From: Prorocentrum cordatum
Taxonomy: Eukaryota > Sar > Dinophyceae > Prorocentrales > Prorocentraceae
Length of the DNA: 64,000 nt
NCBI GenBank assembly: GCA_963575745.1
Contig: CAUYUJ010016149.1
Coordinates: forward strand, 843,604-907,603
Direction of reading: 5' to 3'
In this document: positions 1-64,000 of the stretch, in pieces
Layout: the number at the start of each line of letters is the position of its first letter
Position numbering within the stretch: position 1 is the first letter of the stretch
Notes under the pieces: generated by a model
Database searches by the model: none
What the model saw: the letters and a program-made list of their open reading frames with translations, nothing else
Told to the model about the DNA's origin: nothing
Made by a program: the position numbers and the translations under genes

Positions 1-3000
1 CGGACTACATCGTGCAAAGGGTGCGGCTGGCGTGGTTCCTCGACGCGATGGTCCTGACACAAGAAGTCACGCAGGATGACGTCCAGGAGCTTCGTCGCCT
101 GCAGAGCGCCTTAGACGACGAAGAACTTGTCCCGCAGCCTGGCCACGCCGCCCCTCCGAGAGCACAGGGCGTTGCCGCCGCAGCAGCGGCGGCGCCACCT
201 GAGGACTTGGCCGTGGTGGAAGTCGACGCCGAGGCTGTCTGTCAGGAGCTCGTGCAAGCCATCCAATGGTGGACAGGACTGACAGACGCTGCGTGCGCCC
301 TGGACGTCGCTCGGGAGTTGATGCCCGCAGAGCGGGAGGAGCAGCTCTTGAGGTACAGGAACCGCGGCTGCGAGCGCAAAGCCCCCGCCCAAAACAAGAA
401 GCGCGTGGTGGTCCCGTCGCTCCTGTGCTCGAGGATGGAGATAGCGGGTGCTTTCGACGAGCACATGCGCTCTTTAGGCTGGACGCCTGGAGACCGCTTT
501 CCGTATGGAGGGGCGCGTTCATTCATGGATGCGTGGGACTGGGGTTCCATGTCCCGTCTCCCTCTCAGGAAGCGCACGCACGTTGTGCGGCGCTGGCACA
601 AGGCTTTTCTGTCGTCGAAATACGCCTCCGCAGTAGCGGAGGCTGTTCGGCAGCCGCGGGGACACGAGAAGCAGCACGGGCAGGGGCGCCTCCTGAAGTG
701 GAAAGGGCGGAAAAGGATACCACAACAGGGACAGGGCCCAGCTCGAAAATGCCCTTGGTTGCGGCAAGCTCTGTTTGAATGGTGGAGTTCCATTCGGCAC
801 AGTGTGGATTGGAAGATGATCAAAAGTGGACTGCGAAGTACCCAAAGAGAGCCAGCGAAGATAGCAAGGTTCACGCAAAGCATGCTCCAGACCAAAGCGT
901 TGGAGCTCATGAGCGAGTACGTCACGCAGCAGCTGCGGATCGGGCAGCGACCCGCCGCCGTGGAGTTGAGGTCGCGCTGGTGGGCCTCCTGGCGCAAGGA
1001 ATACGGCCTCAGCATGCGGTGCCCGAACAGGAAGCACAAGTGCCCGCTGCCCGTCTTGGAAGAGCGCCTCGAGCGAGGCTGGCTGAACGTGTTTAGGGCG
1101 CGCGCCGCGTGCGTGCTACTCAACGAGCAGGATCCCGAGATGGAGAACTTCGACCAGTCGCCTTTCCACCACAATGAAACATGATCAGCTGGCGTGAGGA
1201 CCCTCGCAGTAGCGGGGGTCGAAGTGCCACTGGTGGAATGCCACGGCGCGGTGCGGGAGCGGTGGACGGCCAATTTCATGGCAATGAGCGACAAGGATCG
1301 ACTGCGGAGAGAAGGCCCCCCACCGATGGAGTGCATGTTCAAGGCGGAGGGGGGAGGAGAGAAGTTGAGGCCGCGCCTGCTCGAACACCTTCGGCGCCGA
1401 GGGTTCGGCAGATGGGTGTCGGCGACCACCAGCACCAAGGGGTCTTACCGGACACCGTGCGTGCTCGCGTACCTGGACCGCCACCTCCCTCATCTGCCAG
1501 AGCCTCCGCAGCAGCGGGAGTGGAGAATTATGATGGCGGATGATCATGGCCCTCACTTGTCCCCGCTTGTGAGTAAGCTATGTTGGTCTCGAGGGTACGT
1601 GTTCATCCCGCACGGGGGCGGCGTAACCCCAATCCTCCAAACTGTGGACACACATCTGAATCAACACGCCAAGCGCGAGTACATGAAGAGAGAAGGAGCC
1701 GCGCTGCTGAGAGCCATGAGGCTGGGCCAGTGCGTCCCACAGCTTGACAAGTTAGAATGCATTGACTTGATGGTGGAAGTGATGTCCCAAATGAGTCTTC
1801 ACTTGGCTGCGGCAGACGGGTGCTGGGAAACTGGTTTCAAGGCAAATCTGTGGGATGCGGACTTGGACGCGCGCATATGCAAGGAGGCAGGCCATTTCTG
1901 GAGAAAGTTGGGGATGCGTAAGAAGGTCGCCGCCGCAGTAGCGGAGGTCGAAGAAGAGGTACAGGCGGGGCGCTTGAGATGGACTTACAAAGACATCATG
2001 CGATTGGTCCTCCCGCACCCTCGACGCGGCCACTGCGACGACGTGTTCGCAAACCTTGGAGACGACACGGCTCTGGACGAGGGCGACAAGATTTGGCATG
2101 GCATGGAGGGGGCGGAAGACGCAGCCGAGGGTCTCCGCAGCAGCGGGGGCACTGAGGGTGGCAATTCCGTCGACGCCCTCGAAGGAGATGAAGATGATGG
2201 GAGCGAGGACGACGACGGGTGGAGCGCCGCTGGCGAGTTTGACTACGAATGGGCCAATCAAAGTCTCACCGCAGCAGCGGCGGGGGAGAGCGCGCTGGAG
2301 GCACCGCCTGGCCTGTCGACGTCTCGTATGGAAACTGCGGAGCAGACGTCTGAATTGATGAGAACGTATTCGTCGATCGCTGAGGAGTTGCGCAGCTGGG
2401 GCGACATCGCGGGGGCCACGTTCATGGAGACGCAATTACGGAAAGAACGGAGGCGAGTGCGTGAAGTGTCGAAGGAAGATCCTGGGGTTCAGCGAGCCCT
2501 CGCAGCATACGAGGACGCCCGCGAGGCGACGCTCAGAAACGAGAAACGACAGCGGGATGTCGAGGCGCGGCGCAGAGAAGAGCTAACCCGCCTGGGGACG
2601 ACGTAAAGAAAGCGCGCAAGCTGCTGAGGACACAGCAAGCCAAACTCTTAGACGCAGAGGCAGCCATAGATATCAAACACAGGATGAAGCATGTCGGGTT
2701 ATCCGAGCTGGGCGCGGGCCTTCGCAGCTGCGGAGGCGTGGCGGGTCGAACGTCGAGGTGCGACGCGCTGAATCGCCTTGCGATTTTGGGTTCTGGGCTT
2801 TCTGCAGCTCAGCGGTCAGATTTTGATTGGTTTCGGCGGGAATGGGACGCCGCTGGCATGGGGGACTTCGGTGGAAAGTGGCCGGAGACGTTTGCCACAT
2901 GGTTGCAGAACGTCATAGACGAGTACTTGGGGGGCAACCCGAGAGCTTTCAGCATGTTTGTGCACAGTGAGACGCGACGCCGTCTGTCTGGCTCCCTGGC

Positions 3001-3031
3001 GCTTGCGCCCCCTGCAGCTGGGGGCCTCTGA
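1..3031 (+). pseudogene. DDE-superfamily transposase (pogo/Tc1-mariner-like), broken copy
   Basis: Reading from position 3 the frame is open at the left edge, so the 5' end lies outside the window. The DDE catalytic core is visible: FDQSPFHHNE (first Asp codon at 1152), MADDHGPHLSP (second Asp at 1542) and ILQTVDTHLNQ (third Asp at 1647). The last two Asp are separated by 34 residues, a DD34D-like spacing. Two lesions interrupt it. An in-frame TGA at 1182-1184 sits directly after HHNET, where I expect Gly or Arg; the same frame then continues as SAGVRTLAVAG through 2606. One G is then missing from the G-run at 2594-2597, and the reading moves to the frame starting LGDDVKKARKLL and ending at 3031. 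The C-terminal part is acidic and then coiled-coil-like (charged, Lys/Arg/Glu-rich). No TIRs were identified. The family call rests on the motif pattern; activity is unlikely unless the TGA is read through and the frameshift is a sequence error. Confidence 0.8.
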
Positions 3032-3305
3032 GAGGCGCGGCCCGCCGCAGCAGCGGCGAGGCGCGGGGTGTGAGTTCGGGCAGCAGCCGCTGCTCTTCCA
3101 CCTGCCTGCGACTGAGGTGCCGCGTGCGCGCGCGGACGTAGCGCAGGCCTTGCGCAGAAGAAACAGGGAGGAGGGGGGACGGGGGAGGAGGTGAGAGGAG
3201 GGGGAGAGCAGGCAGGGGGAGAAAACCACGCGGGTGTCGATCACTCCGCCTCTCCTCCTGCTCTCCCCCCTCCTTCTCCCTGATCTCTCTTGGTCATTAT
3301 ATCAT
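3032..3305. other. Spacer between transposase remnant and CT tract; no gene seen
   Basis: GC-rich, then purine-rich (GGAGGGGG around 3165-3220) sequence. It holds one CCGCAGCAGCGG palindrome at 3041-3060 and a related CCCCTGCAGCTGGGGG at about 3007-3023. No coding motif was recognised. Confidence 0.5.
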
Positions 3306-3690
<385 letters not shown>

Positions 3691-3817
3691 CGCCCTTTCC
3701 TTCCCTATCCGCCCCGTCTTCCTCCTCTTCGCCCCGTCCCCCTCCTTCCACCGCCGTTTCGGCCCCAGGAGTTCGGCTCTGACGGCCGCCCCCCCTGCAA
3801 CGCGGGGGCAGGGAGCG

Positions 3818-6430
3818 ATGGCCGCGGCCACCAGCAGCAGCAGCAGCCCATTGGGCCCCGCAGCAGCGGGGCCTCGGGGCCGACTGACGGCAGTGTTCAC
3901 AGCGAAATCTGGGAAGGTTTGGCGACCTGTAGGTGGTCAGGCAGAACCCTGGAAGGGTCCTTGGGCCACTGTGCCAGAGAGAACCCCCGCAGCAGCGGGG
4001 GCTGCGCGGCCCGGCGCCTCAAGCTCAGCAGCGGCGGCGCGATCAGAAGTTTCTACGATGCGCACCCGCCCAGGCGACTCCGTGGTGGATCCGAGCGACG
4101 ACGAAGAGCCTCAGGAATTTAGGGGCTGCAGGCCGCCCAACGACGTCGAGCGGCGCGAATGCCGTCTTCGCGACACCGTCCCGCCAAAGTTCTTCTGCGA
4201 AAGAAGAGCGGCTGACGTGAACAGGCCACGGAACGACAACGTGGGCAACCTTTCCGTCCTGTTCGGGAACTGGGGCCCCCTGCCGAGCGAGACCAACCGC
4301 GCGGACCAGCGGCGGAGACTTGAGTTGCAGCTGCGGCATTGCCCTGCTCTCGTGGCGTGCTTTGCGGAATGTGAGGAGCAAATGGAGTCAATCCTACAGC
4401 GGCCAGGGAGACCACCGCCGCTGCAGGCGGACGCCCCCGCAGCAGCGGGGGCGTCAGCAGCGGAGGGCCAAAGCAGCAGCAGCGGTGGGCCTTTTGTCGC
4501 CCCCGCAGCAGCGATGGCGACAGCAAGAGGAAGTCGTGCTGCGAGTGTTGGCGATTGCCAACAGCTCCAGAATCGACCAGAGTACGAATACTTGACCCTG
4601 CGCGGGCGTGAGGACAAGTCCTTGTGCATCGCTGCGCGCGCAAATCTGTGTTACGAAATGCGGCTGCTCCACTGGGAAAGGAGTGTCGACGGCCACTACA
4701 GAACAGCAAGAGGGCGCAAGATGGAAGCGTTCTCGAGGATCATGGTGGTTGAGCTCTACTTCGATCAAACCTACGCCCACTTCGGCTCGAAAGTGCGGGT
4801 GCGCGCGGTGCACCTCCACCGCGACACGGCGAAAAATTCCAGAGGCTTTAACGAGGCTCACAAGACGTGGTGGCCGAGGTTGGCGACCATCTTGCAGGAC
4901 AACAGCGTTGACATCCTTTGTGGGGATTTCAACATGGCGCTCACACAGACGCTGCCGAGTCTTCGGGGTCTAGGCATGCGATTGGAGACGGCAGCAGCGT
5001 ACTTCTGGCGCGGATTGGACGGCACTCCGTGCTTGGACAGCTGCGGCATCTTCGTTCTCAACAGGCCTGGCGAGTACACCCTGTGCTGGCCGCTGAGCGC
5101 CGTGCACGACAGAGACGAGACGGGGTTGCTCTTCGCACGCAAGTCGGTGATCGGTGAGATCGGGTACCGTAACAGAAGCAAGGCAGAGGCCCCCGCAGCA
5201 GCGGGGGCCGCCACCAGCCCATCATCGCAGCCGACGCACTGGCACCACAGCCAGAACGGAGGCCCTGGGATGCCTTACTCTTGCTACTACCCGAAAAAAG
5301 ACGCCCGCGAGCACCTCCAGGATTTACTGACTCAGTCAGAGGAATGCCAACGCAAGATCCAAGAGAAGGAGAGTGAGAAACTGAGGCGCGCCGAGGCTGA
5401 GGCTAGAGGGGACCACCGCTTCTCTAGTAATCGCGAGGTGACCCTCTTCCGCGCGTTGCAGAAGACGTTCCCGCCAGAGACCGTGGAGGTGGAGGGGCGC
5501 TGGCACGGCGGCGCCCACTACCCTCTCCTGTTCCAAATGCGCATGGCCAGCGTGCGTTCGCCGGGGAGGAAGCAGGAGAGAGCCAAAGAGAAGAAAGACA
5601 GGCGCGCCCAGAAACAGCTGGCAGCTGCGCTCAGGGCGCCGCTGCCGCCCGAGCAGCACGGACCCGAGCGCCAGGCACCAGAGCAGCACAGCGAGAGGGA
5701 CGAGCAAGACGAGCGCGCCCAACAGGCGTGGCGCCCACCAAGATGGGCAGACGAAAGCGCGGACGACGGCCGCGACATGCCCGCGGCTGGCGATGGAAGG
5801 TCGCGGCGGGGGGTTGAAAGGGGGAGGGGGGGAGAGGGGCGGTGGAGCACGGGGAGGGCAGGAGGGAGGAGAGGGAATGAGGAATAGGCTGAGCAGGACG
5901 AGGGATGACATAAGGAAATGAGTGTCGGGAAGGGGCGGGAGTTGACAGGGAGGGGATATAGAAATAATTATTTATCACCCCCCAGGTGGCAGCCGACCCC
6001 GCAGTGCCCATCTCCAGGGCCTGCGCCGCTGGAGCAGCGAGGGCAGCGCGGCGCCGCCATCTACATCTCGGACGCGATCGCTGCCCTCGGCCACGAGCCG
6101 CCAGAGCCCCCGCAGCAGCGGAGGCCACAAACGCCACGGCAGCAACCAACAGACGAGGAGTGGCGCAGGGATGAGTGGTGGCGCACCAAGGAGGGCGAGG
6201 AGCGCGAGTGGCAACAGCCGAGCGGCGAGGCTTCCTCGCTGCAGGACCGCATGGTCGACTCCGCCTGGCGCGACATGCAAGTTGCATTCGGCAGCGACCA
6301 ACGCCCCAGTGACTGGTGGAGCAGCCGCAGTGGGTGGAGTAGCGGCCAGGGGCACTGGGAGGTCGCGACCACGACTTGGAGGTGGGTCGAACCCCCCCCC
6401 GAAACCAATCCCTGGGAAAAGCTTAGTTGA
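3818..6430 (+). CDS. EEP-like (endonuclease/exonuclease/phosphatase fold) protein, one intron
   Basis: The start is the first ATG after the CT tract (3818, GAMAAATSSSSS). The spliced model joins 3818-5799 and 5986-6430 and gives 808 residues. The EEP signature CGDFNM is at 4919-4936 (Asp370, Asn372), preceded by a strand-like VRVRAVHLHRDTAK segment. A terminal GGAHYPLLF (His567) corresponds to the usual SDHxP motif with Asp changed to Ala. LSVLFGNWGPL near residue 147 resembles the first EEP motif. The N-terminus is Ala/Ser-rich; the region after about residue 490 is Lys/Glu/Arg-rich and coiled-coil-like, then Trp/Arg-rich and disordered. EEP enzymes cleave phosphodiester or phosphomonoester bonds; with the last catalytic Asp missing, activity is uncertain. 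It may be a domesticated retroelement-type nuclease or a structural relative. At least six CCGCAGCAGCGG palindromes lie in the coding sequence. Without the splice the protein ends at 5887 (689 residues). Confidence 0.65.
5800..5985 (+). other. Probable GT-AG spliceosomal intron in the EEP-like gene
   Basis: The donor follows GATGGAAG at 5799 (intron begins GTCGCGG) and the acceptor is CCCCCCAG ending at 5985, followed by GTGGCAG. Removing 186 bases joins DMPAAGDG-R to WQPTPQCPSPG in one frame and avoids the in-frame TAG at 5885. Both ends carry AGGT across the junction (AAGGTCG and CAGGTGG). Inferred from sequence only. Confidence 0.5.
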
Positions 6431-6512
6431 ACCATCGCACAGGAGCCGCCCCTCCGCAGCAGCGGAGGGAGGCCTCATCGGCCGAACGTCGACCCTCCGC
6501 AGCAGCGGAGGC

Positions 6513-7050
6513 CTTGCCAATGCATCGTGAGCGGCGGCGACTCGCGCGCGCCGTCGTGCTCGGCGACCGCTGCCCGAGCGGAGAAGGAAAAGAAACGGTG
6601 CTTTCATCGGTGCTGTCGTTGCCTCCTCTCCTTCATCGTTTTCTTCTCCCTCCCCCTCCAATCCCCCATCCCGCTATCACATTTTATCGTCTCCAATCGT
6701 ATCGGGAGCTCCCGTGGCAGAAGAGCACCCAGAACGAGGTCCTCCGTGACAGAGGGGGGGGCATCTCAGACCCCCTTTGTGACAGAGGGGGGGCCAAAAA
6801 AACAAATGATCACTTTAATGCGGCTTCTGGATTAGAGGCCCAGGCCGAGGACCGAGCACCGCGGCTGCACACACCCGTCCGCGGGCTGCCCCTGAGCGAA
6901 TCAAGTCGGGCACGTCCTTCTGCGGGAGGAGTATCCAAAAAAAGTTACAACAAAAAACACGAGGAATGTCGGACATGTCCATCTACGATAAGAAAAACAG
7001 GAGTTACACAAAAAGCAATAGTTACAAAAAATAGGTGCCAAAAAACATAG
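6513..7050. other. Downstream region of the EEP-like gene; TIR-C fragments
   Basis: No gene recognised. A direct repeat of GTGACAGAGGGGGGG occurs at about 6747 and 6780. Two left-end fragments of the TIR-C family (CGGGCACGTCC at about 6905 and CGGACATGTCC at about 6972) precede the full copy at 7051. Confidence 0.4.
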
Positions 7051-7217
7051 TAAGCCGGGCATGTCCATCTACGAGAGGAATATCCAAAAACAGATACAAA
7101 AAGTCAGGGGGCAATGCTTTTGAGTACTCTTTGATTTCGGCTGTTCTTGAACACCTTTTTGATTAGGTTCTACTATTTCGTCCCAGGTCCGCCTGTAGGA
7201 GGACATGCCCGGCCTAA
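7051..7217. mobile_element. MITE-like element, family TIR-C, copy 1
   Basis: The left end TAAGCCGGGCATGTCC and the reverse complement of the right end TTAGGCCGGGCATGTCC match, giving a 167-bp element with imperfect inverted ends of about 30 bases and an AT-richer interior. No coding capacity. The other full copy is at 59501-59660. Confidence 0.65.
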
Positions 7218-7363
7218 CCTTGAGCGCCCTGGGCCCGTGGTCAGCTGCATGCCGGAGTGACCCCTCGCCTCCGCTGGCTGGGTTCTGTGATGGTTTGTCC
7301 CTCGGGCTCCAGTTACTTCTCCCAGGGCCAGCTTTGTTCATCCCGAGCAGTTGCCCAACGACA

Positions 7364-7530
7364 GTGGAGGCCCATGCCAAGAAACACCCTGCTTGCCTCC
7401 AGCGTGCATTGGGTTCCTTGGGTTTCGATGGTCTTGCCATGGACAGCGTGACGCGCCCACGCCAAAGATCAGTGGACGCCCTGGGGTCTCAGGCTTGGGC
7501 ATCTTGTGGAAGGCTTCTTGTGGACTGGCC
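7364..7530 (+). repeat. Dispersed repeat DR-1, copy 1
   Basis: Begins GTGGAGGCCCATGCCAAGAA and ends near CTTCTTGTGGACTGGCC. The same approximately 165-bp sequence recurs at 28593 and 60637, all on the plus strand. Confidence 0.75.
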
Positions 7531-8090
7531 CACCTGTAGTTGCCCACTCAGGCTTTGCCTCAGGGGTGTCTTTCCCTTGTACGTGAAGAGCTTGTGGGTG
7601 CCGGGCGCGGCTTGCCCCCTGCGTTTCTCGGGGGGCCTTGGCCTTGTGTTCCTTCCAAGTAGCTACTCCAAAAGATCCTGGATCCGCCGCAGGGGATTCA
7701 GGATATATCTATAAAGACAGATATATAACACCAATGCAGATGTATGGTTGTTCGGACCTTTGCGAGTGAGCATTGTGCGAGTAGCAGAACGCGCTCGGCG
7801 ATCAAAGAGAGTTCCTCGAAGGCTTCCCAGACCTGCTTCCTTGCATGGGCCTTGGATTCCCCGGTCTTGCTCGTCGCCTTCCCTCCTCGGGTTTCCCCCG
7901 GTCGTGTTCCTCGGGCTCCCCGGTCCTATTCCTCTCTTTGACTTTCTTCCAGTTCCCCGGTTTTGGTCCCTGCTTGGGTGCTTCGGGTTCCCTGGTTTTG
8001 TCCTCGGGTTTTCTCCAGGTTGCTTGCTCTTGATTTTTGTTTGGTTTCCTCGGGTTCCCTGGACTTGTTCCTCGAAATCCTTGGCATGAC
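7531..8090. other. No gene recognised
   Basis: Mixed-composition sequence. A short hairpin ATATATCT/AGATATAT lies near 7702-7728, and a pyrimidine-rich TTCCTCGGGTTCCC-like degenerate repeat fills about 7850-8080. Confidence 0.4.
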
Positions 8091-8260
8091 AAGACAACGC
8101 CAAGCAACGCCAAGCGATGCAAACCATGCAAAGGACTGCCACGCAATGTCAACCAGCGCTTATCAATGCCAAGCGACGCAAAACAAAGCCAAGCAACGCC
8201 AAGCAATATGCCAAGCAATGTAACGCAACGCAAAGCAACGCCAAGAAATGCGCCCATGCA
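8091..8260. repeat. Degenerate tandem AACGCCAAGC repeat
   Basis: Roughly 10-base units such as AACGCCAAGC and AATGCCAAGC. The reverse complement of the same motif forms the array at 13215-13440. Confidence 0.75.
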
Positions 8261-8499
8261 GTCTACTGGCGTTACAAAGCTAGTGAAGATATGTGAGAAT
8301 GTCAGAAAGAGCACTCTCTGGCCGCAAACGAGGGGGTGGGGGGGGGGGTTCGGGAACCGGCTCCACCCCCCTTTCGGAAAAGGGAGGGGAGGGTGCAACC
8401 CCTCCCCTCCCCCCCTCCCCCGAGCCCTCCCGGGGGGTTTTGACCCCCCCTCCCAACCGCCGGCAGCCGCCGACGACGACGACGTCGGGGACCTGCTGA

Positions 8500-8690
8500 C
8501 CCGGGTCAATCCAGACCCGGGTCAGTCAGGCCTTGCAGAGTCCTGCAAGATCCTGCAAAATCCTGCACCCAAACCCGGGTCAATGCGAAGGATCCTGCAA
8601 GATCCTGCAGGATCCTGCACCCAAACCCGGGTCAATGCGACCCTGGCCCTGCAGGATCCTGCAAGGTCGGGGCGCTCTGGCTGACCCCCG
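8500..8690. repeat. Tandem ACCCGGGTCAAT and GATCCTGCA units
   Basis: The palindromic ACCCGGGT occurs four times, at about 8499, 8515, 8574 and 8625, separated by runs of TCCTGCAAGATCCTGCA. This makes a higher-order unit of about 50 bp. Confidence 0.75.
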
Positions 8691-8714
8691 TTTGCACTGA
8701 CCCCCGTCTCGAGG

Positions 8715-8738
8715 CTCCCGACGACGACGACAACGATC

Positions 8739-8794
<56 letters not shown>

Positions 8795-9064
8795 ACATCA
8801 CATTCTTGCGCAAGAGGGTGGGGTTCGAACCCCCCCCTCCTGGGCCCTCCCGCGGGGGTTCGAACCCCCTCCCCCTCCTACCCCTCCCCTCCATAGCCGC
8901 CGGCAGCCGCCGACGACGACGACGACGCCGACGACGACGACGACGACGACGACACATTCCTGCACCAGGGGGGGGGGTTCGAACTCCGCCCCCCTCCCCA
9001 GGCCCCGGGGGGTTTCGAACACCCCCCCTACCCGCCGCTGGCAAACGACGACGACGACGTCGAC

Positions 9065-9107
<43 letters not shown>

Positions 9108-9120
9108 TCGCAGATCTGCG
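8715..9120. repeat. (GAC)n blocks alternating with TTCGAA palindromes
   Basis: GAC triplet blocks at about 8718-8795, 8908-8955 and 9040-9110 alternate with modules that start CACATTCTTGCGCAAGAG or CACATTCCTGCACC, carry GGGGTTCGAACCCC-type palindromes, and end in GCCGCCGGCAGCCGCC. An inverted copy of the same module occurs at about 10378-10500. Confidence 0.85.
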
Positions 9121-9139
9121 CCGGCGCCCGTCCACCCGC

Positions 9140-9360
9140 GTTGGAGAAGGAGGAGGAAGAGGAGCGGGGGAGGAGGAGACACAGCAACGGGAGGGACGGA
9201 GGTCCAGGGGTGGGAACGGCAGTGGACGAGAAAACGCGAAGAGGAGGGGGAGGAGAAGGAGAAAGAAAACGAGGAGGAGGAGGAGGAGAAAAAGAAGGAG
9301 GAGGAGGAGGAAGAGGAGGAGGAGGAGGAGGAGGAGGAGAGAGGAGAGAGGAGGCAGACT
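9140..9360. repeat. GGA/GAA-rich purine tract
   Basis: Imperfect (GGA)n and (GAA)n tract, purine-only for long stretches on the plus strand. Confidence 0.85.
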
Positions 9361-10150
9361 GCATACGCCTCAGACTTTCGTGTCCGCCCGCCCGACCCGA
9401 CCCGACCCGCCCGATAGGGTCCGCCCGCGCGACCCGCCCGATAGGGTCCGCCCGTCCCGACCCGCCCGTTAGGGTTCTCCAGTGTAATGCTGTAAACGCA
9501 TCAGACTTTAGTGTTTCCCCCACACGACCCGACCCGCCCGATGGGGTCCGCCCGCCCGACCCGGCCGATAAATTCCGCCCGTCCCGCCCGCCAGGGTTCT
9601 CATGCGTCATGCTGTATACGCATCAGACTTTAATGTCCCGCCCGCCCGACCCGACCGCCCGATAGGGGTCCGCCCGTCCCGACCCGCCCCTTGGGGTTTT
9701 CATGTGTCATGCTGTATACGCATTAGACTTTAGTGTTTCGCCCGCCAGACCCGACCCGCCCGAGTGGGTCCGCCCGCCCGACCCGCCAGATAGGGTCCGC
9801 CCGTCCCGACCCGCCCGATCGGGTTCCCATGTGTCATGCTGTATACGCATCAGACTATAGTGTTTCGCCCGCGCGACCCGACCCGCTCGTTAGGGTCCGC
9901 CCGCCCGGCCCGCCTGATAGGGACCGCCCGCCCCGACCCGCCCGTTGGGGTTGTCATGTGGTATGTCGTATACGCATCAGACTGTTTTTCCTGCCCGCCC
10001 GACCCCACCCGTCCGATAGGGGTCCGCCCTTCCCGACCCGCCCGATCGGGTTCTCATGTGCCATGCTGTATACGCATCAGACTCTAGTGTCCCGCCCGCC
10101 CGACCCGACCCGCCCGAGTGGGTCCGCCCGCCCGACCCGTCCGATAAAGT
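9361..10150. repeat. Satellite with 100- and 122-131-bp units
   Basis: Each unit begins TATACGCATCAGACT and continues with CCGCCCGACCC and CCGATAGGGT subrepeats. The CAGAC anchor occurs at 9371, 9502, 9624, 9724, 9851, 9978 and 10078, giving spacings of 131, 122, 100, 127, 127 and 100. The short units lack one GC-rich subrepeat of about 27 bases. Confidence 0.85.
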
Positions 10151-10496
10151 CCACCCGTCGTCGTCGTCGACGTCGTCGTCGTCGTTGGCTTCGTCGTCGT
10201 CGTCGTCTTCGTCGTCGTCGTTGTGTCGTCGTGTCGTCGTCGCGTCGTCGTCGTCGTGGTTGTCTTCGTCGTCTTCGTCGTCGTCGTCATCGTCGGCTTC
10301 GTCGTCGTCGTCGTGGTCGTTGTGTCGTCGTGTCGTCGTCGTCGTCGTTGTCGTTGTGTCGTCGTCGTCGTCGTCGTCGTCGGCGGCTGCCGGCGGCTAT
10401 GGAGGGGGGGTAGGGGGGGAGGGGGTTTGAAACCCCGCGGGAGGGCCCAGGAGGGGGGGGTTCGAACCCCCCCCTTTGCGCAAGAATGTGATGTGT

Positions 10497-10533
<37 letters not shown>

Positions 10534-10800
10534 GCGTTTGCCGGCGGCGGCGGCGGCGGGCGGCTGCAGCGGCGCGACGGGGGGGGGTTCGAACCCCCCC
10601 CCGGGAGGCCTGGGGAGGGGAGGGGGGGTTCGAACCCCCCCCGCTTGGCGCAAGAATTTGTCGTCGTCGTTGTCGTCGTCGTCATCGGCGGCGGCGGCGG
10701 CGGCTGCGGCGAGTAGGGGGGGGGGGGGCGGGGGGGTTCGAAACCCCCCCCTGGGGAGGGGGGGGGGTCGAAACCGCCCTGGGGGGCCCCCGGGGGAGGG
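10151..10800. repeat. (CGT)n arrays and TTCGAA-palindrome modules, inverted relative to 8.7-9.1 kb
   Basis: CGT triplets fill about 10157-10380 and 10497-10535. Between and after them lie modules with GGGGTTCGAACCCC at about 10459, 10585 and 10628, and degenerate forms at 10735 and 10768. The 10378-10500 module is the reverse complement of that at about 8799-8920. Confidence 0.8.
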
Positions 10801-10975
10801 CGGGTGGGGGGGTTCGGACCTTCCGGTTCTTTTGGGGGTTGGGCGGGGTTGTGCGGGGGGGGATTCGGATGGGGAGGGTCCCCGGTTTCCGACCCCTCCT
10901 CAGGGATTTGTTTCCGGGGGGGGGCCCGGTTTTTTTACCCCCCCTCAGGGATTTGTTTCAGCATAGCCGCAGTGG

Positions 10976-11235
10976 ATCGCGCTCCCTCGACTGTCAAGGT
11001 GATTTGGTTTCGTCCGTTACTTCCGCTTGAGCGGGCGGGCGGAGGTTGATGTTCCGACCGCTCCGAGCTGGCCCCTCTTCCACAATCAGGGAATTCATCA
11101 ATTATATTAAATGATAAGACTGCATGTTGGAATGCGAGCGTACAAACACACGGTTTTAGAAATCCCGCGACAAGATTTCCCCCTTGCCAATAAAAATGAT
11201 CGCACTTTGTCACGAAGCTTTCGGTGCGCCGATGA
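10976..11235 (+). repeat. Diverged local duplication, copy 1
   Basis: Shares TTTCGTCCGT, GAGCGGGCGGGCGGAGG-like, GAGCTGGCCC, GGAATGCGAGCGTA and CCCTTGCC landmarks in the same order with 11516-11845. Copies are on the same strand and clearly diverged, with indels. No coding motif. Confidence 0.6.
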
Positions 11236-11515
11236 GGGATCCACCCGCGATGGCGACACATCATCGTCGTTCCTTGTCGCCGCGTCGTATTCAGCGCCGC
11301 CCATTATCCGCCATGGTCGCGCTCCCGTCCGTGCACCGACCCTCTACGTGCACCGCTACGGCCGCGGCCTCCGGCCCAGAACCACCTTCTTGGCCGCGGC
11401 CCGCCCAGCTGGATAGACGAGGTCTCGCCTGCAACGCCGGATAAACAAGGGCTTGATGCTCACCGCGCGGTGCCTAAAATGCTGCTACCGTGTTCCTGAA
11501 GTTCCTTGCGTTTTA

Positions 11516-11845
11516 TAAGAGTATCGAGATGAATGGGTTTCGTCCGTGATGTCCGCGTGAGTGGGCGGGCGGAGGCTGACCCCTTGTTCCGATCGCAGCG
11601 AGCTGGCCCTCTTTTCCCTCCCGAATCCTGGCGGGTTGAGTCGAGAGGAGTGGGATCAAAGATCCCGTCTCGCCCAATAGCGTAATTTTGTATATCCAAC
11701 GCGGTGCATTCTGGAATCCCAGCGTAAGCCCACACGGAATTGAAAATCACACCGGGCGGGATCTTGCCCTTGCCTTCGCAAGATGGTCGTTCGTTACTTT
11801 GCTGCGAAAGTTCCAGAACGCCGATGTACGACACTTTCCCTCATC
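11516..11845 (+). repeat. Diverged local duplication, copy 2
   Basis: Second copy of the sequence at 10976-11235, with GAGTGGGCGGGCGGAGG and GGAATCCCAGCGTA at matching positions and extra internal sequence around 11630-11690. Confidence 0.6.
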
Positions 11846-12057
11846 GGGGTCGCGCCAGGTTCATGTGTGGCCCATTCCTGAGGAGCGTGCGGCGTCGCCA
11901 TCGGTGACCAACTGTCTTTATTATTTATCGGCGATAGGGGGCCCTGGCGCCCAAAACGAATCCTTCTTCTCGCAGGGTTGTCAGTCCAAAACCCGCCGCG
12001 GGCCCTTGCCTGGTTTCCCGAATGGAAGGCGAGGACGAGGGGGAACACGAAGGAGGC

Positions 12058-12074
12058 AGATGATGATGTTGATA

Positions 12075-12138
<64 letters not shown>

Positions 12139-12600
12139 GAGGAGGAGGAGGAGGAGGAGGAGGAGGAGGAGGAGGAGGAGGTGTTGGAGGAGGATGATGT
12201 TGATGGTGATCGAACTGGTGATGGTTATGGTGTTGTTGATGTTGATGGTGACGATGTTGATTGATGAGGATGGTGATGGTGGTGATGATGACGATGCCGA
12301 TGACGATGATGACGGTGATGGTGATGACGATGTTGGTGATGGTGATGATGGTGATGTTGGTGATGGTGGTGATGGTGATGATGGTGATGGTGGCGAGCAT
12401 GAAGATGATGGTGTTGATGATGACGGTGGGGACGATGATGGTGATGATGGTGATGATGGTGATGGTTGGTGATGGTGATGGCAATAGTGATGGTGATGGT
12501 GATGGTGATGAGGAGGAGGAGGAGGAGGCGGAGGACGAGGAGGAGGAGGAGGAACAGGATGAGGAAAGATGAGGATGAAGAGGAGCCTCTGAGGAGAAGG
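12058..12600. repeat. (GAT)n, (GGA)n and (GATGGT)n microsatellite complex
   Basis: Pure GAT repeat at about 12060-12135, GGA repeat at about 12136-12190, then a degenerate GATGGTGAT array to about 12510 and a second GGA block to 12600. Long Asp, Arg or Met-rich frames here are repeat artefacts. Confidence 0.95.
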
Positions 12601-12855
12601 TGGAGGATGAGGAAGATGAGCTTTTACCAGGACCCCCTTCCTCCATGCCGAGGCAGGGGTCAAGGTGCCTTGCCGTCGGCACGGACTGACCGCTTCACAC
12701 TCCCCAGCGGCATCAGGGACGCCGCGGCAGAGGGAGAAGAGAGATGTGTCTCCCACTGTCGCGGGCCGGATCTGTCCGGCCACCTGGCGCTGTAAAACGG
12801 AGACTTCCCATGTCCTCGCCCAGCTATGTCGGGTCAGACGATGAAGGGGAACAGG

Positions 12856-12965
12856 GAAGGGGGGTGGGGTACGACATCTGCTTTGTGCAGCAAGTGTTGG
12901 CACCGCCGCCAGGCAATTTTTCTCGATACACGACCGCCTCTGGCGCCCCTCCACCACCCCCCCTT
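12856..12965 (+). repeat. Dispersed repeat DR-2, copy 1 (diverged)
   Basis: Landmarks GGGGTACGACATCTGCT and ACCGCCTCTGGCGCC match the copies at 26574, 45585 and 55107. The CAGCTGGTTTCGGCCC segment is degraded in this copy. Confidence 0.55.
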
Positions 12966-13214
12966 TCGTCCGACCTGGGCATGCTCGCCCTTCCATTGCA
13001 GTTGGACATTACCATTCATTGTCCCTAGGGCTTGACCACTCTTCTCCAACCGACTCGCTGGAACAAATCCCGACACACCGATGCAAGTCTATATGCGTCT
13101 ATGCATATCTAACGAAATCAATTCAATTCTTGACATGCCCAGAAATTATTGGTAACATGAACCTGGCGCCACTTCAATGTTGCGTCTTGTTTCTCCCCGA
13201 GCAAGTCGAAAGAT

Positions 13215-13440
13215 TTTTGAGCATCGCAAAGCAGTGCACTGCAAACCAAAGCATTGCTCAGCCTCCTTCGGCATTGCCTAGAATTGCTTAGCATTGCTTG
13301 GCAATGCTTGGCATTGCGTAGAACTGTTGCTTGGCATTGCCTGCCGTTGATTGGCATTGATTGCTTGGCATTGCTTGGCTTTGCTTGTCGTTTGCCTGGC
13401 GTTGCCTGGCATTGCCTAGCACTGCTTGGCAGCGCTCGTC
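13215..13440. repeat. Degenerate tandem TTGGCATTGC repeat
   Basis: About 20 imperfect 9-11-base units such as CTTGGCATTG and CCTGGCATTG. It is the reverse complement type of the array at 8091-8260. Confidence 0.8.
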
Positions 13441-13883
13441 CTCGCACCGCGGGCCCCCCCCTGGAAACCCCGGGGAAGCCACGGGCAACCCCGAGGAGCG
13501 CCAGCGGTGCAGGGCCCCGCACATACAGGGTTCACTGGACAGGCCAGAAAATAAAAGCCACGAGGCAGAGCCAAAGGTCAAGCAGTGGCGAAGCGTCCTG
13601 GCTTCCCTATGGGCCCACCAAAGAGTGGTCTAAGAACCGTGTGTGGTTTGCGCGAAGTGGTTTTAGAGAACTGCTGGCTGAAACTGTCTTGTATCAATGC
13701 ATGGGGTTCATGTTCTAAGATCATTGTCTGTGTTCTTCGATCATGTCGTGGCAGGCCAGAAAAATGCCGGGACGGTCGGTCCCTGTTCAAGTGGGGGATC
13801 TGGGAGATCCAGCGCGAGTCGAGGGGCAGGAGCGGTCGTGAATAGCTCTGCACGACTTTTTGGCGAAGAAACACGGCATTGCC

Positions 13884-14010
13884 ATAAACTTTTGGCACTT
13901 CGCGCGAATCTCTTGGATCCGCGCGGAGCCGCCCCTGACGGCGCCTCCGGCGCAGATCCAAGAACTCCGCGCGGAGCGCCAAGAGTTTATGTTTATGCCG
14001 TTTTTCCTTC
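13884..14010. repeat. Dispersed repeat DR-4, head-to-head pair
   Basis: GGCACTTCGCGCG with TCTTGGATCCGCGCGGA on the left is mirrored by GATCCAAGAACTCCGCGCGG with AGCGCCAAGAGTTT on the right, so the segment can fold back on itself. Related single copies lie at 16205-16390 and 60895-60985. Confidence 0.65.
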
Positions 14011-14514
14011 TAGTCGGGAAGCCCTGCACGACTTTTTCCTGGTGGTCGCGCACGCAGGACTGTGCCCTGCAGCATTGCGTCCCGAGGGAGCCCACGCGCG
14101 CGAGCGGAAAACCATCGGCGATCCAAGTCGGCCTCCGTCCTGGCGCCGCCCCACCGCCATTTGCGTCCTGCCGCCTCCACGCCTGTTTTAGGGGGCGACG
14201 CACGCTAGAAGAGAAGCGCTTTTCCGCCGTCGGGGGCGCCTGACCCCAGGCGGCTGGAGAGGTTCCACACCCCTACGTTGCCGCGCAGGGGTGCAAATTT
14301 TCCAGCCGCCGGGGGGGCAGGCGTCACCGACGGCGGAAGCGTGTACATGTTGCACTGTGTTTCGCCCGCGAATTGTCAGACTGCAGCCAGAGCTTTGGGC
14401 ATGGGGTTCATCTTGGTGTCGGGAGGGGCTCCTGTTCCTTGGGTTGAGTCGGGCCTGTCCCTCTAGAAGGGGAGTATCTAAGAATAGTCCAGAAATGAGG
14501 GGTGATGACCAGGG

Positions 14515-14680
14515 GGGGATATCATGGCGAGGGCCATGATATCTCTTCAGATTTCATGGCGCCTCTTCTTAACTCATGACGTCCCTGCCTTCCCCCCCCC
14601 GGCGGCGCACATGCCGCCGGCCATGATTTGCGCCCCCCCTCTTGGACGCCCCCTTCTTCCCCGCCCCAGAATGGGGAGCC
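14515..14680 (+). repeat. Dispersed repeat DR-3, copy 1, with GATATCATGGC hairpin
   Basis: Arms GATATCATGGC (14518-14528) and GCCATGATATC (14533-14543) form a perfect 11-bp hairpin with a 4-base loop. The following sequence (TTCATGGCGCC, GCCGGCCATGATTTGCGCCC, TTGGACGCCCCCTTCTT) recurs in order at 60275-60440. A TIR-C left end (GAGTCGGGCCTGTCC) lies just upstream at about 14446. Confidence 0.75.
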
Positions 14681-14853
14681 CGATGGTCTAGGCTTCCCAG
14701 ATGGGGTTTGGGTACGGTCTGAAGATCAAGGTCGGTTCGGGGAGGGTGCCCTCGTGCGTATTGGATGTTCTTGTGCATCCTGGGGATGGTGCCTGTTTTG
14801 GCCGGCGGAGGCATGATATTCTTGAAGGATAATCTTATGTCCTAGGTCCGACT

Positions 14854-15024
14854 GTAGATGGGGTCGGGGGATCGCGCCGCATCGCCGATGCATCGCTGAT
14901 GCGGCTATATGTGGAGCCCGATGATCTCACCCTGGCACCGTCGATGCACCGCTGACGTCGCTGATGCATCGACGATGCATCGCCGATGCATCGGCGATGC
15001 GGCGAGATCCCCGACCCCATCTAC
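14854..15024. mobile_element. MITE-like element, family TIR-A, copy 1
   Basis: The left arm GTAGATGGGGTCGGGG with ATCGC and GCCGCATCGCCGATGCATCG is mirrored by CGATGCATCGGCGATGCGGC, then CCCCGACCCCATCTAC at the right end. Arms are about 40 bases. The interior is filled with CGATGCATCG-like palindromes. Confidence 0.75.
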
Positions 15025-15725
15025 TCCGGCCCCATCCTGGAGGCCTCTAGATGGTGCGGAGGCTGACTCGGACTGGGCCAGGACGAGGATAAATGCGTTC
15101 CAGAACGCTATCAGAGCGTTCCGCAACGCCCTGAGAAGGCCGCGGCGCCCGAGACATCCTTCAGAGCCGCCAGATCTCAGAGATTCTCGATTTACCTTCA
15201 TCCGAATGTATCGTCGTCCTGGCTTCGCCTCACTGAATGAGGCGAGTCGCCGTCCTGCTCGCCCTCAGGCGCCAGGCTTGTAGGAGGACCAAGTCGAGAT
15301 CACTCGATGACATCCAAACGGGTACGGAAGGAATCGGGACGAAGACCAACAGCAGTTTCTTTCCATCTTGAACATGACTCGCTGTCGGTATAACAAACAG
15401 TCAGCTGTCGGTTTGGGACAAGGCTCGATGTCAGAAGTCGGGCAAGTTGCGCGTGCCGCCCGCCTCCAGCACCCCGCCTCCCCAGCTCCCCGCCTCCTTG
15501 CTTCGTGTACCCTCAAGTCTCACGCAGGGGTGCAGGCGGGGAGTTTCAATTGGTTCCCCCGCCGAGCACAGCAATCGAGGATGTATCGCCCACGCATGGC
15601 CCATAGAGCCACCATTGCCGGGACCCTGCAGTCACTTGCCAAGAGAGCACCCCGGCCAGCGCCGATGCGGGTGCCGGCGCCGTGGGGAGCAGGGCCAGGC
15701 AGACCTCGAGGGATGGGATCTATAC
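15025..15725. other. No gene recognised
   Basis: Mixed sequence without recognisable coding motifs. The palindromic GAGGCCTCTAG next to 15040 belongs to the outer, weaker part of the TIR-A right end. Confidence 0.4.
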
Positions 15726-15944
15726 AGGCCTCCCAGATGGGGTCCGAGTAGATGGTGTCGCAGGGTCTCGCCCCATCGCCGATGCATCGACGATGCGGAT
15801 CGGTGTGGAGACCAAGTCTTTCCACGCCGATGGCGCCGAGGCATCGGCAACGTCGCCAGCGCATCTCCGATGCATTGCCGATGAGTTTGCGATGCGGCGC
15901 AATCCTTCGCCTCCATCTACTCGGACACCATCTCGGAGGCCTCC
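15726..15944. mobile_element. MITE-like element, family TIR-A, copy 2
   Basis: The left end AGGCCTCCCAGATGGGGTCC with GAGTAGATGG is mirrored at the right by CCATCTACTCGGACACCATC then TCGGAGGCCT. The interior has GCCGATGCATCG and CGATGCATTGCCGATG palindromes. About 219 bp. Confidence 0.75.
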
Positions 15945-16204
15945 AACCACCGAGAACCCATCGTGGGGGGGAGGGGGGGGGGGCGACCCTTGGGTGGTGG
16001 CTAGGGTTCGGTCCCCCACCGACGGGTTCTTCTGTGCCGGTGGTCCACGCTTCCTCTCTGAGTCGCACGCTGTCAGGCCATCGGGCCAGACTGACAGGGC
16101 CACCCGGTCTCACACGTTTGGGTCCGTCGCGGCCGAAGCCGCGGCGGGCGGCGCAGTTCCGAGGTGCGCCCGTGCAAGTCGAATCGAGAGAGACAGCTGC
16201 ACAA

Positions 16205-16390
16205 GCACACACTCTCCTGGAGCTCCGCTCAGATCTCTCGGAGCTGCCCCCTGGCGGCGCAGCCCCCTCCCCCGGAGCGCTCTGCGCGTCAGGGGGAGGG
16301 GCCCAGCGCTGATCCAAGAAATCCGCGCGGATCTCCGAGAGTTTCTGTTTACGCATGACTGTTCGCGTCTGTACGAAGTTGCGGCGGGCT
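16205..16390 (+). repeat. Dispersed repeat DR-4, copy 2
   Basis: Contains GATCCAAGAAATCCGCGCGG followed by ATCTCCGAGAGTTT, with an upstream GGAGCTCCGCTCAGATCTCT that partly mirrors it. Shared with 13884-14010 and 60895-60985. Confidence 0.6.
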
Positions 16391-16633
16391 GCACGGCAGC
16401 GAGCTGCGCCTGTGCAGCTGGAAAAGGAGGAGAAGCGGCCACGGAAGAGGGAGTCGCAGAGGAGGAAGAGGTCCCGATACCGCTGCTGAGTGCTGGAGAG
16501 CCCTCGTTGTGACGGCTGGAGCACCCGATGAAATCGTGATTGGTTTCTTCTTCGTTGTTCTGCCGATCGCCGCGGGCCCTCGCAGCATCGCACCCCCTCC
16601 GACCCTTCAGTCGGACCTGTCCCTCTACAGGAG

Positions 16634-18902
16634 GAATCTTCAATTATCCCGGCAAAGCAACCTAACAGCGATGTGTATAAGCATATCTGGAAGCATTCCC
16701 CTTAAGATTCAGGTGAGAATCCAGTTGTAGAATTCTGCTGTTCTCGCAGTCGCAGCCGCATTCGCAATGACAGTCGCAGTGGCAACGGCCTCAGGATCCA
16801 ATGGAATCCTAAGGATTCCTAGGGATTCCTAAGGCATCCTTAGGCATCCTTAGGCATCCTTAGGAATCCATAGGGATCCTTAGGAAACCTTAGGAATCCT
16901 TAGGAATCCTGATTCCTAGGGATTCCCAGGGATTCCGAAGGATTCCTGAGGAATCCGAAGGATTCCTAAGGATTCCTGGGGATGCTTAACTATGCCTACG
17001 GATTCCTAAGGATGCCTACGGATTCCTAAGGATTCCTAGGGATTCCTAAGGATTCCTATGGATTCCTACGGATGCCTCAGCCTGCCTCAGTTTCAGCCTC
17101 AGCCTCAGCCTGCCTCGGCTTGCCTCAGCCTCAGCCTCAGCCTGACTCGGCCTCAGCCTCAGCCTGTCGCAGCCTCAGCCTCAGCCTGCCTCGGTCTCAG
17201 CCTGCGTCAGCCTCAGCCTCAGCCTGCCTCAGCCTCAGCCTGCCTCAGCCTCAGCCTCAGCCTCAGCCTCAGCCTCAGCCTCAGCCTCAGCCTCAGCCTG
17301 CCTCGGCTTGCCTCAGCCTCAGCCTCAGCCTGCCTCGGCTCAGCCTGCCTCGGCCTCAGCCTGCCTCAGCCTCCCCTCCCCCCCACTTCCCCCTCCATTC
17401 AGCCTCACCTTGTCTCAGCTTCGGCCTGCCTCGACCTCAGCCTCATCCTCAGCCTCAGTCTCAGCCTGTCTCGGCCTGAGCCTGCCTCGGCCTCAGCCTC
17501 AGCCTGCCTCAGCCTCAGCCTGCCTCAGTCTCAGCCTCAGCCTGTCTCAGCCTCAGCCTGCCTCAGCATCAGCCTCAGCCTCAGCCTCAGCCTGCCTCGG
17601 CTTGCCTCGGCCTCAGCTTCAGCCTGCCTCGGCCTCAGCCTCAGCCTCAGCCTGTCTCAGCCTCAGCCTCAGCCTGCCTCAGCCTCAGCCTGCATCAGCC
17701 TCAGTCTCAGCCTGCCTGAGCCGCAGCTTGCCTTAGCCTCAGCCACAGCCTCAGCCTCAGCCTCAGCCTGCCTCAGCTTCAGCCTCAGCCTCAGCCTGCC
17801 TCGGCTTGCCTCAGCCTCAGCCTCAGCCTCAGCCAGCCTCGGCCTCAGCCTGCATTGCGGCCTCACGCACGCGTCTTCTAGCTCGCTCCGCCCTCACCCC
17901 CCCCCCATTCACAGCTCTCACCTTGTATCAGCTTCGCGCTCCTCCTACACCCCTGTTACCTGCATCGGCCTCATCCTCAGCCTCAGCCTCAGTCTCAGCC
18001 TCAAGCTGTCCGGCTGAGCCTGCCTCGGCTCAGCCCAGCCTGCCTCTAGCCTCTGCCTTCCTCAGTCTCAGTCCTCAGTCTGCCTCAGCCTCAGCGTCAG
18101 ACTCTCAGCCTCAGCCTGCCTCAAGCCTAAGCCTCATCCTAGCCTGCCTCAGCCGTCTCAGTCTCAGCCTTTCAGCCTCACTCGGCCTCAGCCTGCCTCA
18201 GCCTCAGCCTCAGCCTGCCTCGGCCTCAGCCTGCGTCAGCCTCAGCCTCAGCCTGCCTCAGCCTCAGCCTGCGTCAGCCTCAGCCTCAGCCTGCCTCGGC
18301 GTGCCTCAGCCTCAGCCTCAGCCTGCCTCGGCCTCAGCCTGCCTATGTCTCAGCCTGCCTCAGCTCGGGCATTCAAAATATGGCACAGGACTGGCGTTCT
18401 GGGAACACGAAGATTACGAAGTGGCTTACAGTTGGCTCCGGGCAATCAAAATATGGTACAGGAAGCGTGTTCTTGGAACACGAAGAACACGAAGTGGCCT
18501 ACAGTTGGCTCCGGGCATTGAAAATGTGGCCTGGGAGCGGTGTTCTGGGAAGACGAAGAACACGAAGTGGCCTACAGGTGGCTCTGGGCATTCAAAATGT
18601 GGCCTGGGAAATAATGTTCTGGGAAGACGAAGATCACGAAATGGCCTACAGTTGGCTCCGGGCATTCAAAATGTGGCCTGGGAATGGTGTTCTGGGAGCA
18701 CGAAGAAGACAAAGTGGCCTACAGTTGGCTCCGGGCATTCAAAATGTGGCCTGGGAATGGTGTTCTGTTGGCTCCGGGCAGTCAAAATGTGGCCTGGGAT
18801 AAGGTTCTGGGGAGTCCCCGGCATCCCCGGTTTTCCTTGGCATCCCCAGGATGCTTTCTTTTGACTCCACTAGCAACCTATTAGTCTTCCCTGTTAGGTA
18901 AA
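16634..18902 (+). repeat. Composite repeat unit 1 (head, minisatellites, 73-bp array, tail)
   Basis: The head (about 16634-16790) begins ATTATCCCGGCAAAGCAACC and TAACAGCGATGTGTA and is nearly identical to 18905-19060. Then come a degenerate AAGGATTCCT array (about 16800-17065), a CCTCAG/CCTGCCTCAG minisatellite (about 17070-18365), a 73-bp tandem repeat (18366-18800) and a tail (about 18850-18902) ending TGTTAGGT. The head contains ACCTAACAG and the tail CTGTTAGGT, so the unit has short inverted ends. Leu-Ser, Pro-Gln and Ala-Ser frames in the minisatellite are artefacts. Confidence 0.8.
18366..18800 (+). repeat. 73-bp tandem repeat
   Basis: GGCTCCGGGCA (GGCTCTGGGCA in one unit), followed by an ATTCAAAATGTGGCC-like segment, starts at 18434, 18507, 18580, 18654, 18727 and 18770. 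Spacings are 73, 73, 74, 73 and a truncated 43. The period is not a multiple of three, so this does not look like a protein repeat. Confidence 0.9.
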
Positions 18903-19820
18903 ATTATCCCGGCAAAGCAACCTAACAGCGATGTGTAGAAGCATATCTGAAACCATTCCCCTTAAGATTCAGATGAAAATCCAGTTGTAGAATTCTGCTG
19001 TTCTCGCAGTCGTAGTCGCATTCGCGATGACAGTCGCAGCGGCAACGGCAGTCGCAGTCACAGCCTCAGCCTCGGCCTGCCTCAGCCTCAGCCTCAGCCT
19101 GCCTCAGCCTGCCTTCAGCCTCGGCCTCAGCCTCCGCCTGCCTCAGCCTCAGCCTGCATGAGCCTCAGCCTCAGCCTCAGCCTCAGCCTGCCTCAGCATC
19201 AGCCTGCCTCAGTCTCAGCCTCAGCCTGCCTCAGCCTCAGCCTCAGCCTGCTTCAGCCTCAGCATCAGTCTGCCTTCAACCTCGGCCTCAGCCTCCGCCT
19301 GCCTCAGCCTCAGCCTGCATGAGCCACAGCCTCAGCCTCAGCATCAGCCTGCCTCGGCATCAGCCTGCTCGGCGCGGCATCAGCCTGCCTCAGCATTCAA
19401 AATTGTGGCCCAGGAAAATGTGGCCCAGGGAATGGAGTTTGGGGAAAAAAAAAAAAAAAACTAGAAGAACACCAGACGTGCTACAGTGGCTCCGGGCATT
19501 CAAAATCATGCCAGGAATGGAGCTCTGGGAACTTGAAGAGCACGAAGTGGCCTACAGTTGGCTCCGGGCATCCAAAATGTGGCCCGGGAATGGAGTTATG
19601 GGAAATCGAAGAGCACGAAGTGGCCTACAGTTGGCTCCGGGCATCCAAAATGTGGCCCGGGAATGGAGTTCTGGGAGCACCAAGAGCGATTTTGCGAGGA
19701 TGTCCCAAGCGATTTCGGCTTCGACGGCAGCCTCCCCGGGTCCCGCCCAGACCCCCCTGAGGAGTCATGATGCTCTCTTTTGAGACCACTAGAAACCTAT
19801 CAGCAAGAGCTGTTAGGTAA
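18903..19820 (+). repeat. Composite repeat unit 2 (short copy)
   Basis: Same order as the preceding unit: head (18905-19060), CCTCAG minisatellite (about 19060-19390), three 73-bp-type units with GGCTCCGGGCA at 19488, 19560 and 19633, and a tail (about 19765-19818) ending GCTGTTAGGT. The AAGGATTCCT array is absent and the minisatellite is much shorter. Confidence 0.8.
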
Positions 19821-19889
19821 CTAGTCAAAACACAATAATGGGACGGTCTTTGACAATTTTTGAGCATTTGGGTGATTTTGGTTGGCGTA

Positions 19890-19940
19890 TTTTTGATTTT
19901 TCGCCCAAAATCCCCCTGTAGGGGGACACGCCCGACCTAA
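19890..19940. mobile_element. Solo right end of family TIR-C
   Basis: CCAAAATCCCCCTGTA then GGGGGACACGCCCGACCTAA closely matches the right end of the full element at 59624-59660. No matching left end was seen nearby. Confidence 0.55.
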
Positions 19941-20390
19941 TCCGACCCCCATGGACAATCGCATTAAGCAGAGGCCCGGAGCCAGACCCCCCCCCCTCCC
20001 CCCCCCTTCCGCCCAACGTCGAAACGCCGAATAGCACGTTCTGGTGGGAACGCGCTCCGGGAGAGGCGCGGGGAGTAGCGGTATCAGTACTTTTTTGCCC
20101 CCCAGAGTCGGGGAGAGCGAGGCCCGCTTAGACGGCGTCGCGCTCGCCGCTCTGGCCTCACTTCCCGCCGCTCAGTGCCCCACAGGTCTACATGCGCTCC
20201 AACTCGTCCTTCGCCAGCACCGTCAGCAGCGCGTTCAACAGCACCGCGGCGATGTTCGGTGGCCAGCCTCGGTGGAGCTCGGAGCAAGGCTTTGGTGTGC
20301 CGGAGGGAGCATCCGCACCCACCACTCGATTCAGGGGAGCATTCGGTTCGCCGCTCTGGCCTCACCTTGTGTCCCGTGGTTCGGAGGCTT

Positions 20391-20513
20391 GGCATCGCTC
20401 GGACGTGGGCATCTCGTCTCGGCGGGGAACTCTGAGGAGCATCTTCGGTCCTCCTCCGAAAAAAAACACACAAAACCAAAAACTGCACGGGGAGTGGACG
20501 TCCGAGCGATGGC
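20391..20513. mobile_element. MITE-like element, family TIR-B, copy 1
   Basis: Begins GGCATCGCTCGGACGT and ends ACGTCCGAGCGATGGC: near-perfect 15-16-base terminal inverted repeats around a 123-bp body with an A-rich centre (AAAAAACACACAAAACC). No coding capacity. Confidence 0.8.
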
Positions 20514-21183
20514 ACGGAGGAGGACCACTGATACTGCTACCCTTCCTTCGTCGCAAACGGCTGGGTGCGCTTTGACATTCTAGTCAGAACGCACCCGGAG
20601 GTCGACGAAGTAGCGGTATGGGTACCTTGAGGTTTTCCCAGTGGCGGAGTGGTTGTTTTGCGGACGGGGGCCAGATCATTCCAGTCATTTCGCACCAAAC
20701 GGGGCACGCGAAAGAAGAGATACGCGATAAACGTCCAGCTCCACTGCAAGGCGGGGGAGTGTGCGCTGGACGCCGCACGTCTGTGCCCCCTGGCTTGGCC
20801 CGGGAGGTCTACGCGCCGCTGCTGGGCTCGACTAGACGTAAGCGTGGCCTTTCGCTGGAGTGACCTTCTGTGCGGGCTCAACGGGATCCCCCGGTCGCCG
20901 CACGTTTTGCGATGGTGGCGTCTTGCGCGCTGGCGTCAGGTCAGCCCGTGGCCCTCCAAAAATGCCTCGCACCAACGGTCACTCTTGCCCAGGGTCGCTC
21001 CATGCGCGTCGCCGATGGGCCCAGGGATCTCCTGGGCCCAGGCTCGGCGAGGTGGTCGGCCGGCGTCCCCCACGTCCGGAGTGGCGCCCGGCCGGTCTTC
21101 GCTCGGCGTCGGTGTGGGCAGCGCAGGGTGCCTTTCTGCCGGGCGGCCTCGCGAGGGCGCGGCGGTGGCGACCAGGGGGCAAG
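20514..21183. other. No gene recognised
   Basis: GC-rich. Several overlapping open frames on both strands but no motif or shared family that would select one. Confidence 0.4.
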
Positions 21184-21283
21184 GTCGGGAGACTCTCCAT
21201 GGGATCCCCAGGGGATCCTATGGGATCCCACCCCTGGGATCCTATCCCCCCATGGGATCCCCCCCCAAGAAGAGTCTCCCGAC
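21184..21283. repeat. 100-bp inverted repeat with GGGATCC core array
   Basis: The outer arms GTCGGGAGACTCT (21184-21196) and AGAGTCTCCCGAC (21271-21283) are perfect complements. Between them CCATGGGATCC and TGGGATCCTA motifs recur five times, themselves partly palindromic. Confidence 0.8.
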
Positions 21284-22009
21284 AAGGGCATCGCCTTGGG
21301 GCCCCCCTGCCTTCCGCGTGGCAGCGGCGGCATGCGACCGGCTCGTCCAGGACTGTTCGGCTGGCCCGCGCAGATATCGGGCCGCCGCGCGTCGCGAGGG
21401 AGCACCCCAGCCGACGGTGCCCGCGCGAGACCGACCCCTCGGCGCGGACAGCCGCCGCGCGCCCTGGAGGTGCCGTGCAAGCCCCGGCGCGGCGCGCCGA
21501 CGAGACGAGGCCGACCCCCCAGGGCTCGAGCTGCACGGTGTGTGGGCGATTTCTCGGGCCGCTCTCGTTCGGATCTCGCTTCGCAGCACAGGCAGAGCGA
21601 AGACAGGACGAAGGGCAACGAACACAGAACGAGAACGAAAAGGCGCTGTTCAGCTCCAGCCCTGAGGCTGACCCCCGTCGCATCCCGCGCATGCTGCCGC
21701 AAGCAGAGGCAGAGAGTGGCGGCCCTGGCGCTCTCCTCCCCGCCCACCCTCGGCTCCGCGGCGCGCCCAGGACGGAATGGAGTGGGGGCCTGCCTCTTGC
21801 GAGGGCGGGGGGGGTTCTTAGAAGCAGGGCTCGAGCTAAGCGGTGGTCTGGCAGTTTCGTGGGCCGTTTGATGCCCCCCCCCGCCTTTCTCGGAAGCTTC
21901 CTGAGGCCTTTCAGGTAGGCCTTCGAAGGAGGCGCGGAGGGCTTCTACGATTCTTAGGCGGTTTACGCAACACTGCCGGCCCCTTCCGACCTGGCGGCTG
22001 AAGGCCTCT
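21284..22009. other. GC-rich, no gene recognised
   Basis: Open on several frames of both strands, which is expected at this GC content. No conserved motif recognised. Confidence 0.4.
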
Positions 22010-22720
22010 TGGGCGCGTTTTGGAGGCTTCTTGAAGCTGTTTTGATTATCGAAGGAAGGGCCTTCGGCACATCCTGCCATTATGCCTGGGCTGCGGGTCG
22101 GAGGCCACGCGGATGGCAGATGGGATCTCGTGGGAGGCGTCTCGTGGGCGTTTGGGAGGCAATGTTTGCACATCTTAGGGACCTCCTGGGAGCCTCTTGG
22201 TGGCTTTCTCAGGGCATCTCGGAGCTCCCTGCAGGCCTGTTGGGGGCTTCTCTTGGGGCAACTGGGGAGCGTTTTGCGGCCGACGGCTCGACATGTCCGT
22301 TCGTGTTCCCCTCTGGGCTCCCTCTTAGGGCTGTCCTGGCGCCCCCCCGGGCCGTCTCGGGGACTTCTTGGGCGGTCTTGGGGCGCTCCTGGGTCATCTG
22401 GAAGCGCTCATGGGGGCCTCTTGGGCCGCTTTGGGGCGATCTAGGATGCATTTTGGGCCGCCTTGGACGTTCTGAACGCACAAGGGGGAAATTTCTCGAA
22501 ATGCTAGTTTTCCCAAGGGGAATGAGACGATGTTTGCTCTTGGAGGCGGTCTTGGGACGCCTCTTAGGGGCTTCTTGGAGCGTTTTGGAGGCTTCTTGGG
22601 CCGTCGGAAGGGCAGCGTGAGCGCTTTGGAACGATCTTTCCGCGGCTCTCGTGGCCCTCTTGGACCGTCCCGGAGGAACCCTTGGTGCCCTCTTGGCCTG
22701 TTTGGGGGGCCTCCGTCCAC
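22010..22720. repeat. G-rich degenerate repeat DR-5, cluster 1
   Basis: Degenerate 11-13-base units such as CTTGGGGGCCTCTTGGGCCG. A conserved internal landmark, GTCCGTTCGTGTTCCCCTCT, is shared in diverged form with clusters at 32.5, 41.0 and 43.0 kb. Confidence 0.75.
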
Positions 22721-24449
22721 CCCGGACGCGTTGGGCCGGTCCCCGGGGGACCCCCCTTTTTCAAATCGACCAGATTCGGCTCCCGGGGAAGGAGGTTGGG
22801 GAGGGGAAAGCATTTCACACGCCGATGAACCCCAAGGGGTCGGCGGATTCTAAGAGGCCCTCCCCACGACTTCGTAGATGGCCTGCCCCCTCTCTCTATC
22901 CCCCCGCGGCGCGCCGCCAGTCTTCCGTTCGTTCATGGCTGTCCCCCTTCCTGACTCCTCGGCCTTCTCCTCTTGTTTGTACTCTCTGCTTGTCCTTCCT
23001 GTCCTCGTGCTGCTTGGGTCTCTTTGCTGGTTGCAAGGCCTCGGTTGTTGCTAGGCCACCCTGTCAGTGTTCCATGTGCTGCTGGGCATTTCTGGCAGGG
23101 GGCTGCCTCGTGATGTAGGAGAAAAGACGTCTTCCGCTTCCTCATCTTCGTACTTTCTGAACCCCCCCAGGGTGTCCACTCAGACATGCGGCGTCCTGAT
23201 TGTTTCTATACTTGCTCCCCGGAGTTTACGACCCTTTCCCCGGGACCGGTTTTTCATCCTGAATCGTTTTTTTCGACGATCCCGAGGCTCGCTGAGGGGC
23301 CCCCCGAGGCCGAAATTCCGTTCTGATTTCTTAACGACGCGATCATGTCTGGACAGCGGAGCGGCGTGCGTCGCGGAACTGAGTGAGCCGCCGCCCCCTC
23401 GAGGGCCCCCGCGCGTCGAACCGTCGCCACCTGCTGTCCTGCCCCCGGGTTTCGCCGAGAGTCGCGCCGAGGTCTCGTCTTGCGAGGTGCCGCCAGTCGT
23501 CGAGCGTGATCGGGGCCCGCCCCCAGAGAGTGTACCCAGCACTCCGCTGCCGCTGCTGGCCGCGCTGGCGCACTCAGCATGGAATTCTTCCGCATCCGAG
23601 TGCCCTCCGCCTTCTCCCAGCCTTCGCGGCCGCAATTCGCGTATCGGTCGCTCCGATCGCCACCCGCTGGAGCAGCATTGCTGCCTTGTCCTTGTCGCCG
23701 ACGCAAAAAAGTGTTCCCAGCACTCGAACCCTGCACAAGCCACCACGGGCGCCTTCCGGCCGCGTGCGACCTCCGAGGGCCTGCGCCGGGCCCGTGAAAC
23801 CGTCAGAAAAGGCTCGGGACAAGGAAGCGGCCACAGGGGACGGGCTGGGGTTTCGGGGTCCCCGTAGCATCGAGAACAAATAACCTTTGCCCCGAATGAC
23901 ACAATGAAGACGTGGCCTCACTGAGGGCCCCTTCCTTGCAGTAGGGATAATGAACTCTGGGTGGTTTGATCTGAGACATCTGCTGAACAAAAAAAGCCCA
24001 TGTCCCTAAAGTTTTTGGCCCTCCTGATTTAGGGCCCCTCCCAAAGGGTTAAGGTCATTATGTGGTACATCGCCGGACTAAACACATCAGGACATCGCAC
24101 GTGCGGGTGCGTCAGGGCTGGTGCCCGCAGATGCGTCGTGCTCTGCACGGCTCCCCCGCTATGGGCCCGCGATTCGAAGATCGACGCGCTCGGCTCATGT
24201 CCCTGCTGCTGCCCCCCCGACTCCTGGGCGCCAGAGGGGAGCAGGACATGGATCACAAGCGTCGTCCCAGAGGCTACAATGTCACCCATGCGCCGCTGTG
24301 GCCCCTCGTGGGGTCGGTGCGTGAGCTGGGGCATGTGGATGATGTCGATCGCCGTTAACGACTGGGCCTGGAGGAGCGTGGGGGGAGAGAAAAGCGACAC
24401 CATGCCACAAGCTTGGCGACGTCAGTGATGCCCCCCCGACCTGGAGACC
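22721..24449. other. No gene recognised
   Basis: Mixed GC-rich sequence with open frames on both strands (for example about 23067-23867 plus and 23180-23902 minus) but no domain or motif that I can support. Confidence 0.35.
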
Positions 24450-25604
24450 TTGAAGGCGTTTCGACCGCGGCCCGACTCTGGGATCGATGTGGGTTCCCCA
24501 AAGCTGCAAGCAACAGCGGGATTTGGCAAACAAAAGTGGAGACGAGTAGGATTCGCAGTGCATGGCAGGCGTGGCACTTTCTCGACACCCGTGGGGGTGC
24601 AGAGGTGTGCGCGCTGGGGGTGGGAACGCTATCCGCTTCGGGCTCGCAATGCGTGGCAGACGTGGCACCTCTTCGACACCACAGGCCAGCCCAGCAAGTG
24701 GTTGTCTGATGCACTCTACGCGAAGTATTCCGACATGAGCGACGACGGCAAGAAGCAGCGTTTGGTGGCGCACCTGCGGATACCTGCGCCGGGCACATTC
24801 CCGCAAGAGGCTCTTTTAGATCAGGCGGAAGAGAATGGGGAACGCGACGGCGGCCCGCCAACGAAGGCTCGGCGAGCGCGCGAGGCCGGCAGCGCGTCTG
24901 CTGACATAGCGCCCCCTTCCGCAGCGCTTGCAACGCCTGTGAATGCTACGGCGACGAAGGCCACGCCAACGAAGGCCCCGCCCATGCAGACTTGCACTCT
25001 GCAGCGGTTTCAGGCTGTGTTGCCGGCTTCCTATGTTCGTTCCATTGGCGCTTCGGGCCCACGGTGGCGGACGACCATGGTGCGCGGTGACTTCGGTCAC
25101 GAAGCCTGCGACAGTCGGTCGCGGCGACTTGCCCGCGCGCCCAGGCGGATCAGAAAGTTGCCGAATGGCACACATCGTTTGCAGCGAAACGAGCTGATGG
25201 TCCACAGTGCCGACCGCCAAAAAAAGGTGCGTGCGATTAGGGGGCGGGAGAGTCGGAGGATCCTTCTGCGCCTTTTTCCAAAACACTACCGCGTGCAGTT
25301 TGGGCCAAAAGGCCGCCCAGACGCTGCGCGAAGACGCGCGGCGGCGCCGCCGCCACCGCCGCCGTCGTCGTTTTTGTCGTCTTTGTCCTCTTTGTCGTCG
25401 TCGTCGGCGTCGTCGCAGCAGTCGCCGCGTCGTCGCGTCGGCAACGGCGGCGGCGGCGGCGGTAATGGTGGCGCGGCGCACGCAGGAATAAGTGTAGTCC
25501 CCCCGGAAGCCCAACGCGGGCGCGAAACATCGGCGGCGCTCGCAGGGGGGCGCTTGGGGGGGCGTTTCTTCTTAGTTTTTCGAAGGCGCGGGCCTCATCT
25601 GTAG
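24450..25604 (+). CDS. Hypothetical reading frame, possibly a gene remnant
   Basis: I do not recognise the product. The stretch from about 24650 to 25200 reads like protein: AWQTWHLFDTTGQPSKWLSD, then DGKKQRLVAHLRIPAPGTFP, then a Lys/Glu-rich and an Ala/Thr/Pro-rich part. A 91-base direct repeat at 24563 and 24654 (TGGCAGRCGTGGCAC) gives AWQAWHFLDT in the +2 frame and AWQTWHLFDT in this frame, which suggests an old duplication followed by frame loss. After about 25330 the frame runs into CGC/CGT triplet repeats and is probably not coding. The start and end are therefore unreliable. Confidence 0.25.
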   Translation: MKAFRPRPDSGIDVGSPKLQATAGFGKQKWRRVGFAVHGRRGTFSTPVGVQRCARWGWERYPLRARNAWQTWHLFDTTGQPSKWLSDALYAKYSDMSDDGKKQRLVAHLRIPAPGTFPQEALLDQAEENGERDGGPPTKARRAREAGSASADIAPPSAALATPVNATATKATPTKAPPMQTCTLQRFQAVLPASYVRSIGASGPRWRTTMVRGDFGHEACDSRSRRLARAPRRIRKLPNGTHRLQRNELMVHSADRQKKVRAIRGRESRRILLRLFPKHYRVQFGPKGRPDAARRRAAAPPPPPPSSFLSSLSSLSSSSASSQQSPRRRVGNGGGGGGNGGAAHAGISVVPPEAQRGRETSAALAGGRLGGRFFLVFRRRGPHL

Positions 25605-25774
25605 ATGCAAGGCAGGCGCCTTTTGAGAAACAGCCCCTTTTTCAAGAAACCTTCCCGTTCCCCCCCGCCCCCCTGAGCGCGCCGCCAACCGATGTGGACC
25701 TGAATTGTCGAGCAACTCATCCGCTCGAAAAACGTTTCATATCCCAGGACACATTTCTTCCAGGCCTTTTTACT

Positions 25775-25958
25775 GGAGGCTTCCCAGCTGGGGTCCGAGG
25801 TTGCTTGATGAGGTCGGAGGATTGCGCCGCATTGCCGATGCATCGCCAGTGCATCGGCGTTGTCGGCGTGGAGACATCAAGCCCCGCATCAAGTCGCATC
25901 GCCGATGCATCGGCGATGATCTCCCGACCCCATGTGCTGAGACCCCATCTGGGAGGCC
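25775..25958. mobile_element. MITE-like element, family TIR-A, copy 3
   Basis: The left end GGAGGCTTCCCAGCTGGGGT is mirrored by ACCCCATCTGGGAGGCC at the right. GAGGTCGGAG near 25811 pairs with CTCCCGACC near 25921. The interior contains GCCGATGCATCG repeated and GCCGATGCATCGGCGATG. Confidence 0.75.
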
Positions 25959-26573
25959 AGGAGTTGTCCTCGCGTTAATTTGCGGACGGGGGCGGGAGGG
26001 GGCCCGGGGCAGTGCCGCCCTCCCCCAGGCAGTTCCGCGCCGTCCTCTGGGCAGCTCGGTTCCGAGGGCTCGCCGTCGCCGCCTGGCTCCGCCGGGGTGC
26101 TTGCAACGCTGCTGCCGGCCAGCTTTGCGCAGGCGGCGGGCATTTGCAAGCCCGCGCCCCCTCCAGGAGGAGGGAGGGGTCGGGCAGGGCTTACAGGATG
26201 AGCAGAGACCCCAGTTCCGACGATTTGTTTTTTCAATCCGGGCGTGTGCCCTCGACGTCGGCCTCTGGGGTTCCCTTCACGGGGCCCCGGGCCCATCCAG
26301 GATGGAAGCTACCCCGAAGGATTTGCGAGGCCACGGATGGTAACAATCATAGTTCAGGATGTCGGGGTAAATCGCTCCACAGAGTTCCCGAGTGCTCCCA
26401 GAGAGTTCTGGAGTGGCCGCGGCGCGCGAGACATCCTCCAGACCCGCCAGCTTTCAGAGATTCCCTATGTGACCTCATCCGATGTTTTCCCCATTTTGTC
26501 TTCGTCGCAGGAAGGGGGGATGAGTGGGATGAGCAGGAAGGGGAAATTCCTGTCGGACGACATGGGGGGATTG
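25959..26573. other. No gene recognised
   Basis: GC-rich to mixed sequence. TCCAGACCCGCCAGCTTTCAGA near 26430 resembles the TCAGAGCCGCCAGATCTCAG sequence near 15160, a possible further dispersed repeat. Confidence 0.35.
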
Positions 26574-26720
26574 GCAGAGAGGAGGGTGCGACATCTGCTA
26601 TCTACAGCTGGTTTCGGCCCTGGCGCCGGGCGCTTTCCTTGTCACACGGCCGTCTCTGGCGCCGGGGAAACCAGCAAAGAGAGCTAATTCGTTTTCCCCT
26701 CGTTTGTTATCGCCCCCGTT
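26574..26720 (+). repeat. Dispersed repeat DR-2, copy 2
   Basis: GCGACATCTGCTATCTACAG, CTGGTTTCGGCCCTGGCGCC and CCGTCTCTGGCGCCGG appear in the order seen at 45585 and 55107, ending with TATCGCCCCC. Confidence 0.75.
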
Positions 26721-26744
26721 CGTCGGCCCCGAAAGGATGGGCGG

Positions 26745-26850
26745 GAGAGGAGGAGGAGGAGGAGGAGGAGGAGGAGGAGCAGCAGGAAGAAGAAGAAGAA
26801 GAAGAAGAGTCGGGTGCAGAGGAGGAGGAGGAGGAGGAGGAGGAGGGCCA
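26745..26850. repeat. (GGA)n/(GAA)n tract
   Basis: GGA triplets, a GAA block at about 26788-26805, then GGA again. Confidence 0.9.
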
Positions 26851-26884
26851 GCCGCTCTACTTCTCCCCTTGCCCTCTGAAGTTC

Positions 26885-27255
26885 TTCATGGAGTGCCGAG
26901 CGAGAGCCCCGAGCTGAAAAAGAGTTGCAAACTTTTGAAATGAATGCGCGCCGCGCAAAGGCGAGGCCCCCATGTTGAAAACGACGTGTGCCCCGTCCCT
27001 GTTTTCGAAAGACGTTAAGACGATGGCGCGCGGTGCTAGGGCGAGAGAACCACTCGGAAAATGAACCGCCCCCCATCCACGTCTCTGCTGCAATTACTTA
27101 AGACGAATGTGCGTGGTGCTACTGCGAGGTCTCCTGTCTGTGAAAACTGTTGCAAGCTTTTCGAGGGGATTCGTGCGCCGCTAAAGCGAGATCCCCATTT
27201 GGACACCCCTCCATCCCTGAAGCTGTTGCACTATTGCCTCAGAGCGTTTCGTCAG
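26885..27255 (+). repeat. 85-bp repeat family TR-85, cluster 1
   Basis: Four diverged units with landmarks GTTGCAAACTTTTGAAA, ATGCGCGCCGCGCAAAGGCG and CCCCATCC, spaced about 85-95 bases. The opposite orientation occurs at 29400-29960. Confidence 0.75.
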
Positions 27256-27464
27256 AAGGCTGCCATGCATGTAAAAAAGAATAGCATAATAGCCCCGCAT
27301 GTGGGGGATGGGGAGCCCGAGGACCTTCTGTTCGGCATCTAGTGCGGCACCCGTTTCTTCTAAGTGCTCTTCGCAATCAGTTGAAGAATTGTGTTATCGC
27401 TTTAACGCTGGCTACGATGTTGGTTCGGATGGCGAAGATCTTCTCGAGCAGCATGCTGCGGTGC

Positions 27465-28225
27465 TCATGGCCGTGCTCTCGCCCCTGTCACTCGGCCACG
27501 CCCCCCTTGTACAACACTACGCTGCACATGGCCGTGCTTTAACACCTGTCACCCGGCGAGATGCCCTACGGTGCTCATGGCCGTGTTCCCACCCCTGCCA
27601 CACGGCCACGAACCGTTTCTTCTTCCTTCTCGTGTTCGTCGTCCTCCTTCTCCTCCTCCTCCTCCTCCTCCTCCTCCTCATCCTATCCCTGGACCGTTCC
27701 ATGTGTAAAATTCGCTCTGTCTGCTCGCCGTGAACCGCGGTCGAGCGAAGACAATTCGGGGCTCCCGCCTGCCTGGGGGGGGGCCGTCGTTCAATCGCAG
27801 TCGCTTGCGCACGATAGGTCGCACAGTGCAGAATATGTTGTCGCATGCTGTTCTGTGGTCACTTAGACATTCGGCCCGAGATCGTTCCACCACCACACCA
27901 CCTCCTCATCCTCCTCCTCCGCCACCCGCGCGGCGAAAGCTCGCGCGGGGCGCTCGTTGGTACGCTAGCGTGCAGCGCGGGTTGCTTAGTGATCGTTTCA
28001 CCAGATACATAGCGTTCCACATGGCCGTGCTCTCACCCGTGCCACACGGCCACGCATCCGTGCAACAAAAAATACACCGCGCACATGGCCGTGCTCTCAC
28101 CCCCTGCCGTACGGCCACGGTCTTTTGTAAAAGGACAATACACTACGCTGCGCATGGCCGTGCTCTCACCCCTGGTAGGCCCCTTGGTAGACAGCGCACT
28201 ACACTGCACATGGCCGTGCTCTGAA
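27465..28225. repeat. ATGGCCGTGCTC hairpin array
   Basis: At least seven copies of CATGGCCGTGCTCTCACCCC (about 27467, 27528, 27578, 28019, 28083, 28154, 28208), most followed by CCACACGGCCACG. GGCCGTG and CACGGCC can pair in each copy. The array is interrupted by a CTC tract (about 27645-27685) and unrelated sequence at about 27690-28010. Confidence 0.8.
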
Positions 28226-28324
28226 ACACGTCACGCCTAGGAATCCCTAGGAAGAGCTCGGAGTTCTCGTATTCACTAGCCGACGTTCGACTCCTCGACC
28301 CGCTTCTTCACCTTGGCTGTTAAT

Positions 28325-28580
28325 AGGATGCTTTGCTGGGGTATTTGTTTAACGCATGTGCGCGGCGCATAGGCGAGAACTACATTTTGAAAAGGATCCG
28401 CCCCCCCTCTTTGAAGCTGTTGCAAACTTTGAACACGCACGTGCGCGGCGCAAAATGAAAGCCACCGGTGCTCAATCCCTGACTTTCCCGCAACCGTTCA
28501 GCACGGATGTGCGCGGTATTGAAGAGAAAGTGCCCCATTTTGACTCCCCGTTCATTTCTGAAATTGTTGTCACGCTGTCT
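28325..28580 (+). repeat. TR-85 family, cluster 2
   Basis: Units with ACGCATGTGCGCGGCGCATA, TTTTGAAAAGGATCCGCCCC and GAAGCTGTTGCAAACTTTGA. A further single unit lies at about 28758-28840. Confidence 0.75.
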
Positions 28581-28592
28581 GAAGAAAATACA

Positions 28593-28750
28593 GTGGAGAC
28601 CCATGCCAAGAAACACCCTGCAAGCCTCCAGGGTGCCCTGGTTTTCTTGGGTTTCGCTGGTAAAGCGTGACGAACCCGCACCAACGATCCATTGACGCCG
28701 TGGGGTCTCAGGGTTAGGTTTCTCGTGGAAGGTTTCTTGTGGACTAGCCT
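28593..28750 (+). repeat. Dispersed repeat DR-1, copy 2
   Basis: GTGGAGACCCATGCCAAGAA to GGTTTCTTGTGGACTAGCC. It lies between two TR-85 units. Confidence 0.75.
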
Positions 28751-29227
28751 CCACTGCAGTGTGCGGCACTGGGGCGAGAGCCACATTTTGAATGCCACCT
28801 GCCCCTTCTCCCTGAAGCTGTTGCAAACTTCATGTTTCAGGGTCACAGGTTGTGCGGGAGTCTCTGGCGAAACGCCCAGGCCGCCCTGCGGACTCGTCTT
28901 TGGGTGCGACAGGGAGGAGCTATTCCTAAGGAGAAGGGGTCGGGGAGGAGGGGAGGGAGGGGGGAAAAAGGGGTTGTTACATGGGTTCTAGGATCTGAGA
29001 GGGGGGTCCACTTAGCTTGGCAGGTTCTTCTTGCCGTCTGCCCCTGCCCATACCTGCTTGCTCAGCATGAGGTCGGGTAGCCGCTGAGGATGTGTTGTGT
29101 GTGTGTTGGGAGGGGGTCATCTTTCTAGGAACGCCAATGCCAGATCCTGACAGACGCCAATCCCGCGCTACTCATCAAGCATTTCCCCACCGCAGCCTGT
29201 TCCGAGGGCCAAGAAATCGGACAAGCC

Positions 29228-29325
29228 TTCCTCCTCTCCTCCTCCTCCTCCTCCTCCTCCTCCTCCTCCTCCTCCTCCTCCTCCTCCTCCTCCTCCTCCT
29301 CCTCCCCCTCCTCCGTCTCCATTCT
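29228..29325. repeat. (CTC)n tract
   Basis: Almost pure CTC triplet repeat of about 95 bases. Confidence 0.95.
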
Positions 29326-29399
29326 TTCTCAGTGTAAATAACTCCTCCCTGTCGCATGTCGCACCCGACCGAGGCCGGTCGAAAGGGCGGGCCGGGCAT

Positions 29400-29960
29400 T
29401 TCCCCTGAGATTTCTTCACCATATGACCTTGAAGTTTGAACATTTGCAACAGTTTCGCATGTTGATGGCGGGTCGCTTCCAAAATATGGCTCTTGCCTTA
29501 GCGCCGCGCACGTTCGTTTCAACACAATGCAAGAAAGAGCTTCACGGATTGAGGTCGGGCCGCTTTTTGAAAATCTGATTTTCGTTCTAGCACCGCGCAG
29601 ATTCAGTTTGACAATTTGCAAGATACTCACGGATGTAAGGCGGGCCGTTTTGAATGTTGTTTTCGCATTGGCGCCGCGCACATTCGTTTAAATGATTTAC
29701 GAGAGTGTTACGGATTGAGGGCGGACCGTTTTCAAAACGTGCTTCTCGCCTCAGCGCCGCGCACATTCGTATTAAACCAGAGATTCACGGATTGAGGGCG
29801 GGCCGTTAAAAACATGTGTTTCTTGTCTCATCGCCACGCACATTAAACAATTGCAAGGGTTTCACGGAATGAGGGCGGCTCTTTTTCAACATGTAGTTTT
29901 CGTTCTGCCGTTGCATATTTTGGTTTTGAAAATTTGCAATAATTGCAATGGTTTCCATCG
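29400..29960 (-). repeat. TR-85 family, cluster 3, opposite orientation
   Basis: Six to seven units with TTCACGGATTGAGGGCGGGC, TTTTCAAAACGTG and GCGCCGCGCACATTCG, spaced about 65-90 bases. This is the reverse complement of clusters 1 and 2. Confidence 0.8.
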
Positions 29961-30219
29961 TCAACGTGCCAGAAATGGTGTTCGGAAGAACTCAGGAATT
30001 GAGAGCGCAACAGTTCTGTTGATTCGCGGTGGCGCGATTACGCGTCGTCAAGACGCAAATATGAGTGGGCTCCGCTTCAGGGTCTTCAAACGGTTGTCTC
30101 CCAACGAGGCAGTTCCCTCAGTGGACTTGAATCCTTCTAAGGGCCCATGGAGAGAGAGCATGGAGGCATCGATGATGAGTTTTGGGTTTACGCTGATCCT
30201 CCTCCTGCTACTTTTTCGC

Positions 30220-30310
30220 TACCATCCTCCTCCTCCTCCTCCTCCTCCTCCTCCTCCTCCTCCTCCTCCTCCTCCTCTTCCTCCTCCTCCTCCTCCTCCT
30301 CCCCCTCCCC
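30220..30310. repeat. (CTC)n tract
   Basis: CTC triplet repeat with few interruptions. Confidence 0.95.
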
Positions 30311-30483
30311 TCTTTGGCGCAGACGAAGCGTCGGCAGAACCACACGTTTTCGGAGGCCCGCGCGGCTTTCCTCGGCGCGCCGGGGGGGGGGCAGCGCCAC
30401 GGAGGACCGACACCCCCGCAGAGGTCCGCGCGGCCCTCCGAGGACTGCGCTGGCGTGCTCCAGCCTCCGGGCACTGGCCCGCT

Positions 30484-30655
30484 CCCCCCTTTTTTCGGGG
30501 GCTCCCAAACGGGGTGGTGACCACACCGTGTGGTGAGTCGGTGGGGATTCGGGGTCACCGCACGGTTTTGCGGTGAGGACCGTGCGGTGAGGTCTTTGCG
30601 GATTTCGAGGTCACCGCCGGGTATCTCACCACACGGTTTGGGGGCTCCCAATTTT
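30484..30655. repeat. Quasi-palindromic CACCGTGTGGTGA element
   Basis: GGGGGCTCCCAAACGGGGTG near 30497 recurs as ACACGGTTTGGGGGCTCCCA near 30633. Between them CACCGCACGG, CCGTGCGGTG, ACCGTGTGGTGA and TCACCACACGGT provide several nested inverted pairs. It may be a small hairpin element. Confidence 0.55.
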
Positions 30656-30819
30656 TCCTCTCCGGCGTCGCACGGTCCGCGAAGCGCGGGCGCCCGGAGG
30701 TCTCGACAGGTTCCCGGGAGCCAGCTCTCCGTCCCGAGGGCGCGGAGGCGTGCTGGCCCCAGGGCCAGGAAACCGGCCTCCGCAGGCCAAGGCTGGGGGG
30801 CAGGCCGGCCGGCCCTCCT

Positions 30820-31190
30820 CCTCCCCCTCCCCTCCCCTCCTCCCCCCTCCTCCTCCTCCTCCTCCTTCTCCTCCTCCTCCCCTCCTTCTCCTCCTCCTCC
30901 TTCCTCCTCCCCCTCCTCCCTCCTCCCCCTCCTCCTCCTCCTCCTCCCCCCCTCCTCCCCCCTCCTCTCCCCCCTCCTCCCCTCCTCCTCCCCCCTCCTC
31001 CCCCTCCTCCCTCCTCCTCCTCCCCTCCTCCTCCTCCTCCATCCTCCCTCCTCCTCCTCCTCCTCCTCCTCCTCCTCTCCTCCTCTCCTCCTCCTCCTCC
31101 TCCTCCTCCTCCTCCTCCTCCATCCTCCCCCTCCTCCTCCTCCTCCTCCTCCTCCTCCTCCTCCCCCTCCTCCCTCCCTCCGTGCCTGCC
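30820..31190. repeat. (CTC)n/(CCTCC)n tract
   Basis: About 370 bases of pyrimidine-only sequence on the plus strand, imperfect CTC and CCCCTCCT units. Confidence 0.95.
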
Positions 31191-32505
31191 TGCCTCCCTT
31201 CCTCCCACGGACGGGAAGGAAGGGGGGGGGTGGGGGGGAAAAGTTCACGGGCAGCGTCAGGGCGGGGGGGGATGGGGGGATAGGCCCGGGGGGGGACTCA
31301 CCGACCCCCAAGCGCCCGCTGACCGCTGACAGGGGCCCGACATCCCGCCCCGCCCAGCAGCGTGCGGAGTCGCTGTCGGGGGCCCATCGCCGATCTATCG
31401 AAGATGCATCACCGATTCCAGGTCGATGCGCCCCGCCCCCCCCCCCCTCCTGAGCTGGCCGCCCCCGAACGTTGCCCCTCGGCGGGGGGAATGGCAATGC
31501 TTCTGTGGCCTGCTTCTTGCCTCCCGTCCCCTCCGCCTCCGCCAGCCCCCCAAGGCGGCCGAGCCCGATCCCGAGGGCCCCCGCGCTCCGGCGGAGGCGG
31601 CGCGGGCAGGGGGGGGGCGGCCTCGGGGGTTGGATTGTGAGGGCCTAGCGGCTGGTGCTGCCGACCCTGCAGAAGGCGACAACGACGAGGACGAGAAGAA
31701 GGAGGAGGACGGGGAGGAGGAGCAGGCGGAGGAGGCGGAGGACGCGGTGGAGCAGCAGGAGGAGGAACAGGAGGCGGAGGAGGATGAGGAAGGGGAGCAG
31801 GGGCGGGCGAAGGACGGGGCATGGGCGGGAAGGGTAGGGGCCAAACGACTACAGCGTGGGCCCCAAACAATGGGATCTTGCGCACTCTTGATGTGCAGTC
31901 TATGTGGTACTAATGTGTTGTCGACTCCACTGCTTGTGCAGTCGTCCCACCTACCCACCCGCAAATTGTTTTGCAAAACCCATGCGGCGGCGATCGCGAT
32001 GGCTGCTTGGTGCTGGCTGCTGCATCCCTGCGGCTGCGCTAGCGCGCGCAAGCTCGCGCGCACAGCGGCCAGATGGTTTGGCACATCCGATGCGGCCGCG
32101 ATGGCGCTTACCGCTTGGAACTTCCCAGCGCGTCTCAAAAGCCGCGTTGGCGCATGGACACTTCAGTGTGGGTCGGTGATTTAGACCGGCGCAGTATCAT
32201 GATGACGTCGGCAACGGCGACAACGATGATGATAGTAACGATGGTGGTGGCGTGACGATGGTGACAAGTGTGCCGATGACGATGTCCATGTGCCGGTGAT
32301 GAAGGTGATTGGCTGATAATGGCGGCACCGGTGGCGATTGTTGCGAGATGATGGCAGAAAAAGTGTGCGCGTGCGGAAGCGGAGCTTGGATGGTGATGAT
32401 CGTGGTGAGGATGTGCGCGCACGGAAATGCAAGACACCTGACATACTCACTGTTAAGAAACAGTTTCGGCCCATCCCGCTACCGTGCCTGGGTTGTGGGT
32501 CAGAG
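31191..32505. other. No gene recognised; TIR-A fragment and purine tract
   Basis: GGGGGCCCATCGCCGATCTA to GATGCATCACCGATTCC (about 31377-31420) resembles the interior of TIR-A. A GGA/GAG-rich tract covers about 31680-31810. The rest shows no supportable gene. Confidence 0.4.
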
Positions 32506-32960
32506 TCCTCAGGGTTGCTTCGTGGTGTCTTTTCGGGGCGCTCTCGGGGATCTCTCGGGGGCCTCTTGGGAGCCTCTTGGGAGCCTCTGGAAGGCCTCTT
32601 GGGGGCCTCTTGGGCTTTTCTGGAGGCCCCTTGGGGGCTCTTGGGGTCTCCTGGGAGCCTGGGTGGCCTCTTGGGAACTCCTGGGGGCCTCCTCACCTCC
32701 TCTCCGGGCCGAGGGCTCTCGAAATGTACACTCGCGTCCCCCATCGGGACCCCCTCTTGGAGCTGTCAATGGGGCCTCGTTGCGCCATCTTGGGAGCCTC
32801 TTGGGCCGTCTTACTGCCCTCTTGGGCCGTTTTGGGGCACCCTTGGAGGCCTTTTCGAGTGCTTTGGGGCGATTCTTCGGCGATACCGTGTATTCTGGAC
32901 CGCTTGGGCAGCCTCCAAGTGCTATCTTGGCCCGTTTGGGGGTCTTCCTAAGCGAGGGGA
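32506..32960. repeat. DR-5 G-rich degenerate repeat, cluster 2
   Basis: CTTGGGGGCCTCTTGGG-like units with an internal landmark CTCGAAATGTACACTCGCGT that corresponds to the one in cluster 1. Confidence 0.75.
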
Positions 32961-33450
32961 CCGTTCTGGAGGCCCACGCGACATACCCTGGAAGCGCCCA
33001 GTAGCGCCCAAGAGCGCTAGGGAAACTGGGGGTATGGACCCGTACGAACCTCACAAACTGGTACTTCTCAGGGCTGCGTGAGTCTTGGGTCACTCCAGTT
33101 CGTGCCCGAGGCGTGGATGCTTTCGAAGAGCTCTATTTTGAAATGCTTCGGCAACCAACGGCTTTGGAAGGAGTTTGACACGCGAGCATGACGGCGCGCG
33201 CGTGTCGCCCGCATTTTATTCGATACGGTTTCGTACACTTGGCCCATGCCCCATACGGTGAGATGATAATGCTGGGTGTTGAAGGAGACTGTCAACACCA
33301 TACTTTTTACCGCTGGTTCCAGCAACATGTGTGCGGGCAGGGAATATTCAGCATTTGTGACTGATGGTTTTGTTGATGCATGTCTGTTAACATGTGTTAA
33401 TAGCTGGTACATTCGGTATGAGTTCGGCATGTGCGCGCGTGTGGAGTTTT

Positions 33451-33488
<38 letters not shown>

Positions 33489-34036
33489 CGTGCGTTTGCG
33501 CGTATGTGTGTGGTTGTGCGTGTTTGTGTGTTGGGCGTTTATACATGCATTTGTAGCCATACACATGCATGCATATATTTTATTGTTTATGTATACATAA
33601 GACTGGGATGTTTCAAGCATGATTGCATGCCGAATCATATTTCGATCTGAGCGAATGTGCACGCATACAGGGAGCTCAACTAACTAGGACAGCATGCCTG
33701 GGCTCGGCCTCGCTGGCCTCCTCGGAAGTCATACTTTACATAGTCGTTGTTGTGAGGCTCGCCCTGGAAGCGGTCGAGAGGGAGATGCTAAAACACGTGT
33801 GGTTCACAACGGTATCATCGATGACGTCGTGCTCGTGGTTGTGATGGTGTTTGCACGGAGGGGTTGTTTCGATGAGTGAAAGGAGGTTTGCACAATGCCC
33901 TTCGTCGCAATTCCCTAGGACACGCCCCCAGCACAAACCCTCAGTACAACCCCGCAGCACAACCCCAAAACACAATTCTCCACCACAATTCCCCAACACA
34001 CACACACACATCTCATCTCTCCCCTGCATCCCCCAC
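32961..34036. other. No gene recognised; (GT)n tract
   Basis: Lower GC than the surroundings. A (GT)n run lies at about 33456-33490. No coding motif. Confidence 0.45.
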
Positions 34037-34038
34037 GC

Positions 34039-34069
<31 letters not shown>

Positions 34070-34097
34070 GATATATATATATATATATATATATATG
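34037..34097. repeat. (AT)n microsatellite
   Basis: ATATAT run with a few GT or GA interruptions. Confidence 0.95.
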
Positions 34098-34107
34098 TCG
34101 GCGGTGC

Positions 34108-34270
34108 GCCGTGGCACGAACCCCCCCCCCAGCACTACCGGGGGGGTTCGTGCACTACCAGGGGGTTTCGTGCAGCCCGCACCGGGTGCCGCCAGCGGCT
34201 TAGAACACCCCCCCCTTGCCGCTTTACCGGGGGGGTTCGTGCAGGCCGCACTGCGTCTACCTGGGCTCCC
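34108..34270. repeat. GGCACGAACCCC / GGGGTTCGTGC inverted array
   Basis: GGCACGAACCCCCCC near 34111 pairs with GGGGGGGTTCGTGC near 34140. TACCGGGGGGGTTCGTGCA recurs near 34137 and 34223, and a partial form near 34158. Confidence 0.65.
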
Positions 34271-34413
34271 CCCCCCCCCTGTGGGAGTGGGGGGGTGGGA
34301 GTGGGGGGTGGGTTGGGGGGGGGGCAGGGGGGCGGTTGGGAAGGGTGGCTCCCTGTCGAAGTGTGGCGTGTGCTCGCCTTGTGTTCTCTATTCGCGTCTG
34401 CTCGCCTTTGTTC

Positions 34414-34464
34414 CGCCGCAGCCTCTCGTATTGTGGCTCGTGGCCACAATACGAGAGGCTGCGG
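34414..34464. repeat. Perfect 23-bp hairpin
   Basis: The left arm 34414-34436 (GCCGCAGCCTCTCG...TGTGGC) is exactly complementary to 34442-34464, with the 5-base loop TCGTG. Confidence 0.9.
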
Positions 34465-34729
34465 CGCAACTCCCGAGACAAGACGCTCCCGAGCAGCCCA
34501 AGTCAGCCTTCCGACGGCTCTCGAGGCTTCCAGGTGGCCTCCAAGAGACCCCAAGAAGTCTGATAGGTATCACGGTACGGCCCGAAGAAGCCAAAGTCGT
34601 ATATGTTCAATGGTCTTTTCAATGTTTTTGGCTTCTCGCGTTTTCGAGCTTCCAACGGTCCAAGAGCGCCGAAGAGCCGCCATGGGGGTACCGGGGCTCA
34701 TTTTCCGTGTGTTTTTACAGGGTTTCCGC

Positions 34730-34910
34730 GTCCTGGGCCGTGGGTCGCGGGGTGGGTCGCGGGTGGGTCGCGGGGTGGGCACTGCGGATGGGTCTCTGAC
34801 GGGTCGCGGGGTTGGTCGCGGGTGGGTCGCGGGGTGGGTCGCGGGTGGGTCGTGGGTGGGTCTCAGGGTGGGTCGTGGGTGGGTCACAGGGCGGGTCGCG
34901 GGTGGGACGA
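34730..34910. repeat. GGGTCGCGGGTGGGTCGCG minisatellite
   Basis: About 15 units of 10-12 bases, alternating GGGTCGCGG and GTGGGTCGT. Confidence 0.9.
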
Positions 34911-35139
34911 CGACAAAAAATAATAACAACACCAACAACAACAATCATTATACGATTGTTAGTTTTTTTTGCCCGCGTGTCATTTGTCTCGATACCCGCC
35001 CTTTTCGTCTTCGATCACACCACCTTTGGGGGGGATTCTTTCTCTTTGCAGGGGGCGGCGGGCTTAGACAGGCGGGCAAACCTGAACGGGCGGACAATCC
35101 TCCGTGGGCGTACATGTGCCCGCCATTGGAATTCGTGTG

Positions 35140-35540
35140 GGCCCTGCAAAAAGAAGAGGGAGAGAACGAGTGAGAGTGGGAGGAAGGGAGGGGGAGAGAA
35201 GAAGGAAGAGGGAACATGCCAGGAGAGAAGGAGCGAAGAGGGGGGCGGTTGATTAGAGGCAGAGAGAGAGAAAGAGGAATCCACATAAGAGAGGTAGAGA
35301 AAGAACGAGAAATAATGCGAGAGAGAGAGGGGAGAAAGAGAGAGAGAGAGAGAGAGTGAGAGGGAGAGAGAGAGAGAGAGAGAGAGAAACATAACCACGG
35401 AGGGAGGAGGCAGGAGAGGGGAGGGAGAAGGGAGGTGGGGGGGGGGGAGAGGGGATAGGGCAGAGAGGCATAAGGATGAGGGAGGAGAGAAGGGAGAGAG
35501 AAGGGAGGAGAGGAGGGAGGATGGAGAGGGAGGAGGGGCA
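35140..35540. repeat. (GA)n/(GGA)n purine tract
   Basis: GAGAGA runs at about 35335-35390 within a longer GGA-rich region. Confidence 0.9.
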
Positions 35541-35549
35541 CGAACGTAA

Positions 35550-36060
35550 GAGCGTGAACGTTCGAGGAAGTCCTGGGCGAAAGCGCCGTTCCTGAAGGAA
35601 GTCTCGGGCGGGAGCCCACGACGGGCGGGCGATCCCCTGACGGGCGGGTCGGGCGGGTGGGACATTCAAGCGGGATGTCTGAGTGTGGCGAGAGTGCGAT
35701 TACAAAGTAAAGTGTAGCGGCGTCCTTGGCGCAGCGTGTTTCCTGAGCGTCGAAAGCGCGATTCCTGAATACATTGCATGGGGATCACAGGCGAGAGCGC
35801 AGCTCCTGAATAACATGTGAAGGGCTCTCTGGCGGGAGCGGGGGTCTTGATTCAATTGCGAGGAAGTCTTGGTTCAACTGCGAGTAAGTCTCAAGCGGGA
35901 GCGCCATTCCTGAGTAAAGTGTGAGGAAGTCTTAGATGGGAGCGGGGGTCCTGACTAAGTTGCGAGGGAGTCACTGGCGGGAGCACCGATCCTGAGTAAA
36001 GTGTGAGGAAGTTTCAGGAGCGGGGAAACTGGAGTATATTCGAAGGAAATCTCAGGCGGT
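35550..36060 (+). repeat. Tandem repeat of about 53-60 bp (GGCGGGAGC...TCCTGA)
   Basis: Units with TGAGGAAGTCT, GCGGGAGCG and TCCTGAGTAAAGTG recur about nine times. Each unit carries diverged versions of the same three blocks. Confidence 0.7.
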
Positions 36061-36479
36061 ATCCTTTGTTGTTGTAATCTGGGGGGCCAGGGGCCCACTT
36101 TGACCATCAAGACTTTCTTTGTCCAAAACAGGGTGCGAACGTCGAGGAACACACTTTGATTGAGAAAAAAACAGTATGCACCGGTGGGGGGATCAACAAT
36201 AATTATTTTTCCAATAATAGAAGTTCAACAACAGCACCTCATCATACTACTGTTCGCCCTTATCTGCTCGAATGTCCAATAACGCGTACTCCCCAAACCT
36301 TCGATACCCGCCCTCTTCGTCTTCGATCGAAGTCTTTTTGGGTGGTATACGTTTCTTCCCTGCAGGCTGGGCCCCGTCAAGCGGCGGGGCGGCCGCGGAC
36401 CGTCGGCCTGGCCGGCGGCAGCGCTGATCGGCGGGGCGGCCGCGGACCGTCGACCCGACCCCAAGAGGGACGGACAGGG

Positions 36480-36645
36480 GACCGACCACGACGACGACGA
36501 CAACAACGACGACGACGACGGCGGCGACGTCGACGACGACGAAGACGACGACGACGACGGCGACGACGAAGACGACGACGACGACGACGTCGACGTCGAC
36601 GACGACGACGACGCCGACGGCGACGGCGTCGACAACGACGGCCAC
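36480..36645. repeat. (GAC)n tract
   Basis: GAC triplets with GGC and GTC interruptions. The preceding 36061-36479 holds no recognised gene. Confidence 0.9.
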
Positions 36646-36689
36646 GACGGAAAGTGGGGAGAGCGGGGCCGTGGTGGCACAATGGCGGG

Positions 36690-37235
36690 GAGAGTGGGGA
36701 CATTGAGACACTGGTGGGGGCGCTGGTGGGGACAGCGGGAACAATGGTGGGAACAGTGGGGACAGCGGGTCAGTGCTGGGGACGGTGGTGGTGGGGACAG
36801 TGGTGTGGTGACAGTGGGAGCGTGGTGGAAACCGTGGGATTGTGGAGGGTACAGTGGTGGTGACGACAGTGGCGAGGGCGGTGGCGAGGACGGCGGTGTG
36901 ATAATGGGACAGAGGTGCAGTAGGTACAGTGGTGGGGACTGGGGACAGTGGTGGGAACAGTGGTGGGAACAGTGGGACAGCTCAGTGGGACAGCGGCGGG
37001 GGCAGTGGGACAGTGGGGACAGTGGGACCGTGGTTGGGGCCGTGGAGAAAGTGGGGAGAGTGGAACCGTGGTGGGAACACTGGTGGGGATATTGTTGGGG
37101 ATATTGGGGACAGTGCGACACTGGTGGGAGCATTGGTGAAAACAGTGGTGACGGTGGTGGGAACAGCGGGGACAGCGGTGGTGAGGACAGTGGTGCTGGG
37201 GACAGCAGTGGGGGATGTAGTGCGGCCGGTGGTAG
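36690..37235. repeat. GTGGGGACA minisatellite
   Basis: Degenerate 9-12-base units such as GTGGTGGGAACA and GTGGGGACA through the whole interval. Confidence 0.85.
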
Positions 37236-37259
37236 GGACCCAGAGTTGTTTGCTGGCGG

Positions 37260-37680
37260 TGAGCGGGGGGGAGGGGTTCGAACCCGTAGTGACCCCCCCC
37301 GGTTTTCGAGGGGGGAGCTCGAACCGGTAGTGACCCTCCCCGTTTTTCGACAGGGCGGGGGGGGGATTCGAACCGGTAGTGATCCCCCCAGGTTTTCGGG
37401 TGGGGGGGGGTCGAACCAGTAGTGGCCCCTAGTGAACCCCTCCGGTTTTCCGGAGGGAGGAGGGGGAGTTCGAACGGGTAGTGTTCCCTCTTTGGTTTTC
37501 TGGAGGGGGTGGAGGGGTTCGAGCCGGTAGTGACCCCCCCGTTTTTCTGGATGGGGGGGAGGGGGAGCTTTCGAACAAGTAGTGACCCCCCCCCGGTTTT
37601 CCGGAGAGGGAGGGAGGGAGGGCTTCGAACCGGTAGTGGCCCCCGCCGGTTTCCGGAGGGGAGGGGGGTCTAAGGGAGGG
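37260..37680 (+). repeat. Tandem GTTCGAACCGGTAGTGACCC repeat
   Basis: About eight units of 45-60 bases, each with TTCGAACCGGTAGTGACCC followed by a G-rich block and GGTTTTC. The TTCGAA core resembles the motif of the 8.8-10.8 kb modules. Confidence 0.8.
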
Positions 37681-37807
37681 GGTTATGCAGGGAATGGGGG
37701 GGGAGGGGGTCCAGCAGGGGGGGAGGGGGGATTTTCGGAGGGGGGGGGGAGACCCCCGGGTTCTGGAGGAAGAGGGGGGGGGGAACTTCCTACAATGAAG
37801 CGGCGGT

Positions 37808-37850
37808 GGATCACGCTCTCTCTCTCTCTCTCTCTTATATATATGTGTGT

Positions 37851-37904
<54 letters not shown>

Positions 37905-37905
37905 C
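37808..37905. repeat. (CT)n, (AT)n and (GT)n microsatellites
   Basis: CT run at 37817-37834, AT run at about 37834-37882 and GT run at about 37881-37905, adjacent to each other. Confidence 0.95.
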
Positions 37906-37989
37906 TCTTCCCCCCTCCCCCGAAACGGGACCCCTGGATCCGGGGCACGGGGGACGCCCGAACTCTTTGCTAAGACGTGCGCGCAGGCG

Positions 37990-39140
37990 GGTGGCAGTCC
38001 CAAATCGACGGCGAAAGGCCCAAAAGCCACCCAAGACGGTCCAGGATGGTCCAGGATGGCATCCAGCTAGCCTTGACCCCCGCTGGATGCCCGAGTATCA
38101 CCCCAGTGTCACCCAAAAGAAGCGTTCGAACCCCAAAAACATAATTGTCGCATTGGTTTTTGTATAATTTTCGAATACTCGCTAATTCGGCCTGCCACGC
38201 GTCCGAGAACGTTGGAAACGCATTGGCAACCGCTCTCAGACGGCCCACATGAGTCCCATGAGCTGCCGAAGCGGTCCCCAAGCTGCCCACAAGAGTCCCC
38301 ATGACCGCCCAAAACTGACCCCACGACGGCTGGCGCAAGGCCTTAAAGACGCCACAAACGGTCCCAGATGGCATCATGCGGTCCAGGCCTTTGTTGGATG
38401 TTCCAAGGCACTTCGAATGTCACCTCCAAGAGGCGCTCGAAACCCTGAAAATCTTAAGTCTCCTGTGTTTTTAGTATTTCCGACTATGTCCTCATTCGGC
38501 TTGTCAGGCGTCCGAGAACGCAGGCGAGGCACCGAAAACTTTTTATGACTCCAGAAGAGCCGTACGGGGGCCCCAGACGGCTCCTAAACTGCCCACAGGC
38601 AGCCCCATGACCGCCCCAAACTGACCCCAAGGCGGCCGGCGGAAGGCCCAAGACATGCCCAAGGCGGTCCAACATGGCATCAAGTTGGTTTTGACCCTCG
38701 TCGGATGCTCTGAGGCCAAGACGCGTTCGAACCAGAAAAATACTGATGTTTCAATGTTGCTGTAAGATTTACTACCATTCAGTGTCAAAGCTCCGAACAT
38801 GGCTCCAACTAAACCCAAGCGCGCTTCCTGCATCCCCAAAGCGGCCGCACGAGGGCCCAGGACGGCCCCCAAACTGCCCATGGGCGGCGTTCTGACGGAC
38901 AGGGGAGGCTCCAACAAGAGCCAAATCAGCATCCTCACTCTTCAGGAGGGTCCAAACTGCCCATGGGCGGCTCCATGACAGCCCGGGGACACCCTCTGGA
39001 CGCTCCTCAACAGGGCCACCCCGGAAGTCCATCTCTCCAGGGCGCCTTCTCAACGTTCACCCAAGCGTGCAAACGGGCGAGCGGCAGTCCCAAGACGCCC
39101 CGAGGACAGTCCGAAGTGGCTCCGAGATGAGCCACGAGGC
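37990..39140 (+). repeat. Tandem repeat of about 308 bp, 3-4 diverged units
   Basis: GATGGCATC (CATGGCATC in the third unit) occurs at about 38056, 38368 and 38673, spaced 312 and 305. GCGTTCGAACC or GCGCTCGAAACC, CCGAGAACG and CCGCCCAAACTGACCCCA-like blocks follow in the same order. Confidence 0.75.
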
Positions 39141-40999
39141 CCTCACACCGTTTCGGCAGGCCCCCTTATGATCCCTGAGGTCTCACCCGCTCAGATGGTT
39201 TTTCATTGCGGAGAGCCGCAGTTCGCCCACGACCCCAGGTTCGCAACCATTTTTATGGAAATTCTGTTGCGCACACAGGACTTCGGCAGCTCCATTTACG
39301 CCATTCCGTGCGCCCGTGGCCTCCGACTCACAATATTTGCCCGTCCCAAGTTGGTTGCCCCCTTCTCCCCTTTCCCTCGCTTCTCCGTGATACGAGCGAG
39401 CGAGCACGCCTCAAAGGGAAAAGGGGAAGGCGCGACAGGCCAACCGCTCCAAAGCTTCAAGGAACAAGGTGCATGGCGCGAAGCGCCAATGCAGCCTTGT
39501 ATGTATATATATATATATATACATATACAAATATATCACTACTTCGAGTGGAAGTGTTGTGGAACGCGGTGGGGGATTATATTGATTGCTGGGTCGGCTG
39601 GATGTGCTGTTTTGGCTTCCTGCGCCGTCGCATGCCCGGGGCGCGCTCGTTTGCAGCTGTTGAACATTTAAAGCGAACGCAGGTGCGTCACCCGCGCGAT
39701 CCATGTCAGCTGACATTGGCGATCCCTGCCCCACATGGGAAGGATAGCTGGGACGACAGGGGAGGTTAAGGGTTGGGGAAGAGGAGGAGGGGGGGGAGGA
39801 GGAGAAGGAGGAGGAGGAAGAGGAGGAGGAAGAGGAGGCGGAGGAGGAGGAGGGCCAGGAAGAGGAGAAGCAACATGAGGAAGGAGGAACATGAGGAGAC
39901 ACAATAACATGCCAGGATGGGTCACTATGCGCGAATGCGCGCTGCCTGCCCTTGACGGCTGTGTCATATGAGTGCTATTCCTTCCCCGTCCCCTGACAAT
40001 GGGCGGAGGGGTCTTGCTGTCACATTTATATACATATATGTAGCTATTTCTATATAAATATTACTATATCACGCGCAAAGTTTCCCACGTTTTTCGAACG
40101 GCTCTTTTTCGGAAGATTTTGCTATCCCGCTGCGGCGCTTGCCACATTTCAAGAGTGGTGCGAAGTCCCGTCGTTCAGAATGGCGTTCCCGCCTAAACTT
40201 CGGAGATCCGATTTCTTCTTCCTTCTTGCCGTCCTTCTGTGCCTTTCTCCGACAGTCCTTGCTCTTCATGCTCTTCCTGCTCATGGTTCTCTTCGGTCCT
40301 CCCCTCCAACCCCCGTCTCCAGTGTATAGAGACTATGCCGACTTCGCAGCAAACGATGGGCCAAATCCTGCACGTGCCATTCATCCATGCAGGTCCTGGT
40401 TGGACAGCCCAGTCGGCGGGCAGATACATATTCAATTCAATGGGGAAGCTTGGGTGGGAGGGTCGGATGTCAGATGTGGCGCAAACGCATCTAGGTTGCC
40501 CCTTCTCCTTTTTCCTCTGATTCCCTTCTTCCCGATAATTGTTTGCTAGGGGTATGGTCCTCGATATGTTTCTCAGATGCGTGTGATTCAGATGTTTGGG
40601 GTACTGCGAGGGTGATGTGTTGGATCCGGGTGCAGAAACTACAAGTGTTTGTTTGTGTTGTCACTCGAACGCTCTCAGGGGTGCGATCATGATGGCAGTG
40701 GCCAACACAACTTAGGCCAACCCCCGCGGGCGTTAAATAGCACACTGATCAATTGCATGGCACCCCGCTGGTACACACCGCATCTCTTTCCGAGGTTCCA
40801 TAGTTATTTGAGGACACAGTTTTCGCAATTCATCAGCATTACGTGCATCAGATTCCGTGTTTGTGCCCGCCTCTTAGACTAAGATCCTTGTATAAGCGGG
40901 GACCTCATAGGGAATTCAAAACGAATGTCAGAGCCATCCACACGTTCCATCTACATAGATCTGTAGATCCGTCCACGCCATTTCTACCTAGTGGCTTGG
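39141..40999. other. No gene recognised; small microsatellites
   Basis: Contains (TA)n at about 39502-39523, a GGA tract at about 39776-39880 and an AT-rich stretch at about 40025-40070. No supported gene. Confidence 0.45.
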
Positions 41000-41780
41000 A
41001 GGCGGCTTGGGGGGCTGTCTTAGGGGTCTCTCGGGCCTTTTTGGAGCCGATCGGAGGCCTTCTGAGTCATAATTTGGCCCTCTCTGGGGGTTCCTGGAGC
41101 TTCTTGGGGGTTTGCCTGCTGCTGGTCTTGGAGGCCGTTTGGGGGCGGACGGCTCAAACTGTAGATTCGTGTTCCCCCGCTGTGGCTTCTCTTGAGACCA
41201 TCTTGGGGGCCTCTTGGGCTGTCTTGGAGGCCAGTTTGGGGCTCTCTTTGCCCGTCTGGGGGCATATTGGGCCATCTTGGGGCGATCTTGGGGCCTCTTG
41301 GGCCGTTCTGATCGTCGATAGCTCAGAAAAGCACGCACGCTAGAATCTTTCAAGCATACCAAGATCATCAATGATGTATGCCTCTCGGGGCCCTCTTGGC
41401 GGTGCCCTTGGTGCTCTCTTGGGGCGTCTTGGGGGCCTCTTGGGCCGTTTTAGGTAATCTTGGGCGTCTGGTCTTTGACTTTTGTTGTGCCGGCTCAGAG
41501 GCCTCTTGGACTGTCTAGGGGGTGCTAATGGGGCCCTCAAGGCTCGTCTTGGTGCCCTCTTGGCTCCTAAAAGGTCACGCGAGAACATTCGCCAGCACGC
41601 GACGCGCCCCAGCTGTTCCGGGAATTTTGGGTCGGGAGGCAGGGTCCCGATTTTCCTCGCACCCCTGGGCCATCAAAATCGCCTCTTGGGGCCCGTTTTG
41701 CTTCTTAGAGCGCGCTTGGGCCGCACTTGGGCGCTCTTGGGGCCGTCCCCTTAGAGCCATCTTGGAGACCCTATCCGATC
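41000..41780. repeat. DR-5 G-rich degenerate repeat, cluster 3
   Basis: CTTGGGGGCCTCTTGGGC-type units. The landmark GTAGATTCGTGTTCCCCCGC near 41160 corresponds to those in the other clusters. Confidence 0.75.
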
Positions 41781-41899
41781 GCGGCCCACCCCAAGAACTT
41801 TCACGCAGGGGGGGGAGGTAAATCCCCCCGGGTGCAAGAGGGTCCTTGGAAGAGAAAAGAAAGAATTCGCTAGACCACCTAAGCCCAAAGGGCTAGTGG

Positions 41900-42090
41900 G
41901 ATCAGGAGGACATGGAGAAGAAGAAGGAGGAGGGGGATGTGGCGGCGGTGGTGGGGGGGTGCAGGAAAGAAGAGGAGAGGGAGGAGGAGGAGGCGGAGGA
42001 GGAGGAGGATGGGGGGAGGAAGATGGGGTGGAGGAGGAGGAAGAGGATATGGTGGAAGAGGAGGAGGAGGAGGAGGAGGTGGAAAACAAG
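41900..42090. repeat. GGA-rich purine tract
   Basis: GGA and GAA triplets. The following 42091-42754 has no recognised gene. Confidence 0.85.
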
Positions 42091-42754
42091 TAGGGACGAT
42101 TTTTTGGGCATGGCCCTTTCGTGTGGCGAGGGGGAGGGAGAGCGTGAGGATGGGCAGGACGGGGGGACGGAGCACGGGGACGGGAAGGACGCAAATGCGG
42201 GTGCAGCCTCCCCTCGAGATGGAGCGCATGCTGCGCCAGCGCGCGAGCTGGCGCCCCGGCTCCGTGGTGGAGGTCTATTCCTCGACCCAGGCCGGGGGGG
42301 GCGGGGCCGATGCCAAACGGGCCTCTCGCGCGCATGTCGAATCCATCCGAGCGCCCTTGCGCGCGTGCTGGGGCGGGGGGTGGGGGCGATCCGTGTCAAA
42401 GAATGCCGCGCGGGCCGGGCCACTCGCGCGCGTGGGCCGCGCGCGCGCATGTCAAACTCCTTGCAAAACCTTCATCACCGACGCGAGGACATCGTCGTCT
42501 TTCTCGTCTGGCGTGATCAACGCTTGCGCCGTCGTTGGCCTTGCCGTCGTCATCCCCTTCTTCAGCTCCGGAGTGGCCGCACTGTTCGCCCTCCTCGTTT
42601 TCCCCAGATCACAGACAAAACATGGTATTGCAGTTATACTAACGCGTTTCATGATTTCAGCGTGGATTCCTTAGCTCGGCGCTGGGCTCCCCCTGGGGCG
42701 GTGCGGGAGGGGTGTCTTTGAGAGGTCTTGCGGCCGGCGCCGCCGACCCTGAAC

Positions 42755-42788
42755 GCCGACGGCGACGACGACGACGACGACGGCGACA

Positions 42789-42844
<56 letters not shown>

Positions 42845-42868
42845 AACGACGTCGAGGACGAGGACGAG

Positions 42869-42907
<39 letters not shown>

Positions 42908-42965
42908 ACCGACGGCGGCGGCGGCGGCGAAGACGAAGACGACGACGACGGCGACGACGATGACG
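42755..42965. repeat. (GAC)n tract
   Basis: GAC triplets over about 210 bases with GGC and GAG interruptions. Confidence 0.95.
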
Positions 42966-42984
42966 TCGAGCGCTCTCGGCGGCC

Positions 42985-43520
42985 TCTTGGGGGTAGTCTC
43001 TTGGGAGGCTCTTGGGGGCCTTTGGGGATCCTCGTGGGGCCCTCTTCGTGCTTCCTGGGGGTCTCCTGGGGGCGTCTTGGGGCCTCTTGGGGGGCTTCTT
43101 GGGGGGCTCTGGGGACATCCTGGGAGCCTCTCAGGCCGATGCCTTGAAGTGTCCGTTCGGATCTCCCATCTGCGCTCCCTCTTGAGGCCGTCTTGGGGCC
43201 TCTTGGGCTGTCTTGGAGGCCTCTTTGGCGGTCTTGGGGCCCTCTTGGGTCGTTTTGGGGCCCTCTTGGAGGCCTCTTGGGCGATTTTGGGGGCCTCCTG
43301 GGCTGACTTGGAGTGTCGGGAAGCCGACAAGGCGAGAACGCCAACATTTTTCAAAAACTGCCCGAATCTCTATCATTTTTGTTTGTGGGGCCCTCTTGGA
43401 AGTGCTCTTGAAGGCCACTTGGGGCGTCTTGGAAACCTCTTGAGCCGTCTGAAAGTATTTGAGCGTCTTCGACCGAGGACCGGCTTGGGGGCCTCTTGAG
43501 GTACTCTTTCCGCATCTTGG
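42985..43520. repeat. DR-5 G-rich degenerate repeat, cluster 4
   Basis: CTTGGGGCCTCTTGGGCTGT-type units with an internal landmark GTGTCCGTTCGGATCTCCCA near 43150. Confidence 0.75.
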
Positions 43521-44539
43521 GGCTTTTCTAGGCCCCGGAACTGCCCGGGGGGAATGCGTACCTGGGGGCCGACCCATTCCCCAGGAGGCCCCCCCCCCCG
43601 GGGACCGCCCCCCCGGCGGGGAAGGGATCACAGGGAAGGGGCTTCCATTCGACTCATCTACGACGTTGCTCAATGTCGCTTTGGCTGGCGCGCTTACGGA
43701 GGAGAGCCCAGGGAAAGAAGATGGGGGACGACGGAGACGACGGTTAACGGCGACGACGAGGAGACGACGGAGACGGAGATGACGACGGAGACGACGAGGA
43801 GACGATGGAGACGACAACGTTACGACCACGGCGACCAACGGAAGAGCGTCTTCCACACGCCGACAGGGTCGTCCGCGCGGACTTCCGAGAAACTGTGATG
43901 ATTCAGCATATATTAAGTGGGTTTATGTTCCTCTGCACTCCCCCCCGCGAAGGAACCTCACACCTCACCTCCTTCTGTCCTCCTCTCCTTTTTCCACACT
44001 CACCATCAACGTAACCATGCTCGTCAGCATTACCACCATCGTCATACTCCCAAGCACCCATCTCTGGTTTCCTCAAGCATCACCATCACCATCATAAACC
44101 GTCATCATCGTCACCATCACCACGCCATGAACATTGGTCATCATCAGCATCATCATCATCGTCGTCGTCGTCGTAATCTTCACATCCACGTTGGCTCGAG
44201 CACTGGCTCCCCCGGCGCACCTGCGCCAACTCGGCACACTTCCATGGTCGTGCGTGGCAGGCTGCAGTGGGTTCGTCGCTGCATCGAGGCAGGCGAGCAG
44301 GTCTTGATCACGATCTCTGTGGCGTCCGATCCGCTCAAGGGCAACGCCAAGATTCTCGTGAAGCACGGCTCCCCTCCAATGTCCGCGACAGTTCGGAGGT
44401 TCTTGGGCCCCCAGACCACGACCTTGCGTGAACATGTAGTCATGGACCGCGGCCATCGCCACTCTGGTGCCCAGCAGGGCGATGTCAACATTTGGTTCTC
44501 CATGAGCATTGATGGGGTACCTGATGCATCCGGCGGGCA
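43521..44539. other. No gene recognised
   Basis: ACGGAGACGACG-like degenerate repeats at about 43720-43830, then CATCACCATC-rich sequence at about 44000-44180. Confidence 0.4.
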
Positions 44540-44743
44540 CGACAATGATGGGGATGATGACGATGATGACGACGACGATGATGATGCTGGTGACGATGAT
44601 GATGGTGATGGAGATGGTGGTGGTGATGAAGGTGGTAGTGATGATGATGCTGATGATGATGATGGTGATGATGATGGTGATGATGATGATGATTATGATG
44701 ATGATGATGATGATGACGATGATGATGATGATGATGATGATGC

Positions 44744-44778
<35 letters not shown>

Positions 44779-44945
44779 TGGATTATGATGATGATGCTGA
44801 TGATGATGATTATGAACATGATGTAAATGATAGTAATCATAATACTGGCGATGGTGAGGATGAGGAGGAGGATGATGAGGATGAGGATGAGGATGATGAT
44901 GATGGTGATGAAGATGATGTGGATGCTGAGGAAAAGGAGGGGGGG
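44540..44945. repeat. (GAT)n microsatellite
   Basis: About 400 bases of GAT triplets with GGT and GAC interruptions. Confidence 0.95.
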
Positions 44946-45584
44946 AGGAGGAGGAATATGGGCAAAGAAAAGCAGAAGGGGAGGAGTGAGGAGGCGGAAG
45001 GAGGAGGGAGAGGGAGGAGGGGGGCGGGAGTGAGGCGGAGCAGGCCCCTCCTCGAAGGAGTTTTGACGGAGACGGGGAGGGCGCTGCTCCCGACCCCAGG
45101 GCCGCTGGTTCGTGGGCCTGGTGACGCAGCTCAGCATGTCCCCGACGGCGCCCGGCTGCGATGCCCGCTTGCCGCTGGTTCCTCATGGCATCTTCGTCCT
45201 CATTCTCGTCGCCCTCCCGTGACGATCGATGCGATCCGAGATAGATTCTGGCTGCCTCGATCCGACTCGATCCGGCTCGATCCGATTCCATTCGAGGTGG
45301 TGCAACGGTATGGTTTTCAAAAAGGGGGTTCAATGAGGTAGCTCAAGAGGGTGGTTTTTAGAAGGTGGTTTCAGCAGGAGCAGGAGGGGAGGAGGACCGA
45401 GAAGGCGGGCGCCTTCCACGCGCCACGGCGCACCTTGCCCCACCCCCCCCCGACGGGGCCGCCCTGCGCTCGGGGACCCGCAATCCGTAACCCGCAGCTC
45501 AAGGGATCAGGTGCGGCCGGACGCCTGCAGGGCGCTGCTGCGCAGTCTGGCGCGGCCGAGCCGCTCCGGTCCCCTCGGGCCGGA

Positions 45585-45770
45585 CGAAAGGGGGGGATTG
45601 GGAAAGGGGGGGTTACGAAATCTGCTGCATGCAGCTGGTTTCGGCCTCACCGAGGGGCCCATTCCTGGATACATAGCCGCCTCTGGCGCCGGGAGGCGCC
45701 GGGAAAATCAGCTACGTGAGCTGATTCTCAAACCCCCCCTTTGCTATCCCCCCCTGTCGCCCGACCCGAC
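45585..45770 (+). repeat. Dispersed repeat DR-2, copy 3
   Basis: GGTTACGAAATCTGCTGCAT, CAGCTGGTTTCGGCCTC, GCCGCCTCTGGCGCCGGGAG and TCAGCTACGTGAGCTGATTC, in the order seen at 26574 and 55107. Confidence 0.75.
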
Positions 45771-45894
45771 TGGCGCGGCCGAGCCGGTCCGGTCCCCCTT
45801 CCGTGCCGATGCGGCCTGAGCCCACGAGCGTTTCGTTCCGGCTCGATGTTCCGGATTCGAGGTTGGCTGATCTTCAGGGGAGGACCAGGCACCG

Positions 45895-46042
45895 ATATTG
45901 CTACCCTCGCCTCGCTTTCCCCTTTTCAGGCCTCCTGGGAGGCCCTCGTCGCCACCGCTGGATTTCGAGGCGAATCCAGCGGTGGTGACGAGGTCCTCCC
46001 AGGAGGCCTGAAAAGGGGAAAGCGAGGCGAGGGTAGCAGTAT
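45895..46042. repeat. Long hairpin: 70-bp arms, 8-base loop
   Basis: The left arm 45895-45964 begins ATATTGCTACCCTCGCC and ends ACCGCTGGATT. The right arm 45973-46042 is its reverse complement with about three mismatches and ends GAGGGTAGCAGTAT(GG). Such arms would fold into a long stable hairpin as RNA or a cruciform as DNA. No coding content. Confidence 0.9.
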
Positions 46043-46384
46043 GGGTGCCTGTTGGTTTCCTCAGAGCCTGCACACGGGGCTCCAGTCGCAGGGTATCGTG
46101 TTTATATTGGATGGTTTTCCATGGGACGGCGTGCCCTGGAGGGCTGGCCAGGGCCCGCGCCTTCCTGAAAGGGATCGTGCAGATCACCGACAGGTGCATG
46201 TCTGGAGTTGTTGGCGGGCCCCTCCTCGGCGACGCGAGGTTTGTTTCACGTCGAGGCTGTCGCGAAGAGAGATCCCTCGACATTTATCTCGTCTTGCCCT
46301 CCTCCATCCTCATGATGAATGGCAAGCTCGTCCTCACCGCACCACCAGATGTGTTGGTAGGGCGGGCTGGGCGTTTCGCCTGAC

Positions 46385-46452
46385 GCCGTCACCGCTCGTG
46401 ACTCCGAAGCTGGATATTTGTTCCACCGTTTCACGGAAGGACGGCGGGTTGT
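46385..46452 (-). repeat. TR-85 unit, left half, interrupted by the retroelement
   Basis: Ends TTTCACGGAAGGACGGCGGG then TTGT. It continues directly in 54296-54490 (TTCAAGATTTGGTTTTCG...), matching the TR-85 consensus GGCGGGCCGTTTTCAAAACG. Confidence 0.75.
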
Positions 46453-46453
46453 T

Positions 46454-46792
46454 GGCGAGAACACAACGCAGTTTTGTTCGTTGTCACAAAAACGCGGACC
46501 TGGGAACCTTCTACCCCTGCCGCCCCGCCGCTGGCGCCGCGGTTCGCCGCGGTGCCTGTGGTGGGGCGGGTTGGGTCGGTTGGGGGGTGCGTTTGGGGTG
46601 GCTCGCCTCAGGTCTTCTTGGACTTCGTGTTCCTCGTCTTGTTCGTGTTCTTTGTCCACGTCTCCCTGCGGTGGGGGGAGGGTAAATATACCCCCGCGTC
46701 GCGCGCGCTGCCCCGAGGGCGCTTGTCGGCCGAACGCGAGGCTGGCGCCCTCGGTGCGCGCGTCGCGGGCCGCCGTGGCGGCTTTTGTTTCC
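46454..46792 (+). repeat. Terminal split direct repeat A1
   Basis: Begins GGCGAGAACACAACGCAG and ends GGCGGCTTTTGTTTCC. Aligns with A2 over its full length with one indel (GGGTTGGG against GGGTGGG) and one substitution (CGGTGCG against CGGCGCG). Confidence 0.9.
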
Positions 46793-46795
46793 GTA

Positions 46796-47480
46796 TGACC
46801 GTGTCAGTATGACCGTGTCAATGAGGCCGTGTCAATGCGACCGTGCCTGGGCCGTGTCAATGCGACCGTGCCAATACGACCGTGTCAGTGCGACCGTGTC
46901 GATAAAGCCGTGTCAATGCGACCGTGCTATGGCCGTGTCAATGCGACCGTGCCAGTATGACCGTGTCAGTGAGACCGGGTCAATAAGGCCGTGTCAATGT
47001 GACCGTGCCTGGGCCGTGTCAATGCGACCGTGCCAATACGACCGTGTCAGTGCGACCGTGTCGATAAAGCCGTGTCAATGCGACCGTGCTATGGCCGTGT
47101 CAATGCGACCGTGCCAGTATGACCGCGTCAATGTGTCCGTGTTGATGCGGCCGTGTCAATGCGACCGTGCCTGGGCCGTGTCGACGCGACCGCGCCAGTA
47201 AGATCGCGTCAATGCGACCGCGTCTGTAAGGCCGTGTCAATGCGACCGCGCCTTTTCGATTGCGTCAACGCAACGCGTCAATTACGCCGTGTCGTTGCGA
47301 CCGTGCCAATTTCTCCGCGTCACTGCGTCCGTGTCTTGTGGGGCGTGCCAAGGGGACCGTGCCGTTGCGACCATGTCAACGCGTCCGTCTCGCCGCGACC
47401 GTATCAATGCGAATGTGTAAAAGCGAATGCGTCATTGCGACCGTGTCAGCGCGACCGTGTCAGTGCGACCACGCCAATAT
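46796..47480 (+). repeat. 15-bp CGTGTCAATGCGACC leader array with 162-bp higher-order period
   Basis: Units such as CGTGTCAATGCGACC and CGTGCCAATACGACC fill the start of the internal region. The landmark GCCTGGGCCGTG recurs at 46845 and 47007 (162 bases), showing a higher-order unit. It decays toward 47480. The frames with MRPCQ/YDRVS repeats are probably not protein. Confidence 0.85.
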
Positions 47481-47662
47481 TACCGCGTCAATGCGACCGG
47501 TTTCCGCCGCCCAGCGTGTTGACATTCGTCAGGAGACGCGCGCAATGATCGTTGTTACGCGACGGAGCCAGCAGTGCGCGCAGGCAGAAGACGCGAGCCG
47601 CATACGCCGTTGGGCGCGCCGCGGCCACACCAGCGATGTGCGCTGCAACGCCCGCGCTGTCC

Positions 47663-48893
47663 ATGAGCCTGGCTGATTTTCTTGCGGCCCATGATGATGC
47701 AAGCCGCGGCGCCGAGTGGCTTCGGCAGTGCGCAGCCCTATGCCAGGCGCCGCGAGCGGCTGCGAATGCCGCCACGACGCGCCAGTGCCTCGCGCGCAGG
47801 ACAATGAGTTGGAGTCAGTGCGTGATCTTTCGTTTGCAGATCCCGGCGCACTGCAGGGCAACCCGTCCGCGGGTAAGCGCTTCTTCTTAGCCAGAGTGAT
47901 GGCTGCCGCGAAGTCTCTGACAGCGGAGGAACAGCGCGCGGCTGATCCGGCCAGCGCAGGCAGCGCGGCCGGGAGCGGGTCAGCACCTGAGCCGACGTGC
48001 CACGTGGACATTCAGGCGAAGTTGCAAGGAGGCGCTCTGAAGGATGTGGGCCAGGCGTTTTGGCCGCGGTCCGCGGCGGTCGACGCCCTCGAGACGGACG
48101 AGAGGCGGCTGCAGCGTCGCGGCATCAAGCGGCCATTTGTGTTCGCTGACCTGAAGAAGTTCTTGCCGTCCTGGGCAGAATCGAAGAGCGCGAAAGAGGA
48201 GGCTGATGAGGGCCCGCCCATGTCTCGGGATCTTCGCGACCTTTCGCGCGCGCTCGGCGTATCGAACCCAGTCAAAGCGAAGTCGCTCACTTTCACGCAA
48301 TGGCATGCCGCCTTCGACAGGTGCACGCGTCTGCGCGCGGGGCGCGCACCCAAGAGCAACGGCGTCGTCCGAGCGCGTAGGTACGCCATCGCTTGCGTCT
48401 GCACGGAGCAGATGACGCTGGCTGCGACGTTTCGCCACCGCCAGAACGTCATGAAGGCCCGCCTATCGCCGTTGCTCTGCGGATCCAGCGGCGCGAGTGC
48501 GATGCGCGCGCGGCGCGGCAGGTGGCCGCGCAGGCGCCCAATGCTAATCGGAGTGGCGCGCTGGGGCTCGTATACGATGAGATTTGCCGGCGCACTTTGG
48601 CAGAGAGGTCTCGCGCCGGTGATGATTCCCTCGACATCGAAACTGTCGTGGCAACGATCGATGTGACTCTCTTGGGCGAGGCAGAGGCCGCGTACGCTCG
48701 CGAAAGTCAGGAGCGCTCAGCCCCCCGCGGGGGCAAGGGTGCCAAGGGCGGCGGAAAACCCGGCAAGGGCGGCGGCAAGGGCGCCAAGGGCGGCGGCAAG
48801 GGCAAGTTCCCGCCTGCGCCCCCGGCGGCGCCGAACGACCGCGGCGAGTACGGGGAGCCGCGGGCCAAGAGAGCCAGGCATCACGAGCGCTGA
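47663..48893 (+). pseudogene. Gag-like region of the Ngaro-type element, frameshifted
   Basis: From MSLADFLAAHDD at 47663 the reading needs two frame changes. Near 47785 it moves to the frame carrying DNELESVRDLSFADPGALQG. Near 48455 it moves to the frame carrying IAVALRIQRRE and SLDIETVVATIDV, ending at the TGA before 48894. The C-terminal tail is a Gly-Lys repeat (GGKGAKGGGK) followed by a basic RAKRARHHER, likely nucleic-acid-binding. No zinc knuckle is seen. Position ahead of the RT and composition fit a Gag-like structural protein, but there is no diagnostic motif. Programmed frameshifting cannot be excluded. Confidence 0.55.
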
Positions 48894-48999
48894 TCTACGT
48901 TCCTGCGCCGCGCAGGCGCGGGTCGGTGCGCGCGCGCGCGACGGCGGTAGCCGGACGGCGCGCAGGCGCAGCTGAGAGTCCAGCGGTGACATGTGAAGC

Positions 49000-51792
49000 A
49001 TGCCGCGGACAGGAGGCTGGAAGCGCGGCGAACCTACATGTATGTCGCGCGCGGTGGCGTCGCGCTTGCGCAGGCTACCAATTCGGTGTGGACGCGCGGG
49101 GCGCAGCCTACACCGGTTGTTTCACTGGAAGAAGTTGCCGGCGCGGGCGCTCCCGCGGTGGGCGGTGTGCAAGCCCATTTGTCGAAAGGCCCCATCGCGT
49201 ATCCGTCTTTGCTCCCGCGCGCGCGCGTTAAAAATCTGTCGCGTTGTAGGAGAGCTTGACGCTGGCGACGTGCAGAAGATAGAATTTATCAACTGTGCAA
49301 TGAAGGACGGATTTCACATCGCGCCAACGCGCGGGATTGAGGAAGACGTTCGCTGCGCCATAGAGTGGGAAGCGTCCAGAGACAGCGTAGAGGTTATGCG
49401 TCTGCGCGACAATATGCTATCACGCCTGGAAGCGTGGGGACAAGCGTTATGACGTGACGGGGCCGTCGAGCAATGGTTCGCCGGCGCTGACGACGCGACG
49501 CGCGCCGTGTCCGCCGACGTGAATGGGCCGCTTTTAGCTGCTCTGCTCGACATGACGAGCTACGATGACACGGCCGCGGCTGATCGGTTCCGCTACGGCG
49601 CGCCTTTGCTCGGAAAGCTGCCCCATGCGGGCAGAGGGCCCGCAAAGAAATTCCCGGAGCCCACGTCGTCCGAGGAGTTGCTGACCTCCTCCCCCGTGCA
49701 CAAGAGAGCCATTTTGTCTTCCTTGCGAGAGGACGTGAACTCGTCTGCGATCCACGAGGGCGCGCTCGCCGATGCGTCTCTGTCGCGGATGACCGCTCCG
49801 GTTGTGCTGGCCAAGGCGGACTTGGGCAGGGTGCGTCTGTCCCCGCGTTTCTCCAGTGTGCAGGGCGTCAAGCCGGATGGCGCGCCCAAGGTTCGCGTAG
49901 TAGACGATGAATCGAGAGGGGGCATCAACTCGGCGTGCCAGCCCGCCGAGAGGTTGTTGCTGGACGGGGCTGACGTTTTGGTGGACGCCCTGCGCTGATA
50001 TCACGGTCTGCGCGGGCACGCACCGGCACTGTTTAAGGCTGACATCGACTCCGCTTACCGGCGTGTGCCTATCGCTCCTGAACACAGGCTCGGGATTTCC
50101 GGGTGCCCCCCCCCGTTAAAAGCATCGACCGGGGGGCTCGTGTCGGGGTTCCAGAGGAACCCGGCGTTTGCGGTGTCGATGTCGGCCTTGCCACAGGTGG
50201 GCAGCTTACAGCACGTATTTGCACGACGGAGACATTAGGGTCACTGGTCACCTGGCGTTGATGTTCGGCGCCCTGGCTGCCGTCTTTGGGTGGGACCGAG
50301 TCGGAGCTGCCTTGGCGCACCTCGCCCGCAAGCTCTTAAAGATTCCACCCTCCGATACGTGGACGATTTCTTTGGGCCGTGCGCACCCGCAACTAAAGAG
50401 CATACCATGGCATCGCTGGCCAGACTAGTGCGCCTGCTCCTAGGTCCAGGAGCGGTTTCCGATAAGAAGCTGGAATGTGGCGACGAGCTGGAGATTTTGG
50501 GCCTGCATGTGTCCTTTTCTCTCAGCGGGATCAACTTGTTTCCCGCGCCCAAGAAGGTGCGCAAGTGGCTTTTCTTGATCAAGCAAGCGCTCGACTGCGT
50601 GACACTATGTGCCGGCCAAGCCAGCAAGCTGGCCGGCGCTCTCAGCTGGGCAGGTCAACATTGCTTCGAGCGGCTAGGGCGTGCGATGTTGCAGCCCCTG
50701 TTCGCGCAGCAGAATGCGCGATGGGGTGTCGTTCGCGCCCCGCTCAACTTGGCGCTTTTTTTTTTGTTTGTGTCCTTTTTTCCTTTTCCCTTGTTTTTTT
50801 TTTTTTTTGTACCTTTTTTTTTCTTTTTTTGTTTTGTTTCTTTTGTTGTTTTTTTTTTTTTTTTTTTTTTTGTGTTTGTTGTTCTTTTCATTTTTTTTGT
50901 TTGTGTCTTTGTTTCTTTTGCTTTGTCTTTTTTTTTTTGTCATGGTGGGGCGGCGGAGGTGCTGGCCCTCGGCATCCATCAGTCCAAGCCGTGGGCGCAG
51001 CTGGAACGGCAAGAAGTGCACTTGTTCGCTGACGCAAGGGGCGTGTCCGATCCACGGCTCGCCGCCGTGCTGTTCGTCGATGGTCGCGCCTTCTGGTCCG
51101 ACGCCACTCCAGACCAGGAGCTGCTGGAGGACTTGGCGCCGCGCCGGGACTCTCAGATTATGGCGTTAGAACTGCTCGCTATAGCGCTGGGATTAGCTAC
51201 CTTTAGTGAACTGCTGGCGGACCGCCGAGTGGTGATTTGGTCCGACAATGCGGGCGCAGAAGGGGCAGTGCGGAGCGGTCGCGCTTCCGCTTGGGACCAC
51301 TCCCGCATCATTCACGCCATGTGGTTCCTCATCGCACGCACCCGGTGTTCGCCGAGGTTTGCGCGGGTCCCATCAGCAGAGAACATCGCCGACCTTCCGT
51401 CGCGGGAGGAGTACGAGTTGCTACGTGTTCTTGGGGCGAACTTCGTGACGCCGCGCTTACGCGCGGCTGAGTTCTTCGCACCGGAGACGTTTCTGGCCCT
51501 CGCTCTGCCGGCGGGAGCGCGCCGTCGCGCGTCGTCGCGCCCCGCGAGCGCCGTTGCGCATCGAAGGCGGCACGAAGCAACGAAGGCGAGTGAGCCGCTG
51601 TCCCGCGTCGAGCCCGTTGCGAGCCATGCCTCGCGCGTGCCTTGCGAGGGCGGCCCGCGCGAGTTGATGCCAAAAGCCGACAGTGGAAGCTGCGTCGTTA
51701 ACCGGCCCCATCGATGGGCCCCTGGTCGGTTGTCCTATGCGTCAGCGCGCGGTCCCAGCACAGCCAGCGACGGGCGCTCAGTCGAGCGATAA
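49000..51792 (+). pseudogene. Reverse transcriptase and RNase H of the Ngaro-type element, interrupted
   Basis: The upstream part (DAGDVQKIEFINCAMKDGFH) leads to the RT. Motif A is FKADIDSAYRRVPI at about 50031-50070 and the catalytic YVDDFF is at 50356. RNase H follows, with FADARG, MALELLAIALGL, IWSDNAGAEGAV and SAENIADLPSR giving the Asp, Glu, Asp, Asp set. The frame is broken by TGA at 49450-49452 and 49996-49998 and by at least two frameshifts between about 50200 and 50345: HLALMFGALAAVFGWDRVGA lies in another frame from YVDDFF. From 50290 to 51792 it is open. A T-rich insert at 50752-50940 separates RT from RNase H without closing the frame. The enzyme would copy element RNA and remove the RNA strand; this copy is probably inactive. 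Confidence 0.8.
50752..50940. repeat. T-rich low-complexity insert between RT and RNase H
   Basis: About 190 bases, mostly T with scattered G and C (TTTTTTTGTTTG-like). It encodes a Phe/Val/Leu-rich stretch in the RT-RNase H frame but has no counterpart expected in the enzyme. Confidence 0.9.
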
Positions 51793-51837
51793 GCCATGAC
51801 GTTGTTTCATGAGGTCCGCGGCGTCCTGCCAGAGCTC

Positions 51838-52154
<317 letters not shown>

Positions 52155-52159
52155 CACCC

Positions 52160-53542
52160 ATGGTTACCTTTGCGTTGATCGAGGTGCTGCGGCGCCAGGA
52201 CATAACGCATCTCAGAGATCTGCAGCTAGCGCGCGTCGATTGGTTCGAACCGGTGTCTGCCGCAGAAGGGGAACGAGGCGTCAGCCCTGACGCCCTGCGC
52301 GTAGCGCTGTCAGAGTTAATTAACGAAGCGAAGAAGCCATCTGCCGTCGTGCGCGGCGCAAAGGACGAACCTTCGCCTGCACCCGACGTGCATCAGCGCG
52401 AGTGCCGCAGCCGCAGTCGCCCTGCCAGGCGGCGAGCTGCCAAGTGCGATGAGCTTTCGGCGGCTTGCGGTGCTGTGCGGGACCTTGAGCTGGCCGTCAG
52501 CATAGCGCGCCAGTGCACCATCGAGCCGCGCGCGGGCCCCCGCCGTGAAGTCGAGGCCCTGCGGCAGGGCCTCGCCCAGCGAAGCTTCAGCAAATGGTCG
52601 AATTCGGCTCGGGTCGCCGCGATTCTGGGCAGCTGCCCGAAAACGTGGCCCAGCGTAGTCAGCGCCTTCCGCTGCTGGGCGACTTTCGCCATGACCGTGC
52701 TCGGCTGCGACGCGGGGGAAGTGATTCCGCCGTCGCCCGAGGGCCTTGCATTGTGGAGCACATGCTTCCGTTGTAAAGGAACATTCGACAACTATATTTC
52801 GCACGTCAGATTAGTCTGCATCCTGTTGCGCGCCCCGCTGGACGCGCTGAGCGACCCGGCAGTCGAGCGCGCGGCTCGCGCGGTGCAAGCGCGAAACACT
52901 TGGCAGGCCAGGCCCAAGATGTTTATTCGGGAGGCGCTCCTCACCAGATTACTGAAGCATCTCGAACGCCACCAATCGGGGCGCGAGCTGCAGATGCTTT
53001 TCTTGACGGCGTACATATTCCTGTTGCGATTGCCGTCGGAAGCACTGCCGATGCACGTCGCTCGGGACGGCGATCCGCCGCGGGCGGTCGAGCCGAAGAG
53101 CTGCCTACGCCTGCATGACGGCTCGATCTCGCTGACGTTGCTTTGGCGCAAGAATCGCGCCACGCCGCTCACGATGACGCGCACGTGCTGGTGCGCGCGC
53201 TGTCCATCAACGTGCCCCGTGCACGCGCTGGGGAAATTCTGCGCCGACAGCGCGGCCCAGCAGCCTTTTGCGGGTTTCCGCCCGGACGCTGTCCTATCGG
53301 CGTTGAGAGCGGCCCTGCAAGAGCTCGGGGTGCCGCGGCACGATGCCTATCGCACCCACGATTTTCGTCGGGGCCACGCCCAAGACATGGCGGTGCGTGG
53401 CTCGCGGCTGGCCGACATCCTTCGCGCCGGAGATTGGCGGTCCGCCGCCTTCCTGTCATATTTAGACAGGGACGCGCTTGAGGACAGCGCCGTCAGGGAA
53501 GCGCACGGCGGCGCTTCGTCCAGCGACGAAGACAAGGACTGA
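52160..53542 (+). CDS. Tyrosine recombinase of the Ngaro-type element
   Basis: Intact 460-residue frame starting at the ATG just after the poly(T) tract (MVTFALIEVLRRQD); the true start could lie upstream of the T tract. The SAM-like N-terminal core region is around SFSKWSNSARVAAILG. The catalytic domain shows LLRLPSEAL (first Arg, about residue 293), THDFRRGH (His400, Arg403), GDWRSAAF (Trp426) and SYLD (Tyr434, the nucleophile). RKNRATPL may supply the catalytic Lys strand. This is the R-K-H-R-W-Y set of tyrosine recombinases. A short acidic tail (SSSDEDKD) ends at TGA. It would insert the circular double-stranded DNA copy by strand exchange at a short core. It is the only uninterrupted enzyme in the element. 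Confidence 0.85.
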   Translation: MVTFALIEVLRRQDITHLRDLQLARVDWFEPVSAAEGERGVSPDALRVALSELINEAKKPSAVVRGAKDEPSPAPDVHQRECRSRSRPARRRAAKCDELSAACGAVRDLELAVSIARQCTIEPRAGPRREVEALRQGLAQRSFSKWSNSARVAAILGSCPKTWPSVVSAFRCWATFAMTVLGCDAGEVIPPSPEGLALWSTCFRCKGTFDNYISHVRLVCILLRAPLDALSDPAVERAARAVQARNTWQARPKMFIREALLTRLLKHLERHQSGRELQMLFLTAYIFLLRLPSEALPMHVARDGDPPRAVEPKSCLRLHDGSISLTLLWRKNRATPLTMTRTCWCARCPSTCPVHALGKFCADSAAQQPFAGFRPDAVLSALRAALQELGVPRHDAYRTHDFRRGHAQDMAVRGSRLADILRAGDWRSAAFLSYLDRDALEDSAVREAHGGASSSDEDKD

Positions 53543-53620
53543 GGTGGCTGTGAGCCTATAGAACACCTTCGGCGAGAACAGCGTTGGGTTTTCCTCGCGC
53601 GCAGGTGCAGCAAGGGCCTT

Positions 53621-53769
53621 GGGTGTCGCTGCACCCGCGCGCTCCCGCGGGGAGCGGCGAGCGACGAGTGCGCCGCTCGCCCCCCCCCGCGGGCGCGTGC
53701 CTACCCAACGCGCAGCGCTCCCCGCGCTCTCCCCCAACCCTCGGGTTTTCCAGGGTAGCGTCTTTTGTG
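53621..53769 (+). repeat. Split direct repeat B1
   Basis: Begins GGGTGTCGCTGCACCCG and ends GTAGCGTCTTTTGTG, immediately followed by A2. 149 bases, apparently identical to B2. Confidence 0.9.
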
Positions 53770-54107
53770 GGCGAGAACACAACGCAGTTTTGTTCGTTGT
53801 CACAAAAACGCGGACCTGGGAACCTTCTACCCCTGCCGCCCCGCCGCTGGCGCCGCGGTTCGCCGCGGTGCCTGTGGTGGGGCGGGTGGGTCGGTTGGGG
53901 GGTGCGTTTGGGGTGGCTCGCCTCAGGTCTTCTTGGACTTCGTGTTCCTCGTCTTGTTCGTGTTCTTTGTCCACGTCTCCCTGCGGTGGGGGGAGGGTAA
54001 ATATACCCCCGCGTCGCGCGCGCTGCCCCGAGGGCGCTTGTCGGCCGAACGCGAGGCTGGCGCCCTCGGCGCGCGCGTCGCGGGCCGCCGTGGCGGCTTT
54101 TGTTTCC
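53770..54107 (+). repeat. Split direct repeat A2
   Basis: Second copy of A1, beginning GGCGAGAACACAACGCAG and ending CTTTTGTTTCC. Confidence 0.9.
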
Positions 54108-54146
54108 CCTCACCCTTCGCCGCTCCTTTGGTTGGGGTGGGGCGCG

Positions 54147-54295
54147 GGGTGTCGCTGCACCCGCGCGCTCCCGCGGGGAGCGGCGAGCGACGAGTGCGCC
54201 GCTCGCCCCCCCCCGCGGGCGCGTGCCTACCCAACGCGCAGCGCTCCCCGCGCTCTCCCCCAACCCTCGGGTTTTCCAGGGTAGCGTCTTTTGTG
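54147..54295 (+). repeat. Split direct repeat B2, right end of element
   Basis: Same 149 bases as B1, ending CTTTTGTG; then host sequence TTCAAGATTTGG resumes. A 39-base spacer separates it from A2. Confidence 0.9.
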
Positions 54296-54490
54296 TTCAA
54301 GATTTGGTTTTCGTTTTAGCCCCGTGAACATTCGTTTTACAAGTTTCCAGGCGTTAGACGCATCAAGGGCGGCTAGTGTCAAATTTGGATCTTGAGTACC
54401 ATAGCGCTGTGAACATGTGTTAATTGCCTCGAGCAGCTGCAATAATGGAGGGTGACCCGCTTTCAATATGTCGCAGTTTGTTTATTAATT
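54296..54490 (-). repeat. TR-85 family, right part of the interrupted unit plus one more
   Basis: TTCAAGATTTGGTTTTCG, then AGCCCCGTGAACATTCG and a second diverged unit with ATAGCGCTGTGAACATGTG and ATGGAGGGTGACCCGCTTTC. Confidence 0.7.
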
Positions 54491-54719
54491 GTTTCGCCGA
54501 TCTGCGCGGACTCCCGTCCCTCTCCTCTCCACCCCATTGACCAGATCCTGTTTGCTCTTGGCGACTGGTTTTTGCCGACTGGTCAGAACCCCTCCCCACA
54601 AGTCGGCATGCGCGACTGGTACAACAAGACTAAGTACCGGCCCAGACCCTGACCCCCCCTGTCCCCCACTCTTGTAGCCAAATGTCGAAACCCAGTAAAA
54701 AAACGCCTACTCTGTGTCC

Positions 54720-55075
54720 CTCGATGGTTTGGGGAGTAGCTGTAGTCCGGGGAGGGTACCTGACGTCCGGGGGAGGGGTACCTGTAGTCTCAGGGGGGGC
54801 ACCAGTAGTCCAGGATTGGGTACCTGTAGTCTGGGGGAAAGGTACCTGCAGTCTGGAGGGGGGGCACCTGCGGTCTGGGGGGAAACGCGTGTTCACGCGA
54901 CAACGCACGCGTGAACACGCGTCCTCGTGGGGTACATGTAGTCCGGGGGGTACCTGTAGTCCGGGAGGGGGTAGCTGTAGTCCTGGGGGGGCACCTGTAG
55001 TCCTGGAGAGGGGTACCTGTATCTCGGGGAGACGATACCTGCAGTCCGTGGGGTACCTGTAGTCCGGGGACCCAG
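54720..55075 (+). repeat. GGTACCTGTAGTCCGGGG array
   Basis: About 15 units of 20-30 bases built on GTACCTGTAGTC followed by a G-rich run. Inside lies a palindrome, ACGCGTGTTCACGCG ... GCACGCGTGAACACGCGT (about 54888-54922). Confidence 0.85.
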
Positions 55076-55106
55076 AACTATTGAGGGACACAGAGCAATA
55101 TTCGGG

Positions 55107-55255
55107 CCAGGCGAAAGAGGGGGATGGGACATGGGAGGCTACGGAATCCGCTGCGCGCAGCTGGTTTCGGCCCCGCCGCCGGGCCCCTTTTTCGATGCAC
55201 GGGCGCCTCCCGGCGCCAGGAGGCGTCAGGTAAGCCAGCCGCGCGAGCTGATTCT
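55107..55255 (+). repeat. Dispersed repeat DR-2, copy 4
   Basis: GGCTACGGAATCCGCTGCGC, GCAGCTGGTTTCGGCCC, GGCGCCTCCCGGCGCCAGGA and GCGCGAGCTGATTCTC, same order as copies 2 and 3. Confidence 0.75.
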
Positions 55256-55259
55256 CTGT

Positions 55260-55450
55260 TATATCCTCCTCCTCTTCCTCCTCCTCTCCGCCTCCTCGTC
55301 CTCCTCCTCAGCCTCCTCCTCATCCTCCTTGCTTCTCTGTCCTCATCCTCCTCTCTCCTCAAACTCCTCCTCCTCATCCTCCTCCTCCTCTTCCTCTTCC
55401 TGCTCTCTCCTCCTCCTCCTCCTCCTCCTCCTCCTCCTTCTCCTCCCCTG
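55260..55450. repeat. (CTC)n/(CCT)n tract
   Basis: Pyrimidine-rich triplet repeat of about 190 bases. Confidence 0.9.
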
Positions 55451-55609
55451 CCCTCTGCTATCCTATACCCTTTCGTCCCCCCCGCCGTGTGGCTCCCGTC
55501 CGAGCGCCACGCGCACCGTCTGGCCCTGCTCCCGCTGGCGCCGCCTGGCCTCTCCCGCCCCACGCGTCGTGCTGCCGCGTGTTTGCTCCTCCCTCTCCCT
55601 CTTTGTCTT

Positions 55610-55778
55610 GGCATCGCTTGGACGCGTAATTTTTGTCCTCAGCCAGGACCCTCGAAGAGTATCAAGCAAACAAAATTATCGAGGAGCATCGAGGAGGACC
55701 ATCGTGGATCATCAAGAAACAAGGAAGATCACTCACGAAACCGAAAAGTCCACGGGAAACGGACTTCCGAGCGACGGC
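55610..55778. mobile_element. MITE-like element, family TIR-B, copy 2
   Basis: GGCATCGCTTGGACGCG at the left and ACTTCCGAGCGACGGC at the right, body 169 bp with an internal duplication (ATCGAGGAGCATCGAGGAGG). Ends are diverged from the consensus. Confidence 0.7.
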
Positions 55779-56660
55779 AGGCCTCCATCGATCCTCCCGC
55801 CCTGCTTTCACCCTAATGTGTGGCTGGGCAGCACGGACTGCTGGGAGTCTGCGGCGTCTCCCAGGTAGTTCAAAAAGGCCCTTCTCCGCTCAATTCGGGG
55901 CTGTTCCCTCGCAGGTGGAGTGGGATGTCCTCTCTGGTCTTGGGAAGGCGCTGCGCTGCACACTTGTTTGGTGCTCTCGCAGCGAGCAGCTACACAGGCC
56001 GACAAGGGCTCCTTCTCTAGATTGAGCTCTCGCTTCTGGCCTCCCGCGCCCATCCGCTCCGCCGCCTCGCGCCTCGCGTGCTCCCCAGCTGCTGCTCCTC
56101 CTGCGCCCCGAGAGCCCCCGCGCCGTGCTGTCTTCGCGGCGTGGACCCCCCCCGTAACGGGGGGGGGGCGCAGCGGCCCAATGACCGATCGGGGGAGGAG
56201 GAGGAGGAGGAGGAGGAGGAGGAGGAGGAGGAGGAGGAGGAGGAGGAGCAGGAGGAGGGGAGGAGGAGGAGGAGGAGGAGGAGGAGGAGGAGGAGGAGGA
56301 GGAGGAGGAGAAGGGTGGCATTGTGGCACAGTTCCACGGATGGAGGGCGGCTCCTTCGTACAACGGTGCAGTACCCCTTGACGTGTGCGGTCTCCTTGGC
56401 TTTACGAGGGCCCCGGGAGGCCGAAGCGTGACCGACAATCTCCGGTCGTGCTTTCTTCACGGCGCGAGCACGTCAGGGAGGATCGAGGAGGACGTGCACA
56501 CGGGGCGCTTTTGTTGGCGGAGGCACCGCGCGGAACCTGTCCTATCCATCCTTTTGCGTGTCCGCCCGATCGCATCGACGATCTTCGGGACGTGTGCTGG
56601 CCCAGCGTGCTTCCTTCCTTGGCAAGTTCTGGCGACAGCACGCCGCCTTGGGCTGCCCTC
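55779..56660. other. No gene recognised; GGA tract
   Basis: Contains a (GGA)n tract at about 56190-56310. No conserved coding motif. Confidence 0.4.
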
Positions 56661-56825
56661 CCTCCCCCCCCCCCCTCCCCTCCCCCCTCCCCCCCCCCTC
56701 CCCCCTCCCCCCCCCCCCTCCCCTCCCTCCCCTCCCTCCCCCTCCCCCTCCCCCCCCTCCCCCTCCCCCCTCCCCTCCCCCCCCCCCCTCTCCTCCCCCC
56801 CCCCTCCCCCCTTCAAAAGGGGGAT
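56660..56825. repeat. C-rich CCCCTCCC tract
   Basis: Pyrimidine-only run of C and CT over about 160 bases. Confidence 0.9.
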
Positions 56826-56899
56826 GAGATTTTCGACCGCCCCCCCCCTCCCCCGCTCCCCCCTTTTGCGCCGAACATGGGGCTGGGGAGGGGGCGTAA

Positions 56900-59040
56900 T
56901 GAGAAGTGGGTACTGAGTAGAGGATAGTGAGTAACGAGTGAGTGGTGGGTATATTCTGGCGATTAACGAGAGAAGGGTAGAGATTAGTGAGAAGTGGGTA
57001 TTCAGCAGTGGGTAGTGAGTTGTGAGTATTGAGTACTGAGAAATTGGTGGTGAGTATATGTCAGAGTGTAGTGACCAGTGAGTACTGAATATTGGGTGGT
57101 TGGTAGTGGGCAGTGCGCAGCGGGGAGTGAGTGGTGAGTACCAGGTAGTGAATAGTGAGTAGTGGTACTCGGTAGTGAGTAGCGAGTAGAGAGTCGGTAG
57201 TAGAGAGTAGTGAATAATGAGTAGTGGGTAGTGCGCAGGGAGTAGTCATTCGTGATTAGTGATTAGTGAGTATTGCGTAGCGATTCGTGAGTAGTGATTC
57301 GTGATTAGTGGGTGGTGCGTAGTGAATAGTGTGTACTGAGTAGTGAGTAGTGAGTAATGGGTAGTGAGTGGTGGGTAGTGGGCAGTGAGTAGTGGGTAGT
57401 GGTTTGTGGGTCGTGGGTAGTCGGTGGGGAGCCGTGAGTAGTCGGTAGTGAGTAGTGACCTTCGACGAGGGGATCGGGAGTAGCAAGTATTGAGTAGCGA
57501 GTAGGGAGTGGTGAGTAATGAGTCGTGAGTAGCGAGAAGTGAGTGCGGAGTAGGGGGTGGGGAGTAGTGAGTTACGAGTAGCGGGGATTGGGCAGTGAGT
57601 AGTGGGTAGTTCGTAGACAGTATTGGGTACTGAGTAGTGGATAGCGAGTACTGAGTAGTGAGTAGGGAGAGGATTGCCGGGACTTGAGAGAATTGAGTAG
57701 TGAGTAGTGGGTACTGGGTTGTGGGTAGTGAGTAGGGAGTAGAGTGTTTTGAGTAGCGATTGGTGGATTGGGGGTTTGTGAAGGTAAGTAGTGCGAAGTG
57801 GGTAGGGAGTAGTGGGTAATGGGTAGTGGTAGTTCTGAGTGCGCGTGGTGAGTAGTGGGTAGTGAGTAGGGGGAAGGAAGTAACGAGTAAGAAATAGTGA
57901 GTAGTGGGGAGTGAGTAGTGTGTAGAGAGTAGTGCATAGTGAATCGTAAGCAGGGAGCAGGGATGAGGGAGTAGACAGTGGCGCATAGCGGGGAGTGAGT
58001 AGTGAGTAGTGCGCAGTGAGTAGAGAGTAGGGAGTAGTGCGTAGTAAGTAGCGAGTAGGGAGTAGCGAGTAGTGAGTAGTGAGTAGCGAGTAGGGCGTTG
58101 TGAGGTAGTGAGTAGTGAGGAGGGCGTAGTCAGGAGTTAGTAGTGAGTAGGGAGTATTGCGTAGCGAGTAGGGAGGCGGAGGGAGGAGAGACTGGGGGGG
58201 GGGCACGGGAAGGAGCACGGAGGAGGGCGCAAGGAGAGTACCGAGTAGTGAATAGGGAGTAGTGAGTAGTGAATAGTGAGAACCGAAAAGTGGGTATTGA
58301 GTAGTGGGTAGTGAGAAGGGAGTAGCGAGTAGAACTTATTGAGCTGTAAGTAGTCAGTCGTGAGTAGTGAGTAGTGAGTATCGACTTGCGACTAGTGACT
58401 AGTGAGTATGCGTAGTGAAGTGTGAGTACCCGCTAGTAAGTAGTGGATAGTTGTTCGTGGTTGGGAGTAGCGCTGCTTAGTGAGTAGTGAGTAGTGGGCA
58501 GCGAGTAGTGTTTAGTGAGTAGTGCATATTGGGTACTGGCTAGTGAGTAGTGAGTAGTGAGTTGGGAGTACTGAGTAGGGAGTAGGAAGTAGTGAGTACT
58601 GGGTAGTGGGGAAGTGAATAGTGCGTATGAGGCAGCGAGTAGGTTGTAGGGAGTAGCGGGTAGTGAGTAGTGAGTAGCGGGTACTGTGTAGGGAGTAGCG
58701 AGTAGTGGATGGTGACTAGTGAGTTGTGGGCAGTGAGTAGTGAGTAGTGAGGTGTGAGTAGGGAGTAGTGGGTAGTGGGTAGTGGGTAGTGAGTAGTGAT
58801 TTGTGATTAGTGAGTAGTGGGTAGTGAGTTGTGTTTAGTGAGTAGTGAGTATTGAGTAGTGGGTAGTGAGTAGTGAGCAGCTTGTAGGGAGTAGTGAGTA
58901 GGGAGTTGGGAGTAGTGAGTAGTGGTTGGTGGGTAATGAATCGTGGGCAGTGAGTCGTGAGTAGTGAGTAGCGAGAAGTGAACAGTGAGTAGCGAGTAGT
59001 GAGTAGTTGGTAGTGAGTAGTGCGTAATGAGTAGTGAACA
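56900..59040. repeat. Degenerate GTAGTGAGTAGTGAG array, 2.1 kb
   Basis: About 300 degenerate units of 7-10 bases (AGTAGTGAGT, AGTGGGTAGT). Ser-Leu-Thr-His-Tyr frames on the minus strand are repeat artefacts. A short GC-rich break occurs at about 58180-58230. Confidence 0.95.
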
Positions 59041-59044
59041 CTGT

Positions 59045-59090
59045 TTGAGGCTAGGGTTTGGGTTTGGGGTTAGGATTAGGGTTTAGGGCA
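59045..59090 (+). repeat. Degenerate telomere-type (TTTAGGG) stretch
   Basis: Reads GCTAGGGTTTGGGTTTGGGG, TTAGGATTAGGGTTTAGGGC: imperfect units of the TTTAGGG telomere repeat in one orientation, directly after the AGTGAGT array. Confidence 0.6.
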
Positions 59091-59159
59091 CGGGTGAGGA
59101 TTAGTGTTAGAGATGTAGGGGTCGGGTTCCGGAGACCAGGGGCGCCGTGGCGAAAAGCG

Positions 59160-59460
59160 GGGAAGGCGGGGGGGGTCGAATTTGGCGGTCAAACGGGGGA
59201 AGGGGGGGGGGAGGGGTCGGACACCCCCCTCCTTTTGAAAGGGGGGGGGGGGATCCCGACGACGGACCGGGAAAGGGGGGACGGGGGGGGGGGGGTCCCC
59301 GACGCCGGATCGGGAAAGGGGGGGAGGGGGGGGGGTCCCCGACGACGGATCGGGAAAGGGGGGAAGGGGGGGGGTCCCCGACGCCGGATCGGGAAAGGAG
59401 AGGAGGGGGGTGGGGGTTCCCCGACGACGGATCGTGGGAAGGGGTTTCGGGGGGTTCCCA
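59160..59460 (+). repeat. Tandem CCCCGACGACGGATCGGGAA repeat
   Basis: Five units of about 45-60 bases with CCCGACGMCGGATCGGGAAA followed by a G run. Confidence 0.85.
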
Positions 59461-59500
59461 ACCTCTCCCCCCCTTAGGGACATCCAGCGGCGCGCCCAGG

Positions 59501-59660
59501 TTAAGTCAGGCATGTCCTTCTACAGGAAGAATATTCCAACATAGTCCACCAATAGTCTGGGAACGATTTTTGTTGTATCTTTTGACAGCTTTTAAATATG
59601 TTGGGGGTACGTTTTAATGTTCGTCCAAAATCCCCCTGTAGGAGGACATGCCCGACCTAA
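59501..59660. mobile_element. MITE-like element, family TIR-C, copy 2
   Basis: The left TTAAGTCAGGCATGTCCTTC then TACAGGAAGAAT and the reverse complement of the right TTAGGTCGGGCATGTCCTCC then TACAGGGGGATT match over about 37 bases. 160 bp with an AT-rich interior and no coding frame. A target duplication is not obvious. Confidence 0.8.
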
Positions 59661-60274
59661 AGCTGGCGCTGATACGTGTCCTGAGGATCATCGACATGAA
59701 TCCAGAGCGACAGGAATGACCCCGAGGTCCGACGTCGCGAAGAGCATGACATCGAGAAAGCCCACGACTGGATCCCTAAACTCCAGCTGCCCGCACGCTG
59801 CTTCGAGCCGGATGGAGCCGTGATGGTCCCAGAGCCCAGAACTCGGCGAACACGCCCGCCGTGAAACAAATGCAGCGCTTGAATGTCAGGGCCCTTGGTT
59901 CAGGAGGGAAACATGGGCACAGACACGAGCAGGTGTCGACTCCCAGGGGGTACTAGGGGGGAAACACGGGACGTGGAGGGCCAGACGCTGATCCAGAACA
60001 CGCTGGCACTTGTGGGGAATCCTTGCATGTGTCTGTCCGTTTGTGGCTGTTTCTTTCGTTCCACGCCCCTGGCCCTGCTGTGAGCGGGCCCGGCTTCCCC
60101 CTCTCCCTCTGCCGCCGCTGGGCGCGTCCTCCTCTTGCATGGTGGCCCAATCCGCGCTCCGTGCACCACGCCACGCTCGTTCCGCCAGCGCAGTGAGTCT
60201 GCCTGGCCGCCGACGCATCAATTGTTTGTTGCTTTTTGTCGGGGGCGGCAAAGAGGGGGGTGATGACTGAGGGG
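59661..60274. other. No gene recognised
   Basis: Mixed sequence. Open frames on both strands carry no recognisable motif. Confidence 0.4.
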
Positions 60275-60440
60275 GTGGTTGGATATCATGGCGAGGGCCA
60301 TGATATCTCCCCCGATTTCATGGCGCCTCCTCTGATCTCATCACGTCCTTGCCCCCCCCCCCCTGGGCTGCGCACGTGTCGCCGGCCAGGATTTGCGCCC
60401 CCCCCTCTTGGACGCCCCCTTCTTGGCCGCCCCCGACTTG
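60275..60440 (+). repeat. Dispersed repeat DR-3, copy 2, with GATATCATGGC hairpin
   Basis: Arms GATATCATGGC (60282-60292) and GCCATGATATC (60297-60307). Downstream CCGGCCAGGATTTGCGCCC and TTGGACGCCCCCTTCTTG match copy 1. A third, more diverged copy lies at about 61070-61200. Confidence 0.75.
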
Positions 60441-60636
60441 GGGCATGCCACTCTCTGTGCCCGCCGCGCCCGCCCTCGGCAGCCAGGCGAGCGGCTCCCA
60501 GGTGCTCAGCGTGGCCTTCGTGGCGGAGGCGCCACTCGGGGCGCGCAGCCGGGCGGGCACGGCCCTCGGCCGCGGCTCGTGCGCGGGGGGCGAGGCCCAG
60601 GTCCCCCGGCTTCGGGCCCGGAGCGCCGACGATAGA

Positions 60637-60807
60637 GTGGAGGCCCATGCCAAGAAGCGCCCTGCTTGCCTCCATGGTGCCCTGGGTGTCCTGGGTTCCG
60701 ATGGCTCTGCGATGGGGAGCGGGACGTTCCCCACCGCCAGAGGTCGAGGGACGTCCTGGGGTTTAGGGTTTGGGTTTCTTGTGGAAGGTTTCTTGTGGTC
60801 CGGCCCT
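60637..60807 (+). repeat. Dispersed repeat DR-1, copy 3
   Basis: GTGGAGGCCCATGCCAAGAA to TTTCTTGTGGTCCGGCCC. The GGGGTTTAGGGTTTGGGTTT within it looks telomeric but corresponds to GGGTCTCAGGGTTAGGTTTC in copy 2. Confidence 0.75.
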
Positions 60808-60894
60808 TACTGTACGGTTGGTAGACTTCCCGACTCAATCTGGGCGTTCTTCCGCAGATTACCTGTTCCAGTGTGAGATGGGCATTTCTTTTAG

Positions 60895-60985
60895 ACTTCT
60901 CGAAGGACAGCAATCTGCATAAACATAGACTTTCGGATCTCTGCGCAGATTTCTCGGATCGGCGCTGGGGCCGCGGATTGAAAAC
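60895..60985 (-). repeat. Dispersed repeat DR-4, copy 3
   Basis: On the minus strand reads GCGCCGATCCGAGAAATCTG, CGCAGAGATCCGAAAGTC and TATGTTTATGCAGA, matching 16310-16360 and 13960-14000. Confidence 0.6.
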
Positions 60986-61195
60986 ATCAGATCGGAGGAC
61001 GTCAGGGGAGGGGTACCCATTCGCTGCTCTCCAGGGGGGAAGGGGTATATGACTGGAGACTGGAAATCATCGCTTGGGAGATGTTGTCTCATCGGATTTC
61101 ATGGCCCCGTCCTCTTGTGTCACTACGTCTCCTGGTCCCCCCCTCGTCCACGCGCGAACCTCGGGCCTTGATCTGCGACCCCCCCCTTCTCCTTG

Positions 61196-61318
61196 GGATT
61201 TCTTCGGACGTGTGCCTATTCTCTTGGCGAGGACCATCGACGGGCATTTTGACAAATCTTGCGAGACAAATGGACGCACGAAGCCGAGACATGCACGGGA
61301 AATGGACGTCCTAGTCTT
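61196..61318. mobile_element. MITE-like element, family TIR-B, degraded copy
   Basis: TTCTTCGGACGTGTGCC, GGCGAGGACCATCGACGGGC and CACGGGAAATGGACGTCC keep the TIR-B order, but the outer CATCGC ends are lost. Confidence 0.55.
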
Positions 61319-61510
61319 CGTTTTCTTATTCATTGTTTTGCCGATCGGCGCGGGCCCTCGCCCCCCCCCCCCCCGTCCCCCCCTGGAGTAGATCTGTGCT
61401 GTTTTGGGCGTCTGTTTCGACCAGGTGGAGTCTCCCCCATCGGACGCACTGCTGCAAACAGTCGCATGAAGCAGAGGTCTGGAGCACTCCCCCCCCTCTT
61501 CCGCCCGGTG

Positions 61511-61612
61511 TCGAAGCGCCGACTGAGAGACCGTTCACCAAAGCGCTGGCAGCCCTCGGAGTCGAAGCGCCGACTGAGAGACCGTTCACCAAAGCGCTGG
61601 CAGCCCTCGGAC
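61511..61612 (+). repeat. Exact 51-bp tandem duplication
   Basis: TCGAAGCGCCGACTGAGAGA...CAGCCCTCGG occurs at 61511 and again at 61562 with no internal difference except the final base. The upstream GTCGCATGAAGCAGAGG block also recurs in diverged form near 19965. Confidence 0.95.
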
Positions 61613-61791
61613 GCCCGCGGCGCCGGGATGCTCGTCGTGAAGGGGGCACCTCCACGGGGCCCTGGGCCCCCGGGCGCGAACGGGCTCGCGTCCTCGGTTT
61701 GTGCCTGGGGCTCGTGTGTCTGCGGCCGTGCCTCGGCGGGGACGTCTCGTCCCCTGCGGGGGCCCTGCTGGGCCAGAGAGGCCACTGGCTC

Positions 61792-61915
61792 GGCAGCGCT
61801 CGGTCGCGTGCACTTTTTCCAGCGAGGGCCATCGAGGAGCATCTTGGGTCACCTCACGAGCAGATACGCGCACGAGGCCGAAGAGTCCACGGGGAATGGA
61901 CGTCCGAGCGACGGC
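61792..61915. mobile_element. MITE-like element, family TIR-B, copy 3
   Basis: GGCAGCGCTCGGTCGCGTG at the left and GGACGTCCGAGCGACGGC at the right. The interior shares GCGAGGGCCATCGAGGAGC with the copy at 63062. Confidence 0.75.
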
Positions 61916-63061
61916 GAGACGGACGATGTGCATACACAAGCTGTCGGGGCTCTGCTGATCCGGAGTGGCTGTTGAGGATGTGCACGCAACGGGGCCTGTG
62001 GAAGCGCTGCCCCAGCATACCAATGACAAGTCTTCCCACCCACACTGCCATTCCTTCTGCTCTGCTTGAGGGGCCCAGACAATCTAATTCCCCCCCGGTG
62101 GCTACCCCTCGGGAGGCCCGAGCGCAATGCCTGCTACATCGCGGTGATCGGGGGACACCGAGTGTGAGAGAGTCTGAAGACGAGTCAGTCTGTTCATGGG
62201 CGACTAGGTGCGAGTGAGTCTGGGTGTTGGTGAAACGGAGCGTGAGCGAGCCGTCCGAGTACGAGTGCGAGAGGGTCTGAGTGTGAAAAGCCTGCGTATC
62301 AGTAGCTGAGTACGGGTGAGTCTGAATATGAGCAGATGTGAGTGTGATGGGAGTCAGAAAACATGAGTGGTGTGGGCATGAGCGAATGGAGCAAGGGGGA
62401 AGGCGGGTGTGAGGAAGGAAGCTGGGGCGCGACACGAGTCACAAGGGCGCCGTATTCAGGGTCTTGGGAACGAGGCCCAATCCATTCTGCCGGCCTCGCG
62501 TGACATCTCTCCGCCCCGCCTCCGGTTCCATCAGCGATGCTCGTCCGATGTCGAGCCCTCGGTATTCTGGCTTGGAGAGTCCCTGGGGCGCGAAACATGT
62601 AAGCGCAAACGTTCCCTGGGGGCCTGCAATGTTAGTGAGCATGTGCTCCCCTCATGCTGACGCCCCTCGCACAGCACGAGGACGTTCACCGAGAGGAGAT
62701 TGGCTCATCTGGTCCTCAGCCTTACCACGGCGGCAAGGTCGATGTCCAGACGGCCCCACACGTGTTGAGCTCGAGAGTGGACGATGGCCCCTCAGCAACA
62801 TGACGATCCAGGCTTTGGAACAGTGGCAGCAGGGCGCCGCCCCCCCCCCAGGATGGCGCATCACAGTACCCGCAGGTTCTGACACGCTGTTTGGAATACC
62901 AGAAACCCACCCGCAGTCAGCGGACAAGACAACCTCAGGATCCTCGGGCCGCGTTGCACTGACAGGGTCTCGTCCCTGGGCCCGTGCGGGCCCGCGAAGA
63001 AGCGCACGAGCACAGGGCTGACGGCAAATCCGGTCAAAATCGGCCTCCGAACCACTCCTTT
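61916..63061. other. No gene recognised
   Basis: A GTGAGTCTGAGTGTG-like degenerate repeat covers about 62150-62400. The rest has open frames on both strands but no motif. Confidence 0.4.
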
Positions 63062-63190
63062 GGCATCGCTCGGACGTGTGCATTTTTTTCTCGGCGAGGG
63101 CCATCGAGGAGCCTTTTGAGTCATCTTGCGAAAAGATACACGCACCACAGAACCTAGAAATGCACGAGGAATGGATGTCCGAGCGATGGC
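63062..63190. mobile_element. MITE-like element, family TIR-B, copy 4 (best preserved)
   Basis: GGCATCGCTCGGACGTGTGC at the left, GGATGTCCGAGCGATGGC at the right. 129 bp, interior GCGAGGGCCATCGAGGAGCC and GAGTCATCTTGCGA shared with other copies. Confidence 0.85.
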
Positions 63191-63500
63191 GAGCTCCGGG
63201 AGTCCATCTGGTGCAGTTCTTCACCCCATATCCGTGTTTGATGATGGGGCCCGCAAGTCTCCTCGTGGTGGTCACTCGTTGGCGCGGTGTCCCTTTCGCC
63301 TCTTCCTCCCCTTCTCCAAAATAGCGCTGTAAAAAAAAAAAAGATGATGGGGCCCGCAAGAGGCTCTTGGAGAATGAGAAAAGTCACACGACGTTCCCGA
63401 ACCCAGAACCTCAAACCTGCCCCCCTCCCTGCTCGCCGGAACCACTGCTGGGCCACCCCGGGCCCCCAGGAGGCTCCAATTCTGGGGCATTCCGGCGGGG

Positions 63501-63668
63501 TACACCTTAGGCGATGCTTAAGAAAACCTAAGTTTTCGTCCAGTGTCTCGATTATTCTTAACTTTTCAATGTAATTCCCAAGCTTTTGATAGAAGTTCTG
63601 GGTTTTATTCAATTTCTGAGACTATGAATTTCTTAACCCCTGATTTCTTAAGCATTTCGCAGGGTGTA
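63501..63668. mobile_element. MITE-like element with TACACC...GCTTAAGAAA ends
   Basis: The left TACACCTTAGGCGATGCTTA then AGAAA matches the reverse complement of the right end TACACCCTGCGAAATGCTTA then AGAAA. The interior is clearly AT-richer than the GC-rich flanks. 168 bp, single copy in the window. The remaining sequence to 64000 holds no recognised gene. Confidence 0.65.
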
Positions 63669-64000
63669 GACTCCAGAACCTCCCGAGCCCAACGGTCCAC
63701 CGCTCGTCGGGGCAATCCCGGCGAAGGAGTGTTCTCGACGAGGCACGGCCGGCCGGAAGAGTCTGGGCGGCCCAGAATCCTCCAAGAGCCACCCCCAGAG
63801 AATTCGGCAAGATCGAGACGGGTATTCAAGATTCTGTTCACAAGCCTCCCAGGCCCCCGCCAGACCAGCCATGAGAGAGCGGCCTTTTGCCCGGACCCCC
63901 CCGAACCCTCCAAGATAGTTCAAATCAGACCCTCTCCAAATGTGACCCCTCCCACTGTTGTTATGAAATCTGGAGCACGAAAAGAGTAGCATGAAGACCG

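Follow-up and report, generated by a model that had tools for sequence, protein, structure and literature searches.

Organisation of the element

The window, i.e., the whole stretch of 64,000 nucleotides that was analysed, contains a retroelement with the following features.

46446-46453, + strand: host-derived T-rich crossover core (GGGTTGTT) beside A1; varies between copies, TT(T/G)T over 35 distinct flanks
46454-46792, + strand: A1, the left-hand terminal half of the split direct repeat; 339 bp, with 99.4% identity to A2
46793-47499, + strand: 14-bp minisatellite between A1 and gag, internal to the element; detected by TRF, aligned in eight other copies
47698-48893, + strand: gag-like region in two open reading frames (ORFs, 47698-48666 and 48381-48893), with a Gly/Lys-rich tail
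49261-50755, + strand: reverse transcriptase (RT), interrupted, with YVDDFF at 50356-50373; its pieces are 66-97% identical to P0028 and P0026
50088-50196, + strand: 109-bp segment, GC...AG, with CACAGG direct repeats at its borders, an intron candidate or a shared defect; in 17 of 17 copies
50756-50940, + strand: T-rich tract 1, seen in the window copy alone; all 15 other fetched copies that have the site lack it
50941-51792, + strand: RNase H with the C-terminal portion of the pol ORF; identity to P0026 is 97% over 279 aa
51797-53542, + strand: ORF of the tyrosine recombinase, interrupted by tract 2; residues R 53027, K 53150, H 53357, R 53366, W 53435, Y 53459
51838-52154, + strand: T-rich tract 2, likewise seen in the window copy alone and lacking in each of the 14 other fetched copies that have the site; detected by TRF
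53621-53769, + strand: B1; 149/149 identical to B2
53770-54107, + strand: A2, abutting B1, the B1/A2 joint matching the predicted circle junction; all 14 other complete copies also have a gap of 0
54108-54146, + strand: spacer of 39 nt between A2 and B2; of the same length in all 14 other complete copies
54147-54295, + strand: B2, right end, terminating with the element core TTTTGTG; compared with the right ends of 14 other copies

The 339-bp alignment of A1 with A2 contains a single substitution and a single 1-nt gap, and B1 and B2 of the window copy matched at 149 of 149 positions, with a distance of 0 between B1 and A2. At the level of sequence, repeats of such length and likeness exclude a chance origin. 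These alignments confirmed the positions that the first-pass annotation had given for A1, B1, A2 and B2. Its order of A1-internal-B1-A2-B2 stood in that all four repeats are present and B1 abuts A2, and was refined in that A2 and B2 lie 39 nt apart. The term near-complete, which it had also used, fits the anatomy but not the coding part, given the TGA codons and the 1-nt loss in the RT, the 109-bp segment and the T-rich tracts. The base directly 5' of A1 belongs to the variable host-derived core and lies outside the element proper. We found five inverted pairs of at least 25 nt in 45500-55500, none of which paired the ends of the element; the terminal repeats are direct. The minisatellite has about 50 units of 14 bp, with higher-order periods of 81 and 162 bp.

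The GC content of the window (0.54-0.68 in 2-kb bins) is close to the 59.7% described for the 4.15-Gb assembly of Prorocentrum cordatum (PMC10666404). The genome fits a dinoflagellate, in line with the first-pass annotation, and is probably that of P. cordatum. Just left of the element, an inverted repeat at 45886-46051 (79-nt arms, 95% complementary, 8 nt apart) may represent a small foldback element. A dispersed repeat, with 76-78% identity between its copies, occurs on both sides of the element (45575-45729 and 55102-55256) and at 26554-26666. Many simple arrays (CT, CCT, GAT, GCCTCA, GTAGTGA and others) were scattered over 3308-59444. A tRNA-Ser was predicted on both strands of one stretch (10557-10663), which is probably an inverted-repeat artefact. 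No part of the window matched Rfam at gathering scores, and the pattern of the dinoflagellate spliced leader gave one match at three mismatches against 1.85 expected.

Coding regions

The RT with YVDDFF at 50356, the RNase H and the tyrosine recombinase with HDFRRGH and SYLD, all claimed by the first-pass annotation, were located in ORFs, the latter two motifs in the recombinase ORF that ends at 53542. By its fold and conserved residues this protein is a Cre-like tyrosine recombinase. The element thus has a tyrosine recombinase, not a DDE integrase, together with an RT and RNase H, which are the marks of the tyrosine-recombinase (YR) retrotransposons (order DIRS). In all 14 complete other copies the recombinase has an open frame of 477 codons, and a database protein (P0001) reads across the site of tract 2.

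The Pfam profile RVT_1 (E<=0.01) matched 21 of 48 relatives and none of the window pieces; Phage_integrase (E<=0.1) matched 11 of 26 members. No cytosine methyltransferase was found by Pfam in seven window pieces or in their relatives, a search that missed the RT in the window pieces too, and no hydrolase domain was found by Pfam in the window pieces. The gag-like region had no Pfam match, its label resting on position and composition. Its frame is split identically in eight of eight copies compared and is altered in three others (L048, L052 and L053). In L048, around 2359-2653 in element orientation, the Gly/Lys-rich tail has given way to about 290 bp of different sequence, which is no simple repeat. 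Viral contigs scanned with the recombinase, A3 and A4 queries contained no relative, and the PDB sequence search with A3 returned two rows (E 0.2 and 0.92), both an unrelated hydrolase.

Other copies and age of the family

We searched the assembly (4,128,499,153 bp in 21,875 contigs) with A1 and obtained at least 40 matches (40 scored of 270 candidates), each 100% identical after rounding. Sixteen other copies were retrieved and compared with the window copy. All four repeats were present in 14 of the 16, in each case with a B1/A2 gap of 0 and a spacer of 39 nt. The exceptions are L050, which is masked (2,701 N), and L053, which departs from the element inside the RT. A1 equalled A2 in 7 of the 14 and B1 equalled B2 in 10, a few bases being trimmed at the repeat ends; the B1/B2 difference of L012 and L016 may sit in the core.

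These copies decide whether A and B might be two separate elements that became adjacent by accident. Order, spacing and abutment are identical in 14 of 16 other copies at differing sites, the two exceptional copies are merely masked or shortened, and nothing was found in favour of the accident, the probability of which we regard as negligible. The search for further copies that had been proposed along with the first-pass annotation thus found many, none of which assigned A and B to different elements, and the shared A1-internal-B1A2-39 nt-B2 layout places both repeats in one element. The claim of a retroelement with a tyrosine recombinase and split direct repeats is likewise supported by the recombinase, the RT/RNase H and the layout in 14 of 16 other copies.

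The first eight copies differed pairwise at 0-16 positions per ~4,300 bases, 0-4 per 894 and 0-3 per 2,136, gaps aside. The later eight were 97.6-99.9% identical to L010 over long matches, and most fetched copies were ~99-100% alike. Such near-identity indicates that the family has moved recently, in what appears as a recent burst. The window copy carries 47 substitutions over 7,332 bases relative to the base shared by at least six of the first eight copies; hence it is probably an older member of the family.

Interruptions seen only in the window copy

The T-rich tracts interrupt two frames, that of RT/RNase H and that of the recombinase near its start, where tract 2 follows codon 14. In the RT, TGA codons stand in frame at 49450 and 49996, and 1 nt is lost near 50345 relative to the eight copies compared; among the copies seen, these changes too occur in the window copy alone. 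Judged from these lesions, the window copy is decayed and its ORFs are broken.

Both tracts are on the sense strand, ~900 bp apart, and could be due to expansion, insertion or assembly. We rejected them as introns of the family, since all other fetched copies with the site (15 for tract 1, 14 for tract 2) are entirely without them. For tract 1 we also rejected slippage of a T run that was already long, as only one T stands at that place in the other copies. An assembly artefact, instead of mutations of the window copy, is a possible but somewhat unlikely source. It would account for the absence of the tracts from every other fetched copy having the site, and the genome is repeat-rich and was assembled by a hybrid approach (PMC10666404). 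Yet, the window copy is otherwise distinct, its 47 substitutions suggesting an older copy with time for such changes, and simple arrays are common across the window.

Integration sites and replication

Left flanks were taken from loci L009-L054, leaving aside A2 starts (preceded by a B end), flanks shorter than 60 nt and unmatched A-start loci (e.g., L044 and L049). We retained 35 distinct left flanks, window included. T occupied position -4 in 34 of them and positions -5 and -2 in 31 each, against a T background of 26% further out in the same flanks; position -3 was T in 21 and G in 10. The element core at the B1/A2 joint is TTTTGTG, and the part shared with the host core is TT(T/G)T. The right end read TTTTGTG in the window and in 12 of 14 other copies, i.e., all except L012, with one T fewer, and L016, with the target-type core TTTTATT at both ends. 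The right flanks were not T-rich. Target site duplications were absent, as in YR retrotransposons (order DIRS) generally: among the 13 other copies with two junctions the flush direct repeat was 0 nt in 12 and 1 nt in one, and in the window copy it was 2 nt by eye. A TT(T/G)T core with no target duplication fits a recombinase that crosses a circle with a short matching site, and supports the view that the recombinase drives integration of a circle.

The repeat layout in many copies, the identity of the repeats, the fold and conserved residues of the recombinase and the pattern of the core were observed here. They are very probably explained by a DIRS-order YR retrotransposon with split direct repeats that was recently amplified in a probable dinoflagellate genome. 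From them we infer a circle, template switching and a direction of exchange. The RNA of the element would be reverse transcribed, with the internal B1/A2 joint as the template from which both ends are completed and B2 is linked to A1. The product would be a circle with the junction B-TTTTGTG-A. The Cre-like recombinase would then cross this junction with a chromosomal site sharing ~4 T-rich bases (TT[T/G]T), which would leave the target core beside A1, usually the element core after B2, and no target duplication. We counted several observations against this explanation: B1 and B2 differ in 4 of 14 other copies, T is absent at -5 in 4 of the 35 left cores and at -2 in another count of 4 of 35, the window pieces fall below the Pfam cut-offs, and the predicted structure of the RT is poor (pLDDT 52, from an alignment input of five rows). 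The RT is also interrupted in all 17 copies seen, window included, so that an RT made in cis is at most putative.

The 109-bp segment in the RT

The segment within the RT was present in 17 of 17 copies, window included, with a length of 109 bp (110 in two copies); P0028 and P0029 are without it. The P0028 search gave 81 listed matches (5,694 first-look candidates, 68 scored), of which 49 begin at residues 229-233, adjoining the segment. Among the listed matches, 10 cross residues 237/238 at 69-86% identity and represent a sister group without the segment, several copies of which contain stops. As for the database proteins, P0086 (95% over 435 aa) reads unspliced through the segment, and P0026 begins immediately behind it, with TTG as its probable first codon. 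No spliced form of the RT occurred among the 92 distinct database proteins found; the proteins of the family are unspliced frames.

We favour, with some reserve, a non-autonomous family, in which gag and RT would be broken by the shared segment and a frame change, and the RT would come from uninterrupted relatives in the genome, the copies retaining their ends and an intact recombinase. The presence of the segment in every copy, while the 10 listed sister-group matches run across its site, argues for such a shared defect, as do the unspliced database proteins and the lack of a spliced form among the 92. In most copies the frames flanking the segment are open over all or nearly all of their length, which is unexpected for a long-dead gene, but this argument is weak because the copies are so young; stops are also found in some sister copies. 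The segment is less likely to be a spliceosomal GC-AG intron of dinoflagellate type, gained by the family, spliced for the protein and retained in the genomic RNA. Its termini and the CACAGG at both borders would suit an intron, and it lies exactly where related proteins continue reading. GC and GA donors and introner elements have been described in P. cordatum, and introners were called there by inverted end repeats of 8-20 nt (PMC10666404). The segment shares the border direct repeats of introners but not such inverted repeats, the longest exact inverted match between its first and last 30 nt being 3 nt. Besides, no second copy was found outside the element in the 319,753 bases searched, and only unspliced frames are known from the database proteins (the records do not give DNA or RNA origin). 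More speculative still, and in our opinion improbable, is that the family spread with an intron in the RT, unspliced genomic RNA giving the circles and spliced RNA the RT, with the split gag frame as a second intron. Were this true, the activity of the element would depend on dinoflagellate GC-AG splicing.

Comparison with known elements

The kind of element described here is already known, dinoflagellates included. In Symbiodinium, DIRS elements with A-coding-B-A-B repeats, an RT/RNase H and a separate tyrosine recombinase ORF were published, some of them lacking DNMTs (PMC5890265), and the suggestion that the occurrence in a dinoflagellate might be undescribed finds no support in its original form. 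Perkinsus marinus, placed under Dinoflagellata, is also listed for DIRS1-like elements (PMC3266345). Neither 'DIRS' nor 'retrotransposon' occurs in the main text of the paper on the P. cordatum genome (PMC10666404), and by title we found no paper on this element family. As far as literature titles show, what is new is the family itself, the recency of its burst, the crossover core as read from 35 sites and the question posed by the 109-bp segment. Ideas on the integration of split-repeat YR retrotransposons rest mainly on models, and at least 35 distinct insertion sites together with near-identical copies provide a base-level view of the crossover core TT[T/G]T. The family marks a recent burst in a 4-Gb genome, and the segment raises a testable question, namely whether an intron can be retained when the retrotransposon that contains it replicates.

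None of the 92 distinct database proteins found bore the name Ngaro, DIRS, PAT or VIPER. PAT elements carry a methyltransferase, and none was found by Pfam in the window pieces. As described, VIPER-like and PAT-like elements share with it the split direct repeats A1...B1A2B2 and a recombinase (PMC6681497). SymbioDIRS elements resemble it in the dinoflagellate host, the A-coding-B-A-B order, the RT/RNase H with a separate YR ORF and a poor alignment to the Pfam RT. SymbioDIRS-Dnmt3 has a cytosine methyltransferase in pol (PMC5890265), a domain that Pfam did not find in the window pieces or their relatives. The split direct repeats A1...B1 A2 B2, with A1=A2 and B1=B2, are Ngaro-like by the definition in PMC9210276. 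The Ngaro elements of Cafeteria (PMC8547959) and Xenopus (PMC9210276) also have the A1-[ORFs]-B1A2B2 layout and RT/RNase H with YR. Ngaro-like elements have no methyltransferase domain, and Pfam, which also missed the RT there, found none in seven window pieces. The Ngaro elements named belong to other host groups, and no hydrolase was found by Pfam here. DIRS1-like elements resemble the present one in the circle, which is proposed here, the lack of target duplication and a short junction-matching site, which in DIRS1 is a 3-bp version of the core (NTT-type trinucleotides). They differ in having inverted terminal repeats and internal complementary regions, whereas the repeats here are direct and the core has ~4-7 bases (PMC3266345). 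Finally, the conjugative transposons Tn916/Tn1549 employ a similar mechanism, with a tyrosine recombinase, a circle, a short crossover region, melted in Tn1549, and AT-rich targets. These are bacterial DNA elements without reverse transcription, and the likeness is mechanistic only (PMC5871717).
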